This document shows, piece after piece, positions 1 through 64,000 of a stretch of 64,000 nt of DNA; within the stretch, counting starts at the first letter, position 1; every line of letters starts with the position of its first letter. The translations under genes and the position numbers were made by a program. The notes beneath the pieces were generated by a model, which worked only from the letters and a program-made list of their open reading frames with translations, searched no databases and was not told the origin of the DNA. Where the stretch lies: positions 1 through 64,000 of the forward strand of contig JANQLT010000057.1 of NCBI GenBank assembly GCA_028280455.1. The letters are read 5' to 3'. This DNA comes from Kiloniellales bacterium (lineage in GTDB: Bacteria > Pseudomonadota > Alphaproteobacteria > Kiloniellales > JAKSDN01).

Positions 1-687
1 CGCCCCTCCACGCAGGTCGTGTTTTGCAGCACGATCGCGAGGCTGCGGGAGGACAGCCTGTCGTCTTTCCATCGCAATGTCGCCATGGCGGAGCACGTCG
101 CCCTGGCCGTCGCCGAGGGGCATGCCGGAGGCCTGATCTTCCTCAGCTCCATCGATGTCTACGGCCGGCCGCCACGGGAGGTCCCTCTGACCGAGCGCTC
201 GCCGATCGATCCTGCCGGCTACTACGGCCTCTCGAAGTTCGTCAGCGAGCGGATCTTGCAAGATAGGCTGGCGGGAAGGCTGCCGCTGGCGATCCTGCGG
301 CTGCCGGGGGTATTCAGCCTCGATGAGGACGACAGCAGCGTGCTCGGCCGGCTGTTCAATCGACTGCGGAGAAACGAGCCCGTCGAGCTGACCAACGACG
401 GACGCCAGCGTCGCAGCTATTTGCACGTTGATGACCTCCACGCGATCATCACGGCGATCCAGAAGGCGCGCTGGTCCGGCTTGCTCAATGTGAGTTCCAC
501 CGGAACGCATAGCATACGGGAGATGACGGAGCAGATGCGTGCGCATTTGGGCTCGACATCGCCTATCGACGGCGTCGGCGGCGGTGACGGTGACTTCGAT
601 CTACAGATGGACAACTCGGCCCTGCGGAGGGAGCTCCCCGATGTGGCGCTCAAGTCGCTGGACGATCGTCTGCGAGCTTGGGGCTGA
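1..687 (+). CDS. NAD-dependent epimerase/dehydratase family protein (5'-truncated by window edge)
   Basis: ORF 19..687 contains extended-SDR motifs (FLSSIDVYG...YYGLSKFVSE, YxxxK); N-terminal Rossmann Gly motif absent, so the gene starts upstream of the window. Confidence 0.8.
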   Translation, partial: RPSTQVVFCSTIARLREDSLSSFHRNVAMAEHVALAVAEGHAGGLIFLSSIDVYGRPPREVPLTERSPIDPAGYYGLSKFVSERILQDRLAGRLPLAILRLPGVFSLDEDDSSVLGRLFNRLRRNEPVELTNDGRQRRSYLHVDDLHAIITAIQKARWSGLLNVSSTGTHSIREMTEQMRAHLGSTSPIDGVGGGDGDFDLQMDNSALRRELPDVALKSLDDRLRAWG

Positions 688-745
688 CCCGGTCCATGAT
701 CTCCGACCTCGCCCCGACCGATAGAGTGATGGAGGTGTCTGCCCC

Positions 746-1909
746 ATGACGACCGCGGAGCCGCAGCCGACGCCCGGCCGTCAGCGCTATCGGGTGCCGT
801 TCAACGATCTCGCGATTCCGCAGGCGGAAACCCGGGAACGCTATCTGGCCGCTATCGAGAGGGTCATGCTGCACGGCCGCATTCTCCTGGGTCCGGAGGT
901 CGAGAGTCTGGAGCAGAGGATCGCCGCTCAACTGGGCCGGCAGCATGCCTGCGGCGTCGGCTCGGGCACGGACGCGCTGATGCTGGCCTTCATGGCCCTG
1001 GGCATCGGGCTGGGCGACGAGGTGATCCTGCCGGCCATGTCCTGGATCGCCTCCGCCAATGCGGTGAAGATGGTCGGCGCTCACCCGGTCTTCGTCGATG
1101 TGAACGACGAGATGAACATCGACCCGGCCCTGGTCGAGGGCGCGATAACGGAGCGGAGCCGGGCGATTCTCGCTGTCGACTACTGCGGCCGGGTCGCCGA
1201 CATGGACGCCCTGTCCGCCCTCGCAGAGCGGCACGGCCTGGCGCTGGTGGAGGATGGCGCGCAGGCTTTCGGTGCCACCCTGGAGGGGCGGCCGGCCGGC
1301 AGCTTCGGCGTGATGTCCTGCTTCTCCATGAACCCGATGAAGGTCTTCGGCGCCCTGGGCGAGGCCGGTCTCGTTGCCACCGACGACCCGGCGCTTCACC
1401 AGTCCCTGCTGGCCTTGCGCTACAACGGCATGCGCGACCGGGTGATCAGCCACCAGCCCGGCTTCAACGGGCGTATCGACACGCTGCAGGCGGCCATCCT
1501 GCTGTGCCGGCTGGACGAGCTCCCCGATCATGTGCAGCGCCGACAGGTGGTCGCCGGCCGCTACGACCAGGCGGTGCCAGCCGGCCTATGGCGGCCCGCC
1601 CTGCGGGCGAACAGCATCGACACCCAGTTCAGCTACTGCGTGCGCTCGCCGCAGCGGGACCGCCTGGCCGACGCCCTCGAGCGCCGCGGCATCGAATGCA
1701 AGACGCGGGAGTGGGACTACCTGCCGGCCCATCCGGCCCTTGCCGCGGAGCGGGTCGTGTCGGACAGCAAGGCAAAGCGCTTCTCTGCCGAGATGCTCTG
1801 CCTGCCGATCTTCGAAGGCATCACCGACGATGAAGTCGCTTTGGTCTGTCAGGCCTTGGCCGAAGCGGCGGAGGAGCTGGCGGCGATGGAGGCGGACGGC
1901 GCCCGATGA
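746..1909 (+). CDS. DegT/DnrJ/EryC1/StrS family PLP-dependent aminotransferase
   Basis: 387 aa; VPFNDLAIPQ...GRILLGPEVESLE...GVGSGTDALMLA...FSMNPMKVFGALGEAG typical of the family. Confidence 0.9.
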   Translation: MTTAEPQPTPGRQRYRVPFNDLAIPQAETRERYLAAIERVMLHGRILLGPEVESLEQRIAAQLGRQHACGVGSGTDALMLAFMALGIGLGDEVILPAMSWIASANAVKMVGAHPVFVDVNDEMNIDPALVEGAITERSRAILAVDYCGRVADMDALSALAERHGLALVEDGAQAFGATLEGRPAGSFGVMSCFSMNPMKVFGALGEAGLVATDDPALHQSLLALRYNGMRDRVISHQPGFNGRIDTLQAAILLCRLDELPDHVQRRQVVAGRYDQAVPAGLWRPALRANSIDTQFSYCVRSPQRDRLADALERRGIECKTREWDYLPAHPALAAERVVSDSKAKRFSAEMLCLPIFEGITDDEVALVCQALAEAAEELAAMEADGAR

Positions 1910-2394
1910 TCATCTACCGCAACCAGCTGCCGGCCCGGATCGACAGCGCCGACCTGGACGAGCTGGCCGAGGCCGCGCGCGCATCCCCCCGGCAGCGCGC
2001 CCGCATCATCCTGCATGGCAGCCACGCCGACAGCGTCCAGGAGATGGTGATCGCCATCACCAGCGCCACCTACATCATGCCGCACCGGCAGCTCGACCGG
2101 GAGAAATCCTACCTGCTGCTGCGTGGCCGACTGGGCGTGGTCTTCTTCGATGACGCCGGCGCCCGGGTCGACCGCTTCACCCTGGGCGGGCAGTCGGGTG
2201 ACGCAACGCTGCTCCGGTTCGACGCGGGACGCTGGCACTCGGTCGTGTCGGCCGAGCCCCTGTCCATCTACATCGAAACCGCCGCCGGCCCCCACGAGGG
2301 CAGCGACTGGGCCGACTGGGCGCCGAAATCCGAGGATTCGCAGCCTGCCCGGGAATACCTCGACCAGATGAAGCGGCTGGCCTTCGAAGCGTAA
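1906..2394 (+). CDS. WbuC-like cupin-fold protein
   Basis: ATGA overlap with the aminotransferase; ILHGSHADSVQEMVIAI...TYIMPHRQ..KSYLLLRGRLGVVFFDDAG pattern. Confidence 0.7.
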   Translation: MIIYRNQLPARIDSADLDELAEAARASPRQRARIILHGSHADSVQEMVIAITSATYIMPHRQLDREKSYLLLRGRLGVVFFDDAGARVDRFTLGGQSGDATLLRFDAGRWHSVVSAEPLSIYIETAAGPHEGSDWADWAPKSEDSQPAREYLDQMKRLAFEA

Positions 2395-2408
2395 CCCTCG
2401 CCCCCTGC

Positions 2409-3575
2409 TCACAGGGGCAAGGATGGCGGGGCGAGGAACTGCGGCCTATCGCCCAGGTTGAGCCGGCGAGCCACCGCTACGGCGATTTCCGGCGGCATCG
2501 GGATGTAGACGACCCCGCCGGCTGGCACCTCAGCCGGGGCCAGAACGGGACGGCCGCGGTGCTCGGTGCCGATCCGGTCCGGGTGCTCATCGACGAAAAA
2601 GTCGAAGGGCCGGCTGACGGAGTCGTCCAGCCAGGTCGCCGCCAGCGCCGTGCCGAACACGCCGGTGGGGCGCTGATCCGCCGGCCGCTCCGCCCATTCG
2701 ACGAGTTGCGCGAGCCAATGGACGGCTCGGGCCGGCTGCCCCACCTGGCCCGCACGCTTTGGAGCGTCTTCTCGAGGGCCGTTGTCGCTCGCCCGCGCCA
2801 CCACCAGCAACTCCTTGGCAATGGCCCGGTCGCTCGCCTCGACGACGGTGAAGCCCGCGTTGCCGATCAGCTCCCGCAACTGGCCGAGCTGGAAGTGGTG
2901 GCAGTGGTCGGCAACCAGCAGATCGAAGGGATTGGCCCGCCAGTCGGGCACGGCGATCAGCAGCTCTCCGCCCGCCGCCAGTCGCCGGCGAATGCCGTCC
3001 AGCAGCCCGGCCGGCTCCGGCACGTGCTCCAGGACATGGGACAGCGACACGGCGTCGAACAGCCCGTCAACGCCGTCCAGCCCGCCCGAGAAATAGCTCT
3101 CGACATGGGGGATCGTCTCGACGCGTTGGCGGTTCTGCTCGCCAAGATCCGCGCCGGCCAGCCGCCAGGTCGGGCGACGCGCAGACAGGCTGCGCAGCAG
3201 GTGCCCCGTTCCGCAGCCGAAATCCAACCATCTTCTGGGCTTGGAGTCTGCGCCGTGGCCAGTCGCATCGAAAAAGAAGCTCAACAGCAGCTCCGATCGC
3301 GGGGCACTGTTCTCGCCGCTGAAGATCTTCTGCTCGCCGCCGCTTCCTTGATAGTAGAGCTGATAGGACTCGTAGATCGACTGGGCTTCCCGCAGGAACT
3401 CGCTGGTGACCGGTTTCTCGACGGCACCGCAATGGGCGCACTCGGCCAGTCGGCCGCCTGCCGGCCAGGGCCGGGCATCCGACGTGACCCGGCAGAGCCC
3501 CGAGAAACCCTCGACGTCCCGAAGAGCCAGCTCGCCGCACAGCGGGCAAGCGTGCTCGGCTACCTCAGCCATCAC
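2409..3575 (-). CDS. Class I SAM-dependent methyltransferase with N-terminal zinc-ribbon-like CxxC pairs
   Basis: CPLCGE...CAHCGAVEKP and WLDFGCGTGHLLRSL SAM motif; C-methyltransferase-like C-terminal region. Confidence 0.8.
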   Translation of the reverse strand: MMAEVAEHACPLCGELALRDVEGFSGLCRVTSDARPWPAGGRLAECAHCGAVEKPVTSEFLREAQSIYESYQLYYQGSGGEQKIFSGENSAPRSELLLSFFFDATGHGADSKPRRWLDFGCGTGHLLRSLSARRPTWRLAGADLGEQNRQRVETIPHVESYFSGGLDGVDGLFDAVSLSHVLEHVPEPAGLLDGIRRRLAAGGELLIAVPDWRANPFDLLVADHCHHFQLGQLRELIGNAGFTVVEASDRAIAKELLVVARASDNGPREDAPKRAGQVGQPARAVHWLAQLVEWAERPADQRPTGVFGTALAATWLDDSVSRPFDFFVDEHPDRIGTEHRGRPVLAPAEVPAGGVVYIPMPPEIAVAVARRLNLGDRPQFLAPPSLPL

Positions 3576-5382
3576 CCTTGCCTCTGAGCACTATCGCGCC
3601 GACCTGCTCGATGGCACGCTCGATTCTCCGGTAGGTCCGCTCGATGTCTGCCTGCGTGCCGCCGTAAGGGTCTTGGATTTCGATACTCGCACCTGCAGGC
3701 CTGCCAAACTGGCCGAGCAGGAGGACCTTCGGGCCGACATCGGGGAATCTCTCCAGCAACGTCGCCTCGTTTGAGAAGTCCATAACAAAGACGACGTCCG
3801 CCCAGTCGAGCAGGTCTCTCGTCGTGGGCTGGGACCGGTGAGCCGAAAGGTCCAGGCCGAAAGTCCCTGCAGCGGCAATCACCTGGTCGGGACTGGCTCG
3901 CGGCGGCTTGCTTTCCAGGCCCCGCCACAGACCGGAGGACTGAACCTCGTGGTCTTGGCCGCTGTCGTCGACGTGCTTTCGCAGCAGATGCGCCGCGAAG
4001 GGGCTGCGCATTATGTTTCCGAGACAGATGAAGAGAACTCGCTTTCGAGCGGTCGCACCGAGCTTTTCCAGTCGCGGTGCTCGCCCGGCCGCCTGAAGGA
4101 CGCGCCTACGAAGGTGAATTCGGCCCCTTCTCTTGCCCAGTCCGCGATAGAAGCGAATCCTGTCCCTGATGGCTGACGGCAAGAGGTGGTATGCCACCCC
4201 CTTAACAAGAGCCTTCAGGCGATACGCGATCGTGAAGCGGAGCTCATCGAGCGCTGGAACCGGATCCCGCCATGACCATAGGGACGAGCGGACCGGGCGC
4301 AGGAAGTCGAGAAAGAACTGCAGTGTTTCGATTCCGCGATGGGGCCTTTCCAGGCCCTGGTGCGGATCGGCCCAGAGGTTCAGCAGCCGCTCGATGTCTC
4401 CCGAGAGCCAACGCGCCGCCACGCCATAGCGATAGCGACCGGGCGGATTCGGCACCTGGTCATGAGCGAGTTGCCACTCGTAATACGGCACATCGATCCC
4501 CGCATGAGGCGTTAGGAAGATCGAGCCCCAGTAGCGACCGTTGACCTCCATCAACGCAAAGTCTCTCGACTCCGGGTCGTAGCGAAACTCGACCATCGCG
4601 ACGCCCTGCCATGACAGATCACGAAGGAGCGCGACCGCGGCTTCAGCGAGCCGCTTATCCGGCTGCTCCGAGACGGCCGTGACGCTGACCCCGCCGGAAT
4701 AGGGCAGCTCTTTGAGGCGCCGGTGCTGAAACAGGAAAACCGGGTCGCCCCGGTCGATGAACGTGCCTATGCCAACGCCAACACCCTCTATGTACTCCTG
4801 CAGGATAATGTCATCCCAGTGCGTCGGATTGCTCTGCAAGTCACCCAGAGCTTCCTCGGCGGAACGGAGATACTTGACCTTGAAGCTGCTCGCCCCCTTG
4901 CGAACTCTCGGTTTGGAAACGAGGGGATAGGGCAGCTTGCCTCCGAGGAGGGCCGCGGCAGCCTGCGGATCTGCAACCGCCCAGGTTTCAGGCACACGAA
5001 TGCCGCAACGCCGTGCCGATTCGAGCGTCCTTTCCTTGTCCAGCACAGTCTCCACGATCTCTGGCGGAGGACAGCCGATGTAGGTCTTTGGCACCTCGTC
5101 ACGTACGGCGTTCGCAAGCACCATGGCGCCGTCACCGGTGGGAAGCACGCTGTCGACGTTCTCCCGTTCAATGGTCTCCAAGAGAGCGTCCTTGGCTTTC
5201 GCCAGATCCTGGCTCGGAGACGGCAGGCGGACAAACGTCCTAACGGCGCGTGATCGAACGGGCTTCTCGTCATCGGACAGGGAAGCGACGACGACCGGTA
5301 TCTCATGGCGATGGAGAGATCGCGCAATCGTGCAGGCTACCCGAGGGCCAGCGCCTAGAACTAGGGTCGCCTTGTGCCGCAT
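3565..5382 (-). CDS. ATP-grasp domain protein fused to C-terminal low-molecular-weight protein-tyrosine-phosphatase domain
   Basis: 605 aa; ATP-grasp signatures (SKPRVRKGASSFKVKYL, LMEVNGRYWGS) followed by RVLFICLGNIMRSPFAAHLLRK (C-x5-R P-loop) and IEIQDPYGGT (general-acid Asp). Confidence 0.85.
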   Translation of the reverse strand: MRHKATLVLGAGPRVACTIARSLHRHEIPVVVASLSDDEKPVRSRAVRTFVRLPSPSQDLAKAKDALLETIERENVDSVLPTGDGAMVLANAVRDEVPKTYIGCPPPEIVETVLDKERTLESARRCGIRVPETWAVADPQAAAALLGGKLPYPLVSKPRVRKGASSFKVKYLRSAEEALGDLQSNPTHWDDIILQEYIEGVGVGIGTFIDRGDPVFLFQHRRLKELPYSGGVSVTAVSEQPDKRLAEAAVALLRDLSWQGVAMVEFRYDPESRDFALMEVNGRYWGSIFLTPHAGIDVPYYEWQLAHDQVPNPPGRYRYGVAARWLSGDIERLLNLWADPHQGLERPHRGIETLQFFLDFLRPVRSSLWSWRDPVPALDELRFTIAYRLKALVKGVAYHLLPSAIRDRIRFYRGLGKRRGRIHLRRRVLQAAGRAPRLEKLGATARKRVLFICLGNIMRSPFAAHLLRKHVDDSGQDHEVQSSGLWRGLESKPPRASPDQVIAAAGTFGLDLSAHRSQPTTRDLLDWADVVFVMDFSNEATLLERFPDVGPKVLLLGQFGRPAGASIEIQDPYGGTQADIERTYRRIERAIEQVGAIVLRGKGDG

Positions 5383-6491
5383 TTCTCTTCTTGTGAAAGG
5401 TCAGTCCATGGGAATCCGCTATCGACCTGGTGGCGAAACAAGCTCGGGATCTTCGCGTTCCAACAGACCGTTCTCAAATGGCCTTTGCTGACGTCAAAGA
5501 ACGCGCATCGTTTCAAGATCTCCTTGGCTACGGGCTTGTCGAGATCGAAATGCACGCCGAGCCGCGCGTTCATGTTCGCCGTACGCCGGTTCACGACCTG
5601 GTAGCTCGGCTCTACGATCTTGCCGTTGTACCTGAGCTTGTAGTTGAGCGGGCCGTCGTCGGGGAAAGGGTTGCTGGACCCCATGTTCAGCCACTTGTGG
5701 CCATCGGCTTTGGCCCGTCGGACGATCTCGAGCACCAGCGCGGACACGACACGCTTTTTCTGAATCGCAGGGTCGCCGTTCCGCCAGCCGACCAGGCCCC
5801 AACGAAGCGTTCCGTCCTCGTCTTTCGGAATGATGGACCCGCCCACCCATTCGCCATCCAGAAAGGCGCCAAGCGCCCAACTGTCGGTCCAGAGCTGCTT
5901 GGTTTCGGACCGCGCCACGGTGCGGGCCAAGGCACCATGGCGCTTCTGGACGGTCGGCAAGAGCATGGTGTCGTAGAACTCGTCAAAGGCCCGGTCTCCC
6001 GACAGATCCTGAAAGCTGTAGTCGAGCTTGTTGATGTAGCGGAGGTCGTCCCGCGTACCGCGACTCCGAACGATCAGGTCGAAATCGGCCTGGAGATCGA
6101 CGTAGACCTCGACGTACTTCGGCGCGATGTACCATCCCCGCCTCTGGGCAAGGGCGGCCGTTAGGGGATTGAGATCCCACAGCACCAGGTCCACGTTCAG
6201 TCGGCTGCTGCCGCCCAGGACGGGCCAAGTTTGCAGCTTTCCCGCCGGGGACTGCGCCGGCGACTGATCGAAGATCCTTGCAATCCAAGGCGCGGTGAAC
6301 GGTGACTGACCGACAACCAGCACCGAGGCATCGGGCCCACCGTCGTAGAGGGGTCCTTGCCAGCAGGACGCTTCCGCTTGCCAATTGGCGAGCGTCTCCG
6401 TGAGCCCGGCAAAGGACGTCTCTGCAAGAATCAGCACGGGATCAGGGGCCTGCTGCAAGAGCTTGCGGATGGACGCCCTGAGGGCAGTCAT
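5361..6491 (-). CDS. GNAT/FemAB-like acyltransferase
   Basis: 376 aa; GNAT-fold C-terminal half (GGSIIPKDEDGTLRWGLVGW...YKLRYNGKIVEP). Confidence 0.6.
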   Translation of the reverse strand: MTALRASIRKLLQQAPDPVLILAETSFAGLTETLANWQAEASCWQGPLYDGGPDASVLVVGQSPFTAPWIARIFDQSPAQSPAGKLQTWPVLGGSSRLNVDLVLWDLNPLTAALAQRRGWYIAPKYVEVYVDLQADFDLIVRSRGTRDDLRYINKLDYSFQDLSGDRAFDEFYDTMLLPTVQKRHGALARTVARSETKQLWTDSWALGAFLDGEWVGGSIIPKDEDGTLRWGLVGWRNGDPAIQKKRVVSALVLEIVRRAKADGHKWLNMGSSNPFPDDGPLNYKLRYNGKIVEPSYQVVNRRTANMNARLGVHFDLDKPVAKEILKRCAFFDVSKGHLRTVCWNAKIPSLFRHQVDSGFPWTDLSQEEKCGTRRP

Positions 6492-7474
6492 GTCGTTCTC
6501 GGCCTGACATAGTTGTTCAGGAGCGAAATCCCGGACTTCAGGACCCGTGCCGTCGGCGAGTACAGCTCTATCGTCGCGGCCTCTAGAGGAATCGAGTTGA
6601 CCGACTTCGAGAAGCCGGTCTTGAAGCGCTCCACGCCGCCGTCGAGTTCGGCTGTGCCACCGAGATTGAACCAGGTCCTGCCTTCAGCAGCATAAAGAAG
6701 CGCTGCTTCGTGGACGTTGAACACAGGTGCCCCACACTCCATGCCCTCCGGTGACGCGCCTTGGGTGTGATTGTAGACACCGTGGGAGGCCAGAAGGAAA
6801 AGATTCGATGCCAACACTCGGTCCGCGGCGCGCGTTTGGATAAGCTCGCCGGCCCCGCTGGCGAGGAGTGACGAAACCGTCTCCGCCGTTATCCCGCCTC
6901 CAACGGCCTCTCCGTTCCTGGACCGCCGCTCCATCGATGCAGCGATCAGCGAGATGTGAGCTTGGACGGCGTCGGCGCTGGCTGCCCTGTTTGAGGATAG
7001 GCCGGCGCGCCTCGCCTTTGACAGGCTGTGCTTATGGCCTTTGCGCATGCCTGAGAACGGGCTGGGGCCGGACAGATCGAGCGAGTACTCGCGGCGCTGG
7101 TACCGGCTCATCGCATGCCCGAAGTCCGGGATTGCCGTGGCCGGCGAGCCGAAGCTCCCGATGACCAAGCTGGTCACGTTCCGCTCTCGACACCAGGCGC
7201 GCAGGCCGGCCCAGAAGCCGTCCGGGGCTTCAGCGGGGCAGCTTGGGATCTCCAGCGTGCGTCGGACACGACCGCTGCGCAGAAACCCGTAGGCTGAAGC
7301 CGTGACGCCCGGCGCCTGGGCCGCCTCGAACAACCAAGCGCTCTCGCCGCTGCCTTGCCTCCAACGGACGTAGGCGGGCGTCTTGAACGGAGACTCGGGT
7401 GCAGCCTGCGCGACGGCCGCCAGAGCCTGCTCATCCGGGTCTTCGTGGGCGGCAAAGCTCACCACTCTCGTCAA
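6488..7474 (-). CDS. FemAB/GNAT-like acyltransferase
   Basis: 328 aa; SPFKTPAYVRW start, KGHKHSLSKARRAGL and GTAELDGGVERFKTGFSKS, typical of FemAB-like proteins. Confidence 0.65.
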   Translation of the reverse strand: MTRVVSFAAHEDPDEQALAAVAQAAPESPFKTPAYVRWRQGSGESAWLFEAAQAPGVTASAYGFLRSGRVRRTLEIPSCPAEAPDGFWAGLRAWCRERNVTSLVIGSFGSPATAIPDFGHAMSRYQRREYSLDLSGPSPFSGMRKGHKHSLSKARRAGLSSNRAASADAVQAHISLIAASMERRSRNGEAVGGGITAETVSSLLASGAGELIQTRAADRVLASNLFLLASHGVYNHTQGASPEGMECGAPVFNVHEAALLYAAEGRTWFNLGGTAELDGGVERFKTGFSKSVNSIPLEAATIELYSPTARVLKSGISLLNNYVRPRTT

Positions 7475-8652
7475 GCCTCGGCGAGGGTTAGCTCAAGCAT
7501 GTGGGAATCGACAAAGAACTTTGCGGCCCAGTTGAGGTACTGCCATTTCCCGTAGTCGCCATCGATCGGATAGGAGCCGCGAATGCCGCCGCGCTCACCG
7601 TCGGCGCCGTCGAGCCGGAGGGTGCTCCGAACGAAGTAGTTCGCGGCAATGGCGGAATCGAGATAGGCGGTGTCCTTCGTCTCACAGAACAAGATGAGCC
7701 AGGCGTGCGCGATCTGCACATTGCCGGTCAGGCAAGACCAGGAGACAGGTGCCGACCAGTCCGCGGAAAGCCGGCCAGGAAGCGAGCCGTCGGGACGTTG
7801 ACAGGCTCTCAAACGGTCTCCAAGCGTTCGCGCCGCCGAGAGAACATCCGGGGCGCCATTGAACCGATAGGCCTCGAGCAGGCCGCGCAGGAAATAGCCG
7901 AGCGTATGGGTCAGTGGGTGGGCAGGCTGGTCAAGGCAACAGTCATCACACCAGCCATTGTCTCTCATCTTTCCGATTGCCCAGGACACGTTGCGATCCG
8001 CAGCCTCCTGATAGCCGCTGTCCGGTGCCAGGCGGGCAGCCTCATAGAGGCCCCAGGCGACATGTGTCTCGTAGGCCTTCTCGCCCGGTTGGGCGAACGG
8101 GGTCGGAAACTGCCGCCAGCAGCCATCGGGATCCATCGTATCCCGCAACCAGTCGGCGGCCTTCTGCATCGGTTGGCGGTAAGCCTCCCCGAACTCCGAA
8201 GCGCCGCAGGCCAGTCCAATCAGAATCTGCCCCGTGTTGAAGGTGACCGGAACCTTGACCGGGGCATCGATCTTGCCGCCTTGGAAGGCACCGCTGTCGA
8301 ATTGGATTGAAACAAGCCAATCCAACATCCTGCCGGCACGCTCTCGGGCCTCGCCGCTGTTGCGCCAGCGGGCATAGTCGAGCAGCGTCGGCACGATGTA
8401 TCCGGTCGTTTCCGGGTACGAGCTGCTCCAACCGCGAAGCAGGTCGAAGTCCCTCGCGACGCCGCCGTCTCGGCTCGGCGAGTTGTCTTGCGCTCTGAAG
8501 ATCCAAGCGATAGCCGCCTCGATCGCCGCGTCGTGGCTCGGTGCGACAGGCAGCTCGTCAAACTGGTCTTCCCGACGTCTGCGTTTTGCCTCAGGCGGAA
8601 GCTGCAGATACGCGATCGCTTCCCGGACTCTTTGTTTGACTTGGACTAGCAT
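7471..8652 (-). CDS. alpha/alpha-toroid (prenyltransferase/squalene-cyclase-like repeat) protein
   Basis: 393 aa with repeated helical/QW-like motifs (SRDGGVARDFDLL, DPDGCWRQF, RPDGSLPG) and TGYIVPTLLDYAR. Confidence 0.55.
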   Translation of the reverse strand: MLVQVKQRVREAIAYLQLPPEAKRRRREDQFDELPVAPSHDAAIEAAIAWIFRAQDNSPSRDGGVARDFDLLRGWSSSYPETTGYIVPTLLDYARWRNSGEARERAGRMLDWLVSIQFDSGAFQGGKIDAPVKVPVTFNTGQILIGLACGASEFGEAYRQPMQKAADWLRDTMDPDGCWRQFPTPFAQPGEKAYETHVAWGLYEAARLAPDSGYQEAADRNVSWAIGKMRDNGWCDDCCLDQPAHPLTHTLGYFLRGLLEAYRFNGAPDVLSAARTLGDRLRACQRPDGSLPGRLSADWSAPVSWSCLTGNVQIAHAWLILFCETKDTAYLDSAIAANYFVRSTLRLDGADGERGGIRGSYPIDGDYGKWQYLNWAAKFFVDSHMLELTLAEA

Positions 8653-9013
8653 TGGTCATGACAGCTCATGGGAGTTTCCGGCGGCGACAATCCGCAGGCG
8701 ACCTGCCTGGTGACCGGCAAGCAACGGAGAGAGCGACTCTCGTAGGGTGCATCTTGGCGTCGTCCTCTCGCAGCCTCTCGCTAGACACGTGAATGCGGGA
8801 CAGTCAGTTCATGCGTGGCGACCGAGCTTCAGCTCTGCTTTCGCCGGTCCCGACAACCGAGAAGGAGCTGATCGCCACGGCACTGCCGACGGGCTGCAAA
8901 CCAACGGGACAACAGAGAATCTGCTTGTTTCTTGCTCGTTTCCAGGGACTCCCGTATTGATGCTTAACGATAGTTGCATTCACATCATTACATGAAGTCG
9001 AAACAAGCTCATT

Positions 9014-9718
9014 TTATGGCTTTGCTCCTGATTCTGCAAGAGCTTCCGCGACCTCGCCATCGGTGAAGCCCGCCGTTCCAAGTCTTGCATAGGCAAAAAG
9101 AACGGGCATTTCGAAATTATCATCCCGTATACTTCTAATAAACACACTAGAGAAGTGCTTCAGCATCAGCTTTTCCAATGTATTTTTGTTGAATTTCGTC
9201 ACGTGGCTGGGCTCGTCGATTGGCCCAAGACAATTGTCCGGGACAAACCCAAGAAAAACGCCGTCCGGTTTTAGGGTGCGACAGATCTCGTTCAGGAAGA
9301 ACCGCCGCCGAACCACATGCTCCAGCACCTGTGAAGCAATCACCGTATCGAACGTGCCATCAGGCGTGGTCAGGTGCGGGAGGCGGCCTTGGTACATGGT
9401 GATCCCATGCTGTCCGAGGACCTCGACCGCCCGCCTGGAAATCTCGAAACCGCTCAGATGTTCATAGCCCTTCGACTTCAGATGAAGGAGCAGCGAACCG
9501 GTCCCGCAGCCGACGTCCAACACCTGAGAGCTGCTCGGGACGAGAAGCTCCACCAGTCGGTTCTTGACGGGCCATTGCCGGCTTCCTTGTCGCCAGCTCA
9601 CGTCGAAAGCGTTGTCCCAATAGGCTTCCGAGTGCCTCGAGAAGCCCCGGTTCACGATGGCGTGGTAAAGAAGAGGGGCCTTCTCGGAGACCAGATTCTT
9701 AACGCGCCATGGAATCAC
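9014..9718 (-). CDS. Class I SAM-dependent methyltransferase
   Basis: VLDVGCGTGSLLLHLKSKGY SAM motif I; SQVLEHV motif. Confidence 0.85.
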   Translation of the reverse strand: MIPWRVKNLVSEKAPLLYHAIVNRGFSRHSEAYWDNAFDVSWRQGSRQWPVKNRLVELLVPSSSQVLDVGCGTGSLLLHLKSKGYEHLSGFEISRRAVEVLGQHGITMYQGRLPHLTTPDGTFDTVIASQVLEHVVRRRFFLNEICRTLKPDGVFLGFVPDNCLGPIDEPSHVTKFNKNTLEKLMLKHFSSVFIRSIRDDNFEMPVLFAYARLGTAGFTDGEVAEALAESGAKP

Positions 9719-9862
9719 TTTGCGAGCCTTTCCACGGGAGCGCCCATGGCAGCCCGTCTCGGTTCCTTTGGTCCAGAGGACGGCCGCGCGAGCCGCACTC
9801 CCTCCCCTGTCACGCCAATGGAGTTGCCGGGCGAATGCTGCATGGTCACGCTACCGCTCGAG

Positions 9863-11308
9863 CTATCCGACAATGACCGATTTGACCAACCTGGGGGCGG
9901 AGCGATCAAGCAGAACCACGACAGACGTGTAGGCGACGACGCCGGCCGCAATCGTGGCCACAAGAGCGAATATGGGTGGCCAAGCTTGAGTAATAAAGAT
10001 CTGGATGCTGGCCGTGACGGCAAGCATCAGCGCGGCGGACACAAGCGGCACGGCCACGATCTTTGCTTGGCTCAGGTATCCGATTTGAGCGCTGCTTTTC
10101 AGCATCGCCGCGGCATAGAGAAGGACGGCCGGGAACGTCACCAGCCACGACACGCAAACGCCCGTAATGCCCCAGCGAATGCCAATGAGGAAACCGAGCG
10201 GAATGACCGTCGTCGCCAGCACGACGCAGCGCAGCACTTTCTCGGGGCTACCCAGACCGTTCATGATCACTGTCATATGGCTGTAAAGCATGCGAAACGG
10301 CAGAATCACCGCGAGAATCTGCATGGGCAGAATGGCTTCGAGCCATTTGTCGCCGAGGATAACCCGGACCGCCGGGTCGGCCACGGCCGCAATGCCCCAG
10401 AACACGGGAAAGGCAAACAAGGCGAGAAGCTTCAGGGCCTTCTGCGCGTAGTTCTGAACGAGCTCCGGCTCGCTCTGGATGCGTGAGTAGGCCGGAAAGC
10501 TCGCCTGGTCGACGATCGCGTTGACGCGAACCATCGGCAGGGACGCGAGCTGCATCGCCACAGCGTAAACGCCTAGCGGGGCCGGCCCCAGCCATCTCCC
10601 GATGATCAGGCTGTCCGCGCTCCAGTAGACGGACGTCAAGATTCGCTGCAGCGTGATGGTGCCGCCGAACCGGACCAAAGGCGCGAGCCCCTCCAGAGAC
10701 ATGAGCGGCAGGAACCGGATCGGCATCGCCACGTTGGTGGCGACGAGGCGTGCTAGGGCCCCACCGATCACGCCGGCGACCAGAGCCCAGACGCCGTATC
10801 CGTTGAACGCGAAATACAAGGTAATGAACCCGGCGGCGAGCCCCGAAACCAAGTCTACAATCGACTTGGCCTTCAGATTCAAATCTCTAATCAACAACGC
10901 CTGCGGCACCACTATGAAAATCGAGATCAAAATCTCGAACGACAAGGCTCGAAGCACCCATGTGATCTTTGGCTCATCGTAAAACCAGGCCGCGGCAGGC
11001 GCAGAAACAAAAAGCAATATGAATATCCCCAAATGAATGCAAATGATTACAAAGAAGACCTTCCTCATCTGCTCCAGCGAAAGCGTCTCCAACTGGATGA
11101 GCGTCGCTGAGAAACCGAATTCCCGAATGTTCGAGACCAGGGTGGTGAACACCACCGCCATGGCCATGAGCCCGTAGTCCTCCGGGGTCAGAATTCGCAC
11201 GACCTGTATGGTTATCAGCCAATTGACCAACTGGACGCCGATTCGCCCCACCGCCGACCATTTGAGGCCGCGCAGCGAGCGAGACTTGATGTCGGTTGGC
11301 GGGGTCAT
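9863..11308 (-). CDS. Lipopolysaccharide/exopolysaccharide flippase (MOP superfamily, Wzx-like)
   Basis: 481 aa polytopic protein; GLKWSAVGRIGVQLVNWLITIQVVRILTPEDYGLMAM start characteristic of the family. Confidence 0.85.
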   Translation of the reverse strand: MTPPTDIKSRSLRGLKWSAVGRIGVQLVNWLITIQVVRILTPEDYGLMAMAVVFTTLVSNIREFGFSATLIQLETLSLEQMRKVFFVIICIHLGIFILLFVSAPAAAWFYDEPKITWVLRALSFEILISIFIVVPQALLIRDLNLKAKSIVDLVSGLAAGFITLYFAFNGYGVWALVAGVIGGALARLVATNVAMPIRFLPLMSLEGLAPLVRFGGTITLQRILTSVYWSADSLIIGRWLGPAPLGVYAVAMQLASLPMVRVNAIVDQASFPAYSRIQSEPELVQNYAQKALKLLALFAFPVFWGIAAVADPAVRVILGDKWLEAILPMQILAVILPFRMLYSHMTVIMNGLGSPEKVLRCVVLATTVIPLGFLIGIRWGITGVCVSWLVTFPAVLLYAAAMLKSSAQIGYLSQAKIVAVPLVSAALMLAVTASIQIFITQAWPPIFALVATIAAGVVAYTSVVVLLDRSAPRLVKSVIVG

Positions 11309-11311
11309 GGA

Positions 11312-11551
11312 TCAGCGTCCAAGGGGGAACCAGGCGACCGTCTGGTGATTTCGCAGCCAGATTCGAGAAGAGGCAAGCTGCACGGAAGCGTGGTGCTTGT
11401 CACCTCGCCTGCCGCAGCGAGCGGCTACGGCTCGAATGTACCTGAGTTTGTTGAAGAAGCGTTCGACGGCGTCGCGTTGGCTTCGGAGCCGCCTGCTAAA
11501 GGCCCGGATGTCGGGCCGTGTCGGCATGTGGCGGACGTAGGCCCGCGGCAC
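11312..11551 (-). mobile_element. C-terminal remnant of IS5-type (IS427-like) transposase
   Basis: ORF reads ...SQRDAVERFFNKLRYIRAVAARCGRRGDKHHASVQLASSRIWLRN, matching the conserved C-terminus NxVERFFNKLKxxRRxATRY...ASxRLWLR of IS5-type transposases; no N-terminal part present. Confidence 0.7.
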
Positions 11552-11599
11552 CGGGGCTGGAGGAGACGCTCACCCCTTCGACGCAATCGCCTGCGTCGC

Positions 11600-12934
11600 T
11601 CACAAGCCCGTCATCGGCATCGGGCGAGAGCCGTCCGTGAAACGCGCGTAGCGAAAGGGCGCGGGGTCAACGATCGGCGGACTTCCGGTGATCAGGTCGG
11701 CCATGAGCTGCCCGGCGCCCGGGCCGAGGCCGAAGCCGTGCCCGGAAAAACCCGTCGCCATGAAGAAGCCGGGCAGCGTCTCGACGGGGGACAGGACCGG
11801 TAGGGCGTCGGGCGTCGCGTCGATCAGCCCGGCCCAGCGGTTGGCCGAGTCCCTGCCGCGGAACACGGGAAAGGCGCGCTCGAGACTGGCCTTGGCGGAG
11901 TCCAGGAACTTGTCGACAGGCTCAGGGTCCAGCGTGCGAACCCTCTCGAACGGCGAGGGCCCATCCAAGGACCAGCGCTTCGCGAGGCGCGCTTCCTCGA
12001 GAAAGCGCTTGCCGAGCCGCAATCGCAGGTCCTTCCATTCGATCCGCAGGACCGGCAGGAAATCGAAGCCGTAGCGGAAGCTGTCCGGCACGACATCGGC
12101 GACATTGGCGCTGCCGTTCGCAAGCGTGTAGCCACCGTCCTGGCGCTTCCGGAACGCAAAGCCCGGCCCCCAGGCAGCCGCATCCGGCCCGCCCTCGAAA
12201 GGCGAGAGCCGCATCACCGAGGCCAGCACCTTGAGCTGCGGCAGGCGGATGCCCAGGCTGCGGCAGAACAGACCAGACCAGGCGCCACCCGCCAAGACGG
12301 CGGCGCTGCAGGCCACCCGCCCCTTCTCCGTCACCACGGCCGAGAGGCGGCCGGCCGCCGTCTCGAGGCCGCGCACGGCACAGCCCGCCATGACCGTCGC
12401 GCCGAGCCGGCGGGCGGCCCGAGCGATCGCCGGAGCCGCCTTCTGCGGCTCGGCCCGACCGTCGCTTTTCGTATAGAGCGCGCCGGCCCAGGCCTGCGCC
12501 GATCCGGGCAGGACGCGGTCCAGCTCGGCGCCCTTGATGACCTTGGTATCGAGTTGAAAGGGCATGGCATGCTCCAGCCAGGCCTCTCGCCTGGCCAGGT
12601 CCGCCTCGGACCGGCAAAGGTAGACGATCCCGGATTGCCGATAGCCCGTGTCCGACTCCAGCACGGCATCCATCTCATGCCAAAGACGTTCGCTCTCAAG
12701 CATGAGCGGCAACTCGCGCGGGTCGCGGCCCATCTTGCGGACCCAGCCCCAGTTGCGGCTCGACTGCTCCCCGGCGATCCGGCCCTTCTCGCAGAGGAGG
12801 GTGGCGACACCGCGCCGGGCCAGGGAGAAGGCGGTGCTCACGCCGGCGATGCCGCCGCCGATCACGACGACATCGGTCCTTGGCGGCAGCGCCTCGTCGG
12901 ATGGAAAGGCCTCGAGACGGGGTGCCCTTCGCAT
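11600..12934 (-). CDS. FAD-dependent oxidoreductase (DAO family)
   Basis: MRRAPRLEAF...TDVVVIGGGIAGVSTAFSLARRG; ATG at 12934 preferred over the upstream ORF extension, which is antisense to a permease remnant. Confidence 0.85.
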   Translation of the reverse strand: MRRAPRLEAFPSDEALPPRTDVVVIGGGIAGVSTAFSLARRGVATLLCEKGRIAGEQSSRNWGWVRKMGRDPRELPLMLESERLWHEMDAVLESDTGYRQSGIVYLCRSEADLARREAWLEHAMPFQLDTKVIKGAELDRVLPGSAQAWAGALYTKSDGRAEPQKAAPAIARAARRLGATVMAGCAVRGLETAAGRLSAVVTEKGRVACSAAVLAGGAWSGLFCRSLGIRLPQLKVLASVMRLSPFEGGPDAAAWGPGFAFRKRQDGGYTLANGSANVADVVPDSFRYGFDFLPVLRIEWKDLRLRLGKRFLEEARLAKRWSLDGPSPFERVRTLDPEPVDKFLDSAKASLERAFPVFRGRDSANRWAGLIDATPDALPVLSPVETLPGFFMATGFSGHGFGLGPGAGQLMADLITGSPPIVDPAPFRYARFTDGSRPMPMTGL

Positions 12935-13112
12935 GGCCGGCGCGGAGCAGCACACCATCCCCCGGCGCATGTGGAGCGGCATCCGCGAGCACCTCAGCCC
13001 GACCATCATCGCCGCCGCCACGCTGCTGATCGTGCTGTCCATCGCCTTGATGCTGACCATGGAATGGCTGCGCCGCCGCAGCGAGCGCCTGCGCGGGCTC
13101 GAGCAGACATGA
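12931..13112 (+). pseudogene. C-terminal fragment of ABC transporter permease (PotB/PotC-type)
   Basis: TIPRRMWSGIREHLSPTIIAAATLLIVLSIALMLTMEWLRRRSERLRG is a typical C-terminal end of polyamine-type permeases; nothing homologous upstream. Confidence 0.65.
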
Positions 13113-13119
13113 CGGCACC

Positions 13120-14316
13120 ATGACGTCGCCGGAAGCCATCGGACAGGAGAGCGTGGAGCCCATGACGGCACCCTACGAGAGGCGCATCGTCGAGCTGCAA
13201 CAGAGGCTGAGGGACGAGGGCCTGGACGCCGCCCTGGTTACCGACCCGGACTCCATCTTCTACCTCTCCGGCTATTGGGGCTATGCCAGCTTCGTCTCCT
13301 GCGGCCGGCCGAACATGCTCTGGGTGCCGAGGGACGACAGACCGGCGATCGTCACGCCGCTCATGGAGCTCGAGATGTGCCGGCAGCTCAGCAGCGTCGC
13401 CGAGATCAAGGACTGGGTCGACGGCGCCGACGGCGAATGGCGAGCGCCGCTGCGCGCGGTCATGTCCGGCGCGGCCCCTCGAGCCATCGCCCTGGAAGCG
13501 GCCCAGATCCCGGGCGTGGTCGCCGGCTTCATCGCCGAGGAGTGGCCGGACCTGCGGCAGGTCGACTTGGCCGGGCCCCTCGGCGACATGCGGATGGTCA
13601 AGTCGGAGGACGAGATTCGCACCATGCGCCAGGCCGGCGAGGTGGCCGTCGCCATGGCCGAGGCCGGTGAGAAGGCGATCGCCGTCGGCGTGCCGGAATA
13701 CGAGGTCTCCCTGGCGGTGATCGACGGCGGCTCGCGGAAGGCGGCCGCGCTTCTCGACGGCAGCGGCGAGCGCTTCACCTCGCCGATGATCCACAACCTG
13801 CAGATCATGCAGTCCGGCCGGGATACCTGCATGGTCCATCGCCGGCCGACGACGAGATGCATCTGCGACGGCGATCCGGTCTACCTCTGCTTCTGCGGCA
13901 TCACCGTCTTCAAGGGCTACTGGCTCGGCTTCGACCGCGAGTTCTTCTGCGGCTCGGTGACCGACGAGCAGGCCCGGGTCTACGAGGTCTGCATAGCGGC
14001 CCAGTTGGCCGCCTTGGACGCGATCAGGCCGGGCGTCGCCGCCGAAGAGGTGCACTTTGCCGCCGACAGCGTCTATCGGGAGGGCGGCTTCGCGCCGACC
14101 TACCGCACGGGCCGGGGCACCGGCTGCTCGATCCTGGAAGGGCCCGAGCTCAAGGCCGGCAACAAGACCCCGCTCCGGGCCGGCATGACCATCGTCGTCG
14201 ACGGCGGGATCACGATCCCCGGCAGGTTCGGCGCCAGGGTCGGCGACTCAATCATCGTCACCGACAACGGCTTCGACTACCTGACGCCCTATCCGAAGGG
14301 CCTGAAGGTGCTGTGA
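13120..14316 (+). CDS. M24 family metallopeptidase (creatinase/Xaa-Pro aminopeptidase-like)
   Basis: ALVTDPDSIFYLSGYWGY N-domain; VYLCFCG...GRGTGCSILEGPEL...GMTIVVDGGI C-domain. Confidence 0.8.
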   Translation: MTSPEAIGQESVEPMTAPYERRIVELQQRLRDEGLDAALVTDPDSIFYLSGYWGYASFVSCGRPNMLWVPRDDRPAIVTPLMELEMCRQLSSVAEIKDWVDGADGEWRAPLRAVMSGAAPRAIALEAAQIPGVVAGFIAEEWPDLRQVDLAGPLGDMRMVKSEDEIRTMRQAGEVAVAMAEAGEKAIAVGVPEYEVSLAVIDGGSRKAAALLDGSGERFTSPMIHNLQIMQSGRDTCMVHRRPTTRCICDGDPVYLCFCGITVFKGYWLGFDREFFCGSVTDEQARVYEVCIAAQLAALDAIRPGVAAEEVHFAADSVYREGGFAPTYRTGRGTGCSILEGPELKAGNKTPLRAGMTIVVDGGITIPGRFGARVGDSIIVTDNGFDYLTPYPKGLKVL

Positions 14317-14392
14317 GCCCGGTCAGTAGGCAGCCGCCCCGACTGGCCCCGCCCCGGCCGGCAAAGCGCCTCCCGAGGCGCCCTGCGGCGTC

Positions 14393-14704
14393 GTGACCGA
14401 AGAGGGTGACAAGAGAACGCTCGTCCTCGTGCCGGGCCTGCACGGATCCTGGGTCAGCTGGATTCCCCAGGCCGCGCTGCTGCAGGATCTCGCCGAGATC
14501 CGACTGGCCGATTCAGCCTGCAATCACGACGGCATTGCCGCCATGGCGGCGGCGATTCTCCGGGACGCGCGCCGCTCTTTCGTCCTGACGTTGGACGACA
14601 CGATGGGAGTTGGTTGTGGAGTGATAGGAACCCGCGGACTTAGTCGCCGATTCCGGCATCGACCGGAACCACAAGGAGAGGTCAGATGGCTGGCTTCTCA
14701 TTAA
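14393..14704 (+). pseudogene. Truncated alpha/beta hydrolase
   Basis: LVLVPGLHGSWVSWIPQAALLQDLAEIRLADSACNHDGIAAMAAAILRDARRSFVL resembles a hydrolase N-terminus, but the nucleophile elbow is degenerate (LDDTMGVG) and the rest is missing. Confidence 0.55.
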
Positions 14705-14819
14705 CATGTCAGTGAAATTTCAACTTGCCTACTTGCCATATTCATGATCAGTTTTGCACACTTTCCGGCCAGATCATCGCTGGGCGAGCCCGATAGCTGA
14801 ACGGAGCAAGGCGACGTCG

Positions 14820-15827
14820 ATGAAGGCTGTGGTTCTTCATGAAAGCGGCAGCCCGGACAATCTGGTTCTCGAATCGGACTACCCGGAGCCCGAGTGTGGC
14901 GACGGCGATGTCGTCGTTCGGGTTCGAGCCGCGAGCCTCAACTATCATGACATCTTCACCTGTCGGGGCATGCCGGGCATCACCGTGCCGTTGCCCGTCG
15001 TCCCGGGTCTCGACATGGCCGGCGAGATCGAAGCGGTCGGCAAGGACGTCGAGGGCTGGGGCAGCGGCGACCCGGTTCTGGTCGACCCCGTGAACCGTGT
15101 CGAAGGCGGGCTCATGGGCGAGACGCTGGACGGCGGTTTCGCCGAGCTCTGCAGAGTTCCCGCGCACCAACTGATCCGGCTGCCGGACGGCATGGCGTTC
15201 GAGTCGGCGGCCGCCCTGCCGGTCGCCTACGGGTCCGCGCATCGCATGGTCATGACCCATGGGCAAATGACCGCCGGCGAGTCCGTCTTGGTCTTGGGTG
15301 CCAGCGGTGGCGTCGGCGTCGCTTGCATCCAGCTCGCGAAGCTCGTCGGTGCGAGCGTCACGGCCTGCACCAGCAGCGACGAGAAGGCTCGGCAACTCAC
15401 CGAGCTGGGCGCCGATCACATCATCAACTACGCCGCCGACGACTTCGTCAAATCCGCCTGGGGGATCACCGGCAAGCCGAAACGGCACAGCCAAGACTAC
15501 GGCTACGACATGGTCGTCAACTTCACCGGCGGCGAGACCTGGGCAAAGTCGCTGAAATGCCTGAAGCCCGGCGGCCGCATGGTGACAAACGGCGCCACGG
15601 CCGGTTACGACCCGAAGACGGATATCCGCTACATCTTCGGGCTGGAGTTGCAGATCCGCGGCTCGACGGGGTTCAAACCGGAAGACATCGGTCGCCTCCT
15701 CGATCTGACGGGGAACGGCCAGTTGGAGCCATTGATAGACCGCCGGCTTCCCTTGGAAGACTACAGGGAAGCCTTTCAAATGCTCGAGGAAAGACAGGTG
15801 GTCGGAAAGGTGATGGTGATGCCATGA
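14820..15827 (+). CDS. Zinc-type alcohol dehydrogenase/quinone oxidoreductase family (MDR)
   Basis: MKAVVLHESGSPDNLVLESDYPEPE; VLVLGASGGVGVACIQLAKLVGA. Confidence 0.9.
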   Translation: MKAVVLHESGSPDNLVLESDYPEPECGDGDVVVRVRAASLNYHDIFTCRGMPGITVPLPVVPGLDMAGEIEAVGKDVEGWGSGDPVLVDPVNRVEGGLMGETLDGGFAELCRVPAHQLIRLPDGMAFESAAALPVAYGSAHRMVMTHGQMTAGESVLVLGASGGVGVACIQLAKLVGASVTACTSSDEKARQLTELGADHIINYAADDFVKSAWGITGKPKRHSQDYGYDMVVNFTGGETWAKSLKCLKPGGRMVTNGATAGYDPKTDIRYIFGLELQIRGSTGFKPEDIGRLLDLTGNGQLEPLIDRRLPLEDYREAFQMLEERQVVGKVMVMP

Positions 15828-16243
15828 GCGAACCGCTGAGCGCAGAGCAAGTTCAAGAACGGATCGCCATTTCCCCCTTCATCGAGCTCATGGGACTGAC
15901 GGTCGTCTCTGCGGATCACGACAGCCAGGAAATCACCATGCGGATGCCCCTGAAGCCGGAGTTCGAGCGGAAACGCGGGACCGGCCAGTTCCATGGCGGC
16001 GTCATCGCCGCCCTCATCGACACCGTGGGCGACTACGCTCTCGGCATGATGGTCGGCAGCGGCCTGCCGACCATCAACTTCCGCACCGACTACCTGCGCC
16101 CCGCCGTAAACACGTCGCTGACGGCGACAGCCCGCGTGCGGCGTATGGGCCGGAGCGTCGGTGTCGCCGACGTCGATGTCATCGACGATCAGGGCCGCCT
16201 TGTCGCGATCGGGCGCGGAACCTACGCGATGGTCACCGGATAG
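15824..16243 (+). CDS. PaaI-type hotdog-fold thioesterase
   Basis: ATGA overlap; GQFHGGVIAALIDTVGDYALG...INFRTDYLRPA. Confidence 0.85.
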   Translation: MSEPLSAEQVQERIAISPFIELMGLTVVSADHDSQEITMRMPLKPEFERKRGTGQFHGGVIAALIDTVGDYALGMMVGSGLPTINFRTDYLRPAVNTSLTATARVRRMGRSVGVADVDVIDDQGRLVAIGRGTYAMVTG

Positions 16244-16263
16244 GTTAGGCCGGCAGGCATCGA

Positions 16264-16995
16264 TCAGCCGACATTCAGCCGCAGCTCGACGTTCTCGCTG
16301 GAAAAGAGAGCATCGACGATCATCCGCTGAGTCGTCTCCAAATGCTGCCGAGCAGCCTGCTGAGCGGCGGCGGGGTCCTGTTTCTCGATGGCGTCTAGGA
16401 TTGCTTCATGGTCGGCGTCGTCGGTTGCGAACTCCGACTTCATCGCCCCGGCTTCCCGATTCTGCATCAGCAAGCGCGACACCCGCTCCATTTGATCGAT
16501 CAGCTCGGTCACCATCCGCTCTAGGCGCCCGTTTCCCGCCGCCCGTGCAATGCCGATATGAAAGGCACGGTTCTTCTCGAAGGACACCGTCCGGTCGGCC
16601 TTCGGGTCCAAGGCCGTCCGCTTCCGAAGCTCGGCGACCGCCTCCGCCGTCATGCGCGTCGCGGCAAGCCGTGCCGTCTCCGGCTCCAAGATGAGGCGCA
16701 CCGACATGCACTCGTGGATGTCCTTGAACGTCAGAGGCGCGATCACATAGCCCCGCCGCGGCAAGGGCCGCACGAGCCCCTCCTGGAACAGCCGGGACAG
16801 CGCGGCGCGGACCGGCGCCTTGCCGACGTCATAGCGATCCGTCAACTCGGACTCCGTCACCTCCGAGCTCGGCTCCAGAGCACAGCAAATGATGTCGCGC
16901 CGGAGCATCTCATGGACCTTGTCCGACAGCGATTGCTTTCGGGCTGGCGCAGGGCCGGGGTCCTCACGGAGTTGGGTCATAGTTCCGATTCCCAC
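16264..16995 (-). CDS. GntR family transcriptional regulator (FCD/FadR-like)
   Basis: HTH SLSDKVHEMLRRDIICCALEPSSEVTESELTDRYDVGKAPVRAALSRLFQEGLV plus FCD domain. Confidence 0.9.
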   Translation of the reverse strand: MGIGTMTQLREDPGPAPARKQSLSDKVHEMLRRDIICCALEPSSEVTESELTDRYDVGKAPVRAALSRLFQEGLVRPLPRRGYVIAPLTFKDIHECMSVRLILEPETARLAATRMTAEAVAELRKRTALDPKADRTVSFEKNRAFHIGIARAAGNGRLERMVTELIDQMERVSRLLMQNREAGAMKSEFATDDADHEAILDAIEKQDPAAAQQAARQHLETTQRMIVDALFSSENVELRLNVG

Positions 16996-17018
16996 CGTCT
17001 GGCGTTGTTGGATCTCCG

Positions 17019-18185
17019 CTACCTCGATAACAGCGTTTCGGCCAGACGTACCCAGTAACTACTACCAAAAACCAAAGCCTCATCGTCGAAGTCATATCGC
17101 GGATTGTGCAGATAGCAACCGTCTTTTCCTTCGCCATTGCCGACGTAGATGTACGCGCCTGGCTTCCCCATCAACATGAATGCGAAATCCTCCGCGCCCA
17201 TGGCCGGCACGATATCGCGATCCACCTTGTCCGGGCCAACGACCTGTTCAGCCACTCTTGCGGCCAGCTCTGTTTCTTCTGGATGATTGATGGTCGCCGG
17301 ATATCGTCGCTCATAGAAGAACTCCGCGGTTGCACCCAATGACCTTGCGGTCAACTTGGTCGTTGTCTTCATCGCAGATTCCAGCAGGTCCTGTACCTCC
17401 GGCTTGTAGGCCCGGACAGTGCCGCGCAGAGCAACTTCCTTCGGCAGCACGTTCCAAGTGTCACCGCCGTGCACCTGAGTCAGGCTTATCACGGCCGAGT
17501 CCACCGGGTGAATGTTCAAGCGCACAAGAGCCTGCAGAGCGGTGATGATATGGCCCGCGACGACGATGGTATCGGTACCGGTGAAGGGTAGGCCGGCATG
17601 CGTGCCTGTCCCTTCCACGATGATCTCGAAAACATCGAAAGATGCCAGAATTGGCCCCGGACGCAGCGCGAACTCGCCGATTTTCACGCCGGGCTTGTTG
17701 TGCATGCCATAGACGGCGTCGACCGGGAAGTGGTCGAACAAGCCATCTTCCATCATCGCCCTGCCGCCACCCTCGTTCTCCTCGGCAGGTTGAAAAATGA
17801 AATCGATGGTCCCATCAAAATCACAGGTTGCCGCCAAGTACTTGGCGGCACCCAATAGCATGACGGTGTGGCCGTCGTGGCCACAGGCATGCATCTTGCC
17901 GTCGATCTTCGAGCGATAGGGGAGATCGTTTAGCTCGTGAATGTGAAGGGCATCCATATCAGCGCGCAAACCGATACGGCGGGCGCTCGAGCCGCTGCGC
18001 AGGGTACCGACGACACCCGTCTTGCCGAGGCCGCGGTGCACCTCGATGCCAAACTCCTGGAGCTTCTCCGCGACAAAGGCGGAGGTACGAACCTCCTCGA
18101 ACGCCGTCTCCGGGTGCGCATGCAAGTCGTGACGCCAAACCTTCAACTCCTCATGCATCGCCACAATGCCGTCAACCACGGCCAT
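17019..18185 (-). CDS. M20 family amidohydrolase (hippurate hydrolase-like)
   Basis: LHAHPETAFEEVRTSAFVAEKL; MHACGHDGHTVMLLGAAKYL. Confidence 0.92.
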   Translation of the reverse strand: MAVVDGIVAMHEELKVWRHDLHAHPETAFEEVRTSAFVAEKLQEFGIEVHRGLGKTGVVGTLRSGSSARRIGLRADMDALHIHELNDLPYRSKIDGKMHACGHDGHTVMLLGAAKYLAATCDFDGTIDFIFQPAEENEGGGRAMMEDGLFDHFPVDAVYGMHNKPGVKIGEFALRPGPILASFDVFEIIVEGTGTHAGLPFTGTDTIVVAGHIITALQALVRLNIHPVDSAVISLTQVHGGDTWNVLPKEVALRGTVRAYKPEVQDLLESAMKTTTKLTARSLGATAEFFYERRYPATINHPEETELAARVAEQVVGPDKVDRDIVPAMGAEDFAFMLMGKPGAYIYVGNGEGKDGCYLHNPRYDFDDEALVFGSSYWVRLAETLLSR

Positions 18186-18336
18186 CGGCCGCTCCTCCTT
18201 TCGAATCCCGCAACAATCGGCTCCGCTGATATGTTAATTGAAATGTCAATTACTGTCATTTAGAATGTCAAAATGACGAAAGGAACCGTGACGCGGCTCA
18301 CGAGGGCCGGTCGGGACGGTTCCCCGGAGGCATTTG

Positions 18337-19854
18337 ATGGCACGCAGCCCCCTGAACGCTGGCGACTTGTTCGACAAGCACCGCACGAGCGAGGGCACTG
18401 CGTTGACCGACACCTCCGGATCAGGCGCGCCGCGTCGGCAGACCTACAGGGAGCTTGATGACGCTTGCAACGCCGTGGCCCGGGGACTGCGGCGCGCCGG
18501 TCTCGCCGCCGGCGATCGGGTCGCCATTCTCTCCCTGAACCGCCGCGAGTTCGTCGAGACCTTCTTCGGTGCGATGCGGGCCGGATGCGTGCCGGTGCCG
18601 ATCAACATCCGCCTGCCCGATCAAGGAATCGGTGAGATCCTCGCCGATGCCGAGGTCAAGCTGGCCTTTGCCGACGAAGCCAGCGCCACCAGCGTGACAG
18701 GTCAGGCTCCCGTCGTCGGCTTCGACGATCACAGCGACAGCGGCTATGCCCGATTCCAGGACCCGGGCCCGTTCGAGTCCCTGCGGCCGGGGGAAGAATC
18801 GCTTGCCTTGCTGCCATACACCTCGGGCTCGACCGGATCGCCGAAGGGAGTCATGCTCTCCCACCGGGGTGTCATCTGGAACAATCGGACGGTCGCCAGG
18901 GCGCGCGGATTGAGCCCGCAGGACCGAAGCCTGATCGCCGCACCGCTGTTTCACAAGAACGGGCTGAATACGCTCAAGCAGACGCTGACCGCCGGCGGCG
19001 AGGCGGTCCTGATGGAGCGCTTCGACGCCGAGAGCTACCTCCGGGTGCTGATGGATCACCGTTGCACGCTGCTCGGCGGCGTGCCGACCATGTTCGTTCG
19101 CATCCTTCGAGAGATCGCCGACCTGGACGACCCTTGTCTGTCCTTCGTCAAGCGTATCGGCTTCGGCTCGGCGCCGGCATCCGACTCCTTGATCGACGAC
19201 CTGAGAAGGCCTTTCCCGGCGGCGATCATCGAGAACAACTATGGCATCACCGAAGGCGGGCCGGTGATCTTCGGCCCGCACCCGAAGGACCTGCCCCGAC
19301 CGGACAACTCCGTCGGCTACCCCCTGCCCGACGTGGAAGTGCGCCTGGGCCGCGGGGAGCCGACCGAAGAAGGCCTGCTTCATGTCCGCAATCCCGGGGT
19401 CATGCTGGGCTATCACGGGAATCCGGAAGCGACGGCGAAGCGGCTGGCGCACGGCTGGCTCGACACCGGAGACATCTTTCGCCGCGACGAACAGGGCTTC
19501 TATTTCTTTGTCGGCCGCAACGACGACATGTTCGTCTGCGGCGGCGAGAACCTCTACCCCGGCGAGGTCGCGACGGTGCTGGAGAAGCATCCCGCCGTGC
19601 TTCAGGCAGCGGTCGTGCCCCTCGCGGACGAAGACAAGGGGAGCATTCCCTGTGCCTTCGTGGTGAAACGCCCCGGGGTCGCCGTGGACGCCGATGACAT
19701 CAAGAATTTCGCTTTGAGCAACGGTCCGGCCTATGCGCATCCCCGGACCGTCGTCTTCGTCGACAACATGCCACTGACCGGAAACGCCAAGATCGATTTG
19801 GCCGCCTTGAAGGCACGGCTCCCGGAATCGGCCTCTCTGGGTGTGCGGAAATGA
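18337..19854 (+). CDS. Class I adenylate-forming enzyme (acyl-CoA synthetase/ligase)
   Basis: LPYTSGSTGSPKGVMLSHRG AMP-binding motif; YHGNPEATAKRLAHGWLDTGD; NAKIDLAALK C-terminus. Confidence 0.93.
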   Translation: MARSPLNAGDLFDKHRTSEGTALTDTSGSGAPRRQTYRELDDACNAVARGLRRAGLAAGDRVAILSLNRREFVETFFGAMRAGCVPVPINIRLPDQGIGEILADAEVKLAFADEASATSVTGQAPVVGFDDHSDSGYARFQDPGPFESLRPGEESLALLPYTSGSTGSPKGVMLSHRGVIWNNRTVARARGLSPQDRSLIAAPLFHKNGLNTLKQTLTAGGEAVLMERFDAESYLRVLMDHRCTLLGGVPTMFVRILREIADLDDPCLSFVKRIGFGSAPASDSLIDDLRRPFPAAIIENNYGITEGGPVIFGPHPKDLPRPDNSVGYPLPDVEVRLGRGEPTEEGLLHVRNPGVMLGYHGNPEATAKRLAHGWLDTGDIFRRDEQGFYFFVGRNDDMFVCGGENLYPGEVATVLEKHPAVLQAAVVPLADEDKGSIPCAFVVKRPGVAVDADDIKNFALSNGPAYAHPRTVVFVDNMPLTGNAKIDLAALKARLPESASLGVRK

Positions 19855-20762
19855 GCGCCATGGCCGACCATGCTAGCACTACAGCCAGGCGCGACCTCGC
19901 CAACGTGCTGGATCACGTCGCCGTCGTCTCCTCTCGCCCGGCAGCGCTTTTCGACTGCTACGAGCGGATGGGTTTCACGCTCAGCCCTGAGACACGCCAC
20001 GCCGGCTCGGTTCGACCGGGCGGCCCGACGGAGCCGCTGGGCACGGGCAACCGCTGCGCCATGTTCGCCGAAGGCGGCTATCTGGAGCTGCTGGCGGTGT
20101 TCGATCCGACCTTGCACTGCCGTGGCTTTCCCGAGCGGCTCGAGCGCTACGAGGGGCTTCACATTCTCGCCTTCGAATGCGCCGACGCCGTCCTCGCCGC
20201 CGCGGCGCTACGGACCGGCGGGATCGCGGTGCAGGGAATCGGCCACCTCGAGCGCAACGTCGACACGCCGGACGGCCTGCGTTCCGCGCGGTTCAGCCTG
20301 GTCCGTATCGACCCCGGACTGACGCCGGAATGTCACTTCAATATCCTCCAGCACTGGACACCCGAAGTCCTCTGGCAAGCGGAGCTGGTCGAGCATGGCA
20401 ATGGCGCCCGGCGATTACTCTCTGCCACCGTCTGCGTCGAAGCGCCCGCCGCCGCCGCGGCACGTTTCGAGCACCTTCTCGACGCCAGGATCGAGCGCCT
20501 CGGAGACACCTATCGCCTTTCCCTGCGCCGCGGTCATATCGACTTCGTGAGGCCGGAAAGACTGTCCGCCGCCGGATACCAGGGTACGCCGCCCGGCCTT
20601 CCCTTTATCTCGTCATTCTCCGTCTTGGCGCCTGACTTGTCTCGGGTCGAGGCTCTCCTTGAGGCCAACGGCCTCCCCTACGACAAACAGGGCGACGCGA
20701 TCACGGTCCCGCCGCAGGCGGCGATGGGCGCAGCCGTCTCGTTCGAGGGAAGGGTCGAATGA
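19851..20762 (+). CDS. VOC/glyoxalase-like domain protein
   Basis: ATGA overlap; LDHVAVVSSRPAALFDCYERMGFTLSPETRH...GTGNRCAMFAEGGYLELLA. Confidence 0.75.
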   Translation: MSAMADHASTTARRDLANVLDHVAVVSSRPAALFDCYERMGFTLSPETRHAGSVRPGGPTEPLGTGNRCAMFAEGGYLELLAVFDPTLHCRGFPERLERYEGLHILAFECADAVLAAAALRTGGIAVQGIGHLERNVDTPDGLRSARFSLVRIDPGLTPECHFNILQHWTPEVLWQAELVEHGNGARRLLSATVCVEAPAAAAARFEHLLDARIERLGDTYRLSLRRGHIDFVRPERLSAAGYQGTPPGLPFISSFSVLAPDLSRVEALLEANGLPYDKQGDAITVPPQAAMGAAVSFEGRVE

Positions 20763-20874
20763 CCGTCACACCGCGACAGGCCCGGCAGGCGAGCGCAGTG
20801 CCTCGGCTCGACCACCGGCATGGCGAGGGCCACGCTCCGACTAACGACAACCGATTCTAAAGGGGGTTCGAACA

Positions 20875-21990
20875 ATGACAGGATCAAACAGAAGCCGTGC
20901 TTCAGGAACCATGTTACGGCTCGTCGCCGCGGTGCTTCTGGGCGCCGGGCTGTTCGGCGCAACGGCCCCGGCCATCGCCGGCGAGAAGATCATCTGGGGC
21001 TCGCCCAATCCGCGCGGCCTCAACGTCGGCTGGTCGCCCTACTTTCTCGCCCTGGAGCGCGGCTTCTTCAAGGCCGAGGGCATCGACGAGGTCGAGGTCA
21101 TCACCTTCAACGGCACCGCGACTCTCCTGCCCCAAGTGGTCAACAAATCGGTGACCATCGGCTCCCCGAACGCCGACATCCCGATCATCTCGCAACAGCC
21201 GGGGCGGGATTCCATGCCGGTGACGTTCTTCTACAACTTCATGCGCGCATCGGTCTGGGAGATCGCGGTGCCGGAGGCTAGCCCGATCAAGGCGCTCGGC
21301 GATCTGAAAGGCAAGAACATCGGTGTCGGCGCGCTGACCTGGGCGAACGTTCCGACCACCAAGGCCATGCTGAAGGAAGTCGGCCTGGTCGATGGCGAGG
21401 ACTTCACCCTGGTGGCCGTCGGCGCCGGCGGCCCGGCCTTTCAGGCCTTCAACAAGGGAGAGATCGACGCGCTCAATCTCTACGACACGGCGCATGCCGG
21501 CCTCGAGCGCTCCGGCACAAAGATCCGGCGCCTGGCCCTGCCCGAGAAGTACTCCAATCTCTTCAGCACCGGCTTCATCACCCATCGCAGCTTCATCGAG
21601 GAGAAGGCCGACGTGCTGGCGGGTTTCGGCCGCGCCTTGGCGAAGGGCACCGTCGCCTGCTACGCCAATCCCGAAGCCTGCGTCGAGGCCTACTACAAGG
21701 CCAATCCCTCGAAGAAGCCGAAACCCGGAGAGGAAGCCGAGAAGATCGCCAAGGATGTCGCCATCCTGAAGACGCGCGGCATGAGCTATCTGAGCTTCCC
21801 GGCCGGCAGCGACCCGCAGTACGGCAGCTACCCGGAGAACGCCTTCTCCGACTACGTCGACGTGCTGCACGCGCAGGGCGGCGTGACGACCCGCGATATC
21901 GACGTCGAACAGCTCTTCACCAACGCCTTCGTCGAGAGGTTCAACGACTTCGACAAGGGCGCTTTGGTAGAGGAAGCCAAAAGCTGGTAG
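20875..21990 (+). CDS. ABC transporter substrate-binding protein (NMT1/THI5, NrtA/SsuA-like)
   Basis: Signal peptide plus SPNPRGLNVGWSPYFLALERGFFKAEGIDEVEVI; adjacent ATPase and permease. Confidence 0.88.
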   Translation: MTGSNRSRASGTMLRLVAAVLLGAGLFGATAPAIAGEKIIWGSPNPRGLNVGWSPYFLALERGFFKAEGIDEVEVITFNGTATLLPQVVNKSVTIGSPNADIPIISQQPGRDSMPVTFFYNFMRASVWEIAVPEASPIKALGDLKGKNIGVGALTWANVPTTKAMLKEVGLVDGEDFTLVAVGAGGPAFQAFNKGEIDALNLYDTAHAGLERSGTKIRRLALPEKYSNLFSTGFITHRSFIEEKADVLAGFGRALAKGTVACYANPEACVEAYYKANPSKKPKPGEEAEKIAKDVAILKTRGMSYLSFPAGSDPQYGSYPENAFSDYVDVLHAQGGVTTRDIDVEQLFTNAFVERFNDFDKGALVEEAKSW

Positions 21991-22005
21991 CAATAGGTCC
22001 GGCAG

Positions 22006-22034
22006 GCGCGCCCGAGCTCGTCGCTCGGGCGCGC
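22006..22034 (+). terminator. Intercistronic hairpin (12-bp perfect stem, 5-nt loop)
   Basis: GCGCGCCCGAGC-TCGTC-GCTCGGGCGCGC between the SBP stop (21990) and the ATPase start (22050). Confidence 0.75.
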
Positions 22035-22049
22035 TGATCTATTCGCGGA

Positions 22050-22838
22050 ATGCAAGGCATGCAAGCCAATGGACCTCTCCTCCACGCCTCAGAGGTGACT
22101 CTCGTCTATCAAGGAAAGCGCGGCGACATAACGGCCCTGGAGGACCTGAGCTTGGAGGTCCAGGATGGCGAGTTCGTCTCGGTTCTCGGGCCCTCAGGCT
22201 GCGGCAAGTCCACCTTTCTGAAGATCGCCGCGGGCCTCGTGCCACCGAGCAAGGGCCGCGTCGAGTTGGCCGGGAAGGTCATCGAGAAGCCAAGCCCGGA
22301 GGTCGGGGTGGTCTTCCAGAAGGCCAACCTCTTGCCTTGGAAGACGGTCCTCGAGAACGTCCTCGTCGCCGCCCGCTCTCTCGGTCTCGACATGGCGGCG
22401 GCGCGCAAGACCGCGGACGAGTATCTCGCCTTGGTCGGACTGGAGACCTTCGCCGCGAACTACCCCAACGAGCTCTCCGGCGGGATGCAGCAACGCGTCG
22501 GCCTCGTGCGCGGCCTGGTCCACGATCCCAGCGTCCTGCTCATGGACGAGCCCTTCGCGGCACTCGATGCGATGACCCGCGAGCAGATGACCCTGGAACT
22601 GCAGAAGCTCTGGATGACGACGGAGAAGTCCGTGCTGTTCATCACCCATTCGATCCCCGAGGCCGTGTTCCTGTCGGATCGCATCGTCGTCCTGTCGGAG
22701 CGCCCCGGTTCGGTGGTCATGGACCTGCCCGTCACGCTACCGCGGCCGCGCAGCTTCGAGACCTTGTCGGAAAAGGCCTTCAACGACATCTGCAATCGGC
22801 TTCGGGCCCATTTCTCCAGCTTCATGGCCGGCGGATAG
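22050..22838 (+). CDS. ABC transporter ATP-binding protein (TauB/SsuB-like)
   Basis: Walker A GPSGCGKST, LSGGMQQR signature, Walker B VLLMDEPF. Confidence 0.95.
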   Translation: MQGMQANGPLLHASEVTLVYQGKRGDITALEDLSLEVQDGEFVSVLGPSGCGKSTFLKIAAGLVPPSKGRVELAGKVIEKPSPEVGVVFQKANLLPWKTVLENVLVAARSLGLDMAAARKTADEYLALVGLETFAANYPNELSGGMQQRVGLVRGLVHDPSVLLMDEPFAALDAMTREQMTLELQKLWMTTEKSVLFITHSIPEAVFLSDRIVVLSERPGSVVMDLPVTLPRPRSFETLSEKAFNDICNRLRAHFSSFMAGG

Positions 22839-22885
22839 CCGTCGAGGACTGACAAGAGCCCGGTTTTCATCGAGGACGAAGCGTC

Positions 22886-23674
22886 ATGCGTCACCGTCTA
22901 GAGTTGATCGTCTATCCGCTGATCACCCTCGTCGCTCTGATCGTCCTTTGGAAAGTCTATCTCCACGAGTTCGACATTCCCGACTACATTCTTCCCGAGC
23001 CCATGGCGGTCTTGAAGACGCTGATCTTCGCCTACAGCGACGGCTACATCTGGCCACACCTTGCCTTCACCTTGCGCTCCACCGTCATCGGCTATGCGAT
23101 GGGCTGCGGGGTCGGCTTCACGCTCGGCATCTTGATCGCCGAGTTCAGGACCATAGAGAAGTTCCTCTATCCCTATGTCGTCCTGCTCCAGTCGATGCCG
23201 AAGATCGCCCTCGCGCCGTTGCTGATCGTGTGGTTCGGTTTCGGGATCGAATCCAAGATCGCCATGGTCGTGCTGATCTGCTTCTTCCCGGTCTTCGTGA
23301 ACACGATGGTCGGCATCCGCCAAGCCGATCCCGAGCTGGTCGACGTCATGCGGGTTTGCCTGGCCTCGCGCATGCGCATCCTCTTTCATGTCAAGCTGCC
23401 GAGCGCCGCCGGCACGATCTTCGCCGGCTTGCAGATCTCCGTCGTTCTCGGGCTCATCGGCGCCATCGTCGCCGAGTTCGTCGCCGCGAGTAAGGGCCTC
23501 GGCACCGTCTTGCAGACGGCACAGAACGATCTCGATATGGCTCTGATGCTTGCCGTGGTCTTTTCGCTGGCCGTCATGGGCCTGATCGGGAACCTGGCCG
23601 TGAGATACCTTCACCGCAAGATCGTGTTCTGGGAAGGCCAGCAGTCGCAGACCCATACGGCCGAGATCTCCTGA
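22886..23674 (+). CDS. ABC transporter permease (TauC/SsuC-like)
   Basis: Hydrophobic; EFVAASKGLGTVLQTAQNDL conserved EAA-loop context. Confidence 0.92.
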   Translation: MRHRLELIVYPLITLVALIVLWKVYLHEFDIPDYILPEPMAVLKTLIFAYSDGYIWPHLAFTLRSTVIGYAMGCGVGFTLGILIAEFRTIEKFLYPYVVLLQSMPKIALAPLLIVWFGFGIESKIAMVVLICFFPVFVNTMVGIRQADPELVDVMRVCLASRMRILFHVKLPSAAGTIFAGLQISVVLGLIGAIVAEFVAASKGLGTVLQTAQNDLDMALMLAVVFSLAVMGLIGNLAVRYLHRKIVFWEGQQSQTHTAEIS

Positions 23675-23698
23675 GCCGATAGTCGGCATCCGCCGCGA

Positions 23699-24409
23699 TC
23701 AGCTGGACGCACGATCCATGTAGATGCGCGCATAGCCCTCGCGAATCGCCGCGGTGATCTGCTCCAGCCGGGCGTCGATATGGCCTTGAAGGATCTCTCG
23801 GGCCTTCGCCGCGTCGCGCGAGGACAGAGCCTCGAGCAGCTCGAGGTGCTCGCTTTGGGTATGAGCGCGACGGCCTTTCTCCATGTCGATCCAACGAACG
23901 AAGCGGATGCGCGCGTTCGTCGTCCGCAATGCATGCAGCATTTCCTGGTTGCCGGATAGCGCCGCGATCTGCTCGTGGAAGCGCTCGTCGAGTGCAACGA
24001 GGTCACTCACCTCGCGCTCCAGATCCTGGCGGGCGCTCTCTTCGAGGAACGCGCGAATGGCCTCGAGCTGAGGCTCGGTGGCACGGAGCACGGCCAGCTC
24101 CGCCAGGCCGATCTCCAGCTTCTGCCGCATCTCGTAGAGGTCGAAGATCTCCTTGACGTCGAGCCTTCGCCGGAAGAAGCCCTTGCCGGGGACGAAGCTC
24201 AGAAAGCCCTCCGACGTCAGGCGATTGAGCGCTTCGCGAAGCGGTGTCCGGCTGACCTCCAGGCGCCTCGCCAGCGCCACCTCGTTGACCCGGTCGCCGG
24301 GCAGCAGCTCGAAGCTGATGGCGAGATCCTTCAGGCGGCCATAGACGCGCTCCACGTGACTCGTGGCGCCCTCACCCGCCTTGCGCTCGACCTTGGAGCC
24401 TCCGCTCAC
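23699..24409 (-). CDS. GntR family transcriptional regulator (FCD)
   Basis: HTH RVNEVALARRLEVSRTPLREALNRLTSEGFLSFVPGKGFF. Confidence 0.92.
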   Translation of the reverse strand: MSGGSKVERKAGEGATSHVERVYGRLKDLAISFELLPGDRVNEVALARRLEVSRTPLREALNRLTSEGFLSFVPGKGFFRRRLDVKEIFDLYEMRQKLEIGLAELAVLRATEPQLEAIRAFLEESARQDLEREVSDLVALDERFHEQIAALSGNQEMLHALRTTNARIRFVRWIDMEKGRRAHTQSEHLELLEALSSRDAAKAREILQGHIDARLEQITAAIREGYARIYMDRASS

Positions 24410-24477
24410 AGCGCTGATCCCTTCACAAGAGCGCCGGCCCGACGATGGATGACCGGACCCTCATGGGGCCGATCTCG

Positions 24478-26178
24478 TCATCCCATCCACTGGCTGACCG
24501 GCGCGGCAGCCTCCTCCAGCGGCTGGCAGATGATATCGACGAGGCTCGGGCCGTCGTGCGCCACGGCCTCGGCGATGGCGGTCTCGACCGCCGCGGGGTC
24601 CTCGATTCGCCAGGCCTTGACGCCATAGGCTTCCGCGACCGCGACATGGTCCGTGCGGTCGAAGTCGACCGAGAAGTAGCGCGCCTCGTAGGCCGCCTTC
24701 TGGCTGGCCTTGATCCAACCGAAGACCGCGTTCGATATCACGATCATGGTCAGCGGCACCCCGTAGCGGACGATGGTCTCCATCTCGCCCGCCGTGAAAG
24801 CGAAGCTGCCGTCGCCCATCACGGCCACGACCTTGGCCTCCGGGCGGCCGAACCAGGCGCCCGCCGCCGCGGCCATGGAGTAGCCCAGGGCGCCGTGGGC
24901 GCGGTTGGTGATGAAGTGGCGTCCGGGCCGCTCGAGCTCGTAGTAGGCAGACAGATAGGGGCAGGGCGTTCCCGGGTCGGCCACGACCACCGCATCCTCG
25001 GGCAGGACCCGGTTCAGTGCCTCGACCACGCGCTCGGGGCGGATCGGTCTCTCCTGCGAGTCGGCGATCTCGGCAAAGCGGGCACGCTTCTCGGCCTTGG
25101 CTTTGGCGACGAGGGCCGCGCCATCGCCCGCGCCGGCCGGCCTCGGCCGCCGCGCGATCTCGGCGCCGATGGCTTCGAGGGCCAGGCGGGCATCGCAGGG
25201 CAAGGCGACGTCCGTCGCGTAGTTGCAGGAGATGACCATCGGGTCGATGTCGATATGCACGATCGGCAGGCCCTGTTTCGGCGTCCGCCAGTGCTCCGTC
25301 GAGGTGGAGCCGGCACGGCAGCCGACGAAGACCACGAGGTCGGCGGCGGCGACCACCGCCTGGGTCTCGGGCGTGCCGCCGTTGGAGCCGACCACCCCGG
25401 CGCAGAGCGGGTGGCTTTCGGCCAGCGCCCCCTGCCCGCTGATCGTCGTGCAGACCGGCGCGTCCAGCGCGGTCGCCAAGCTGTCGAGCGCTGCCATGGC
25501 ACCGGAGATCACGATGCCGCCGCCACAGATGAAGACGGGACGGCGGGCCGCCGCGATCGCCGCCGCGGCTCGCGCCACCGCCTCGGCGTCCGGCCCCGGG
25601 CGCCATGCCGGCGTGCTGCCGTGCTCCTTTTGGGCCCAGATGTCCGGATCCTGCAGCGGCCTCGTCTGCACGTCATGGGGCAGGCCGATATGCGCCGTGC
25701 CCGGCTTGCCGACGGTCATGGCGCGAAAGGCCGTCCGCAGCGTCTGTGGAATCTCGGCGGCACTGTCGATCACCTTGTTCCACTTCGTGAGCGGCGCAAA
25801 GAGCCGCTGCTGATCGAGCTCGGTGAGCGGGTAGCGACCGCGCGCGGTGACCGGCACGTCCGTGGTGATGCCGAGGACCGGCACCGAGGATTCGTTGGAC
25901 TCGACCAGTCCGGGCAGCAGATAGGTGGCGCCCCCGCCGCTCGGCCCCTCGCAGACTCCGACCCGCCCCGTCACCCGCGCGTAGCCGTCGGCCATGTAGG
26001 CGGCGTTGCGCTCGTCGCGGGTAAGCACGTGGGTGATCCCATGGTCGAGCCGCGCGAGGGCGTCGTAGAGCGGCAGGCTCGTGTCGCCGCAGAGGCCGAA
26101 GACATGGGTGACGCCGTAGGCCTCGAGCATCCGGACCACCGCCTCGGCACCGGTCATGCGATTGTCGCCTGTTGCCAT
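24478..26178 (-). CDS. Thiamine-pyrophosphate-dependent enzyme (acetolactate synthase-like)
   Basis: TRDERNAAYMADGYAR catalytic Glu region; MGDGSFAFTAGEMETIVRYGVPLTMIVISN TPP-binding motif. Confidence 0.9.
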   Translation of the reverse strand: MATGDNRMTGAEAVVRMLEAYGVTHVFGLCGDTSLPLYDALARLDHGITHVLTRDERNAAYMADGYARVTGRVGVCEGPSGGGATYLLPGLVESNESSVPVLGITTDVPVTARGRYPLTELDQQRLFAPLTKWNKVIDSAAEIPQTLRTAFRAMTVGKPGTAHIGLPHDVQTRPLQDPDIWAQKEHGSTPAWRPGPDAEAVARAAAAIAAARRPVFICGGGIVISGAMAALDSLATALDAPVCTTISGQGALAESHPLCAGVVGSNGGTPETQAVVAAADLVVFVGCRAGSTSTEHWRTPKQGLPIVHIDIDPMVISCNYATDVALPCDARLALEAIGAEIARRPRPAGAGDGAALVAKAKAEKRARFAEIADSQERPIRPERVVEALNRVLPEDAVVVADPGTPCPYLSAYYELERPGRHFITNRAHGALGYSMAAAAGAWFGRPEAKVVAVMGDGSFAFTAGEMETIVRYGVPLTMIVISNAVFGWIKASQKAAYEARYFSVDFDRTDHVAVAEAYGVKAWRIEDPAAVETAIAEAVAHDGPSLVDIICQPLEEAAAPVSQWMG

Positions 26179-26188
26179 CGCGTTCCTG

Positions 26189-26210
26189 TTGTATACAGAT
26201 TTGTATTTGA
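26189..26210. promoter_or_regulatory. Putative GntR-type operator upstream of the TPP enzyme-GntR operon
   Basis: Palindromic TGTATACA (26190-26197) followed by TTGTAT, directly upstream of the ATG at 26178. Confidence 0.4.
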
Positions 26211-26467
26211 ATTAGAACACACTAGGCTCTAGGACGCAGGTCAGCAAGGCCCTTGGCCCCCTTCTTGATTGCCTCTAGACGCGAAAAACGGCTTAGCCTG
26301 GCGCGGCCAAGCCATTGATAAAATTGATTTATAGAGTGGGAGTGGGGCTCTTAGGACTCAGCGATGTCTATAGCCCTCGGTTGGCCGCGAGAGGCGTTGC
26401 GTCGGTTCAGGTGACGGCGGCAAGTGCTCCAGCCGAACGCCCGAATGCGTAGCCTCTCCGAAAGAGC

Positions 26468-27271
26468 CTAGATCGCGATGCTCAAGCCTAGCGGATTGAC
26501 CGCTTCGCCGATCCGCTCAACCTCCCGGGACAGACTCCCGAGAAGAGCTTTCAGCCTCTTTGGCTTGAGCCGCGCGCTCGTCATGTTGATGGCAAGCGAG
26601 CCGACCACGTCGCGGCCAGGCACGCGAATGGGCATGGCGAGGGCCGAGATTCCCTCGACGAGGCGGTCCTGGTCCGTCGCATAGCCCCGTTCGCGAATTC
26701 GCGGCAGCGCCTCGGCCACCTCGTCTCGCGAGAGGCCATTGAAAACGGGATAGCGACTGGCATTGGCATCCAGTATGGCGTCGATCTGGCTCGGCGCGAG
26801 AAACGCCAGGATCGCTTGGCTTGCGGGGCCGACTCCCAAGGGGATCTGGCCGCCGATCTGTCCGGTCAGGCTCGATATGACGTAGTCGCCCTGCTCGCGA
26901 TCGACACAGACACAATCGAAGCCGTTGCGGGCCATCAGGAACACGGTGTCCTTGCTTTCGTGGGCCAGGCGCAGAAGAGACGGACGGGCCACCTGGCGAA
27001 GCCCGGTGCCGTCGCCGGCTTTGGCGCCGAGCACGAAGAGGGCGAGCCCGAGGCGAAAGCGCTTGGTCGCCTCTTCGCGCTCGATGAGCCCATGGCGCTC
27101 CAGCGCCGACAGGATCCTATGCGCGGTCGGCTGAGTCAGATCGAGGGCCTCGGCAATATCGGCGGAGCGCTTGCCCTGCTCGCCGGCATCGCCAAGGAGG
27201 CGCAGAATCGCAATGGAACGATCAAGCAGCTGGGTCCCCTTGCCCTTGCCGTTGTCATCGTCCTGCGCCAC
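26468..27271 (-). CDS. IclR family transcriptional regulator
   Basis: TQLLDRSIAILRLLGDAGEQGKRSADIAEALDLTQPTAHRILSALERHGLI; ORF can extend to 27355, GTG at 27271 fits the domain better. Confidence 0.88.
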   Translation of the reverse strand: MAQDDDNGKGKGTQLLDRSIAILRLLGDAGEQGKRSADIAEALDLTQPTAHRILSALERHGLIEREEATKRFRLGLALFVLGAKAGDGTGLRQVARPSLLRLAHESKDTVFLMARNGFDCVCVDREQGDYVISSLTGQIGGQIPLGVGPASQAILAFLAPSQIDAILDANASRYPVFNGLSRDEVAEALPRIRERGYATDQDRLVEGISALAMPIRVPGRDVVGSLAINMTSARLKPKRLKALLGSLSREVERIGEAVNPLGLSIAI

Positions 27272-27364
27272 GCAGTCCCTCCCTTCCCCACAGTCTACGA
27301 GTGCATGTGACGTCCTCGACGCGGCAAGTCTAGCAGCATGGCTCAGAGGTGGCACAGGGCAGAT

Positions 27365-28735
27365 CTATGGCTGAGCACAGCCGACTTTCAGCAGCCGGTC
27401 GGAAGCCTGCTCGATCGGCTCGGCAAGCTGCCGCAGGAGCGGAGCGGCGTCATTGTCTTCAAGCGCTTGGATCGTCGACAGCAGCAGCTCGGCGCGGGCA
27501 TCGCCCAGCAGGGGGCCGGCCAAGGTGCGGAACTTCGCTTCGAGATCCGCTGGCGTCATCGGGTTCGAAGGCTCGCCCTTCGGTGCCAGAACGCTCGCGC
27601 TGTAGACCCGGCCTTGGACGCCGATTTCGACGCGTGCCGGGACGCGGCCCGGGAACATCGCGTCCAGATCGGAGGCCAGCTCGACCGAGACCCGCTCCGC
27701 CAGCGCCGTGACCGCCCGATGGGACAGCGCTCCTTCGCCCATCGGCAGCAGGCTGTCTTCTCCTTCCAGCAACGCGAGCGCCAGGCAAAAGGGCACGCTG
27801 TACTGGGCCGCTTCCAAGGTCCGGGGATGCGGCTCGTTGTTGAGCTGAAGCGTTCTGGCAAAGGACTCCACCTTGATGCCGTCGATCGCCCGCGGGTCGA
27901 TCCCGTGACTCGCCTGCAACGCCAGGCCCGCCTCGATTGCCGCATGGATCCAGCGGCAGCAGCTGTAGGGCTTGAAATAGGTCCGCTCGATCTTCCAGTC
28001 CCGCCCGAGATCGGCCGTGAGCGTCTCGCCGTCGAACAGGGACGGGTTGTCGAACAGGTCGATGGGCGCTGTGAAACCGGCCGCGGCAAGATCCACGGCT
28101 GCCAAGCCCGTGGCCGTGGCCCAGGCAATGCCTTCCTTCAAATGGTTGCCCATGACCTGCGAGTAAGCCACGGGCCCGAGGCCCGGTGCGCTGGTGCCGG
28201 CGATGGCTATCGCCTGGGCGATCTGCGGCGTGGTCAGCTTCCGCAGCCAGGCGACCGCGGCGGCGGCGCCCTGCCCTACCCAGCGCCCGCTGACCAGCGT
28301 GTCGACACGCGACAGGTCACGCGATGCGCCGACGCGAACGGCGATCTCGTATCCGAGGACGATCGCGGTGAGCAAGCGCTCAGCGCTGACGTCTCGGCCC
28401 TGCGCCGCCGCCACGACGGCAGGGATGATCGCCGAGCCCGGATGGCCGGCCGCCGCGCGATGGCCGTCGTCCAGGTCGAGCATCGAGGCTGCCGACGCGT
28501 TGGCGAAGGCCGCTCCGACGACGGGCAGTCGGCTTGGCGTGAACCAGACCGGCGCTTCGCCGGCACCCCAGATGCTCCGCGCAGCCTGCCTGGCCGACCT
28601 CGCCCCCCGTGTCGAGTGACCCGCCAGGGCCGCTGCGATGAGGTCGAGGATCGCCAAGACGGCCGTCCGGCGAGGCGCCTCAGGAATGGCGGTCGTCGAG
28701 GTGAGAAAGGCGGCAAGACGCTCGGCAATGAACAT
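27365..28735 (-). CDS. MmgE/PrpD family protein
   Basis: Family pattern: DDGHRAAAGHPGSAIIPAVVAAAQ and GNHLKEGIAWATATGLAAVDLAAAGFTAP. Confidence 0.9.
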   Translation of the reverse strand: MFIAERLAAFLTSTTAIPEAPRRTAVLAILDLIAAALAGHSTRGARSARQAARSIWGAGEAPVWFTPSRLPVVGAAFANASAASMLDLDDGHRAAAGHPGSAIIPAVVAAAQGRDVSAERLLTAIVLGYEIAVRVGASRDLSRVDTLVSGRWVGQGAAAAVAWLRKLTTPQIAQAIAIAGTSAPGLGPVAYSQVMGNHLKEGIAWATATGLAAVDLAAAGFTAPIDLFDNPSLFDGETLTADLGRDWKIERTYFKPYSCCRWIHAAIEAGLALQASHGIDPRAIDGIKVESFARTLQLNNEPHPRTLEAAQYSVPFCLALALLEGEDSLLPMGEGALSHRAVTALAERVSVELASDLDAMFPGRVPARVEIGVQGRVYSASVLAPKGEPSNPMTPADLEAKFRTLAGPLLGDARAELLLSTIQALEDNDAAPLLRQLAEPIEQASDRLLKVGCAQP

Positions 28736-28778
28736 GATCGGCGCTCGACGGTCGTGAAGCTCGCCCCACCTCTACGTT

Positions 28779-28826
28779 CATATTATGGATATTTCTACTT
28801 GATTCTCTCATAAATTGGATATTAGC
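28779..28826. promoter_or_regulatory. Putative IclR operator: direct repeat with 30-bp period
   Basis: CATATTATGGATATT and CATAAATTGGATATT (12/15 identical) start exactly 30 bp apart between the divergent MmgE/PrpD and TRAP genes. Confidence 0.4.
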
Positions 28827-28984
28827 TGTCGACACACCGGCGCTCGATCGCTCGGCCGAGTTCGGGCGGCTTTCTGAGACCGCACGCCAACGCCGAATAC
28901 CCTTGGCCCCATCGGCGGAGGTCGCGGTCAAGGAGCAGCGTCAGTGAAGGGCTCGAATGAACCGTCAACTCAAGGGAGGTAGGC

Positions 28985-30019
28985 ATGGCTTGCCGCGACT
29001 CTGGCACTCAAGACCTTTGGCAAAAGCTGCAGTGGCTTTGCGCGTCCGTTGTTCTCGCCGTCGTCTTGACCGTCTCACCCGGCTTGGCGGCAGACTGGCG
29101 GCTGTCGACGTCGTATCAGCCCGGCTCCGACGGGCACAAAGGCTCGCTGGATTTCGCACAGCGGGTCAAAGACAAGACGAACGGACGCATCAGCATCGAG
29201 GTTTATCCCGCCAATCAGCTCGGCGATTGGGTGGAGGTCTATGAGCAGGTGATGAGTGGCGCGGTCGAAATGACCATGGGCGCCGTTCCCTCGACATTCG
29301 ATTCCCGCCTGGCGATCGATTCCTTCCCCTACGCCGTCACCGACTATGCCGAGGCGCAGAAAGCCTATTCGCCGGGTGGCTATCTCTATGAGATCGTCGA
29401 CGAGATCGTCGCCGGCCAAGGCGTCAAGATCCTCAGCACCTGGGCGAAGGGCATGGGCGGCGGCGCCTTCTCCAAGATCGTCCCCAGCCCCTACGATCCC
29501 AACGCCAAGCAGGGCATGAAGCTACGAGTCTGGCCCGGCGGCGTGACGGCGCGGGCTCTGATGGAGCGCTTCGGCTACAGCGTGACCATGATCCCCTGGG
29601 ACGAGGTCTACACGGCGATGCAGACGGGCGTGGTCGAGGGTGTGATCGGCGGCAATCCCGAGCTTACGGTGACCAACTTCCTCGACATCACGAAGATGTA
29701 CGTTCAATACAACAACCACTTCGAGAACCACTACATCATGATCAATCGTGAGCTTCTCGAATCGCTGCCGGCCGAGGACCGGGCCGCGGTCGAGCAGGTG
29801 GCGGTCGACATCATGAACGAGCGCTTCCCGCTCGCCGAGGCGTCCGACGAGAAGTACATGCAGGAGATGCGCGACGCCGGCATCGAGGTCGTGACCTTCT
29901 CGCCGGAGCAGGCTGCGGCCTTTGCCGCCGTGGCGCGGAAGTACGTGTGGCCCGAGATCAAGGATGAGATCGGTGACGAGCTGTACAACCGGCTCAGGGC
30001 CGAACTGAAAATCAACTGA
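28985..30019 (+). CDS. TRAP transporter substrate-binding protein (DctP family)
   Basis: Signal peptide, LSTSYQPGSDGHKGSLDFAQRVKDKTNGRISIEVYPANQLGDW. Confidence 0.92.
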   Translation: MACRDSGTQDLWQKLQWLCASVVLAVVLTVSPGLAADWRLSTSYQPGSDGHKGSLDFAQRVKDKTNGRISIEVYPANQLGDWVEVYEQVMSGAVEMTMGAVPSTFDSRLAIDSFPYAVTDYAEAQKAYSPGGYLYEIVDEIVAGQGVKILSTWAKGMGGGAFSKIVPSPYDPNAKQGMKLRVWPGGVTARALMERFGYSVTMIPWDEVYTAMQTGVVEGVIGGNPELTVTNFLDITKMYVQYNNHFENHYIMINRELLESLPAEDRAAVEQVAVDIMNERFPLAEASDEKYMQEMRDAGIEVVTFSPEQAAAFAAVARKYVWPEIKDEIGDELYNRLRAELKIN

Positions 30020-30026
30020 TCGGCAA

Positions 30027-30062
30027 ACGATGCGGGACCGCTTCGCCACGGTCCCGCATCGT
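30027..30062 (+). terminator. Intercistronic hairpin (14-bp perfect stem, 8-nt loop)
   Basis: ACGATGCGGGACCG-CTTCGCCA-CGGTCCCGCATCGT between the dctP-like stop (30019) and the dctQ-like start (30102). Confidence 0.8.
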
Positions 30063-30101
30063 CGCCTTCTCGCCGCCATCGGCATAGCACGACAAGCCGC
30101 C

Positions 30102-30647
30102 ATGGATGATCCAAAGAGATCGGCAATGCTGGTTCTCTCGGGCGTATGGCAATTCAAGCTGTTCTTGAAGCGCCTGACACTCGTCGTCACCTGCGCCCTC
30201 TTCTCGGTCGTCGTCATCGTCCAGATCGTTGTCCGCTACTTCCTTCTCATCCCCCTTCACGGCCTCGAAGAGATCGCCGTCTATGCCGCCGTTTGGACCT
30301 ACTTCATCGGCGGCGCCTACGGCGCTTACGAGCGCTCCCACATATCGGCAAGCCTGATCGAGATGCTGGCCGCCGCCGAAGGGATCCGCGATTGGATCAA
30401 GGTTTTGGCCAACGCAGTCACCGTCGTGGTCGCCGTCTGGGCCACGATTTGGACCTTCCAGTACTTCCAGTGGAGTTTAAAGCTCCAACCCAGATCCCTG
30501 GAGCTTCAGGCGCCACTCTACTGGGTGCACGCATCGATGTTCGTCGGGCTTGGGCTTATGGCGTTCTACTTCGCCATAGAGCTGGTCGACAATCTGCTGC
30601 GCGCGCTCGGCATGCGAAGCGGGCTGGACGAGAACAAGGCCCGATAG
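30102..30647 (+). CDS. TRAP transporter small permease (DctQ family)
   Basis: Four-TM small protein downstream of DctP: VQIVVRYFLLIPLHGLEEIAVYAAVWTYFIGGAYGAYERSHI; ATG at 30102. Confidence 0.88.
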   Translation: MDDPKRSAMLVLSGVWQFKLFLKRLTLVVTCALFSVVVIVQIVVRYFLLIPLHGLEEIAVYAAVWTYFIGGAYGAYERSHISASLIEMLAAAEGIRDWIKVLANAVTVVVAVWATIWTFQYFQWSLKLQPRSLELQAPLYWVHASMFVGLGLMAFYFAIELVDNLLRALGMRSGLDENKAR

Positions 30648-30653
30648 TGGCCG

Positions 30654-31961
30654 ATGGAGCCCGTCATCCTCATCGCCATCGGCCTGCTGGTCCTACTGCT
30701 GGTGATCGGCGTTCCGGTTCCCATGTCGTTCGGTGCCGCGGCCATCTTCATCTTCATGGCGGGCGACTATCGGTCCAGCAACTTCCTGGTCGCCGCCGGC
30801 TTCAACAAGACCTCGTCGATCATTCTGCTCGCGATGCCGCTGTTCATTCTCGTCGGCGAGATCATGGGCTCCAGCAGCCTCGCCAGCCGACTGGTGGATT
30901 TCTGCGACAGCATCTTCGGCCGTTTGAAGGGCGGGCTCGGTGTAGTGGTCGTGGTGGTGACGGCCGTGTTCGGCGCGATATCGGGCACGGCCTCCTCCGC
31001 CGTTGCAGCCATGGGCACGATCATGGTGCCGCGCATGGTCGAACGGGGCTACGACCGTGGCTATGCGGCAGCCCTCGTGGCGAACTCGTCGGTCCTGGCG
31101 CTCCTGATCCCGCCGAGCTCGGCTCAGATCGTCTACGGCTGGATATCCGGCACGTCGATCGCGGCTTGCTTCCTAGCGCCGATCCTTCCCGCGGCGGTTC
31201 TCATCACCTTGTTCAGCCTGTGGAATTTCCTGCTGACCCGCTCAATGCCGATCCGCCAGCCGGCGCCCGCGCCGCCGCGGGAGATCCTCCAGGACATGGC
31301 CAGGAAAGGCAGACGGGCGACCCTCTCCCTGGTCATGCCGATTCTCATCCTGACCGTCATCTACGGCGGCTTCGCGACACCGACCGAAGCGGCGGCCGTC
31401 GCCGTCGCCTATGCCCTCGCGATCGGCCTGCTCATCTATCGGGACATCAAGCTGAAGGATCTCTGGCGGATCGGGCACAATGCCGGGACTACCGTCGGCG
31501 TCGTCATGGTCCTGGTCTTCTTTGCCGTGATGCTCAGCCGCTTGTTCACGATGGAGGGCGTGCCGCAGCAAATCGTCGAAGGACTGCTGTCGATCACGGA
31601 TGACCCCATTCTGATCTTGCTGATGATCAATCTCTTCCTTGTCATCCTCGGCATGCTTATGGACGACTTCAGCGGTCTATTGCTAGCGACACCGATCCTC
31701 ATTCCCGTCATCCAGGAGATCGGTGTCCATCCGGTGCATTTCGCCGCTATCATCGGCGTCAATCTGGGCATGGGCAACATCACGCCGCCGACCGCCCCGC
31801 TGCTCTACTTCGGTGCGCGGATCGGCCGCGTGCCGCTCCAGAGAATGCTGAAGCCATCGATCTTCTTCGTCCTCGGGGCCTATTTGCCGGTGCTGCTGCT
31901 GACCAGCTATGTGCCGGCCTTGTCGCTCTGGCTGCCCCGACTGGTGCTGGGAGTCGATTGA
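30654..31961 (+). CDS. TRAP transporter large permease (DctM family)
   Basis: 435 aa; GVPVPMSFGAAAIFIF; FGAISGTASSAVAAMGTIMVPRMVERGYDRGYAAALVANSS. Confidence 0.95.
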   Translation: MEPVILIAIGLLVLLLVIGVPVPMSFGAAAIFIFMAGDYRSSNFLVAAGFNKTSSIILLAMPLFILVGEIMGSSSLASRLVDFCDSIFGRLKGGLGVVVVVVTAVFGAISGTASSAVAAMGTIMVPRMVERGYDRGYAAALVANSSVLALLIPPSSAQIVYGWISGTSIAACFLAPILPAAVLITLFSLWNFLLTRSMPIRQPAPAPPREILQDMARKGRRATLSLVMPILILTVIYGGFATPTEAAAVAVAYALAIGLLIYRDIKLKDLWRIGHNAGTTVGVVMVLVFFAVMLSRLFTMEGVPQQIVEGLLSITDDPILILLMINLFLVILGMLMDDFSGLLLATPILIPVIQEIGVHPVHFAAIIGVNLGMGNITPPTAPLLYFGARIGRVPLQRMLKPSIFFVLGAYLPVLLLTSYVPALSLWLPRLVLGVD

Positions 31962-31971
31962 GGTGACGGCG

Positions 31972-33432
31972 ATGTCCAGGGTCGCAGATCGGCGAGAAGC
32001 GGGAGCGCTGGACCTCTGGTCGCCGGCCGAGGCGCTAGGCCTTGCCATCGCCAAAGGCGAGACCTCCTCCGCCGAAGTGACGCAAGGCTATCTCGATCGC
32101 ATTGCGGAGCTCGATACGAAACTGCTGGCCTTCACCTATGCGTTCGGGGAACAGGCGCTGAAGGCGGCCCGCCAGCTGGACCGCGAGCTCGCCTTCGACG
32201 GCGCAAGAGGCCCCTTGCACGGCGTGCCAATCGCCATCAAAGACCTGTTTGACTGTGCGGGACACCCGACGCGCGCCGGCTCGCGTGTCCTCACAGATCG
32301 CAATCCGACTGTATCCGCCCATGTCGTGCGCCGCCTCGAACGTGCCGGCATGCTCGTGCTCGGCAAGACGCAGATGGTCGAGTTCGGCTTCGGCGGTTGG
32401 GGCACCAACGCCATCGCAGGAACGCCTTGGAATCCCAGGGACATGGACCTGCACCGGGTTCCCGGCGGCTCGAGCAGCGGCTCTGCCGTCGCCGTTGCCG
32501 CCGGCCTGGCACCGGCCGCGCTCGGCACCGACACGGGCGGCTCGATTCGTACGCCGGCTTGCTGGTGCGGAGTGGTCGGCATGAAGACGTCACACGGGCT
32601 GGTTGGGCGAAGCGGCATCGTTCCGCTCTGCCCAAGCCAAGATACAGTCGGTCCGCTCGCGCGTAGCGTCCGTGACATAGCGCTGCTGCTGAACGCCCTC
32701 GCCGGACCCGATACCGGCGATCCAGCGACCAAGCATGCGCCGAGGGTCGATCCTCTGACCGATATCGAGCAAGGTATCACGGATCTACGCTTCGGCATTC
32801 TGCATGACGACGACCTAGCCCGAGTCGACCCGGAGATCCGAACGCTCTTCGACACTGCCTTGGACGAGATCGAACGGCTCGGCGGGCGTCTACAGCCGCT
32901 CCGACTGCCGCTATCGATCGATGCCTATCTGGGAATGGGCGGCGACATTATGAGCGCCGAGAGCTATCGACATCTCGGCTCCTATCTGGAGTCCGCCAAC
33001 GAGCGAATGGACCCGGCCATTCGGGCGCGCATCGCACGCGGCCGCGATATCACGGAATCGGAGTACCTGTCGCTGCTTGAAGACCGCGGTTCAGCGCAGA
33101 CCGCGTTCCTCGACGCCTTCCAGGGGCTCGATGCGCTGCTCGTGCCTGGCTGCCATCAATGGCCAATCCCGGTCAGCGAGGTCGACGAGGACGAACACCC
33201 GAACACCTCCGGCCGCTTCGTCAACTTCCTCGACCTCGCGAGCTTGTCGGTTCCAATTGGCAGAAATCCCGATGGCCTGCCCGCCGGCATGCAGATCGTC
33301 GTTAGGCGTTTCGATGATGCCTTGGCGCTCAGAGTTGGGCGCGCCTTTGAACGCACACGCGGTGGCTTTGTGGTGCCGATCTCCGAACCACAAGCCGAAC
33401 AGTGCGGCAAGGCGACCACGCCCAAGTCGTAA
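31972..33432 (+). CDS. Amidase (amidase-signature family)
   Basis: GVPIAIKDLFD (Lys), VPGGSSSGSAVAVAAGL, GTDTGGSIRTPACWCGVVGMKTSHG. Confidence 0.93.
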   Translation: MSRVADRREAGALDLWSPAEALGLAIAKGETSSAEVTQGYLDRIAELDTKLLAFTYAFGEQALKAARQLDRELAFDGARGPLHGVPIAIKDLFDCAGHPTRAGSRVLTDRNPTVSAHVVRRLERAGMLVLGKTQMVEFGFGGWGTNAIAGTPWNPRDMDLHRVPGGSSSGSAVAVAAGLAPAALGTDTGGSIRTPACWCGVVGMKTSHGLVGRSGIVPLCPSQDTVGPLARSVRDIALLLNALAGPDTGDPATKHAPRVDPLTDIEQGITDLRFGILHDDDLARVDPEIRTLFDTALDEIERLGGRLQPLRLPLSIDAYLGMGGDIMSAESYRHLGSYLESANERMDPAIRARIARGRDITESEYLSLLEDRGSAQTAFLDAFQGLDALLVPGCHQWPIPVSEVDEDEHPNTSGRFVNFLDLASLSVPIGRNPDGLPAGMQIVVRRFDDALALRVGRAFERTRGGFVVPISEPQAEQCGKATTPKS

Positions 33433-33435
33433 GGT

Positions 33436-34803
33436 ATGACCGACGGAATGGCTCAGTCTCCATTCAAGGACCAGCCGAGACCCAGCTTGCCCCGGTCGGC
33501 CGATGTCGTGGTGATCGGCGCAGGAATCATCGGTATCTGCACGGCGCTGTTCCTGGCCCGGCGCGGCCGGTCGGTTCTGGTCTGCGAGAAAGGGCGCATC
33601 GCCGGCGAGCAATCCAGCCGCAACTGGGGCTGGTGCCGGAAGATGGGCCGCGACCCGGTCGAGATCCCGCTGGCGATCGCCAGCGCCCGACTCTGGGAGG
33701 GCATGAATGCCCTGGTCGAAGGCGAGACCGGCTTTCGCCGGACGGGCATTCTCTATCTCTGCAGGAACGACCGGGAGATCGCCAAGTACGAGGCCTGGCT
33801 GGATCACGCACGCCGGCACGGTCTGGATTCCAGACTGATCTCCGAGACCGAGATCGCCACGCTCTTACCGGGCCTGGCCTCACGCTGGCCCGGCGCGCTG
33901 TTGACCCCGAGCGACGGCCGCGCCGAGCCGGCGCTGGCGACGGTAGCGATGGCAAAGGCGGCCGCGCGTCTCGGCGCGCGAATCGTCGAGAGCTGCGCGG
34001 TCCGCGGCGTGGAGACCGCGGCAGGCGCCGTCGACGCCGTGGTCACCGAGCATGGAGCCGTCCGGACCCGTAGGGTGGTGCTGGCCGGTGGCGCGTGGTC
34101 GCGGCTGTTCTGCGGCAACCTCGGTATCGCCTTCCCGCAACTGAAGGTGCTCGGCTCGGTCCTGCGCACCAAGCCCCTGCCCGGCGCCCCCGACCTTGCG
34201 GTCGCCGGCGCCGACTTCGCCTTCCGCAAGCGGCTCGACGGCGGCTATACGATCGCACAGAAGAACGCCAACATCGCCCATGTTGTTCCCGACAGCTTTC
34301 GGCTGTTCTTCCGGTTCCTTCCCGCCTTCCGGTCCGAGGGCAACGACATCCGCTTGCGCTTCGGCCGCCCCTTTTTCGACGAGCTGAGATCCGCGAAACG
34401 CTGGGGCCTCGACGAGGCATCGCCCTTCGAGCGGCAGCGGGTGCTGGATCCAGCGCCGTCACAGCGAATTCTGGCGCAGGGTCTGCGGAATCTGACCCGA
34501 AGCTTCCCGGTGTTCGGCGACGCCCGGATCGCCGAGCAATGGGCAGGCGCCATCGACGTCACGCCCGACGCGATCCCCGTCATCTCGCCCGTCGGCCAGA
34601 TTCCCGGCTTCTTCATTGCAAGCGGCTTTTCCGGCCACGGCTTCGGCGTCGCCCCGGCCGCCGGCCACCTGATGACGGACCTCGTGTCTGGAGAGACGCC
34701 GATCGTCGACCCGCAGCCCTACAGCCTGCTTCGCCTCGGAGCGGGCCAATCGAGAGTTCCGAAAGCGCAGCCGGGCGGTCCAAGGAGCGCGGAGGTCGAC
34801 TGA
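33436..34803 (+). CDS. FAD-dependent oxidoreductase (DAO family), paralogue of 11600..12934
   Basis: DVVVIGAGIIGICTALFLARRGRSVLVCEKGRIAGEQSSRNWGWCRKMGRDP. Confidence 0.9.
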   Translation: MTDGMAQSPFKDQPRPSLPRSADVVVIGAGIIGICTALFLARRGRSVLVCEKGRIAGEQSSRNWGWCRKMGRDPVEIPLAIASARLWEGMNALVEGETGFRRTGILYLCRNDREIAKYEAWLDHARRHGLDSRLISETEIATLLPGLASRWPGALLTPSDGRAEPALATVAMAKAAARLGARIVESCAVRGVETAAGAVDAVVTEHGAVRTRRVVLAGGAWSRLFCGNLGIAFPQLKVLGSVLRTKPLPGAPDLAVAGADFAFRKRLDGGYTIAQKNANIAHVVPDSFRLFFRFLPAFRSEGNDIRLRFGRPFFDELRSAKRWGLDEASPFERQRVLDPAPSQRILAQGLRNLTRSFPVFGDARIAEQWAGAIDVTPDAIPVISPVGQIPGFFIASGFSGHGFGVAPAAGHLMTDLVSGETPIVDPQPYSLLRLGAGQSRVPKAQPGGPRSAEVD

Positions 34804-34894
34804 ATTTGGCTCAAGCCGATCGGGGGGCATCGACGGACGCACGGCTCACCGCAGATCTTGGCGTGCCGTCGTGAATCGCACAGCGCTGCGCCAT

Positions 34895-35884
34895 CTACTC
34901 CGCCGCTAGCTCGAGACCGGCCTGTTCCGCGGCGATCCGCTCCAGATCGCTTTCGCTCCAGCCGAGCACGCGCGCCGGCGTGTCGCGGACCATCTTGCGG
35001 ATGTCGCCCTCCGAGACGCCGAGCATCAAGAAGGTGCCGATCATCATGCGAAGCGTCTCGGAGGCCGGCGGTGCCCATTCGAAGAAGTAGTCGGTGGTCA
35101 GGATCGTCTTGTCGGCACTGACTTCACCGAGGATTTCGACGAACTCCTTCGGGTGAATTCGCTGAAAGAACGGCAGGCAGCCGAGCGCACAGAACTCGGT
35201 GATCGCGCCGAGCTGGACCATGTCGCGAACCTCTTCGCGCGTCGCGCCGATCGAGTTGCTGTCGGGATGCGAGAAGATCACCTCCTCGATCCCATGATCC
35301 TTCGCGCCGTCGGCGAGGGCGATGGACTCCCGCGGCGAGACATGGCCCGTGCAGACGACCATGCCGAACTGGCGCGCGGCATCCAGGCATTCGCGCGTCT
35401 CCGAGTTCAGCTTGCCGTCCGGGCCGGTCAGCCGGAGGCCGTTCTCCGGCTTCAGGCCCTCGGCACGGTCGATGAAGTGCTTCAGGTGGGCGCTGATGCC
35501 GCCGCGCTCCCTGTCGTGCGTCGCGCTCCAGGTGGGCATGAAGAGCATCTTCGCTCCCTGCCGCGCCGCGAACTCGATCGCCATGGGGTTGAGCCCGCCG
35601 ACCGTGTAGTTGAGCGTCAGGCTGGGTATGACCTCGATGCCAGGCACCTGTTTCTTCAGGTGATAGGCGCGCCCGACCGTCGGATAGACGTGCGACTTGA
35701 GGACCAGCCCCGCCATGCCGGCGCCGCGCGCCAGGGCGATCTCGTCAGCGTCCTCCATCCGGGTCAGCGCCTCGAAGCTGATCTCCGGATAGCCGTGATG
35801 GTGGAAGTCGATCGCGCCCTTGAGAAGCTCGTCGGTGACGGTCGGGCCACCCGGGGGATGGGGGTAGGCATGGCTGCAGGGCAT
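34895..35884 (-). CDS. DUF6282-like/amidohydrolase-like protein
   Basis: MPCSHAYPHPPGG...IDFHHHGYPEISF; ATG at 35884 chosen because the longer ORF overlaps the upstream lyase; HHH and TGHVS/FSHPD metal-binding-like motifs. Confidence 0.65.
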   Translation of the reverse strand: MPCSHAYPHPPGGPTVTDELLKGAIDFHHHGYPEISFEALTRMEDADEIALARGAGMAGLVLKSHVYPTVGRAYHLKKQVPGIEVIPSLTLNYTVGGLNPMAIEFAARQGAKMLFMPTWSATHDRERGGISAHLKHFIDRAEGLKPENGLRLTGPDGKLNSETRECLDAARQFGMVVCTGHVSPRESIALADGAKDHGIEEVIFSHPDSNSIGATREEVRDMVQLGAITEFCALGCLPFFQRIHPKEFVEILGEVSADKTILTTDYFFEWAPPASETLRMMIGTFLMLGVSEGDIRKMVRDTPARVLGWSESDLERIAAEQAGLELAAE

Positions 35885-35888
35885 GTCT

Positions 35889-36758
35889 TCAGGTCCTTTC
35901 GGAGATCTTGCTGTCGAAGGCTTGGATCGCATCCAGGTCGAGGGCCCGGTTGGTCGTCTCGAGCGAGGCCATGCGCTCGACCCAGGGCCGGGAATCGCCG
36001 CTCTGTTTGAGATCGCCGAGGAAGTCGCCCAGGCTCTTGATGGCGAGGCGGAGCGTGCTGCTCGGGAACAGGGCGATCGCATAGCCCATCGCCTCGAGCT
36101 CGGCGGCCGAGCGCAGCGGCGTCTTGCCGGTCTCCGACATGTTCGCCAGCAGCGGCCCCGGCAGGTCGCGGCCGATCGCCTCGAGCTCGGCGACCGACTC
36201 CGGGCCGTCGACGAACAGCACGTCGGCGCCCGCCTCCTTGAACAGGCGGCAGCGCTCCAGCGCCTCCTCGAGCCCCTGGGGCCCGCGCGCGTCCGTGCGC
36301 GCGACGATCAGCGTGGCCGGATCGCGTCGCGCCGCGACCGCGGCCCGCAGCTTCTTCAGCGCCACCTCGCGCGGCTCGACCAGCTTGCCGTCCATGTGGC
36401 CGCAGCGCTTCGGCCAGACCTGGTCCTCGATCTGGATCGCTGCCACGCCCAGCGCCTCCATGCCCTGGACCGTGCGCCGCACGTTCACCACGTCGCCGTA
36501 GCCGGTGTCGCAATCGACGATCAGCGGCAGGTCCGTGACCCGGCGGGCGGCCAGCACCGCGTCCTCGATCTCCGCATAGGCGACCAGGCCGACGTCCGGC
36601 AGGCCGAAGCGCGCGGCGGCCGTGGCGTAGCCGCTGACGTAGGCCGCCTCGAAGCCGGCCGCCTCGATCAGCTTGATCTCGAGCGGCGTGCCGCCTCCGG
36701 GCACGACCAGGACTCCGCCGCCGGCCAAGCGCGCGCGCAGGCGTTCCGCATGGCTCAT
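35889..36758 (-). CDS. Isocitrate lyase/PEP mutase superfamily lyase
   Basis: LPLIVDCDTGYGDVVNVRRTV...IQIEDQVWPKRCGHMDGK (KRCGH loop). Confidence 0.9.
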   Translation of the reverse strand: MSHAERLRARLAGGGVLVVPGGGTPLEIKLIEAAGFEAAYVSGYATAAARFGLPDVGLVAYAEIEDAVLAARRVTDLPLIVDCDTGYGDVVNVRRTVQGMEALGVAAIQIEDQVWPKRCGHMDGKLVEPREVALKKLRAAVAARRDPATLIVARTDARGPQGLEEALERCRLFKEAGADVLFVDGPESVAELEAIGRDLPGPLLANMSETGKTPLRSAAELEAMGYAIALFPSSTLRLAIKSLGDFLGDLKQSGDSRPWVERMASLETTNRALDLDAIQAFDSKISERT

Positions 36759-37570
36759 AGCATCTTGACCTTGTGTGGGTACCAAGCGCCGGCCCGCCGC
36801 TCCAAGGAGCGCACGGCCCAATCGATGACGCCGGCGAGCAGCAGGACCAGGAACACGCCGAAGTAGACCTCCGCCGTGTTGAACATGGTCCGGTTCTGGG
36901 TAATCAGGAAGCCGATGCCGGCCGTCGCCGCCATCATCTCGGCGACGACGACGCCGATCGCCGTCATCGCCGCGCCGATTCGCACCCCGGATACGATCGA
37001 CGGCAGCGCCGCCGGCAGCATGATGTGGATGATCTGCTGTCGCCGGCTCGCGCCCATGCTGCGCGCCGCGATCATGTAGCGCGTATCGACGGTCTGGATG
37101 CCGGCGGCGGTGGCCAGCAGCATCGGGAAAAAGCCGTAGATGCCGCCGAACAGCACCTTGGATTCCGCGCCGATGCCGACCCAGGCCGTGAAGACCGGGT
37201 AGACCACGACCAGCGGCACCGCATAGATCGAGGACATGATCGGCAGCAGCGTCTCGCGCAGCGCCTTGATGCCGCCGAGCAGCAGGCCCGCGACCGCCCC
37301 GCCGCCGATCGCGATGGCGAGCGCGAGCAGCAGCGAGCCGACGGTCACGGCCAGGTTCCCGGCGAACAGGCCGATCTCCGAGACCCCGGTGACCACCGTC
37401 GCCGAGAGCGGCGCCAACATGACCGGCGAGACCCACTCCATGCGCGGCGCCAGCTCCCAGAAGGCCAGGATCGCCAGCAGGCAGAGCATGCGCAGCAGGT
37501 AGGGCCCGATCAGCGGCCGCTTGGGCTCGCGATCCCCGGCCTCCCGCGTCGCGCCGGCCAAGTCCGTCAC
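36755..37570 (-). CDS. ABC transporter permease (SsuC/TauC-like)
   Basis: GTG start overlapping the ATPase stop; FWELAPRMEWVSPVMLAPLS...SMGASRRQQIIHIMLPAALPSIVSGVRI. Confidence 0.88.
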   Translation of the reverse strand: MTDLAGATREAGDREPKRPLIGPYLLRMLCLLAILAFWELAPRMEWVSPVMLAPLSATVVTGVSEIGLFAGNLAVTVGSLLLALAIAIGGGAVAGLLLGGIKALRETLLPIMSSIYAVPLVVVYPVFTAWVGIGAESKVLFGGIYGFFPMLLATAAGIQTVDTRYMIAARSMGASRRQQIIHIMLPAALPSIVSGVRIGAAMTAIGVVVAEMMAATAGIGFLITQNRTMFNTAEVYFGVFLVLLLAGVIDWAVRSLERRAGAWYPHKVKML

Positions 37571-38385
37571 GGCCGGTCTCCGCCGCGAATCAGCTCCCAG
37601 ATCTCCGCGCGTAAGCGCCCGAAGGTCTCGGTGGCCATCAGGTCGTAGGTGCGCGGCCGCGGCAGAGCGATGTCGATCTCCTTCAGGATACGGCCCGGCC
37701 GGGCGCTCATGACCAGCACCTTGTCGCAGAGGTAGACGGCCTCGGTCAGGCTGTGGGTAACGAAGACCACGGTCTTCTTGTGCCGCTCCCAGATCTGCAG
37801 CAGCTCGTCGCCGAGGGTCATCCGGGTCTGCTCGTCGAGCGCGGCGAAGGGCTCGTCCATCAGCAGGACGCTGGGGTCCTGGCAGAAGCCACGGGCGATC
37901 GCGACCCGCTGCTTCATGCCGCCCGAGAGCTCGTGGGGCCGGCGCTCGGCGAACTCGCCGAGGCCGACCAGGTCGAGCATCTCCAGGGCCTTCTTCTCGC
38001 GCACGCTGCGCTCGACGCCGCGCAGGTAGAGCGGGAACTCGACGTTCTCGCGCGCCGACTTCCAGGGCAGCAGGCTCGACTCCTGGAACACGACGCCGAT
38101 CTCCGCCGGCCTCGGCTCGCGGATCTCCTCCTCGCCCATGACGATGCGGCCCTCGGTCGGGTTGAGCAGGCCGGCCATCATCTGCAGCAGCGACGACTTG
38201 CCGCAGCCGCTCGGCCCGACCAGGCCGACGAAGGTGCCCTCCTCGACCGTGAAGGAGACGTCGGTGACGGCCATCAGCGGGCCGCCGGCGGTCTCGAAGA
38301 CGTGCGTCACGCCGTCGGCGCGCAGGTTGGCTTCGCCGCCGCCCGCCCCGTCCCGCTCTTCGGCCACCACCGTCAGCCTCGCCAT
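37567..38385 (-). CDS. ABC transporter ATP-binding protein
   Basis: GPSGCGKSSL, LSGGMKQRVAIARG, VLLMDEPFAALDEQTR. Confidence 0.95.
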   Translation of the reverse strand: MARLTVVAEERDGAGGGEANLRADGVTHVFETAGGPLMAVTDVSFTVEEGTFVGLVGPSGCGKSSLLQMMAGLLNPTEGRIVMGEEEIREPRPAEIGVVFQESSLLPWKSARENVEFPLYLRGVERSVREKKALEMLDLVGLGEFAERRPHELSGGMKQRVAIARGFCQDPSVLLMDEPFAALDEQTRMTLGDELLQIWERHKKTVVFVTHSLTEAVYLCDKVLVMSARPGRILKEIDIALPRPRTYDLMATETFGRLRAEIWELIRGGDRP

Positions 38386-39125
38386 GCGCCGATCCTCTTC
38401 TCATACCACCGCAGCGACTCGTTCACCGCAATGCTCAAGACCGCGGCCAGGAGGATCCCGGCGAAGAGCTTGACCATCTCGAAGCTCATGCCCCAGTTGG
38501 CCACCAGATGCCCGAGGCCGGCGCGCGAGACGTACATCTCGGCGAACAGCACGCCGGTGATGTTGAAGATCATGCCGAGCCGCAGGCCCTCGACGATGAC
38601 CGGCAGCATCGCCGGCAGGTAGATGTCCTGGTAGATCTGCCGGCGGCTGGCGCCGTAGGCGCGCGCCATCTTGAGGTAGTCGGCGGAGACGCTGTCCGCC
38701 GCGGCGATCGCACTGATCACCAGGACGAAGATCGCCTGGAACATGCCGAAGGCGACCTTCTGGGTGAAGCCGATCCCGAAGGCCAGGATGAAGACCGGCA
38801 GGAAGACCGACTTGGGCACGCTGGCGACGAAGTAGAAGAAGGGCTTGAAGGCGCGCCCGAAGTAGTCGCTCTCGCCGAGCAGCAGCCCGATGGCCACGCC
38901 GAGGGGCGCCACCAGGACGAAGGCCAGCATGACCTGCGCGGAGGTGATCCAGAGGTGGTGCAGCACCTCCGGATCGCCCAGCATGGCGAGCGCCATCGGC
39001 AGGACCTGACTGGGCGGCGGCACGATCCGGGGGTTCGCCACCCCGGTCTGTACCGCCGCCTCCCAGGCCAGGAAGATCCCGACGACGATCCCGATCTGGG
39101 CCGAGAGCCTCCCGGCCCCGGACAT
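38373..39125 (-). CDS. ABC transporter permease
   Basis: Hydrophobic; RAYGASRRQIYQDIYLPAMLPVIVEGLRLG EAA loop. Confidence 0.92.
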   Translation of the reverse strand: MSGAGRLSAQIGIVVGIFLAWEAAVQTGVANPRIVPPPSQVLPMALAMLGDPEVLHHLWITSAQVMLAFVLVAPLGVAIGLLLGESDYFGRAFKPFFYFVASVPKSVFLPVFILAFGIGFTQKVAFGMFQAIFVLVISAIAAADSVSADYLKMARAYGASRRQIYQDIYLPAMLPVIVEGLRLGMIFNITGVLFAEMYVSRAGLGHLVANWGMSFEMVKLFAGILLAAVLSIAVNESLRWYEKRIGAWRG

Positions 39126-39146
39126 CAGGAGCGGGCTCCCGGCCGC

Positions 39147-40109
39147 TTAGGGCTCGATCGTCGTGACCGGAACGAAGCGCGCCGTGAACATGCTGTCGGC
39201 CGGCGGCAGGTCGTCGATCCCCGCCAGCGTCCCGAGCTTCAGGGACTCGGCGACCCAGTCTTCCGTCAAGTTGCCGTCGGGCGACAAGCCCTTGAAGGTG
39301 TTGTTGTACTCCTCGGTCGCGATCTCCCGGGGCAGGCCGGTCTTGTTGGCGATGAAGTCGATCGACCAGTCCGGGTTGTTCTGCATGTGGACGATGGCGC
39401 TGTAGAGCCCGACGAGCGCCTTCTGCAGGCCGTCCGGGTTGTTCTCGATCAGTTCGTCCGAGGCGATCCAGACGTCGGGCAGGTTGGGCGTCATCGCCTC
39501 GCCGAGATGCACCAGGCTCTTGCCGTCGCCGGCGCCGAGCACCTTGTAGCTCAGCGGCGGGTAGGCGACGATGGCGTCGACGTTGCCGGAGATCAGGTTC
39601 GGCACCAGGCCCGCGCCGCCGAGGGGCACGCGGGTCATCTCGCCGCCGGCCTGGTCCGCGACCCAAAGCGCGAAGAAGTCGGTGGTCGAGCCGTTCGAGG
39701 TGACGCCGATCTTCTTGCCCGCCAAGTCCTTGAGCGAGGAGACGGCCGAGTCCTTGCCGACCACGATGTGCCAGCCGCGCGGGGTCAAGGTGCCGGCGCT
39801 GACGATGGTCGCCTTGACGCCGCGGCGCTGGGCCAGCGCGTGGCCGGGCGGGAAGAAGTTGATCAGGTCGACCTCGCCGGCGGCAAGGCCCTCCATGGAG
39901 GCGGAGCCGCCCTTGAAGTTGGTGAACTCGACGCTCACGCCCGCCTTCTCGAAGAGCTTGAGCTCCTGGGCCGCCAGCACCGGCATCACCGGCCCGTAGT
40001 TCCCGACGCCGCCGATCCGAACCACCTCGTCGGCCTGTGCGCTGCCCAGGCCGGCCGAAGCCAGAACCGTGACGGACGCCGCGAGCACTATCTTCCTGAG
40101 ACCTTTCAC
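39147..40109 (-). CDS. ABC transporter substrate-binding protein (NMT1/THI5-like)
   Basis: Signal peptide; VVRIGGVGNYGPVMPVLAAQELKLFEKAGVSVEFTNFKGGS. Confidence 0.88.
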   Translation of the reverse strand: MKGLRKIVLAASVTVLASAGLGSAQADEVVRIGGVGNYGPVMPVLAAQELKLFEKAGVSVEFTNFKGGSASMEGLAAGEVDLINFFPPGHALAQRRGVKATIVSAGTLTPRGWHIVVGKDSAVSSLKDLAGKKIGVTSNGSTTDFFALWVADQAGGEMTRVPLGGAGLVPNLISGNVDAIVAYPPLSYKVLGAGDGKSLVHLGEAMTPNLPDVWIASDELIENNPDGLQKALVGLYSAIVHMQNNPDWSIDFIANKTGLPREIATEEYNNTFKGLSPDGNLTEDWVAESLKLGTLAGIDDLPPADSMFTARFVPVTTIEP

Positions 40110-40298
40110 GGTTTCCTCCCTTATCCCTTTCGTTCGCGCAAAGCGTCTCGCCGAGGCTGCTTCGAAGGCGCCCGGGCGCTCACGCCCAAGGCCATGCCGG
40201 CGGCGAGAGCACCGCGCAGCGACCCTTGCGAAGCGCCGAAAAGCGAGACGACGCGATGTTGGAGTCTTCCCCGCCTCGAGGATGGAGTCAAGATTTTA

Positions 40299-40312
40299 TG
40301 CAAACGTGTTAA
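40299..40312. promoter_or_regulatory. Putative LacI-type operator (imperfect)
   Basis: TGCAAACGTGTTAA, half-site match to the perfect palindrome at 46735-46748. Confidence 0.45.
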
Positions 40313-40376
40313 ATAACAGAATCCTTATGAAATATCGTCATCTACGGTTGAATGCTTGTGTTATTCGGGATTCTAG

Positions 40377-40390
40377 TGCAATCGTGTGCG
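40377..40390. promoter_or_regulatory. Putative LacI-type operator (degenerate)
   Basis: TGCAATCGTGTGCG upstream of the LacI-family gene. Confidence 0.3.
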
Positions 40391-40493
40391 CGAACTGCAC
40401 CAGACTCACTGTCCTTCGAGTTCGGCGATGCCCCGAATCAGCGGTAAGCTCCGCACAGCCCAAACCCGAAGCGGGCAAGGCGCAGCACGGAAA

Positions 40494-41549
40494 ATGGCCG
40501 ACAAGAGCGAGCAGAGCGCGGCGGCTTCGGGCCTGCCGACCGTGCGCACCATATCGGAGGTGGCGGGGGTGTCGCCTTCGACTGTCTCGCGGGCGCTCAA
40601 GGGCGACCCGCGCATCTCCGAGAAGACCCGCGCCGCCGTCGCGGCCATCGCGCAACAACAGGGCTACACGCCGAACGCCATGGCGCGGGGCCTGGTCACC
40701 CGATCCAGCGGCGTGGTCGGCATCGTGCTCGGCAACCTGGAGAACCCCTTCTACGGCGAGCTGGTCGAGCGCCTGCACAGCCGCCTGGTCGAGATCGGCA
40801 AGTACCCGATGCTGCTGCACATCGGCGGCGAGACCCTCGATTCGGAGGCCATCAAGCCGATCCGCCAGTACCAGATGGACGGCTGCATCATCACCGCGGC
40901 CCGGCTTTCCTCGAGAGCCGCCGAGACCTGCGCCAACCACCGCCTGCCCATGGTGATGATCAACCGCGTCGCGCGGATTCACTCCTGCACCGTGTCCTGC
41001 GACAACTATGCCGGCGGCATGCTCGCCGGCGAGCTGCTGCTCGAGGCCGAGCACCGGCGGGTCGCCTTCATCGCCGGCCGGGAGGACACCTCGACCAGCG
41101 AGGACCGGGAAAGCGGGCTGCTCTGCGTGCTGCGCAAGGCACAACTGACCCTCGCGGGCCGGGCGCGCGGCCACTACACCTATGACGGCGGCTTCGCGGC
41201 GGCGCAGGAGCTGCTCGCCGCGGACCCGAGACCCGATGCGATCTTCGCCGCCAACGACATCATGGCCCTGGGCGCGATCGACGCGATCCGCGAGGCCGGC
41301 CTCGGCGTGCCCGACGACCTCTCGGTCATCGGCTTCGACGACATCAGGCCGACGCGCTGGCACAACTACCGCCTGACCACGATCGCCCAGCCGGTCGAGG
41401 CCATGATCACGCGCTCGATCGAGCTCTTGAGCGAGCGCATGGCGAGCCCGGACCTGTCCGGCGAGAGCATCTCCATCAAGGGCGAGATGAAGCTGCGGGA
41501 GTCGGTCCGCCTGCCGGCCGGCTTCCCGGCGAACGCGTCGCCCGCCTGA
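40494..41549 (+). CDS. LacI family transcriptional regulator
   Basis: [55 protein letters not shown] plus periplasmic-binding-like domain. Confidence 0.94.
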
Positions 41550-41561
41550 GCGGCGGCGCGG

Positions 41562-42863
41562 TCACTCCGCGCCGGCGCTCGGCCGGTTCAGCCGGCCGTA
41601 GCGCCGCACCCTCAGATCGGCCTGCTCCTTGTGGCCGGCGAAGCGCTCGATGGCGCAGAGCCGGGAGCAGTACGCCCCGATGGCGGCGCTCGCCTCCGGC
41701 GTGCAGCGCTGATAGGTGACCGTCTTCAGGAACTTGCCGACCCACAGCCCGCCGGTGTAGCGCGCCGCGCCGAGCGTCGGCAGGGTGTGGTTGGTGCCGA
41801 TCACCTTGTCGCCGAAGGCGACGTTGGTCTCGGGCCCGAGGAACAGGGAGCCGTAGTTGCGCATCCTGGAAAGGAAGAAGTCGGGGTCGCGGGTCAGCAC
41901 TTCGACATGCTCGAAGGCCAGGCGGTCGGCCTCCGCCAGCATCTCGGCATCCTCGTCGCAGAGGATGATCTCGCCGTAGTCCCGCCAGGCGGCCGAGGCG
42001 ACGTCGGCGGTCTCGAGCTGCTCGAGCTGCCGGGCAATCTCCGCCGGCAGCGCCTCAGCCAAGCTCGCCGAGGTGGTCAGCAGGACCGCGGGCGACGTCG
42101 GCCCGTGCTCGGCCTGGCCGAGCAGGTCGGTCGCCACCATCTCGGCGTCCGCCGTCTCGTCGGCGATCACCAGCACTTCGGTCGGCCCGGCCAGAAGGTC
42201 GATGCCGACGCGGCCGTAGAGCTGCCGCTTGGCTTCCGCGACATAGGCGTTGCCCGGCCCGACCAGGATATCCACCGGCCCCAGGCCGGCCACGCCGAGG
42301 GCCATGCCGGCCACCGCCTGCACGCCGCCGATCAGATGGATCTCGTCGGCGCCGGCCAGGCTCATCGCCGCGATCGTCTCGGCATGCGGCTTGCCCTCGG
42401 TCGGCGGCGTGCAGGCGATGACGCGGCGGCAACCGGCGGCCCGGGCCGTGACGATGCTCATGTGCGCCGAGGCGACCATGGGATAGCGGCCGCCCGGCAC
42501 ATAGCAGCCGACGCTGTCGACCGGGATGTTCTTGTGACCGAGCACCACGCCCGGAATCGATTCGACTTCGACGTCCTTGATCGCCTCGCGCTGCACCAGG
42601 GCGAAGCGCCTGATCTGCTCCTGGGCATAGGTGATGTCGTCGATCGTCTGCCGCGGCAGGCTCTGCACCGCAGCCTCGATCTCCTCGTCGGCGAGCCGGA
42701 AGCGCTCGGGATCCCAGCCGTCGAAGCGCTGCGACATCTCGCGCACCGCGGACTCGCCGCGCGCCTCGATGTCGGCGATCAGGCTCTCGACCGTCTTGCG
42801 AAGCTCGGTCTGGGATTGTCCCTGGTTGCTCCGGCCGGGGGCCGTCTTGACATGGCGGGGCAT
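41562..42863 (-). CDS. Histidinol-dehydrogenase-family protein (probable non-histidine-pathway paralogue)
   Basis: [64 protein letters not shown]; no his genes nearby. Confidence 0.88.
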
Positions 42864-42904
42864 GGTCGATGTCTCTCCCGTTGAAAGGATGGGGCTGTCC
42901 GGAC

Positions 42905-43651
42905 TCAGCGGGCCGTCCAGCCGCCGTCGACGAGCAGGCTGTGGCCGTTGATCGAGCGCGCCGCCGGCGATGCGAGAAAGCAGACGGCTTCCGCCACGTC
43001 TTCGACGCTCGCCAGCCGGCCGAGCGGAATACTGGCGAAGACCTCGTCGCGGAAGCGCCGGTCCTCGAAGAAGGGCCGCGTCATCGGCGTCTCCACGAAG
43101 GTCGGCCCGACCGAATTGACACGGATGCCCAGGGGGCCCAGCTCGACCGCCATGGCCTTGGTCAGGCCCTCGATCGCGTGCTTGCTGGCGCAGTAGACGC
43201 TCCGCCCGGCCGCGCCGACATGACCGAGCTGCGAGGACATGTGAACGATCGAGCCGGCGCCGCGCTCCAGCATGCGCCGCGCCGCCGCCTGCGCCACCAG
43301 GAAGGCCGCCCGGACGTTCAAGGCCAAGAGCCGGTCGAGCGTCTCTTCCTCGACCTCGACGAAGGGCTGCGGACGGTTGGTGCCGGCGTTGTTGACCAGG
43401 ATGTCGAGCCGGGGCAGCTCTTCGATGACCTTGCGCACCGCACCGGCGTCGGTGACGTCGACGCAGTGGGGCGTGGCCGAGCCGCCCGCGCGCGCGATGT
43501 CCCGGCAGAGATCCTCGATCTCGCCCGCGGTCCGGCTGAGCGCGACGACGTGGGCGCCGCGCGCGGCGAGCAGCTCGGCGCAGCCGCGGCCGATACCGCG
43601 GCCGGCGCCCGTGACCAGGGCCGTCATGCCGGCCAGGGCGGCGCCCGTCAT
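42905..43651 (-). CDS. SDR family oxidoreductase
   Basis: [49 protein letters not shown]. Confidence 0.94.
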
Positions 43652-44595
43652 GAGCCCGGCCCCTCGTCGGCTTGCGCCTTGTGGACCGCCAGCGCCATCA
43701 GCCGACGGTCGCGCCAGGCCATGCGCTTCGGCAGGTCCGCGTCGCTCAGCAGCGCGCGCCGCTGCCGCTCGACCGTCTCGACCAGGGCCGGCGGCCAGGG
43801 CTCCGGCGCGCCGCGCTGCAGGGCGAAGTCGAGATACATCTGGCCGAGGCGATCCACGTAGTCGGCCACCCCCTCGGGCGCGTTGAGGTCGATGGTTTCG
43901 AAGGGCCCCATGAAGGACCAGCGCAGGCCGAGGCCCTCGCGCACCGTCTTGTCGACGTCGTCGACCGTCGCGACGCCGTCCTCGACGAGCCGGAAGGCCT
44001 CGTGCAGCAGCGCGCCCTGCAGGCGATTGAGGACGAAGCCGTCGACCTCCTTGTTGAGGAGCACGGTCACCTGCCCGGCGTCGTCCAGAAAGGCCCGCAC
44101 CCGCCGGACCACCTCAGGCGCCGTCCAGGCCGCCGGGACGACCTCGACGATCGGCAGGAGGTAGGGCGGGTTCGCCGGATGCGCCACGAGACAGCGCGAC
44201 CGGCCCTCCAGGCCATCGGCGATCGCGCCCATCCTGATGCCCGAGGAGGAGGTCGCGATGGCGGCGCTCGGCTCGGCGAGCCGGTCGAGGTCGGCGAAGA
44301 TCGCGCGCTTGACGGCGAGCCGCTCCGGGCCGCTCTCCTGCACGTAGCCGGCGCCCGCGAGCGCCGCCTCCAGGCTGTCGCAGAGCATCATGCGACCGGC
44401 CGGGTCGTCGTCCTTGTCGATCAAGCCGAGCCGGGCCAGCTCGGGCAGGATCTCGCGGATCCGCCGCAGCGCCGACTCGGCCTGATCGGAATCGGCATCG
44501 TAGAGAGCGACCTGGTGGCCGGCCCGCGCGAAGACGACGGCCCAGCCGAGGCCGATCAGTCCCGTGCCGACCAGCGCGACTTTCATTGGGACCAT
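43648..44595 (-). CDS. 3-hydroxyacyl-CoA dehydrogenase family (carnitine dehydrogenase/lambda-crystallin-like)
   Basis: [56 protein letters not shown]; longer 1033-aa ORF rejected as GC read-through. Confidence 0.9.
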
Positions 44596-45191
44596 GGGAC
44601 CTGCTTCCTGTAGGCCTGCTCGAAGCGGTCGATCTCGCACGACAGCGTGAGGGTTGCCGCGATCCTGCCGCGACCCAGCAGCAGGTTCTCCTTGGCCGCC
44701 GGATCGATCTCGAAGGCGAAGCGGCTGCCGTCCGGCAGTCGGACGTACTGCTCGGGGAGATCGACGTGGAGGCTCTGTCCGGGCGCGCCTTGCAGCAGCT
44801 CGAGGATCCGGCCCACCGCCTCGGCCGGCAAAGCGACCGGCAGCAGGCCGTTCTCGATCGCGTTGTTGCGGAAGATGTCGCCGAAGGAGACGGCGATGAC
44901 GCAGCGGAACCCGGCATCGACGAGGGCCCAGACCGCGTGCTCGCGCGAGGAGCCGCAGCCGAAGTTGTCGAGGGCGACCAGGATCGTCGCCGCTTCGGCC
45001 TCGGGACGGTTGAGCGGGAAGTCGGCCAGGGGCTCGCCCGCCGGGTCGGCGCGCAGGTCGTGGAACAGCGTGTCGGCGAAGCCCTCGCGCCGCCGCCTGT
45101 AGAGGAAACGGGCCGGCACGATCTGGTCGGTGTCGACGTTGCCGAAGGGAAAGGCCAGGGCAAGGCCGGAGAGGCGCGTCACGGGCTCCAA
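44583..45191 (-). CDS. leuD: 3-isopropylmalate dehydratase small-subunit family (LeuD-like)
   Basis: GNVDTDQIVPARFLYRRR...LDNFGCGSSREHAVWALVDAGFRCVIAVSFGDIFRNNAIENGLLPV. Confidence 0.93.
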   Translation of the reverse strand: MEPVTRLSGLALAFPFGNVDTDQIVPARFLYRRRREGFADTLFHDLRADPAGEPLADFPLNRPEAEAATILVALDNFGCGSSREHAVWALVDAGFRCVIAVSFGDIFRNNAIENGLLPVALPAEAVGRILELLQGAPGQSLHVDLPEQYVRLPDGSRFAFEIDPAAKENLLLGRGRIAATLTLSCEIDRFEQAYRKQVPWSQ

Positions 45192-45203
45192 GGGCTGCTC
45201 TCC

Positions 45204-46664
45204 CTAGACGCCATCGCCCGCGGCGGGGGCGAGTCCGCGGGCATCGGCGATGTGGCCGGTGACGGCCGCGGCGGCGGCCATGGCCGGGCTCATCAGATGA
45301 GTGCGCGCGCCGCGGCCCTGGCGGCCGGGGAAGTTGCGGTTCGAGGTCGAGGCGCAGCGCTCGCCGGGCGCGACCAGGTCGACCCCGTTCATGGCCACGC
45401 ACATCGAGCAGCCGGGCTCGCGCCACTCGGCGCCGGCGGCGATGAACACGCGGTCCAGGCCTTCCGCCTCGGCCGCGTCCTTCACCGAGCGGGAGCCCGG
45501 CACGACCATCGTCGGCACCAGCGTCCGGCGGCCGCGCAGCAGGCCGGCGGCCGCCCGCAGGTCCTCGATGCGGCCGTTGGTGCAGGAGCCGATGAAGACG
45601 CGGTCGACCTGGATCCGCGCCATCGGCGTGCCGGGCTGCAGGTCCATGTAGGCAAGCGCCTGCTGCATGCGCCGGCGCCGCTCCGCGTCGGGCTCGCCGG
45701 TGGGATCGGGCACCGCCGCCGTGACGGGGACCGCCTCCTCCGGGCTCGTGCCCCAGGTCACGGTCGGCGCCACGGCCGCCGCATCGACGGCGACCTCCCG
45801 ATCGAAGACGGCCTCCTCGTCGCTCCTCAGCCCGCGCCAGGACTCGAGCGCCCGCTCCCACAGCGCGTCCGTCGGGGCGTAGGGGCGGCCTTCCAGATAG
45901 CGGAAGGTCGTCTCGTCGGGCGCGATCAGGCCGGCGCGCGCGCCGGCCTCGATGGACATGTTGCAGACCGTCAGGCGGCCTTCCATCGACAGTGCCTCGA
46001 TCGCGGGCCCGGCGTATTCGATCACGTGGCCCGTGGCGCCGCCCGCGCCGATCCGCGCGATGATATGGAGGATCAGGTCCTTGGCGGTGACCCCCGCGCC
46101 CAGCCTGCCCGACAGCATGATCCGCATCGATCCCGGGCGCGCCTGCCAAAGGGTCTGGGTGGCCAGGACATGCGCGACCTCGCTGGCGCCGACTCCGAAC
46201 GCGAAGGCGCCGAGCGCGCCGTGGGTCGAGGTGTGGGAATCGCCGCAGACCAGGACGAAGCCCGGCAGCGTGAGGCCGAGCTCCGGGCCGACCACATGGA
46301 CGATGCCCTGCCGCGCGTCGCCGTAGCCGAAGCGCGTGATGCCGAAGCGGTCGGCGTCGCGCTCGAGCCGCAGCACCATGTCGGCGCGCGCCGGATCGCC
46401 GAGAGCCGCGAGGCCGCCCCTGGTCGGCACGTAGTGGTCGGCCGTGCCGATGGTCCTTTCCGGCGAGCGCACGCCGTGGCCCTCGATATCGAGCTTCTCG
46501 AAGGCCTGCGAGGTGCCGTCGTGGATGAAGTGGCGGTCGACGAAGAGCAGGGACTGCCCGCTTGGCAGGCGCGTGATCTCGTGGGCGTCCCAGATCTTGT
46601 CGATCAGCGTCCGGCCGCGCGCCCGCGCGCCGCCCTTTGTCTGCGTCTCCCGCTCTCCGGCCAC
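45204..46664 (-). CDS. leuC: 3-isopropylmalate dehydratase large-subunit family (LeuC-like)
   Basis: [53 protein letters not shown] and [11 protein letters not shown] Fe-S ligands; GTG at 46664 fits the family start. Confidence 0.93.
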
Positions 46665-46734
46665 GGCGGATCTCCGATCTCGACCCGGGCCGCGCGCTCT
46701 CGCGGCCGGGGTCGCAAATTCCCTGTACAGGCTG

Positions 46735-46748
46735 TGCAAACGTTTGCA
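46735..46748. promoter_or_regulatory. Putative LacI-type operator (perfect palindrome)
   Basis: TGCAAACGTTTGCA, perfect 14-bp palindrome with CG centre, upstream of the LeuC-like gene. Confidence 0.6.
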
Positions 46749-46825
46749 TTATTCTTGCAGAATAGAACGCGGCTGTCGAGCCGCGACGATCGCCGGTGGC
46801 CGCGGGCGATAGCTTCGCCTGGACA

Positions 46826-46849
46826 TCAACTGTTGACAGATGACAGTTG
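46826..46849. promoter_or_regulatory. Putative GntR/FCD operator
   Basis: TCAACTGTTGACAGATGACAGTTG; CAACTGT...ACAGTTG inverted repeat; first 16 bp identical to 61925-61940. Confidence 0.6.
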
Positions 46850-46884
46850 GGCTCGCAGGTTTACCGGCAGGGAATGCGCTGGAG

Positions 46885-47934
46885 ATGGGCCGGATGCGCC
46901 TCGCGGTACTCGACGATTATCAGGGCGTGGCGCGCCAGATCGTCGACTGGAGCCGCGTGCCGCAGGTCGACGTCGTGCCCTTCCGCGATCACGTGCACGA
47001 CGAAGACCAGCTCGTCTCCCGCCTGACCGAGTTCGACGCCGTCATGCGCATTCGCGAGCGCACCGAGTTCCCGCGGCGGGTGCTCGAGCGCCTGCCCCGC
47101 CTGAAGCTCATCCTCGCGACCGGCATGCGCAACGCGCGCTCGCTCGACCTGCAAGCGGCGGACGAGCTCGGCATCACGGTCAGCACCACCGACGCCCTGC
47201 ACCAGACCACCGTGGAGTTGACCTGGGCGCTGATCCTCTGCCTGACGCGGCGCCTGCCGCAGGAGACGGCGTCGCTGCGAGCCGGCGGCTGGCAGGTCGG
47301 CCTCGGCCAGGGTCTCGCCGGCAAGACGCTCGGTGTCGTCGGCCTCGGGAACATGGGCATCCCCGTCGCCCGGATCGCCAAGATCCTCGGCATGCAGGTC
47401 GTCGCCTGGAGCCGAAACCTCACGCCGGAGCGCACGGCGCCCCACGACGTCGAGTGCGTCTCGAAGGACGCGCTCTTCCGCCGCGCCGATGTCGTAACGC
47501 TCCACCTGCCGCTCAGCGACACGACCGAAGGGACGGTGGGCGAGCAGGAGCTGGCGGCGATGAAGCGGAGCGCCTACCTGATCAACACGGCAAGGCCGCA
47601 ACTGGTCGACCAGCGCGCGCTGATCGCCGCCCTGCAGGGCGGCCGCCTGGCGGGGGCCGGGCTCGACGTCTTCGAGATCGAGCCCCTGCCCGACGGGCAT
47701 CCCTTCCGCAGCCTGCCCAACGTCCTCGCCACGCCGCACATCGGCTTCGTGACCGAGGAGAACATGAGGATGTTCTTCGAGCAGTCGCTCGAGAACCTGG
47801 CGGCCTTCATCGGCGGCAAGGCCATCAACAGGATCAGCGCCGCTCAGCCCTTTCTCCCGGAATCGCAGGTCGCCAAGCAGATGCACGCCCAAGGGCTCGC
47901 CAAGGCCGAACCCAAGAACGGAGCAAGAAACTAG
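46885..47934 (+). CDS. D-isomer-specific 2-hydroxyacid dehydrogenase family protein
   Basis: KTLGVVGLGNMGIPVARIAKILGMQVVAWS; TLHLPLSDTTEGTVGEQELAAMKRSAYLINTARPQLVD. Confidence 0.93.
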   Translation: MGRMRLAVLDDYQGVARQIVDWSRVPQVDVVPFRDHVHDEDQLVSRLTEFDAVMRIRERTEFPRRVLERLPRLKLILATGMRNARSLDLQAADELGITVSTTDALHQTTVELTWALILCLTRRLPQETASLRAGGWQVGLGQGLAGKTLGVVGLGNMGIPVARIAKILGMQVVAWSRNLTPERTAPHDVECVSKDALFRRADVVTLHLPLSDTTEGTVGEQELAAMKRSAYLINTARPQLVDQRALIAALQGGRLAGAGLDVFEIEPLPDGHPFRSLPNVLATPHIGFVTEENMRMFFEQSLENLAAFIGGKAINRISAAQPFLPESQVAKQMHAQGLAKAEPKNGARN

Positions 47935-47936
47935 GC

Positions 47937-49415
47937 ATGTCAAAGGTCTACGAGCTCTTCATCGGCGGCGCGTTCGTTGCCGAGGGGTCCCAAGAGCGCT
48001 TTCCCGCGGTCAATCCCTACAACCGGCAGGCCTGGGCCTCGATCCCGCAGGCCAGCGACGAGCAGGTCGCCGAGGCCATCTCGGCCGCCCGCGCGGCCTT
48101 CGAGAAGACCTGGTCGCGCACCTCGGGCCTCGAACGGGCCCGCCTGATGCACAAGCTCGCCGACCTCCTGGCGGCCGATGCCGACCGGATGGGCCGTCTC
48201 GAGAGCACCGACAACGGCAAGATCATCAGAGAGACGCGCAGCCAGATGCACTTCGCGGCCCGGCAGTACCGCTTCTTCGCCGGCTATGCCGACAAGCTCT
48301 GGGGCAAGGTCATCCCCCTCGACACGGCCGACGTGCTCGACTACGCCACGCGCGAGCCCGCCGGCGTGGCGGTCTTGATCACCGCCTGGAACTCGCCGAT
48401 GGGCCTGCTCTCCAACAAGCTGGCCCCCGCCCTCGCCGCCGGCAACTGCGTCGTGGTCAAGCCCTCCGAGCACGCTTCGGCGACCACGCTGGAGTTCGCC
48501 CGCTTCGTCGAGCAGGCCGGCTTTCCCCCCGGCGTCGTCAATGTCGTCACCGGCGACGCGCGCGTCGGCAAGGCGCTGCTCGACAGCGGCCGCATCGACC
48601 GCATCAGCTTCACCGGCAGCCCCGCGGTCGGCCGGGAGATCGCCGCGAACGCCGGCCGAAAGCTGGTCCGGTCGATCGTCGAGCTCGGCGGCAAGTCCCC
48701 CAACGTCATCTTCGAGGACGCCGACCTGCCGAAGGCGATCGTCGGCGCGCTCGCCGGCATCTTCGCCGCCACGGGACAGACCTGCATCGCCGGCTCCCGC
48801 CTCCTGGTGCAGCGGCCAGTCTACCGGCAGGTCGTCGACCAGCTTGTCGAGCGGGCGCGCAAGATCCGCCTCGGCGATCCGACCGACACGGCGACCGAGA
48901 TGGGCACCGCGGCGAACGAGCCCCAGTTCGAGCGCATTCTCGGATCGATCGAGAACGCCAAGGCCGAGGGCGCCCAATTGGTGACCGGCGGCAAGGCCGC
49001 GACCGGCGAGGGCCTCGACAAGGGCTTCTTCGTCGAGCCGACCATCTTCACGGAAGTGCGCAACGACATGACCATCGCGCAGGAGGAGGTCTTCGGCCCC
49101 GTGCTCTCGATCATTCCCTTCGACGGCGAGGAAGAGGCGATCGAGATCGGCAACGACACGAAGTACGGCCTCGCCGCCGGCATCTGGACCGGCAACCTCG
49201 ACCGGGCCATGCGCGTCTCGCGCGGGCTGCGGGCCGGCACCGTCTGGGTCAACACCTACCGCGCCGTCGCCGTGCAGGCGCCCTTCGGCGGCTTCAAGGA
49301 CAGCGGCTTCGGGCGCGAGCGCGGCGAGATCGCCCTCGAGGAGTTCACCAACACGAAGAACGTCATGATCGATTTCTCGAACGAAGAGCGGGACCCCTTC
49401 GCGATCAAGGCATGA
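47937..49415 (+). CDS. Aldehyde dehydrogenase family protein
   Basis: ITAWNSPMGLLSNKLAPALAAGNCVVVKPSEHAS; ELGGKSPNVIFEDAD; GQTCIAGSR. Confidence 0.95.
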   Translation: MSKVYELFIGGAFVAEGSQERFPAVNPYNRQAWASIPQASDEQVAEAISAARAAFEKTWSRTSGLERARLMHKLADLLAADADRMGRLESTDNGKIIRETRSQMHFAARQYRFFAGYADKLWGKVIPLDTADVLDYATREPAGVAVLITAWNSPMGLLSNKLAPALAAGNCVVVKPSEHASATTLEFARFVEQAGFPPGVVNVVTGDARVGKALLDSGRIDRISFTGSPAVGREIAANAGRKLVRSIVELGGKSPNVIFEDADLPKAIVGALAGIFAATGQTCIAGSRLLVQRPVYRQVVDQLVERARKIRLGDPTDTATEMGTAANEPQFERILGSIENAKAEGAQLVTGGKAATGEGLDKGFFVEPTIFTEVRNDMTIAQEEVFGPVLSIIPFDGEEEAIEIGNDTKYGLAAGIWTGNLDRAMRVSRGLRAGTVWVNTYRAVAVQAPFGGFKDSGFGRERGEIALEEFTNTKNVMIDFSNEERDPFAIKA

Positions 49416-49464
49416 AGCAGGACGGCGGCGGCGGGCAGCCATCGGCCGTCGAGGGAGGAAGAGG

Positions 49465-50904
49465 ATGAGCAGTCAGTTCGACGTGGTCGTCGTGGGATGC
49501 GGCATCGCGGGCCTCTCGGCCGCCGTCTCGGCGGCCGAGGCCGGTGCCAAGGTCGCCGTCCTGGAACGCGCGCCCATCGAGGAGCGCGGCGGCAACACGC
49601 GCTGGACCGAGGCCTTCATGCGGATGAAGAACGAGGACGAGGTCGCCGACGATTTCGAAGAGCACTTCATGGCCAACGCCGGCTTCAACCTCGATCCCTC
49701 ACTCGTCGCCGAGACGGCCCAGCCCTACGGCGACTGGTCGCCGATCGTCAAGGCGCTGTCCTTCACCGACCCGGAGATGGTGGTGACCCTGGCCCGCGAG
49801 GCCGGCCCGACCCTCGCCTGGCTGAAGACCGCCGGCATCCGCTTCTCCGACATGCCGACCTATCTGATCACCCAGTCGACGACACGGATCTGCCCGGTCG
49901 GCGGCGGTCTCGCCCTGGTCGAGGCGCTGGCCGAACAGGCCGAGCAGCGCGGCGTCACCTTCTTCTACGAGACCACGCTGGAGGATCTCCTGCTCGATGC
50001 CGGAGCGGTCACCGGCATCCGGGCGAACGGCAAGACGCAGAGAGGGATCGAGCTCTCGGGCAAGGTCGTCCTCGCCTGCGGCGGCTTCGAAGGCAACGCC
50101 GAGATGCAGAGCCTCTACTACGGCGAGAGGGCGCGCTACATCCGCCCCGTGGCGCGCGGCGGCTACTACAACCGCGGCGAAGGCATCCGCGCGGCACTGG
50201 CCGCCGGTGCCGCGCCCTGCGGCGACTACTCCGACTACCACGCCCAGCCGATCGATCCCCGCTCCGGCCAGTCCGAGCCCATCGTCTTCGTTTTTCCCTA
50301 CGGCATCCTGGTGGATTCCCAAGGCAAGCGCTTCGTCGACGAGGCCTCCTACACGGTCGATGCCATCTACGAGAACATCGCCCGCCTGATCAACAAGCTG
50401 CCCGGCGGCACCGCCTACCTGATCTGCGATTCGCAGCTCGACCGGGTGCCCAACTGGCAGCGCACGGTGCGCAGCGACCAGGAGCCGGTCACCGCGGACA
50501 GCCTGGAAGAGCTCGCCGGCAAGCTCGCCATCCCGGCCGATTCGCTGGCGGCGACGGTCGAGGCCTTCAACGCCGCGACCGTCGACGGGCCGTTCAAGCC
50601 GCTCGAGCTCGATGGCCTGGCGACCCGCGACCTGACGCCGCCGAAGTCGAACTGGGGGCTGCCGCTGAACAGCCCGCCCTACCGGGCCTGGCCGGTGATC
50701 TCGGCCAACTGCTTCACCTTCGGGGGCCTGCGCTGCAACACCAACGCCCAGGTCCTCGACCACGACGGCCGGCCGATCCCGAGCCTCTACGCGGCCGGCG
50801 AGACCATGGGCCTCTACTACGGCCGCTACACCGGCGCGACCTCGGTGCTCCGCGGCGCGGTCTACGGGCGGATCGCCGGACAACATGCCGCGCAGGGAGG
50901 GTGA
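49465..50904 (+). CDS. FAD-dependent tricarballylate-dehydrogenase-like flavoprotein (TcuA/fumarate reductase family)
   Basis: DVVVVGCGIAGLSAAVSAAEAGAKVAVLERAPIEERGGNTRWTEAFMR; GGLRCNTNAQVLDHDGRPIPSLYAAGETMGLYYGRYTGATSVLRGAVYGRIAG. Confidence 0.85.
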   Translation: MSSQFDVVVVGCGIAGLSAAVSAAEAGAKVAVLERAPIEERGGNTRWTEAFMRMKNEDEVADDFEEHFMANAGFNLDPSLVAETAQPYGDWSPIVKALSFTDPEMVVTLAREAGPTLAWLKTAGIRFSDMPTYLITQSTTRICPVGGGLALVEALAEQAEQRGVTFFYETTLEDLLLDAGAVTGIRANGKTQRGIELSGKVVLACGGFEGNAEMQSLYYGERARYIRPVARGGYYNRGEGIRAALAAGAAPCGDYSDYHAQPIDPRSGQSEPIVFVFPYGILVDSQGKRFVDEASYTVDAIYENIARLINKLPGGTAYLICDSQLDRVPNWQRTVRSDQEPVTADSLEELAGKLAIPADSLAATVEAFNAATVDGPFKPLELDGLATRDLTPPKSNWGLPLNSPPYRAWPVISANCFTFGGLRCNTNAQVLDHDGRPIPSLYAAGETMGLYYGRYTGATSVLRGAVYGRIAGQHAAQGG

Positions 50905-50908
50905 CGCG

Positions 50909-52411
50909 ATGACGCTTCAAGCCCCGACACGCGACGAGGTCCGCGATCTCGCCGAGCGACTCGGTCTGCGCCTGACCGACGAGGCGATCGACGTCTATAG
51001 CGGCTTCCTGGCCGCGATGGTCGACCCCTACCGCCGCCTCGACGCCATGGAGGCGCCGGCACCGGCCCTGCCCGACCGCGCGGCGGCGGTCGGCCGCGCA
51101 CCCCGGCCCGACGAGAACCCCTACAACGCCTGGGCCTGGATCGGGCCGATCGAAGGCAGCGGGACGGGCCTGCTCGCGGGCCAGTCCGTCGGCGTCAAGG
51201 ACGCGATCTGCGTGGCCGGCATGCCGGCGCGCAACGGCTCGCCCTTGCTGGAGGACTTCGTCCCCGACTTCGACGCCAGCGTCGTCGCGCGCATCCTGGC
51301 CGCCGGGGGAACGGTCCACGGCAAGACGGCCTGCGAGAACCTGAGCTTCTCCGGCCACAGCCATACCAGCGTGCCGCCGGTCCTCAACCCGCGCAAGACG
51401 ACGCATTCGGCCGGCGGCTCCTCGAGCGGCAGCGGCGCCGCCATCGCGGCGGGCGACGTGCCGATGGCCTTGGGCTGCGACCAGGGCGGCTCGATCCGCA
51501 TCCCGGCCAGTTGGTGCGGCGTGGTGGGCCTGAAGCCGACGCACGGCCTGGTTCCCTACAGCGGCGCCTTCGCGATGGACGCCACGATCGACCACTGCGG
51601 CCCCATGGGCGCGCGGGTCGAGGACGTGGCGCGGCTCCTGACGGTGATCGCCGGCGCGGACGGGCTCGACCCCCGGCAAGACGAGTCCGCCAAGCCGCCG
51701 GCGCACTACCTGGACAGCCTCTTGGAGGGGCGGAAACCGCGCCGCCTCGCGCTGGTCAAGGAGGGCTTCGGTCGGCCCGAAAGCGAGCCGGAGACCGACC
51801 GCCAGGTGCGCGAGGCGATGGCGCGTTTCCGCTCGGCCGGCGTCGAGGTCGAGGAGGTCTCGGTGCCCGCGCACCTGGCCTGCTTCGACGTCTGGCACGC
51901 CATCGTCATCGAGGGCACCTCGGAGCTGATGTTCAAGGCCAACGGCCTGGCGAGCTACGAAGAGGGCTATGCCAGCGCGGCCATGCTGGAGGCCGTCTCC
52001 GGATGGCGCCGCCGGCCGGAGGAGATCTCGCCGACCGCGCTACCGGCCTTCCTGATGGGTGCCTACATGCAGGAGCGCCACCACGGCCGCTTCTACGCCA
52101 AGGCGCAGTCGCTGCTCGGCCGGATGAGGGCGGCGTTCGACGCGGTCCTGGCGGACTTCGACGCCATGGCGATGCCGACCATTCCCTTCAGGGCGCTGGC
52201 TCACCCGGCCGCGGATGCCGGCTTGAAGGAGCGCGTCGAGCTGGCGCTGCCGATGGTCGGGAACACCGCGCCCTACAACGCGAGCGGCCACCCGGCCGTG
52301 ACGGTCCCTTGCGGCGAGCACGACGACCTGCCGATCGGCCTCATGCTGATCGGCCGCCACTTCGGCGAGGCCGACCTGCTGTCGGCGGCCGCCACCTTCG
52401 AGAAACTGTGA
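50909..52411 (+). CDS. Amidase (amidase-signature family)
   Basis: GVKDAICVAG; GGSSSGSGAAIAAGDVPMALGCDQGGSIRIPASWCGVVGLKPTHG. Confidence 0.93.
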   Translation: MTLQAPTRDEVRDLAERLGLRLTDEAIDVYSGFLAAMVDPYRRLDAMEAPAPALPDRAAAVGRAPRPDENPYNAWAWIGPIEGSGTGLLAGQSVGVKDAICVAGMPARNGSPLLEDFVPDFDASVVARILAAGGTVHGKTACENLSFSGHSHTSVPPVLNPRKTTHSAGGSSSGSGAAIAAGDVPMALGCDQGGSIRIPASWCGVVGLKPTHGLVPYSGAFAMDATIDHCGPMGARVEDVARLLTVIAGADGLDPRQDESAKPPAHYLDSLLEGRKPRRLALVKEGFGRPESEPETDRQVREAMARFRSAGVEVEEVSVPAHLACFDVWHAIVIEGTSELMFKANGLASYEEGYASAAMLEAVSGWRRRPEEISPTALPAFLMGAYMQERHHGRFYAKAQSLLGRMRAAFDAVLADFDAMAMPTIPFRALAHPAADAGLKERVELALPMVGNTAPYNASGHPAVTVPCGEHDDLPIGLMLIGRHFGEADLLSAAATFEKL

Positions 52412-52421
52412 GGAGCGCGCC

Positions 52422-53849
52422 ATGGCAAACGACAGCGCCGGAACCGACAAGGCCACGAGCGACCCACTCGAGATGGGGCTCACCGAGGCCGCCCGGGCGA
52501 TCGCCGACGGCGCGCTCTCGCCGCTCGAGCTGACCTCCGCGACGTTCGAGCGGATCGATGCGCTGCAACCCCGCCTCGGCGCCTTCGCCCACGTCATGCG
52601 GGAGGAAGCGCTGGAGCGCGCGCGGACTCTGGAAGCCGAGGCCGCGCGGGGCGCGCTGCGCGGCCCGCTCCACGGCACCACGGTCGCGGTCAAGGACCTC
52701 TGCGACACGGCCGCCGTGCCCACGGCCGTCGGCATGCCGATGTTCCGGAACCGGCTGCCCGCGGCCGACGCGACGGTCGTCGAGCGCCTCTACGAGGCCG
52801 GCGCGATCGTCGTCGGCAAGACCGAGTTGTCGGAAGGCGCGCTGGCGCTCCACCACCCGGACGTGGTCGCGCCGGTCAACCCCTGGCGTGAGGACCTCTG
52901 GACGGGCTCGTCCTCGAGCGGCTCGGGCGTCGCCGTGGCGGCCGGGCTCTGCCAGGCCGCCATCGGCACCGACACCGGCGGCTCGATCCGCTTCCCCTCG
53001 CTCAACAACGCCGTCGTCGGCATCAAGCCGACCTGGGGCCGGGTCAGCCGGCAGGGCGTCTTTCCGCTGTCCTGGACGCTCGACCACGTCGGGCCCATGG
53101 CGCGCCGCGTCGAGGATGCGGCCGCGCTGCTCGGCGTCATCGCCGGCCGCGACCCGGCCGACCCGACCAGCCTCGCCGCCGCCGTGCCCGACTATGTCGG
53201 CAGCCTGAACCGGAGCCTGAAGGGGCTGCGGCTGGGGTTCGACGAGCGCTATGCCACGGCGGACGTCCTGGCGGAGACCCAGGCGATCTTGTCGAAGGCG
53301 ATAGAGGTCTTCGTCGCGCGCGGCGTCACGCTCCACGCGATCGAGATGCCGGAGACGCGCGACGCAATCCAGGCCTGGACGCCGATCTGCCTCTCCGAGG
53401 CGGTCTGCGTGCACAAGGACCTCGAAGGCGCGCAGGCCGAGGGCTACAGCGAGTCCTTCCGGCAGTTCCTCGACGCGGGCGAGGGCGTGACGGGCCAGGC
53501 CTACGCCCGCGCCAACCTGGCCAGGCGGCAGTTCGCCGGCAATCTCAACGCCCTCTTCGAGCAGATCGACCTGATGATCGTGCCGGTGAGCGGCAACGCG
53601 GTGCCGACGGTCGAAGAGTTCGCCCGCATCTGCCCCGACCCGGAAGGACTCGAGCGCCTGATCTACTTCACCTGCATCTACGACGTCTCGGGCAACCCGA
53701 CGATCACGCTGCCGGCCGGCTTGTCCTCGAGCGGCGAGCCCCTGGGCTTCCAGCTCGTCGCGGCCCACCTGGGCGAGGCGCTGCTCTGCCGGGCGGGACA
53801 GGCCTGGCAGGCCGATTTCGGCTGGGACCAGAGGCCGCCGCTCGACTGA
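52422..53849 (+). CDS. Amidase (amidase-signature family)
   Basis: TTVAVKDLCDTA; TGSSSSGSGVAVAAGLCQAAIGTDTGGSIRFPSLNNAVVGIKPTWG. Confidence 0.93.
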   Translation: MANDSAGTDKATSDPLEMGLTEAARAIADGALSPLELTSATFERIDALQPRLGAFAHVMREEALERARTLEAEAARGALRGPLHGTTVAVKDLCDTAAVPTAVGMPMFRNRLPAADATVVERLYEAGAIVVGKTELSEGALALHHPDVVAPVNPWREDLWTGSSSSGSGVAVAAGLCQAAIGTDTGGSIRFPSLNNAVVGIKPTWGRVSRQGVFPLSWTLDHVGPMARRVEDAAALLGVIAGRDPADPTSLAAAVPDYVGSLNRSLKGLRLGFDERYATADVLAETQAILSKAIEVFVARGVTLHAIEMPETRDAIQAWTPICLSEAVCVHKDLEGAQAEGYSESFRQFLDAGEGVTGQAYARANLARRQFAGNLNALFEQIDLMIVPVSGNAVPTVEEFARICPDPEGLERLIYFTCIYDVSGNPTITLPAGLSSSGEPLGFQLVAAHLGEALLCRAGQAWQADFGWDQRPPLD

Positions 53850-53884
53850 CCACGTCAGGCCGCCGGTCGGCCTTGCCCCCGCGC

Positions 53885-54607
53885 TCAGCTCTGGCCGAAG
53901 CCGACGAACTCGCGGACGACGGCGGTATCCGCCAGGCCATCGGTCGGGATCGATCCGGTGATCCGTCCCCGCTGGATCACGAAGGTGCTGTCGACCAGCG
54001 CCGCGATGAAGTCGAGCTTCTGCTCGACGAGCACGACGGTCAGGCCGCGCGAGACCCGCAGCCTGCGCAGGATCTCGATGATCTCCTCGACGATGGAGGG
54101 CTGGATGCCTTCGGCCGGCTCGTCCAGCATCAGCAGCTTCGGATTGCCGCAGAGGCTGCGCGCAATCGCCAGGATCTGCTGCTCGCCGCCGCTCAGCACG
54201 CCGCCGCTGCGGTCGAGCAGCGGCTTCAGGCGCGGGAACTCCTCGAGAATCCGCTCGAAGGCCGGCCGCGTCTCGACCTCGCCGCCCTTCAGCCGCAGCA
54301 GGCCCATCTTGAGGTTCTCCTCGACCGACAGCTTGGGAAAGATCTCGCGGCCTTGCGGCACGCAGCCGATGCCGAGGCTCGCCCGGACGTGGGCGGGATC
54401 TCGGGTGACGTCGACGCCTTCGAGCAGGATCTCGCCGTCGCTGGCGGGGAGCTGGCCGAGGATCGTCTTCAGGAGGGTGGTCTTGCCCATCCCGTTGTGG
54501 CCCAGGATGCCGATGAAGGCGCCGCGCTCGACGCTGAAATCGACGCCGTGGAGGACGGGGATCCGGCCGTAGCTGGCCCTGAGGTTCTTGACCTCGAGCA
54601 TGGTCAT
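53885..54607 (-). CDS. livF: Branched-chain amino acid/urea-type ABC transporter ATP-binding protein (LivF/UrtE-like)
   Basis: GHNGMGKTTLLKTILG; VLSGGEQQILAIARSL; LMLDEPAEGI. Confidence 0.93.
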   Translation of the reverse strand: MTMLEVKNLRASYGRIPVLHGVDFSVERGAFIGILGHNGMGKTTLLKTILGQLPASDGEILLEGVDVTRDPAHVRASLGIGCVPQGREIFPKLSVEENLKMGLLRLKGGEVETRPAFERILEEFPRLKPLLDRSGGVLSGGEQQILAIARSLCGNPKLLMLDEPAEGIQPSIVEEIIEILRRLRVSRGLTVVLVEQKLDFIAALVDSTFVIQRGRITGSIPTDGLADTAVVREFVGFGQS

Positions 54608-55362
54608 TTGGCGAAGGCTCCCTTGCCGAGGTAGATCTCGCCGACACGCTCGTCGTGCAGGACCTTCTCGGCGCTCTCCTCCAGGAAGATCCGGCCCTCG
54701 TGGAACACGGTGACATGGGTCGCGATCGAGCGGATGAACTGCATGTCGTGCTCGACGACAATCAGCGCGGCGCTCTTGTTCAGCTCGCGGATCAGCTCGG
54801 CCGTGTGCTCGACCTCCGCATGGGTCATGCCGGCCGTCGGCTCGTCGAGCAGGATCAGGCTGGGCTTGCTGGTGACGACGATGGCCAGCTCGATCCACTG
54901 GCGCTGGCCGTGCGACAGGCGGTCGAGCCGTGCGCCCAGGACCGCCTGCAGGGACAGCCGCTCGACCACCTCCTCGACCGTCCGCCCGACCTCCCTGCCC
55001 CGCTGCCCGGCGCTCGCCGCCAGCATGAGGTTCTCCTGGACGGTCAAGCCATCGAAGACGCTCGGCACCTGGGTCTTTATGCCGACCCCGAGCCGGGCCA
55101 TCTCGTGTGTCGCGATGGACGTCACGTCGCGCCCGCGGAAGTAGATCTTGCCCGCGTTGGGGCGATAGATCTTGGTCAGGCAGCGAAAGAAGGTGCTCTT
55201 GCCGGCCCCGTTCGGGCCGATCAGGCAACGCAGCTCGCCTTCGCCGAGGCTGAAGGTGACCGACTCGACGGCCCTGACACCGCCGAAATGCTTGCTGAGG
55301 CTTTCGGTCCGAAGCAGCGGAGGGGAAGCGCTGTCAGCCACGGGCTCCGGTCGCGCCTTCAC
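54604..55362 (-). CDS. livG: Branched-chain amino acid/urea-type ABC transporter ATP-binding protein (LivG/UrtD-like)
   Basis: GPNGAGKSTFFRCLT; LSHGQRQWIELAIV; LILLDEPTAGMTHAEVEHT. Confidence 0.93.
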   Translation of the reverse strand: MKARPEPVADSASPPLLRTESLSKHFGGVRAVESVTFSLGEGELRCLIGPNGAGKSTFFRCLTKIYRPNAGKIYFRGRDVTSIATHEMARLGVGIKTQVPSVFDGLTVQENLMLAASAGQRGREVGRTVEEVVERLSLQAVLGARLDRLSHGQRQWIELAIVVTSKPSLILLDEPTAGMTHAEVEHTAELIRELNKSAALIVVEHDMQFIRSIATHVTVFHEGRIFLEESAEKVLHDERVGEIYLGKGAFAK

Positions 55363-56365
55363 TGCTGTCGCCGCCGGCCGTCCGCCTGCCCTCGAGATAG
55401 TTCCGGATCGTCGGGATGATGCCCTGGGGCACCAGCAGGACGAAGAAGGTGAAGATCGCGCCCAGCAGGAGATTGATGTCCAACGCCTTCTGCACGCCCA
55501 GCTCGAGGGACAGGGTGCTCAGGATGAAGGTCCCGAGGATCGGGCCGGCGAGCGTGCCCAGCCCGCCGATCATCACCCAGATGATCGGCTGCGCGCTGAA
55601 GGCGAGCTGAAAGACATGCGGGTCGATGAAGGCGTTCCAGTTGGTGAAGACGACGCCGCCGAAGCCGGCCACGGCGGCGGCTACCACGAAGGCCAGAAGC
55701 TTGTAGAGCCGGGTATCGAAGCCCAGGAGCTCCATGCGCTTCTCGTTCTCCCGCATGCCGACCAGGATCTTGCCGAAGCGCGTCCTGAGGCTCCAGCGCA
55801 GCAGGAGGTAGACCGCGAGCAGAGAGAAGCCGGCGATGTAGAACATCTCGTCCGGCCCGGCGAAGAGATGGGGCTGGCCGGGCACGTTGATCGGCGGCAC
55901 GGCGGGAATGCCGTTGTAGCCGCCGAGCCTGGCATTGCCGATCATGTAGTCCGGCTTCGCCGTCTGGCCCATGAACTTGTAGAGGATCAAGGTCATGACC
56001 AGGGTGATCACGGCCACGAATATCTTCGACAGCCGCGCATAGAAGACGAAGTAGCCGAACAGGGCCGCGAAGAGCGTCGGCACGAGGACGCCCGCGACGA
56101 TCGCCGGCGTGCTGTCGCCGAGATTGATCGCGGTGGCCGCATAGGCATAGCCGCCGATGCCGAAGAAGGCGGCCTGGCCGAAGCTGAAGATCCCGGCGTA
56201 GCCCCAGACGAAAGCCAGGCTGAGCGCCAGGATCGAGAAGGCGAAGACCAGCGTGAGCTGCAGAATCCTGTCGATCTCGAGGACCAGCGGCAAAGCCAGC
56301 AGCAGGACCGTCGAAACGGCGACCAGGGCCAGCATCTGCCCGGGGAAGGACAGGGAGCGACTCAC
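55334..56365 (-). CDS. livM: Branched-chain amino acid/urea-type ABC transporter permease (LivM/UrtC-like)
   Basis: Hydrophobic; WGYAGIFSFGQAAFFGIGGYAYA; MIGGLGTLAGPILGTFIL. Confidence 0.92.
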   Translation of the reverse strand: MSRSLSFPGQMLALVAVSTVLLLALPLVLEIDRILQLTLVFAFSILALSLAFVWGYAGIFSFGQAAFFGIGGYAYAATAINLGDSTPAIVAGVLVPTLFAALFGYFVFYARLSKIFVAVITLVMTLILYKFMGQTAKPDYMIGNARLGGYNGIPAVPPINVPGQPHLFAGPDEMFYIAGFSLLAVYLLLRWSLRTRFGKILVGMRENEKRMELLGFDTRLYKLLAFVVAAAVAGFGGVVFTNWNAFIDPHVFQLAFSAQPIIWVMIGGLGTLAGPILGTFILSTLSLELGVQKALDINLLLGAIFTFFVLLVPQGIIPTIRNYLEGRRTAGGDSSEGATGARG

Positions 56366-57219
56366 AGCGCCTTCCTCTTGAACAGGCTCGACAGCCCCTC
56401 CGGCAGCAGGCGCAGCATCAGCAGGGCGCCGATGAGCAGCGCGACCTCGCCGAACTCGGGATTCAGCGCGATGGTCGTCACCTGGTTGATGGTGCCGAAC
56501 AGAAAGGCCGCCGTGGCCGTGCCGGCCAGGATCGCCTCGCCGCCGCAGATCACGGTGATGAAGGCCTTGCCGATATAGGCCGCGCCCATGGTCGGCAGAA
56601 CGCCGGTCAAGGGCGCGAGCACCGCGCCGGCAAGGCCGCTCAGCGCGGCGCCGACCGCGAAGGTCGCGGTGTAGACATAGCCGGGGTTGACGCCCAGGGC
56701 GGCGACCTGCGAGGGGTTGTCCATGGTCGCCCGGGCGATCATGCCGATGCGCGTCCGGCGCAAGATGAAGTAGATCGCCGCGAAGAGCGCCACCGTCACG
56801 CCGATGATCAGGAACTTGTAGGCGCTTTCCCGTATCCCGCCGATCTCGAAGCTGCCGAGCGGCGTCGAGATTCCGCGCGTCATGTTGCCGAAGGTCATGG
56901 TGATCAGGCCCGTGATGAAGAGACTGATCCCCCAGGTCGCGAGCAGGGTGTCCATCATGCGGCCGTAGAGATGCCGCACGACCAGCCGCTCCATGACGAT
57001 GCCGACCAAGCCGACGAAGAGCGGCGCCACGACGAACATCGAGATCCAGATGTTCAAGCCGTTGGAATGGGCGAGCTGGACACTGTAGGCGCCGAGCATC
57101 AGGAGCTCGCCGTGGGCGAAGTTCATCACCCGCATCATGCCGAAGATGATCGCCAGCCCGAGGCTGATCAGTGCCAGGCCCGCTACCGTGTTCAGTATCT
57201 GGATGCCTGCAATGACCAC
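56362..57219 (-). CDS. livH: Branched-chain amino acid/urea-type ABC transporter permease (LivH/UrtB-like)
   Basis: LALISLGLAIIFGMMRVMNFAHGELLMLGAY. Confidence 0.93.
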   Translation of the reverse strand: MVIAGIQILNTVAGLALISLGLAIIFGMMRVMNFAHGELLMLGAYSVQLAHSNGLNIWISMFVVAPLFVGLVGIVMERLVVRHLYGRMMDTLLATWGISLFITGLITMTFGNMTRGISTPLGSFEIGGIRESAYKFLIIGVTVALFAAIYFILRRTRIGMIARATMDNPSQVAALGVNPGYVYTATFAVGAALSGLAGAVLAPLTGVLPTMGAAYIGKAFITVICGGEAILAGTATAAFLFGTINQVTTIALNPEFGEVALLIGALLMLRLLPEGLSSLFKRKAL

Positions 57220-57252
57220 TGAGGCCCCGCGCCGCGCGTCAGAAAAATCGTG

Positions 57253-57281
57253 GCCGGGGGCCCGGGCGCCGGGCCCGCGGC
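57253..57281 (-). terminator. Intercistronic hairpin (4+8-bp stem with one internal mismatch)
   Basis: GCCG-G-GGGCCCGG-GCG-CCGGGCCC-G-CGGC between the SBP stop (57292) and the LivH-like start (57219). Confidence 0.65.
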
Positions 57282-57291
57282 GACTCTATAG

Positions 57292-58524
57292 TCAAGGCTG
57301 GAACTGAGTCGACAGGCTTGGGTTGGCAATCAAATCGCAGACGGCGACCGTATCGGCCGGCTCGACGTTGTCTCTCTCATCGATGATGTTGAAGACACCG
57401 TCCCGGACCTCGGCCAGTGCGATCGGCATGACCGCGTGGTGGGTCTCCTTGTGCACCTTCATGTGCCCGCCGGGCCCATCGAAGCCGATGCCGGTCTCGA
57501 GCGCCGCGATGATCTCCTCGCGATCGAGCGAGCCGACGGCCTCGACCGCCTTCTTCCAGATGAAGACGGCGTTGTAGCTGCAGACGGCGAGCGTGCCGAT
57601 CTCCGGGTGGTCGGCGCCGAAGCGCTTCGCCCAGCGCTCGAGGAAGGCCGCGTTCGCGGGGCTGTCGATGGGCTGATAGTAGTGGTAGGAGGTCGTCAGG
57701 CCCTCGATCTCGCTGGCCTGCAGGAGGTTCTTCTCCCAGGGGCCGAAGACGGTGCAGTGAACCGGGATCCGGCCCAGCATGCCGGCGGCGGGCCACTGGC
57801 GATAGAAGCCGATGTGGTTGCCGCCGACCAGGCCCGAGACGACCAGATCCGGATCGGCGTCCTGGATCTTGGTGATCGTCGCGGAGAAATCGGTCACGTC
57901 GAGCGGGAAGAACTCCTTCTCGATCAGCTCGGCGCCGAGATCCTGTGCGAGCTTCTCCAGCCAGGTGGAGCAGATGTAGCCGTAGTTGTAGTCGGCCCAC
58001 ATGGTGTAGATTCTCTTGATGCCCTTGGTCTTGATGAGCTGTGTCATCGAGGGGCTGATCATCTGCGCCGGCGTCTCGGCCATCACGAAGGTGTTCTTGT
58101 CGCAGACGCCGCCTTCGTAGAAGGTGTTGTAGAAGTACAGCGTCTTGAAGCGGTTGAAGATCGGCCGGATGACCTCGCGCGAGGCGCTGCTGACTCCGCC
58201 GAACACGACCGACGCTTCCTGCGAGGTCACGAGCCGCTGCGCGAACTGCGCGTAGTTCTGCATGTTCGAGCCGGTGTCGAAGGCCGAGAGATTGAGCTGC
58301 TTGCCGAGCACGCCCCCGTCGGCGTTGACCTCCTCCACGGCAAGCTTGACGGCGTCGTCCATCTCCTTGCCGTAGATGCTGTGGCTGCCCGAGCTGTCGT
58401 GAAGCGCGCCGACCTCGATTGTGTCGGCGGCGAAGGCGCGGCTCTTGATGACGGCGGGTGCGGCCACGCTTGCCGCGAGGCCGCCCGTTGCCTTCAGCAT
58501 GATGCGCCGTGAGATGTCTGTCAT
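57292..58524 (-). CDS. Urea/branched-chain amino acid-type ABC transporter substrate-binding protein
   Basis: Tat-like MTDISRRIMLKATGGLAASVAAPAVIKSRAFAADTIEVGALHDSSGSHSIYGKEMDDAVKLAVEEVNADGGVLGKQL; ATG at 58524. Confidence 0.9.
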   Translation of the reverse strand: MTDISRRIMLKATGGLAASVAAPAVIKSRAFAADTIEVGALHDSSGSHSIYGKEMDDAVKLAVEEVNADGGVLGKQLNLSAFDTGSNMQNYAQFAQRLVTSQEASVVFGGVSSASREVIRPIFNRFKTLYFYNTFYEGGVCDKNTFVMAETPAQMISPSMTQLIKTKGIKRIYTMWADYNYGYICSTWLEKLAQDLGAELIEKEFFPLDVTDFSATITKIQDADPDLVVSGLVGGNHIGFYRQWPAAGMLGRIPVHCTVFGPWEKNLLQASEIEGLTTSYHYYQPIDSPANAAFLERWAKRFGADHPEIGTLAVCSYNAVFIWKKAVEAVGSLDREEIIAALETGIGFDGPGGHMKVHKETHHAVMPIALAEVRDGVFNIIDERDNVEPADTVAVCDLIANPSLSTQFQP

Positions 58525-58584
58525 GTCCTGCTCCCTGATCGAGTCGACACCGGCCGACGTCCGGGAGCGCCCATTCGCTCCCTG

Positions 58585-58631
58585 TGGGGCGGCGTATGGA
58601 CGCCGCGGCTTGGGGCGGCGTATGGACGCCG
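58585..58631. repeat. Tandem direct repeat of 21 bp (26-bp period) with internal hairpins
   Basis: TGGGGCGGCGTATGGACGCCG at 58585-58605 and 58611-58631; each contains GGCGT-ATGG-ACGCC. Confidence 0.9.
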
Positions 58632-58683
58632 TGGCGGCCCGCCTCGCCCGAGACCGCCCGACGATGCCGGAAGCCTGCACCGA

Positions 58684-58713
58684 AAACTGTTATCTGTCAA
58701 CAGATGGCAGTTT
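58684..58713. promoter_or_regulatory. Putative GntR/FCD operator
   Basis: AAACTGTTATCTGTCAACAGATGGCAGTTT; core ATCTGTCAACAGAT is palindromic apart from the central CA; shares CTGTTGACAGAT (reverse complement) with 46826 and 61925. Confidence 0.6.
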
Positions 58714-58867
58714 ACGGGCCACGCGGAACCCGCCCCGGCGAGGCCCGGCCTCGGCCGCAGTCGCCCGTCAGCTCCGGGCTTGGCGGCGCCTAATCCTCTG
58801 AATTCGCTCTATCTTCGGGCGTCGGATCGGGCTTTTCGACTGAGAGGGAATCGCAGCGGGGTCCGAT

Positions 58868-59599
58868 CTAGGCCTTGCGCGACCGGGGCTTGGCGCGCGC
58901 CTTGTCCGGCTCGCCGTCGGAGTCCGGCATGGCCTGCATGACGTTCTCCCGGCTCAGCCTGATGTGCTCGCGCATGCGCGCCTCGGCGGCGTCCGGCTCC
59001 CGCCCCTTGATCGCCTCGAGGATCGCCCTGTGCTCCGACAGGGCCATCAGCGGGCGGCCCGGGATCGCGCTGAAGCGCCGCCGGTAGAGACGCAGGATGG
59101 AATAGAGCGGGCCGGCGACGAAGGCATAGAGGCGCGCGTTGCCGCTGGCCTGGGCGATCTGCAAATGGAAGTCGTGGTCGCCGCTGCCCTGGAAGTAGCC
59201 GATGCCGGCCTTGATCGTCGGATCCTCTTCGTGGCGGCTGATCAGGCGCTCGATCCGTGAGAGCTGCTTCTCGGTCGCGTTCATGGCGGCATAGCGGGCG
59301 GCCATGCCTTCGACGGCCTCGCGAAAGACCAGAAGCTCGAGCAGCTCCGTCTTAGAGAGCGACGCGACGCGCGGGCCCTGGTTGGCGACCCGGCTGACCA
59401 GGCCAAGCCCCTCGAGCCTGGCGATCGCCTCGCGCAGAGGCCCCCGGCTGATGCCGAGCCGCCGCGCGAGGTCCGCCTCGCTCATCTTGTGGCCCGGCTC
59501 CAAGTCGCCCGAGAGAATGGCGCGCTCGATGCGCTCGAACGCCATCTGCGTCAGGTTCTCCGAAACCAGAGGTGTCATCAGATCGGAGCTCTTTGCCAT
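58868..59599 (-). CDS. GntR family transcriptional regulator (FCD)
   Basis: GHKMSEADLARRLGISRGPLREAIARLEGLGLVSRVANQGPRVASLS HTH plus FCD domain. Confidence 0.93.
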   Translation of the reverse strand: MAKSSDLMTPLVSENLTQMAFERIERAILSGDLEPGHKMSEADLARRLGISRGPLREAIARLEGLGLVSRVANQGPRVASLSKTELLELLVFREAVEGMAARYAAMNATEKQLSRIERLISRHEEDPTIKAGIGYFQGSGDHDFHLQIAQASGNARLYAFVAGPLYSILRLYRRRFSAIPGRPLMALSEHRAILEAIKGREPDAAEARMREHIRLSRENVMQAMPDSDGEPDKARAKPRSRKA

Positions 59600-59710
59600 C
59601 TCGGACCTTCCTTGGCCTCAGTCGAGGAACCTTGGAGCCTCGCCCCTCGACGCGGGCCGCGGGGCGGCCCCGCCAAGCATGCGCTCGGGCCCGGCCCCTT
59701 TTCAATGACG

Positions 59711-60889
59711 TTAGTCGTCGAACGCCGTGCCGCCCGGCTCGCGGCTGCGGTCGCAATAGAGGGCCTGTCCTTCGAACAGCCGCCGAGCGGTGCGGTAGAC
59801 TCGGCCGTACTCCGCGCGCGGCCCGCCCGACTCGCTCTGCGCGACCTTGGCGTCCACCGCGATCACGCCGGAAGGGTGCGCGATTCGCAGCATGTCATTG
59901 CCGGGGCGCGCCATCGTCGCCGGCAGCGTGCCCGGCAGACGCAGCGCCACGGCCAGGCAGATCGCGCCCGTGATCGGGATCGCACGATGCGGCCTGCCCA
60001 TCGAGAGCATGCGAACGCAGATGTCGAACTCCGACGCGGCGAGCCTGCGTCCGGACGTCAGTTCGTGAGAGACCGGCTCGGACAGCAGGGCGATCTTCGG
60101 CACGCTCGCCAGCGCCGACGCTTCCCTTGCGGAGCCCGCGATGCCCATCAGCACCGAGGCGGCGCAGCGCGCCTCTTCCAAGGCCGCCATGAGAGAAGCG
60201 TCGCCTTCCAAGGCCTCCGGGCTCTCGACGCCGCTCTTGCCGAGATCCGCCGCCCGCAGGAACACGCATGGCGTCGCCGCGTCGACCAAGGACGCGGCGA
60301 TCCCGCCGCCGCCATCGCGGGAAAGGTCGTCGACGAGCCGGGCGGTCGGCAGCAGCAACCCGGTGGCGGAGCCGCCGGGATCGAGGAAATCGAGCCCGAT
60401 GGGCGAGCCGCTTCCCGCCACGCCATCGATCGCCAGGCCGCCTTCGACCAGCGGAAGGCCGTCCGCCATCTCGAAGCTGGCGCGGATGATCTTCCCCGTG
60501 TTGACGTTGTGGATCCGAACCACGGCGGTGCCGTCTCTCGGTGCCGTCACGAGCCCTTCCTCGACGGCGTAGGGCCCGACGGCCGAGGACATGTTGCCGC
60601 AGTTGCCCCCGTAGTCGACCGAGTCCTGGGTGACCGGGATCTGCGCGAAGGTGTAGTCGACGTCGGCTTCGGGGTGGCTCGGCGGGCCGACGACGCAGAC
60701 CTTGGAGAGCGACGAGATGCCGCCGCCCATGCCGTCGAGCTGGCGGCCGAAAGGGTCGGGGGAGCCCATGACCGAGAGGAAGATCGGCTCCCAGTCGGCG
60801 GGCTCGGCCGGCAGGTCGCAGCGCCTGAAGATCACGGCCTTGGAGGTGCCGCCGCGCATGAAGGTCGCCTTGATCCGATTCTGCGCCAC
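59711..60889 (-). CDS. PrpF family protein (methylaconitate/methylitaconate/oxalomesaconate isomerase-like)
   Basis: KATFMRGGTSKAVIFRRCDLP; VDYTFAQIPVTQDSVDYGGNCGNMSSAVGPYAVEEGL. Confidence 0.93.
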   Translation of the reverse strand: MAQNRIKATFMRGGTSKAVIFRRCDLPAEPADWEPIFLSVMGSPDPFGRQLDGMGGGISSLSKVCVVGPPSHPEADVDYTFAQIPVTQDSVDYGGNCGNMSSAVGPYAVEEGLVTAPRDGTAVVRIHNVNTGKIIRASFEMADGLPLVEGGLAIDGVAGSGSPIGLDFLDPGGSATGLLLPTARLVDDLSRDGGGGIAASLVDAATPCVFLRAADLGKSGVESPEALEGDASLMAALEEARCAASVLMGIAGSAREASALASVPKIALLSEPVSHELTSGRRLAASEFDICVRMLSMGRPHRAIPITGAICLAVALRLPGTLPATMARPGNDMLRIAHPSGVIAVDAKVAQSESGGPRAEYGRVYRTARRLFEGQALYCDRSREPGGTAFDD

Positions 60890-60941
60890 CTTGCCGCTAT
60901 CCCAGCCTTGAGCGACGATCGGCGAGCCAAGGGCCGGCCGC

Positions 60942-61838
60942 CTAGTCGCTCGCGTACCTCTTCTCCAATGCGTCGAAGAACGGCTTGCCGACGACGCGCT
61001 GCCGCTCCTCGAAGCTCGCCAGACGGGACTCGTATCCGTCCAGGGAGCCCTCGCGGCGAAGCTGTTCCAGCATGGCCTGAACCGCCGAGATGGTCACCTG
61101 CAAGACGGCGTTGGCATAGAGCACGATCGAGAAGCCGAGCGCCTTCAGTTCCTCCAGGGAGAGCATCGGGGTCTTGCCGCCGATCACGATGTTCATGATC
61201 TGCGGCGCGGGCAAGGCCGCGATCCGCCGGATCTCATCCACGTCGAGCGGCGCTTCGACGAAGATCACGTCCGCCCCTTCCTCGATGAAGGCGTTCGCCC
61301 TTTCGAGCGCGGCCTCGAAGCCCTCGACGGAGCGCGCATCGGTGCGGGCGATGATCTGCAGGTCCGGGTCGTGCCTCGAATCGAGGGCGGCCTTGAGCTT
61401 GCCGAGCATCTCGTCCAGCGGAATCACCTCCTTGCCGGAGAAATGCCCGCACTTCTTGGGGAAGACCTGGTCCTCGATCTGCAGGGCCGAGGCGCCGGCG
61501 CGCTCGAGCATGCGGACCGTGCGGTAGACGTTGACCGAGTTGCCGAACCCGGTATCGATGTCGACCAGGAGTGGCAGGGACGACACATCGGCGATCCGCG
61601 CGGTCGCCTCCGCCAGCTCGCTGAGCGAGAGCAGCCCGATGTCGGGCATGCCGAGCTGGCTGTTGGTCAAGCCCGCGCCGGTGACATAGACGGCGTCGAA
61701 CCCCAGATCCTCGATCAGGCGGGCCCCGAGCGCGTCGCTCGCACCGGGGATGAGGCAGGCGTCCCGGCGGCCGATCAGGGTGCGCAGATGGCGTCTGAGT
61801 GCGGCGGCGTCGCGCCCAGGCTCCTCACCACCGGTCAT
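60942..61838 (-). CDS. Isocitrate lyase/PEP mutase superfamily lyase
   Basis: LPLLVDIDTGFGNSVNVYRTVRMLERAGASALQIEDQVFPKKCGHFSGKEV; ATG at 61838. Confidence 0.92.
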   Translation of the reverse strand: MTGGEEPGRDAAALRRHLRTLIGRRDACLIPGASDALGARLIEDLGFDAVYVTGAGLTNSQLGMPDIGLLSLSELAEATARIADVSSLPLLVDIDTGFGNSVNVYRTVRMLERAGASALQIEDQVFPKKCGHFSGKEVIPLDEMLGKLKAALDSRHDPDLQIIARTDARSVEGFEAALERANAFIEEGADVIFVEAPLDVDEIRRIAALPAPQIMNIVIGGKTPMLSLEELKALGFSIVLYANAVLQVTISAVQAMLEQLRREGSLDGYESRLASFEERQRVVGKPFFDALEKRYASD

Positions 61839-61924
61839 CTGAGCCCCCGCTCGGTTGAAAAACATGCCGGCCAGCAGCCTCGTCCCGGCGACGCTCCGGA
61901 CGGTATAGAGCCCAGGGAAGCACG

Positions 61925-61940
61925 TCAACTGTTGACAGAT
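61925..61940. promoter_or_regulatory. Putative GntR/FCD operator
   Basis: TCAACTGTTGACAGAT, identical over 16 bp to 46826-46841, in the divergent promoter region. Confidence 0.6.
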
Positions 61941-61998
61941 TGCAAATGCCCTCTATAGGCTTGCGCCGCCTCTGTTATTTCCCGACCGGCCCGCGGAC

Positions 61999-62301
61999 AT
62001 GCGCTTGGACGAAATCGCCACGACGATCCGCAGCAAGAACGCGGGGCCCTGTCTCCTGACCCTCGACCTGATGTTCCCCTCCCGCGAAGGCTTCGAGTTC
62101 GTGCGAGCCCGGCTCTCCGATCTACAACTCCAGGTATCGGAACGCTACGCCAAGCCGCTCGAGCAGGTGCGCGTCTTCGCCTACGAGCCGGCGCTGGCGA
62201 TCAAGATCACCATGCCCCGGGACGTCGTGTCGGGAGACCTCGGCGACCGGGACGTCTACGGGGCGCAACAGCACGCGGCCTTGCTGGACGTCGCCCTGTG
62301 A
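61999..62301 (+). CDS. DUF4387 family protein
   Basis: 100 aa; IRSKNAGPCLLTLDLMFPSREGFEFVRARLSD...FAYEPALAIKITMPRDVVSGDLGDRDVYGAQQHAALLDVAL. Confidence 0.85.
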   Translation: MRLDEIATTIRSKNAGPCLLTLDLMFPSREGFEFVRARLSDLQLQVSERYAKPLEQVRVFAYEPALAIKITMPRDVVSGDLGDRDVYGAQQHAALLDVAL

Positions 62302-62308
62302 GGGCCCC

Positions 62309-63703
62309 GTGAGCGCGGCGCTGCGCTTGGCCGAGGCCTTCGCGCGCGGGGCCCGGCGCCCGCTGCGCATACTCGGCGCGTCCGGGCAGCTCGGCTACGG
62401 CGTCCCCAGCCCGGCGCTCGAAGCGGGGCTCGAGCGCAAGCCCGACATGATCGGCTGCGACATGGGCTCGATCGACATCGGCCCGACCTACCTCGGCAGC
62501 GGCACCATGGCGACCACGCGGGCCGGCGCGAAGCGCGACCTGCGGAAGGTGCTGCGCGCGGCGCGGTCGCTCGACATTCCCCTGGTCATCGGCTCCGCGG
62601 GCTCCGCGGGCGCCGCGCCCCACCTCGGCGAGACCTTGGAGATCGTCCGCGAGATCGCTCGCGAGGACGGCCTCTCCTTCAAGCTGGCGAGCATCGCCGC
62701 CGACATCCCCCGCGAGGCGGTGAAGCAGGCGATCCGCGCGCGCAAGGTGCTGCCCATGGACACCATGCCGGCGCTTCGCGAGGAGGAGGTCGACGCGGCC
62801 AGCCATCTCGTCGCGCAGATGGGGCTCGAGGCGCTGCGGCGCGGGCTGGAGAGCGGCGCCGACGTGGTCGTCGCGGGCCGGGCTTGCGACACGGCGATCT
62901 TCGCCGCCCTGCCCGCGATTCTCGGGTTCCCGCTCGGCCTGGCCACCCACATGGCGAAGATCGTCGAGTGCGCTTCGATCTGCTGCGTTCCGGGCGGGCG
63001 CGATTCCATCCTGGCCACGCTCGACGACGAGGGCTTCGAGCTGGAGAGCATGAACCCGGTCCGCGCCGCGACGCCCCATTCGGTCGCCGCGCACGGCCTC
63101 TACGAGCAGGCCGACCCCTTCGAGATTCGCGAGCCCGGCGGCCGCGTCGACCTCGGCCAGGTTCGCTACGAGGCGATCGATGCGCGCCGGACCCGGGTCA
63201 GCGGCGCCCGCTTCGAGCCGGCGACGGCCATCCGCGTGAAGCTCGAAGGCGCGCGCCTGGTCGGTCAGCGCAGCGTGCTGCTCTGCGCGACCACCGACCC
63301 CCGCTTCATCGAGCGGCACGAGACGATCTTCGCGGGACTGAAGGAGCTCGTCGGCAGCCTCGCCTGCGAGGAGGCGCCCGAGGACTACAGCCTGTTCTTC
63401 CGGCTCTACGGCGTCAACGGCGGGCACGACTGGAAGATGCCGGCGCCCGCCCCGCGCGAGGCCTTCATCCTGGCCGAGTGCATCGCGCCGACGGCGGAGC
63501 GCGCCGAGGAGGTGGTGCGGACGACCAAGCAATGCCTCCTGCACTACGGCTTCGAAGGCCGGCTATCGACGGCCGGAAACCTCGCCTTCCCCTTCACGCC
63601 GCCGGAAGTCGCGATCGGACCCGCCTTCCGCTTCAATGTGTTCCATCTCATGGAAGCGGACGACATGGAGCGGCTGTTCCCGGTGACCGTCGAAGCCCTC
63701 TAG
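62309..63703 (+). CDS. DUF1446/AtuA family protein
   Basis: GTG start; MIGCDMGSIDIGPTYLGSG; VVVAGRACDTAIFAALPAILGFPLGLATHMAKIVECAS. Confidence 0.88.
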   Translation: MSAALRLAEAFARGARRPLRILGASGQLGYGVPSPALEAGLERKPDMIGCDMGSIDIGPTYLGSGTMATTRAGAKRDLRKVLRAARSLDIPLVIGSAGSAGAAPHLGETLEIVREIAREDGLSFKLASIAADIPREAVKQAIRARKVLPMDTMPALREEEVDAASHLVAQMGLEALRRGLESGADVVVAGRACDTAIFAALPAILGFPLGLATHMAKIVECASICCVPGGRDSILATLDDEGFELESMNPVRAATPHSVAAHGLYEQADPFEIREPGGRVDLGQVRYEAIDARRTRVSGARFEPATAIRVKLEGARLVGQRSVLLCATTDPRFIERHETIFAGLKELVGSLACEEAPEDYSLFFRLYGVNGGHDWKMPAPAPREAFILAECIAPTAERAEEVVRTTKQCLLHYGFEGRLSTAGNLAFPFTPPEVAIGPAFRFNVFHLMEADDMERLFPVTVEAL

Positions 63704-63758
63704 GTCGCTCCCCGCTTGGGCGGAATCGGTAGCCGTCGACATCGAAACGAACCGCCTC

Positions 63759-64000
63759 CTAATGGTTGCCGCGGCCCAACAGGGGCTCGTAGTGGTGCGG
63801 CAGGCGCATGACCACCAGGTCCTTCCGCCGCACGATGTTCGTCGGATAGGGGGTGTCGAGGTTGCTCGTGTCGACCTTGGTCGAGACCACGCCGACCTCG
63901 TCGAGGATCGCCGACTCCTGCCGCGGGAAGGCGAAGGTGTCGGGGCCGAAGACGCCGCTCATACCGTGCATGTCGCGGGCCGGGTCGAGCACGTTGGAGA
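63759..64000 (-). CDS. Uncharacterised protein, C-terminal part (5' end beyond window)
   Basis: Open frame to the window edge ending ...VDTSNLDTPYPTNIVRRKDLVVMRLPHHYEPLLGRGNH; coding-like composition. Confidence 0.5.
   Translation of the reverse strand, partial: SNVLDPARDMHGMSGVFGPDTFAFPRQESAILDEVGVVSTKVDTSNLDTPYPTNIVRRKDLVVMRLPHHYEPLLGRGNH

Follow-up and report, generated by a model that had tools for sequence, protein, structure and literature searches.

Exopolysaccharides of the XrtA type bind flocs and biofilms together, and their decorations are mostly uncharacterised. The XrtA/PEP-CTERM gene clusters are among the closest described relatives of the locus analysed here, which lies near one end of a 64,000-nucleotide stretch from a Kiloniellales bacterium (hereafter the window); the two have in common a FemAB-like GNAT, a polysaccharide flippase, glycosyltransferases and amide-forming enzymes. 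At the level of single proteins, the N-terminal ~390 residues of gene D resemble PRK12767-type CPSase-like ATP-grasp/carboxylate–amine ligases (closest solved relative, 2pn1), whereas all NCBIfam scores of D fall well short of their cut-offs (61 against 218 bits) and it carries an additional C-terminal low-molecular-weight phosphatase (LMW-PTP). With the Wzb-type LMW protein-tyrosine phosphatases it shares the CX5RS and DP motifs and a match to the Wzb model, differing in being joined to an ATP-grasp ligase and in scoring 41 bits against a Wzb cut-off of 243. Such phosphatases in polysaccharide loci classically dephosphorylate tyrosine autokinases (Wzb/Wzc). Gene A has the (alpha/alpha)6 fold of the GH88/GH105 glucuronyl hydrolases and sugar 2-epimerases, from which it is set apart by an identity of only ~15% and by conserved motifs of its own family (YPETTGY, PLTHTxGY and CLTGxxQ).

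Operons that tailor polysaccharides are a known kind, and the D-centred operon is a fresh variant of it. We consider it fairly likely that its products are cytoplasmic enzymes tailoring the repeat units of a surface polysaccharide that the cell secretes, with export falling to the adjacent flippase.

An overlapping operon in surface-glycan surroundings

Five overlapping minus-strand reading frames, A to E, are present exactly where the initial annotation had placed them (Table 1), with overlaps of 4 nt at the A/B and B/C junctions, 22 nt at C/D and 11 nt at D/E, and with the stretch AAGAAGAG immediately 5' of the ATG of D. These overlapping frames suggest coupling of the genes. Since homologues of A–D form a contiguous block elsewhere at 31–56% identity, these four are genuine genes rather than GC-rich artefacts; the same can be said of E from its strong Pfam methyltransferase match.

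The surface-glycan setting recognized in the initial annotation is borne out by the flanking genes, which encode a sugar epimerase, an aminotransferase, a WbuC-family cupin (114 bits against a TIGR04366 cut-off of 42) and a flippase. The window begins at a contig end; contig C58 terminates in the same 99 bases with which the window opens, so that the locus runs on into that contig; joined with the C58 sequence, the truncated epimerase becomes a complete 305-aa protein.

Table 1. Coordinates of the operon and its flanking genes in the window
Gene	Position	Strand	Length	Start/stop	Remark
NAD-dependent sugar epimerase, 3' part	1..687	plus			truncated by contig start
DegT/PseC-like sugar aminotransferase	746..1909	plus
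WbuC-family cupin, O-antigen cluster protein	1906..2394	plus			TIGR04366, E 3.6e-33
Gene E	2409..3575	minus	388 aa	GTG/TGA
Gene D	3565..5382	minus	605 aa	ATG/TGA
Gene C	5361..6491	minus	376 aa	ATG/TAG
Gene B	6488..7474	minus	328 aa	TTG/TGA
Gene A	7471..8652	minus	393 aa	ATG/TGA
Second SAM methyltransferase	9014..9718	minus	234 aa
Wzx/MOP-type polysaccharide flippase	9863..11308	minus

The encoded proteins and their predicted activities

Both halves of the fusion attributed to gene D, an ATP-grasp domain (residues ~1–390) and an LMWPc phosphatase domain (~449–593), were confirmed. Searches recovered 39 fused, full-length homologous reading frames from several bacterial phyla, with representatives in Alpha-, Beta- and Gammaproteobacteria, Acidobacteriota, Nitrospirota and Eremiobacterota; carriers include relatives of Rhodoferax and Thioalkalivibrio (among loci L037, L043 and L014). 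In Acidobacteriota the two parts are often encoded separately, by neighboring PTP and ATP-grasp genes that belong to the same lineage. The ATP-grasp residues K116, K157, E279 and N281 are kept in 38 of the 39 fusions, and we take the two lysines to bind ATP and the latter pair to bind metal, roles that come from knowledge of the superfamily and not from a structure of D. The phosphatase CX5R(S/T) loop and Asp-Pro pair (C453, R459, S460, D571 and P572) are invariant (39/39). Consistent with the amide-type ligase initially proposed, the ATP-grasp domain groups among C–N ligase relatives, its nearest solved or curated neighbors being the CPSase-like protein 2pn1, RimK, LysX, cyanophycin synthetase and "carboxylate–amine ligases". 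No NCBIfam equivalog matched D or A above its cut-off, the D fusion corresponded to none of the named families in the libraries covered, and the openly licensed literature on ATP-grasp proteins with exosortase, FemAB or LMW-PTP offered nothing relevant to a fusion of this type.

Genes B and C had both been described as FemAB/GNAT proteins, an assignment that stands for B (Pfam Acetyltransf_6, 35.4 bits against a cut-off of 22; FemAB, 24.4 against 24) and is weak for C, which reaches 16.1 bits with Acetyltransf_6 (E=0.013; cut-off 22), matches FemAB profiles weakly through a C-terminal motif and compares weakly with the B profile. The structure model of C (pLDDT 42) is too poor for a fold to be assigned; from its sequence, C is probably, though not securely, a divergent FemAB/GNAT-like protein.

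The "toroid" predicted for gene A was supported as a barrel by its structure model (pLDDT 76.5), while its carbohydrate-enzyme character had been overlooked. The best solved match of the model in Foldseek is the GH88 unsaturated glucuronyl hydrolase 3wiw (E 7e-11, TM 0.71/0.75), and the fold search also brings up sugar 2-epimerases. On this model A is an (alpha/alpha)6-barrel protein of carbohydrate type, and we predict a glycan- or uronate-active enzyme that is epimerase-, isomerase- or hydrolase-like; no signal peptide or transmembrane segment is evident. By sequence the protein is matched weakly (SQHop_cyclase_C, below cut-off), and the Pfam GH88 model, which does not match A, weakly matches only 2 of 14 relatives. 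A squalene or prenyl cyclase was rejected in that the below-cut-off matches are spread over many (alpha/alpha) families and carbohydrate enzymes rank first in the fold search. Relatives of A adjoin alginate-lyase-family, sulfatase and nucleotide-sugar dehydrogenase genes, as well as homologues of the XrtA O-ligase and amidotransferase. In some Alphaproteobacteria, the A family adjoins the phospholipid genes for PS decarboxylase and CDP-alcohol phosphatidyltransferase.

Gene E combines a Pfam Methyltransf_23 domain with an N-terminal CxxC...CxxC ribbon, in agreement with the zinc-ribbon SAM methyltransferase originally described.

Conservation of the core and its XrtA neighborhoods

The initial annotation had regarded homologues scattered through other genomes as grounds for giving up the gene set; homologues of A–D were found grouped, so that this objection fails. 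In a Sneathiellales MAG (L009), B-C-D-A are contiguous in an order other than that of the window (identities of 56% for A, 43% for B, 31% for C and 47% for D), A-B-D occur together in a Bryobacteraceae MAG of another phylum (L028), and A-B are adjacent in a third genome (L154). Homologues of B thus adjoin D in L009 and L028 and A in L154, and the homologue of C adjoins D in L009. Further A homologues share 38% (L028), 54% (G801) and 36–37% (haloarchaeal plasmids) identity. Gene E fared differently: no related locus has a close relative of it, which removes it from the five-gene set as proposed and, given its absence from the conserved block, makes it accessory. The five genes are accordingly divided into a conserved core, A-B-C-D, and the accessory E.

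It is improbable, in our estimation, that these are independent tailoring genes of a polysaccharide supercluster that happen to be co-transcribed here without a shared pathway. The lack of conservation of E would fit such a loose set, as would the separate occurrence of A and D (A is often found without the fusion, and most fusions have neither A nor C nearby); against it stand the reordered but contiguous B-C-D-A block, the A-B-D group across a phylum boundary and the coupling suggested by the overlapping frames.

We observe, in addition, a connection with XrtA/PEP-CTERM exopolysaccharide clusters that had previously been overlooked. The B-C-D-A block of L009/L100 lies inside one such cluster, adjoining exosortase-A hydrolases 1/2 (TIGR03100/3101) and an XrtA acyl-CoA ligase (TIGR03098), all above cut-off. 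Homologues of XrtA-system proteins lie within 10 kb of 18 of 35 distinct fusion loci, and GT2 genes within 10 kb of 23 of the 36 fusion loci scanned; no XrtA markers lie in the loci L015, L017 and L028. A fusion on a Vibrio plasmid sits among PrsT/PrsK/PrsR. The operon of the window differs from these clusters in that it has no exosortase, hydrolase 1/2 or PrsK/R/T of its own, and neither B nor C matches the XrtA FemAB model TIGR03019 or any other NCBIfam model, even at E<=1. The genome itself encodes an exosortase (TIGR02602, 211 bits, above cut-off; G000:C215:29140-29847) and an XrtA tyrosine autokinase (above cut-off), and contig C215 carries amidotransferase, O-ligase and FemAB homologues. 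This XrtA cluster and the operon are on different contigs; C58 joins C233, and no end-overlap of C215 with C58 or C233 was found.

A candidate pathway for an amide-linked substituent

The polysaccharide is probably an XrtA-type exopolysaccharide or O-antigen-like, with uronate sugars that carry aminoacyl or acyl groups in amide linkage, and the gene content suggests that the operon may supply this amide-linked decoration. The ATP-grasp domain of D would convert a carboxylate to its activated acyl phosphate and then couple it to an amine; the FemAB-like B, and probably also C, would move the resulting or another aminoacyl or acyl group onto a sugar of the lipid-linked unit, either amino or uronic; barrel A would epimerise or trim a uronate-type sugar; and E would add an optional methyl group. 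The phosphatase of D may act on the XrtA tyrosine autokinase, removing its phosphate and so controlling export or chain length, or may instead strip phosphate from a pathway intermediate.

A metabolic phosphatase, by which the fusion would ligate a building block that carries phosphate, such as a phospho-amino acid or a phospho-sugar, and would then use its LMW-PTP domain to take the phosphate off, releasing or pulling the product, seems to us unlikely. The phosphatase is fused to or directly beside the ligase across phyla, despite the three stand-alone LMW-PTPs that the genome also encodes, and a search of the 10 kb around each fused locus turned up no kinase relative, which leaves a PTP–kinase pairing without neighborhood support and speaks for a metabolic role; the classical Wzb/Wzc precedent and the conventional signature residues of the D phosphatase speak for a regulatory one. 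A small amide-containing metabolite or an aminoacylated lipid made separately from the polysaccharide is very unlikely: ATP-grasp and GNAT pairs do occur in peptide and lipid modification, and the A family has its phospholipid-gene neighbors, yet glycosyltransferases, flippases, sulfotransferases and XrtA genes dominate the fusion neighborhoods.

Under the tailoring of a surface polysaccharide that we favor, a bolder and quite doubtful extension is that D and its split relatives constitute an undescribed bifunctional family, in which ligase and phosphatase would act on one glycan-building intermediate and which, with A, B and C, would form a dedicated, cross-phylum pathway for an amide-linked exopolysaccharide substituent. 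The conserved ligase–phosphatase fusion with its partner acyltransferases is a concrete and testable candidate for making one substituent of XrtA-type exopolysaccharides, and would also shed light on why a regulatory-looking phosphatase is joined to a ligase.

A five-gene operon in a locus running across a contig join

Five overlapping minus-strand ORFs make up the operon, and both the coordinates of the initial annotation and its overlaps (4, 4, 22 and 11 nt along the order A-B-C-D-E) were confirmed. None of the five proteins contains a hydrophobic stretch pointing to export or a membrane anchor.

Genes of the operon, with position in the window and profile matches
Gene	Position	Strand	Pfam match or other feature
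A (toroid)	7471-8652	-	SQHop_cyclase_C, weak, below cut-off
B	6488-7474	-	Acetyltransf_6/FemAB
C	5361-6491	-	Acetyltransf_6, weak match at 0.013
D	3565-5382	-	ATP-grasp plus LMWPc
E	2409-3575	-	Methyltransf_23; CxxC...CxxC at protein start

Surface-glycan genes flank the operon on both sides: profile searches identify an epimerase, a DegT/PseC-like aminotransferase and a WbuC cupin on one, and on the other a second methyltransferase and a Wzx-type flippase. The window starts at a contig end, and because its bases 1-99 exactly match the final 99 of contig C58 (34,098 bases), the locus runs on into C58; the epimerase cut at the window start thereby becomes a complete 305-aa protein, and further sugar genes follow (HldE-like, SIS-domain, epimerases, a GT2 and an FkbM methyltransferase). 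This 99-base identity is an assembly k-mer join that reveals the true upstream neighbour of the window. Immediately upstream of the epimerase lies an 838-aa ORF (L123 17054-19567, on C58) with no Pfam match at E<=0.01; it either encodes an unknown enzyme or arises by chance from the GC-rich sequence.

The toroid and the conserved core

An AlphaFold2 model of A built from three sequences (pLDDT 76.5, pTM 0.80) predicts a carbohydrate-type barrel, best matched by the unsaturated glucuronyl hydrolase 3wiw (TM 0.71/0.75, E 7e-11) and next by cellobiose 2-epimerases and further enzymes with an (alpha/alpha)6 fold. Pfam matches of 14 relatives are spread over squalene cyclase, pectate lyase, glucuronyl C5-epimerase, GH127 and GH88 models, and the family keeps the motifs YPETTGY, NGW, PLTHTxGY and CLTGxxQ. 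Haloarchaeal relatives adjoin alginate-lyase-family, sulfatase and nucleotide-sugar dehydrogenase genes; those elsewhere in the window's phylum adjoin XrtA-like O-ligase and amidotransferase homologues, and two in other Alphaproteobacteria (L103 2657-5494, L105 7807-10545) adjoin phosphatidylserine decarboxylase, the former also lying beside a CDP-alcohol phosphatidyltransferase. Most likely, A would work in the cytoplasm on uronate-type substrates, as a sugar epimerase, isomerase or hydrolase.

The core of the operon is conserved in other genomes. A Sneathiellales MAG (L009/L100) carries B-C-D-A on a single strand (43, 31, 47 and 56% identity to the window proteins, respectively), after which come the hydrolases 1 and 2 and the acyl-CoA ligase associated with exosortase A, all above NCBIfam cut-offs; a Bryobacteraceae MAG (L028) has A-B-D in order and then a TylF-like methyltransferase gene; in genome G801, A and B adjoin, with no D, near a gene for a UDP-sugar dehydrogenase. 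No close relative of E was found at these three loci, and the exact five-gene form was seen only in the window. At L155 8651-10928 a toroid gene is immediately preceded by a methyltransferase that carries a Trm112-like zinc ribbon, and methyltransferase similarity adjoins toroids at L156 and L158 too, a parallel to E and A occurring together in the window's operon.

The ATP-grasp–phosphatase fusion and its neighbours

The fusion D is widespread. A scan in which each species was represented by a single genome, with the first three D homologues as queries, gave 80 loci; adding loci from other searches brings the fused ORFs to 39, carried by Sneathiellales, Acetobacteraceae, Rhodoferax, Thioalkalivibrio, Vibrio, Nitrospira, Acidobacteriota and Eremiobacterota, among others. 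Within a broad sample of the window's own phylum it is rare, with matches at E<=1e-60 in 6/399 genomes, two of the six matches spanning the ATP-grasp part only. In the alignment, C453, R459, S460, D571 and P572 are kept in 39/39 fused ORFs and K116, K157, E279 and N281 in 38/39; one aligned ORF (L023) is a short fragment, which may explain the row lacking these four. In several Acidobacteriota the PTP has a gene of its own immediately upstream of ATP-grasp, and since these PTPs group with fused acidobacterial PTPs in the PTP tree (98/94), fused and split forms represent one lineage. Elsewhere in the window's genome (L107 7539-10107, G000:C112) lies a tandem pair of ATP-grasp genes (421 and 423 aa) that are distant relatives of D, with a FemAB-like ORF ~2 kb away on the opposite strand.

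Homologues of XrtA/PEP-CTERM proteins, from exosortase A exopolysaccharide clusters, lie within ~10 kb of 18/35 distinct fusion loci (counting hydrolases, O-ligase, PrsT/K/R, FemAB and an AsnB-type amidotransferase marker that may also match ordinary AsnB relatives), and a GT2 is present in 23/36 loci scanned, L005 and L072 being one locus. L166 and L167 keep the Vibrio-type order GNAT-flippase-fusion-unannotated protein-GT2; in L004 the GT2 is replaced by a flippase, and L165 shows a looser version. An unannotated family, c5, adjoins the fusion in 16/39 loci (e.g. L066 3738-4895, L004 13731-14735); it has no Pfam match, and motifs in one member (L005) suggest that it is possibly deacetylase-like. 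In Rubrivivax gelatinosus an exopolysaccharide cluster of the XrtA kind includes genes for FemAB and WbpS-like amidotransferases, and mutating one amidotransferase gene there altered growth mode and colony form (PMC3684757).

A probable polysaccharide-tailoring module

Profile comparison relates the ATP-grasp domain of D to CPSase-like, RimK, LysX and cyanophycin-synthetase ligases, and ATP-driven amide formation is therefore the default expectation for it. B, and probably C as well, would then load the glycan precursor with an aminoacyl or acyl group ahead of the flippase.

The LMW-PTP domain would, most simply, have a regulatory role, acting on the XrtA tyrosine autokinase. Contig C215 of the window's own genome (L110, L112) encodes an exosortase and such an autokinase (over cut-off) in an XrtA/PEP-CTERM cluster with amidotransferase, O-ligase and FemAB homologues; comparison of contig ends gave no join of C215 to C58 or C233. 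A search near the fused D genes turned up no relative of that autokinase, and a metabolic role for the domain is a serious rival.

The amide-linked decoration of a surface glycan proposed in the initial annotation is plausible and partly supported by context; the operon itself is a real, conserved polysaccharide-tailoring module.
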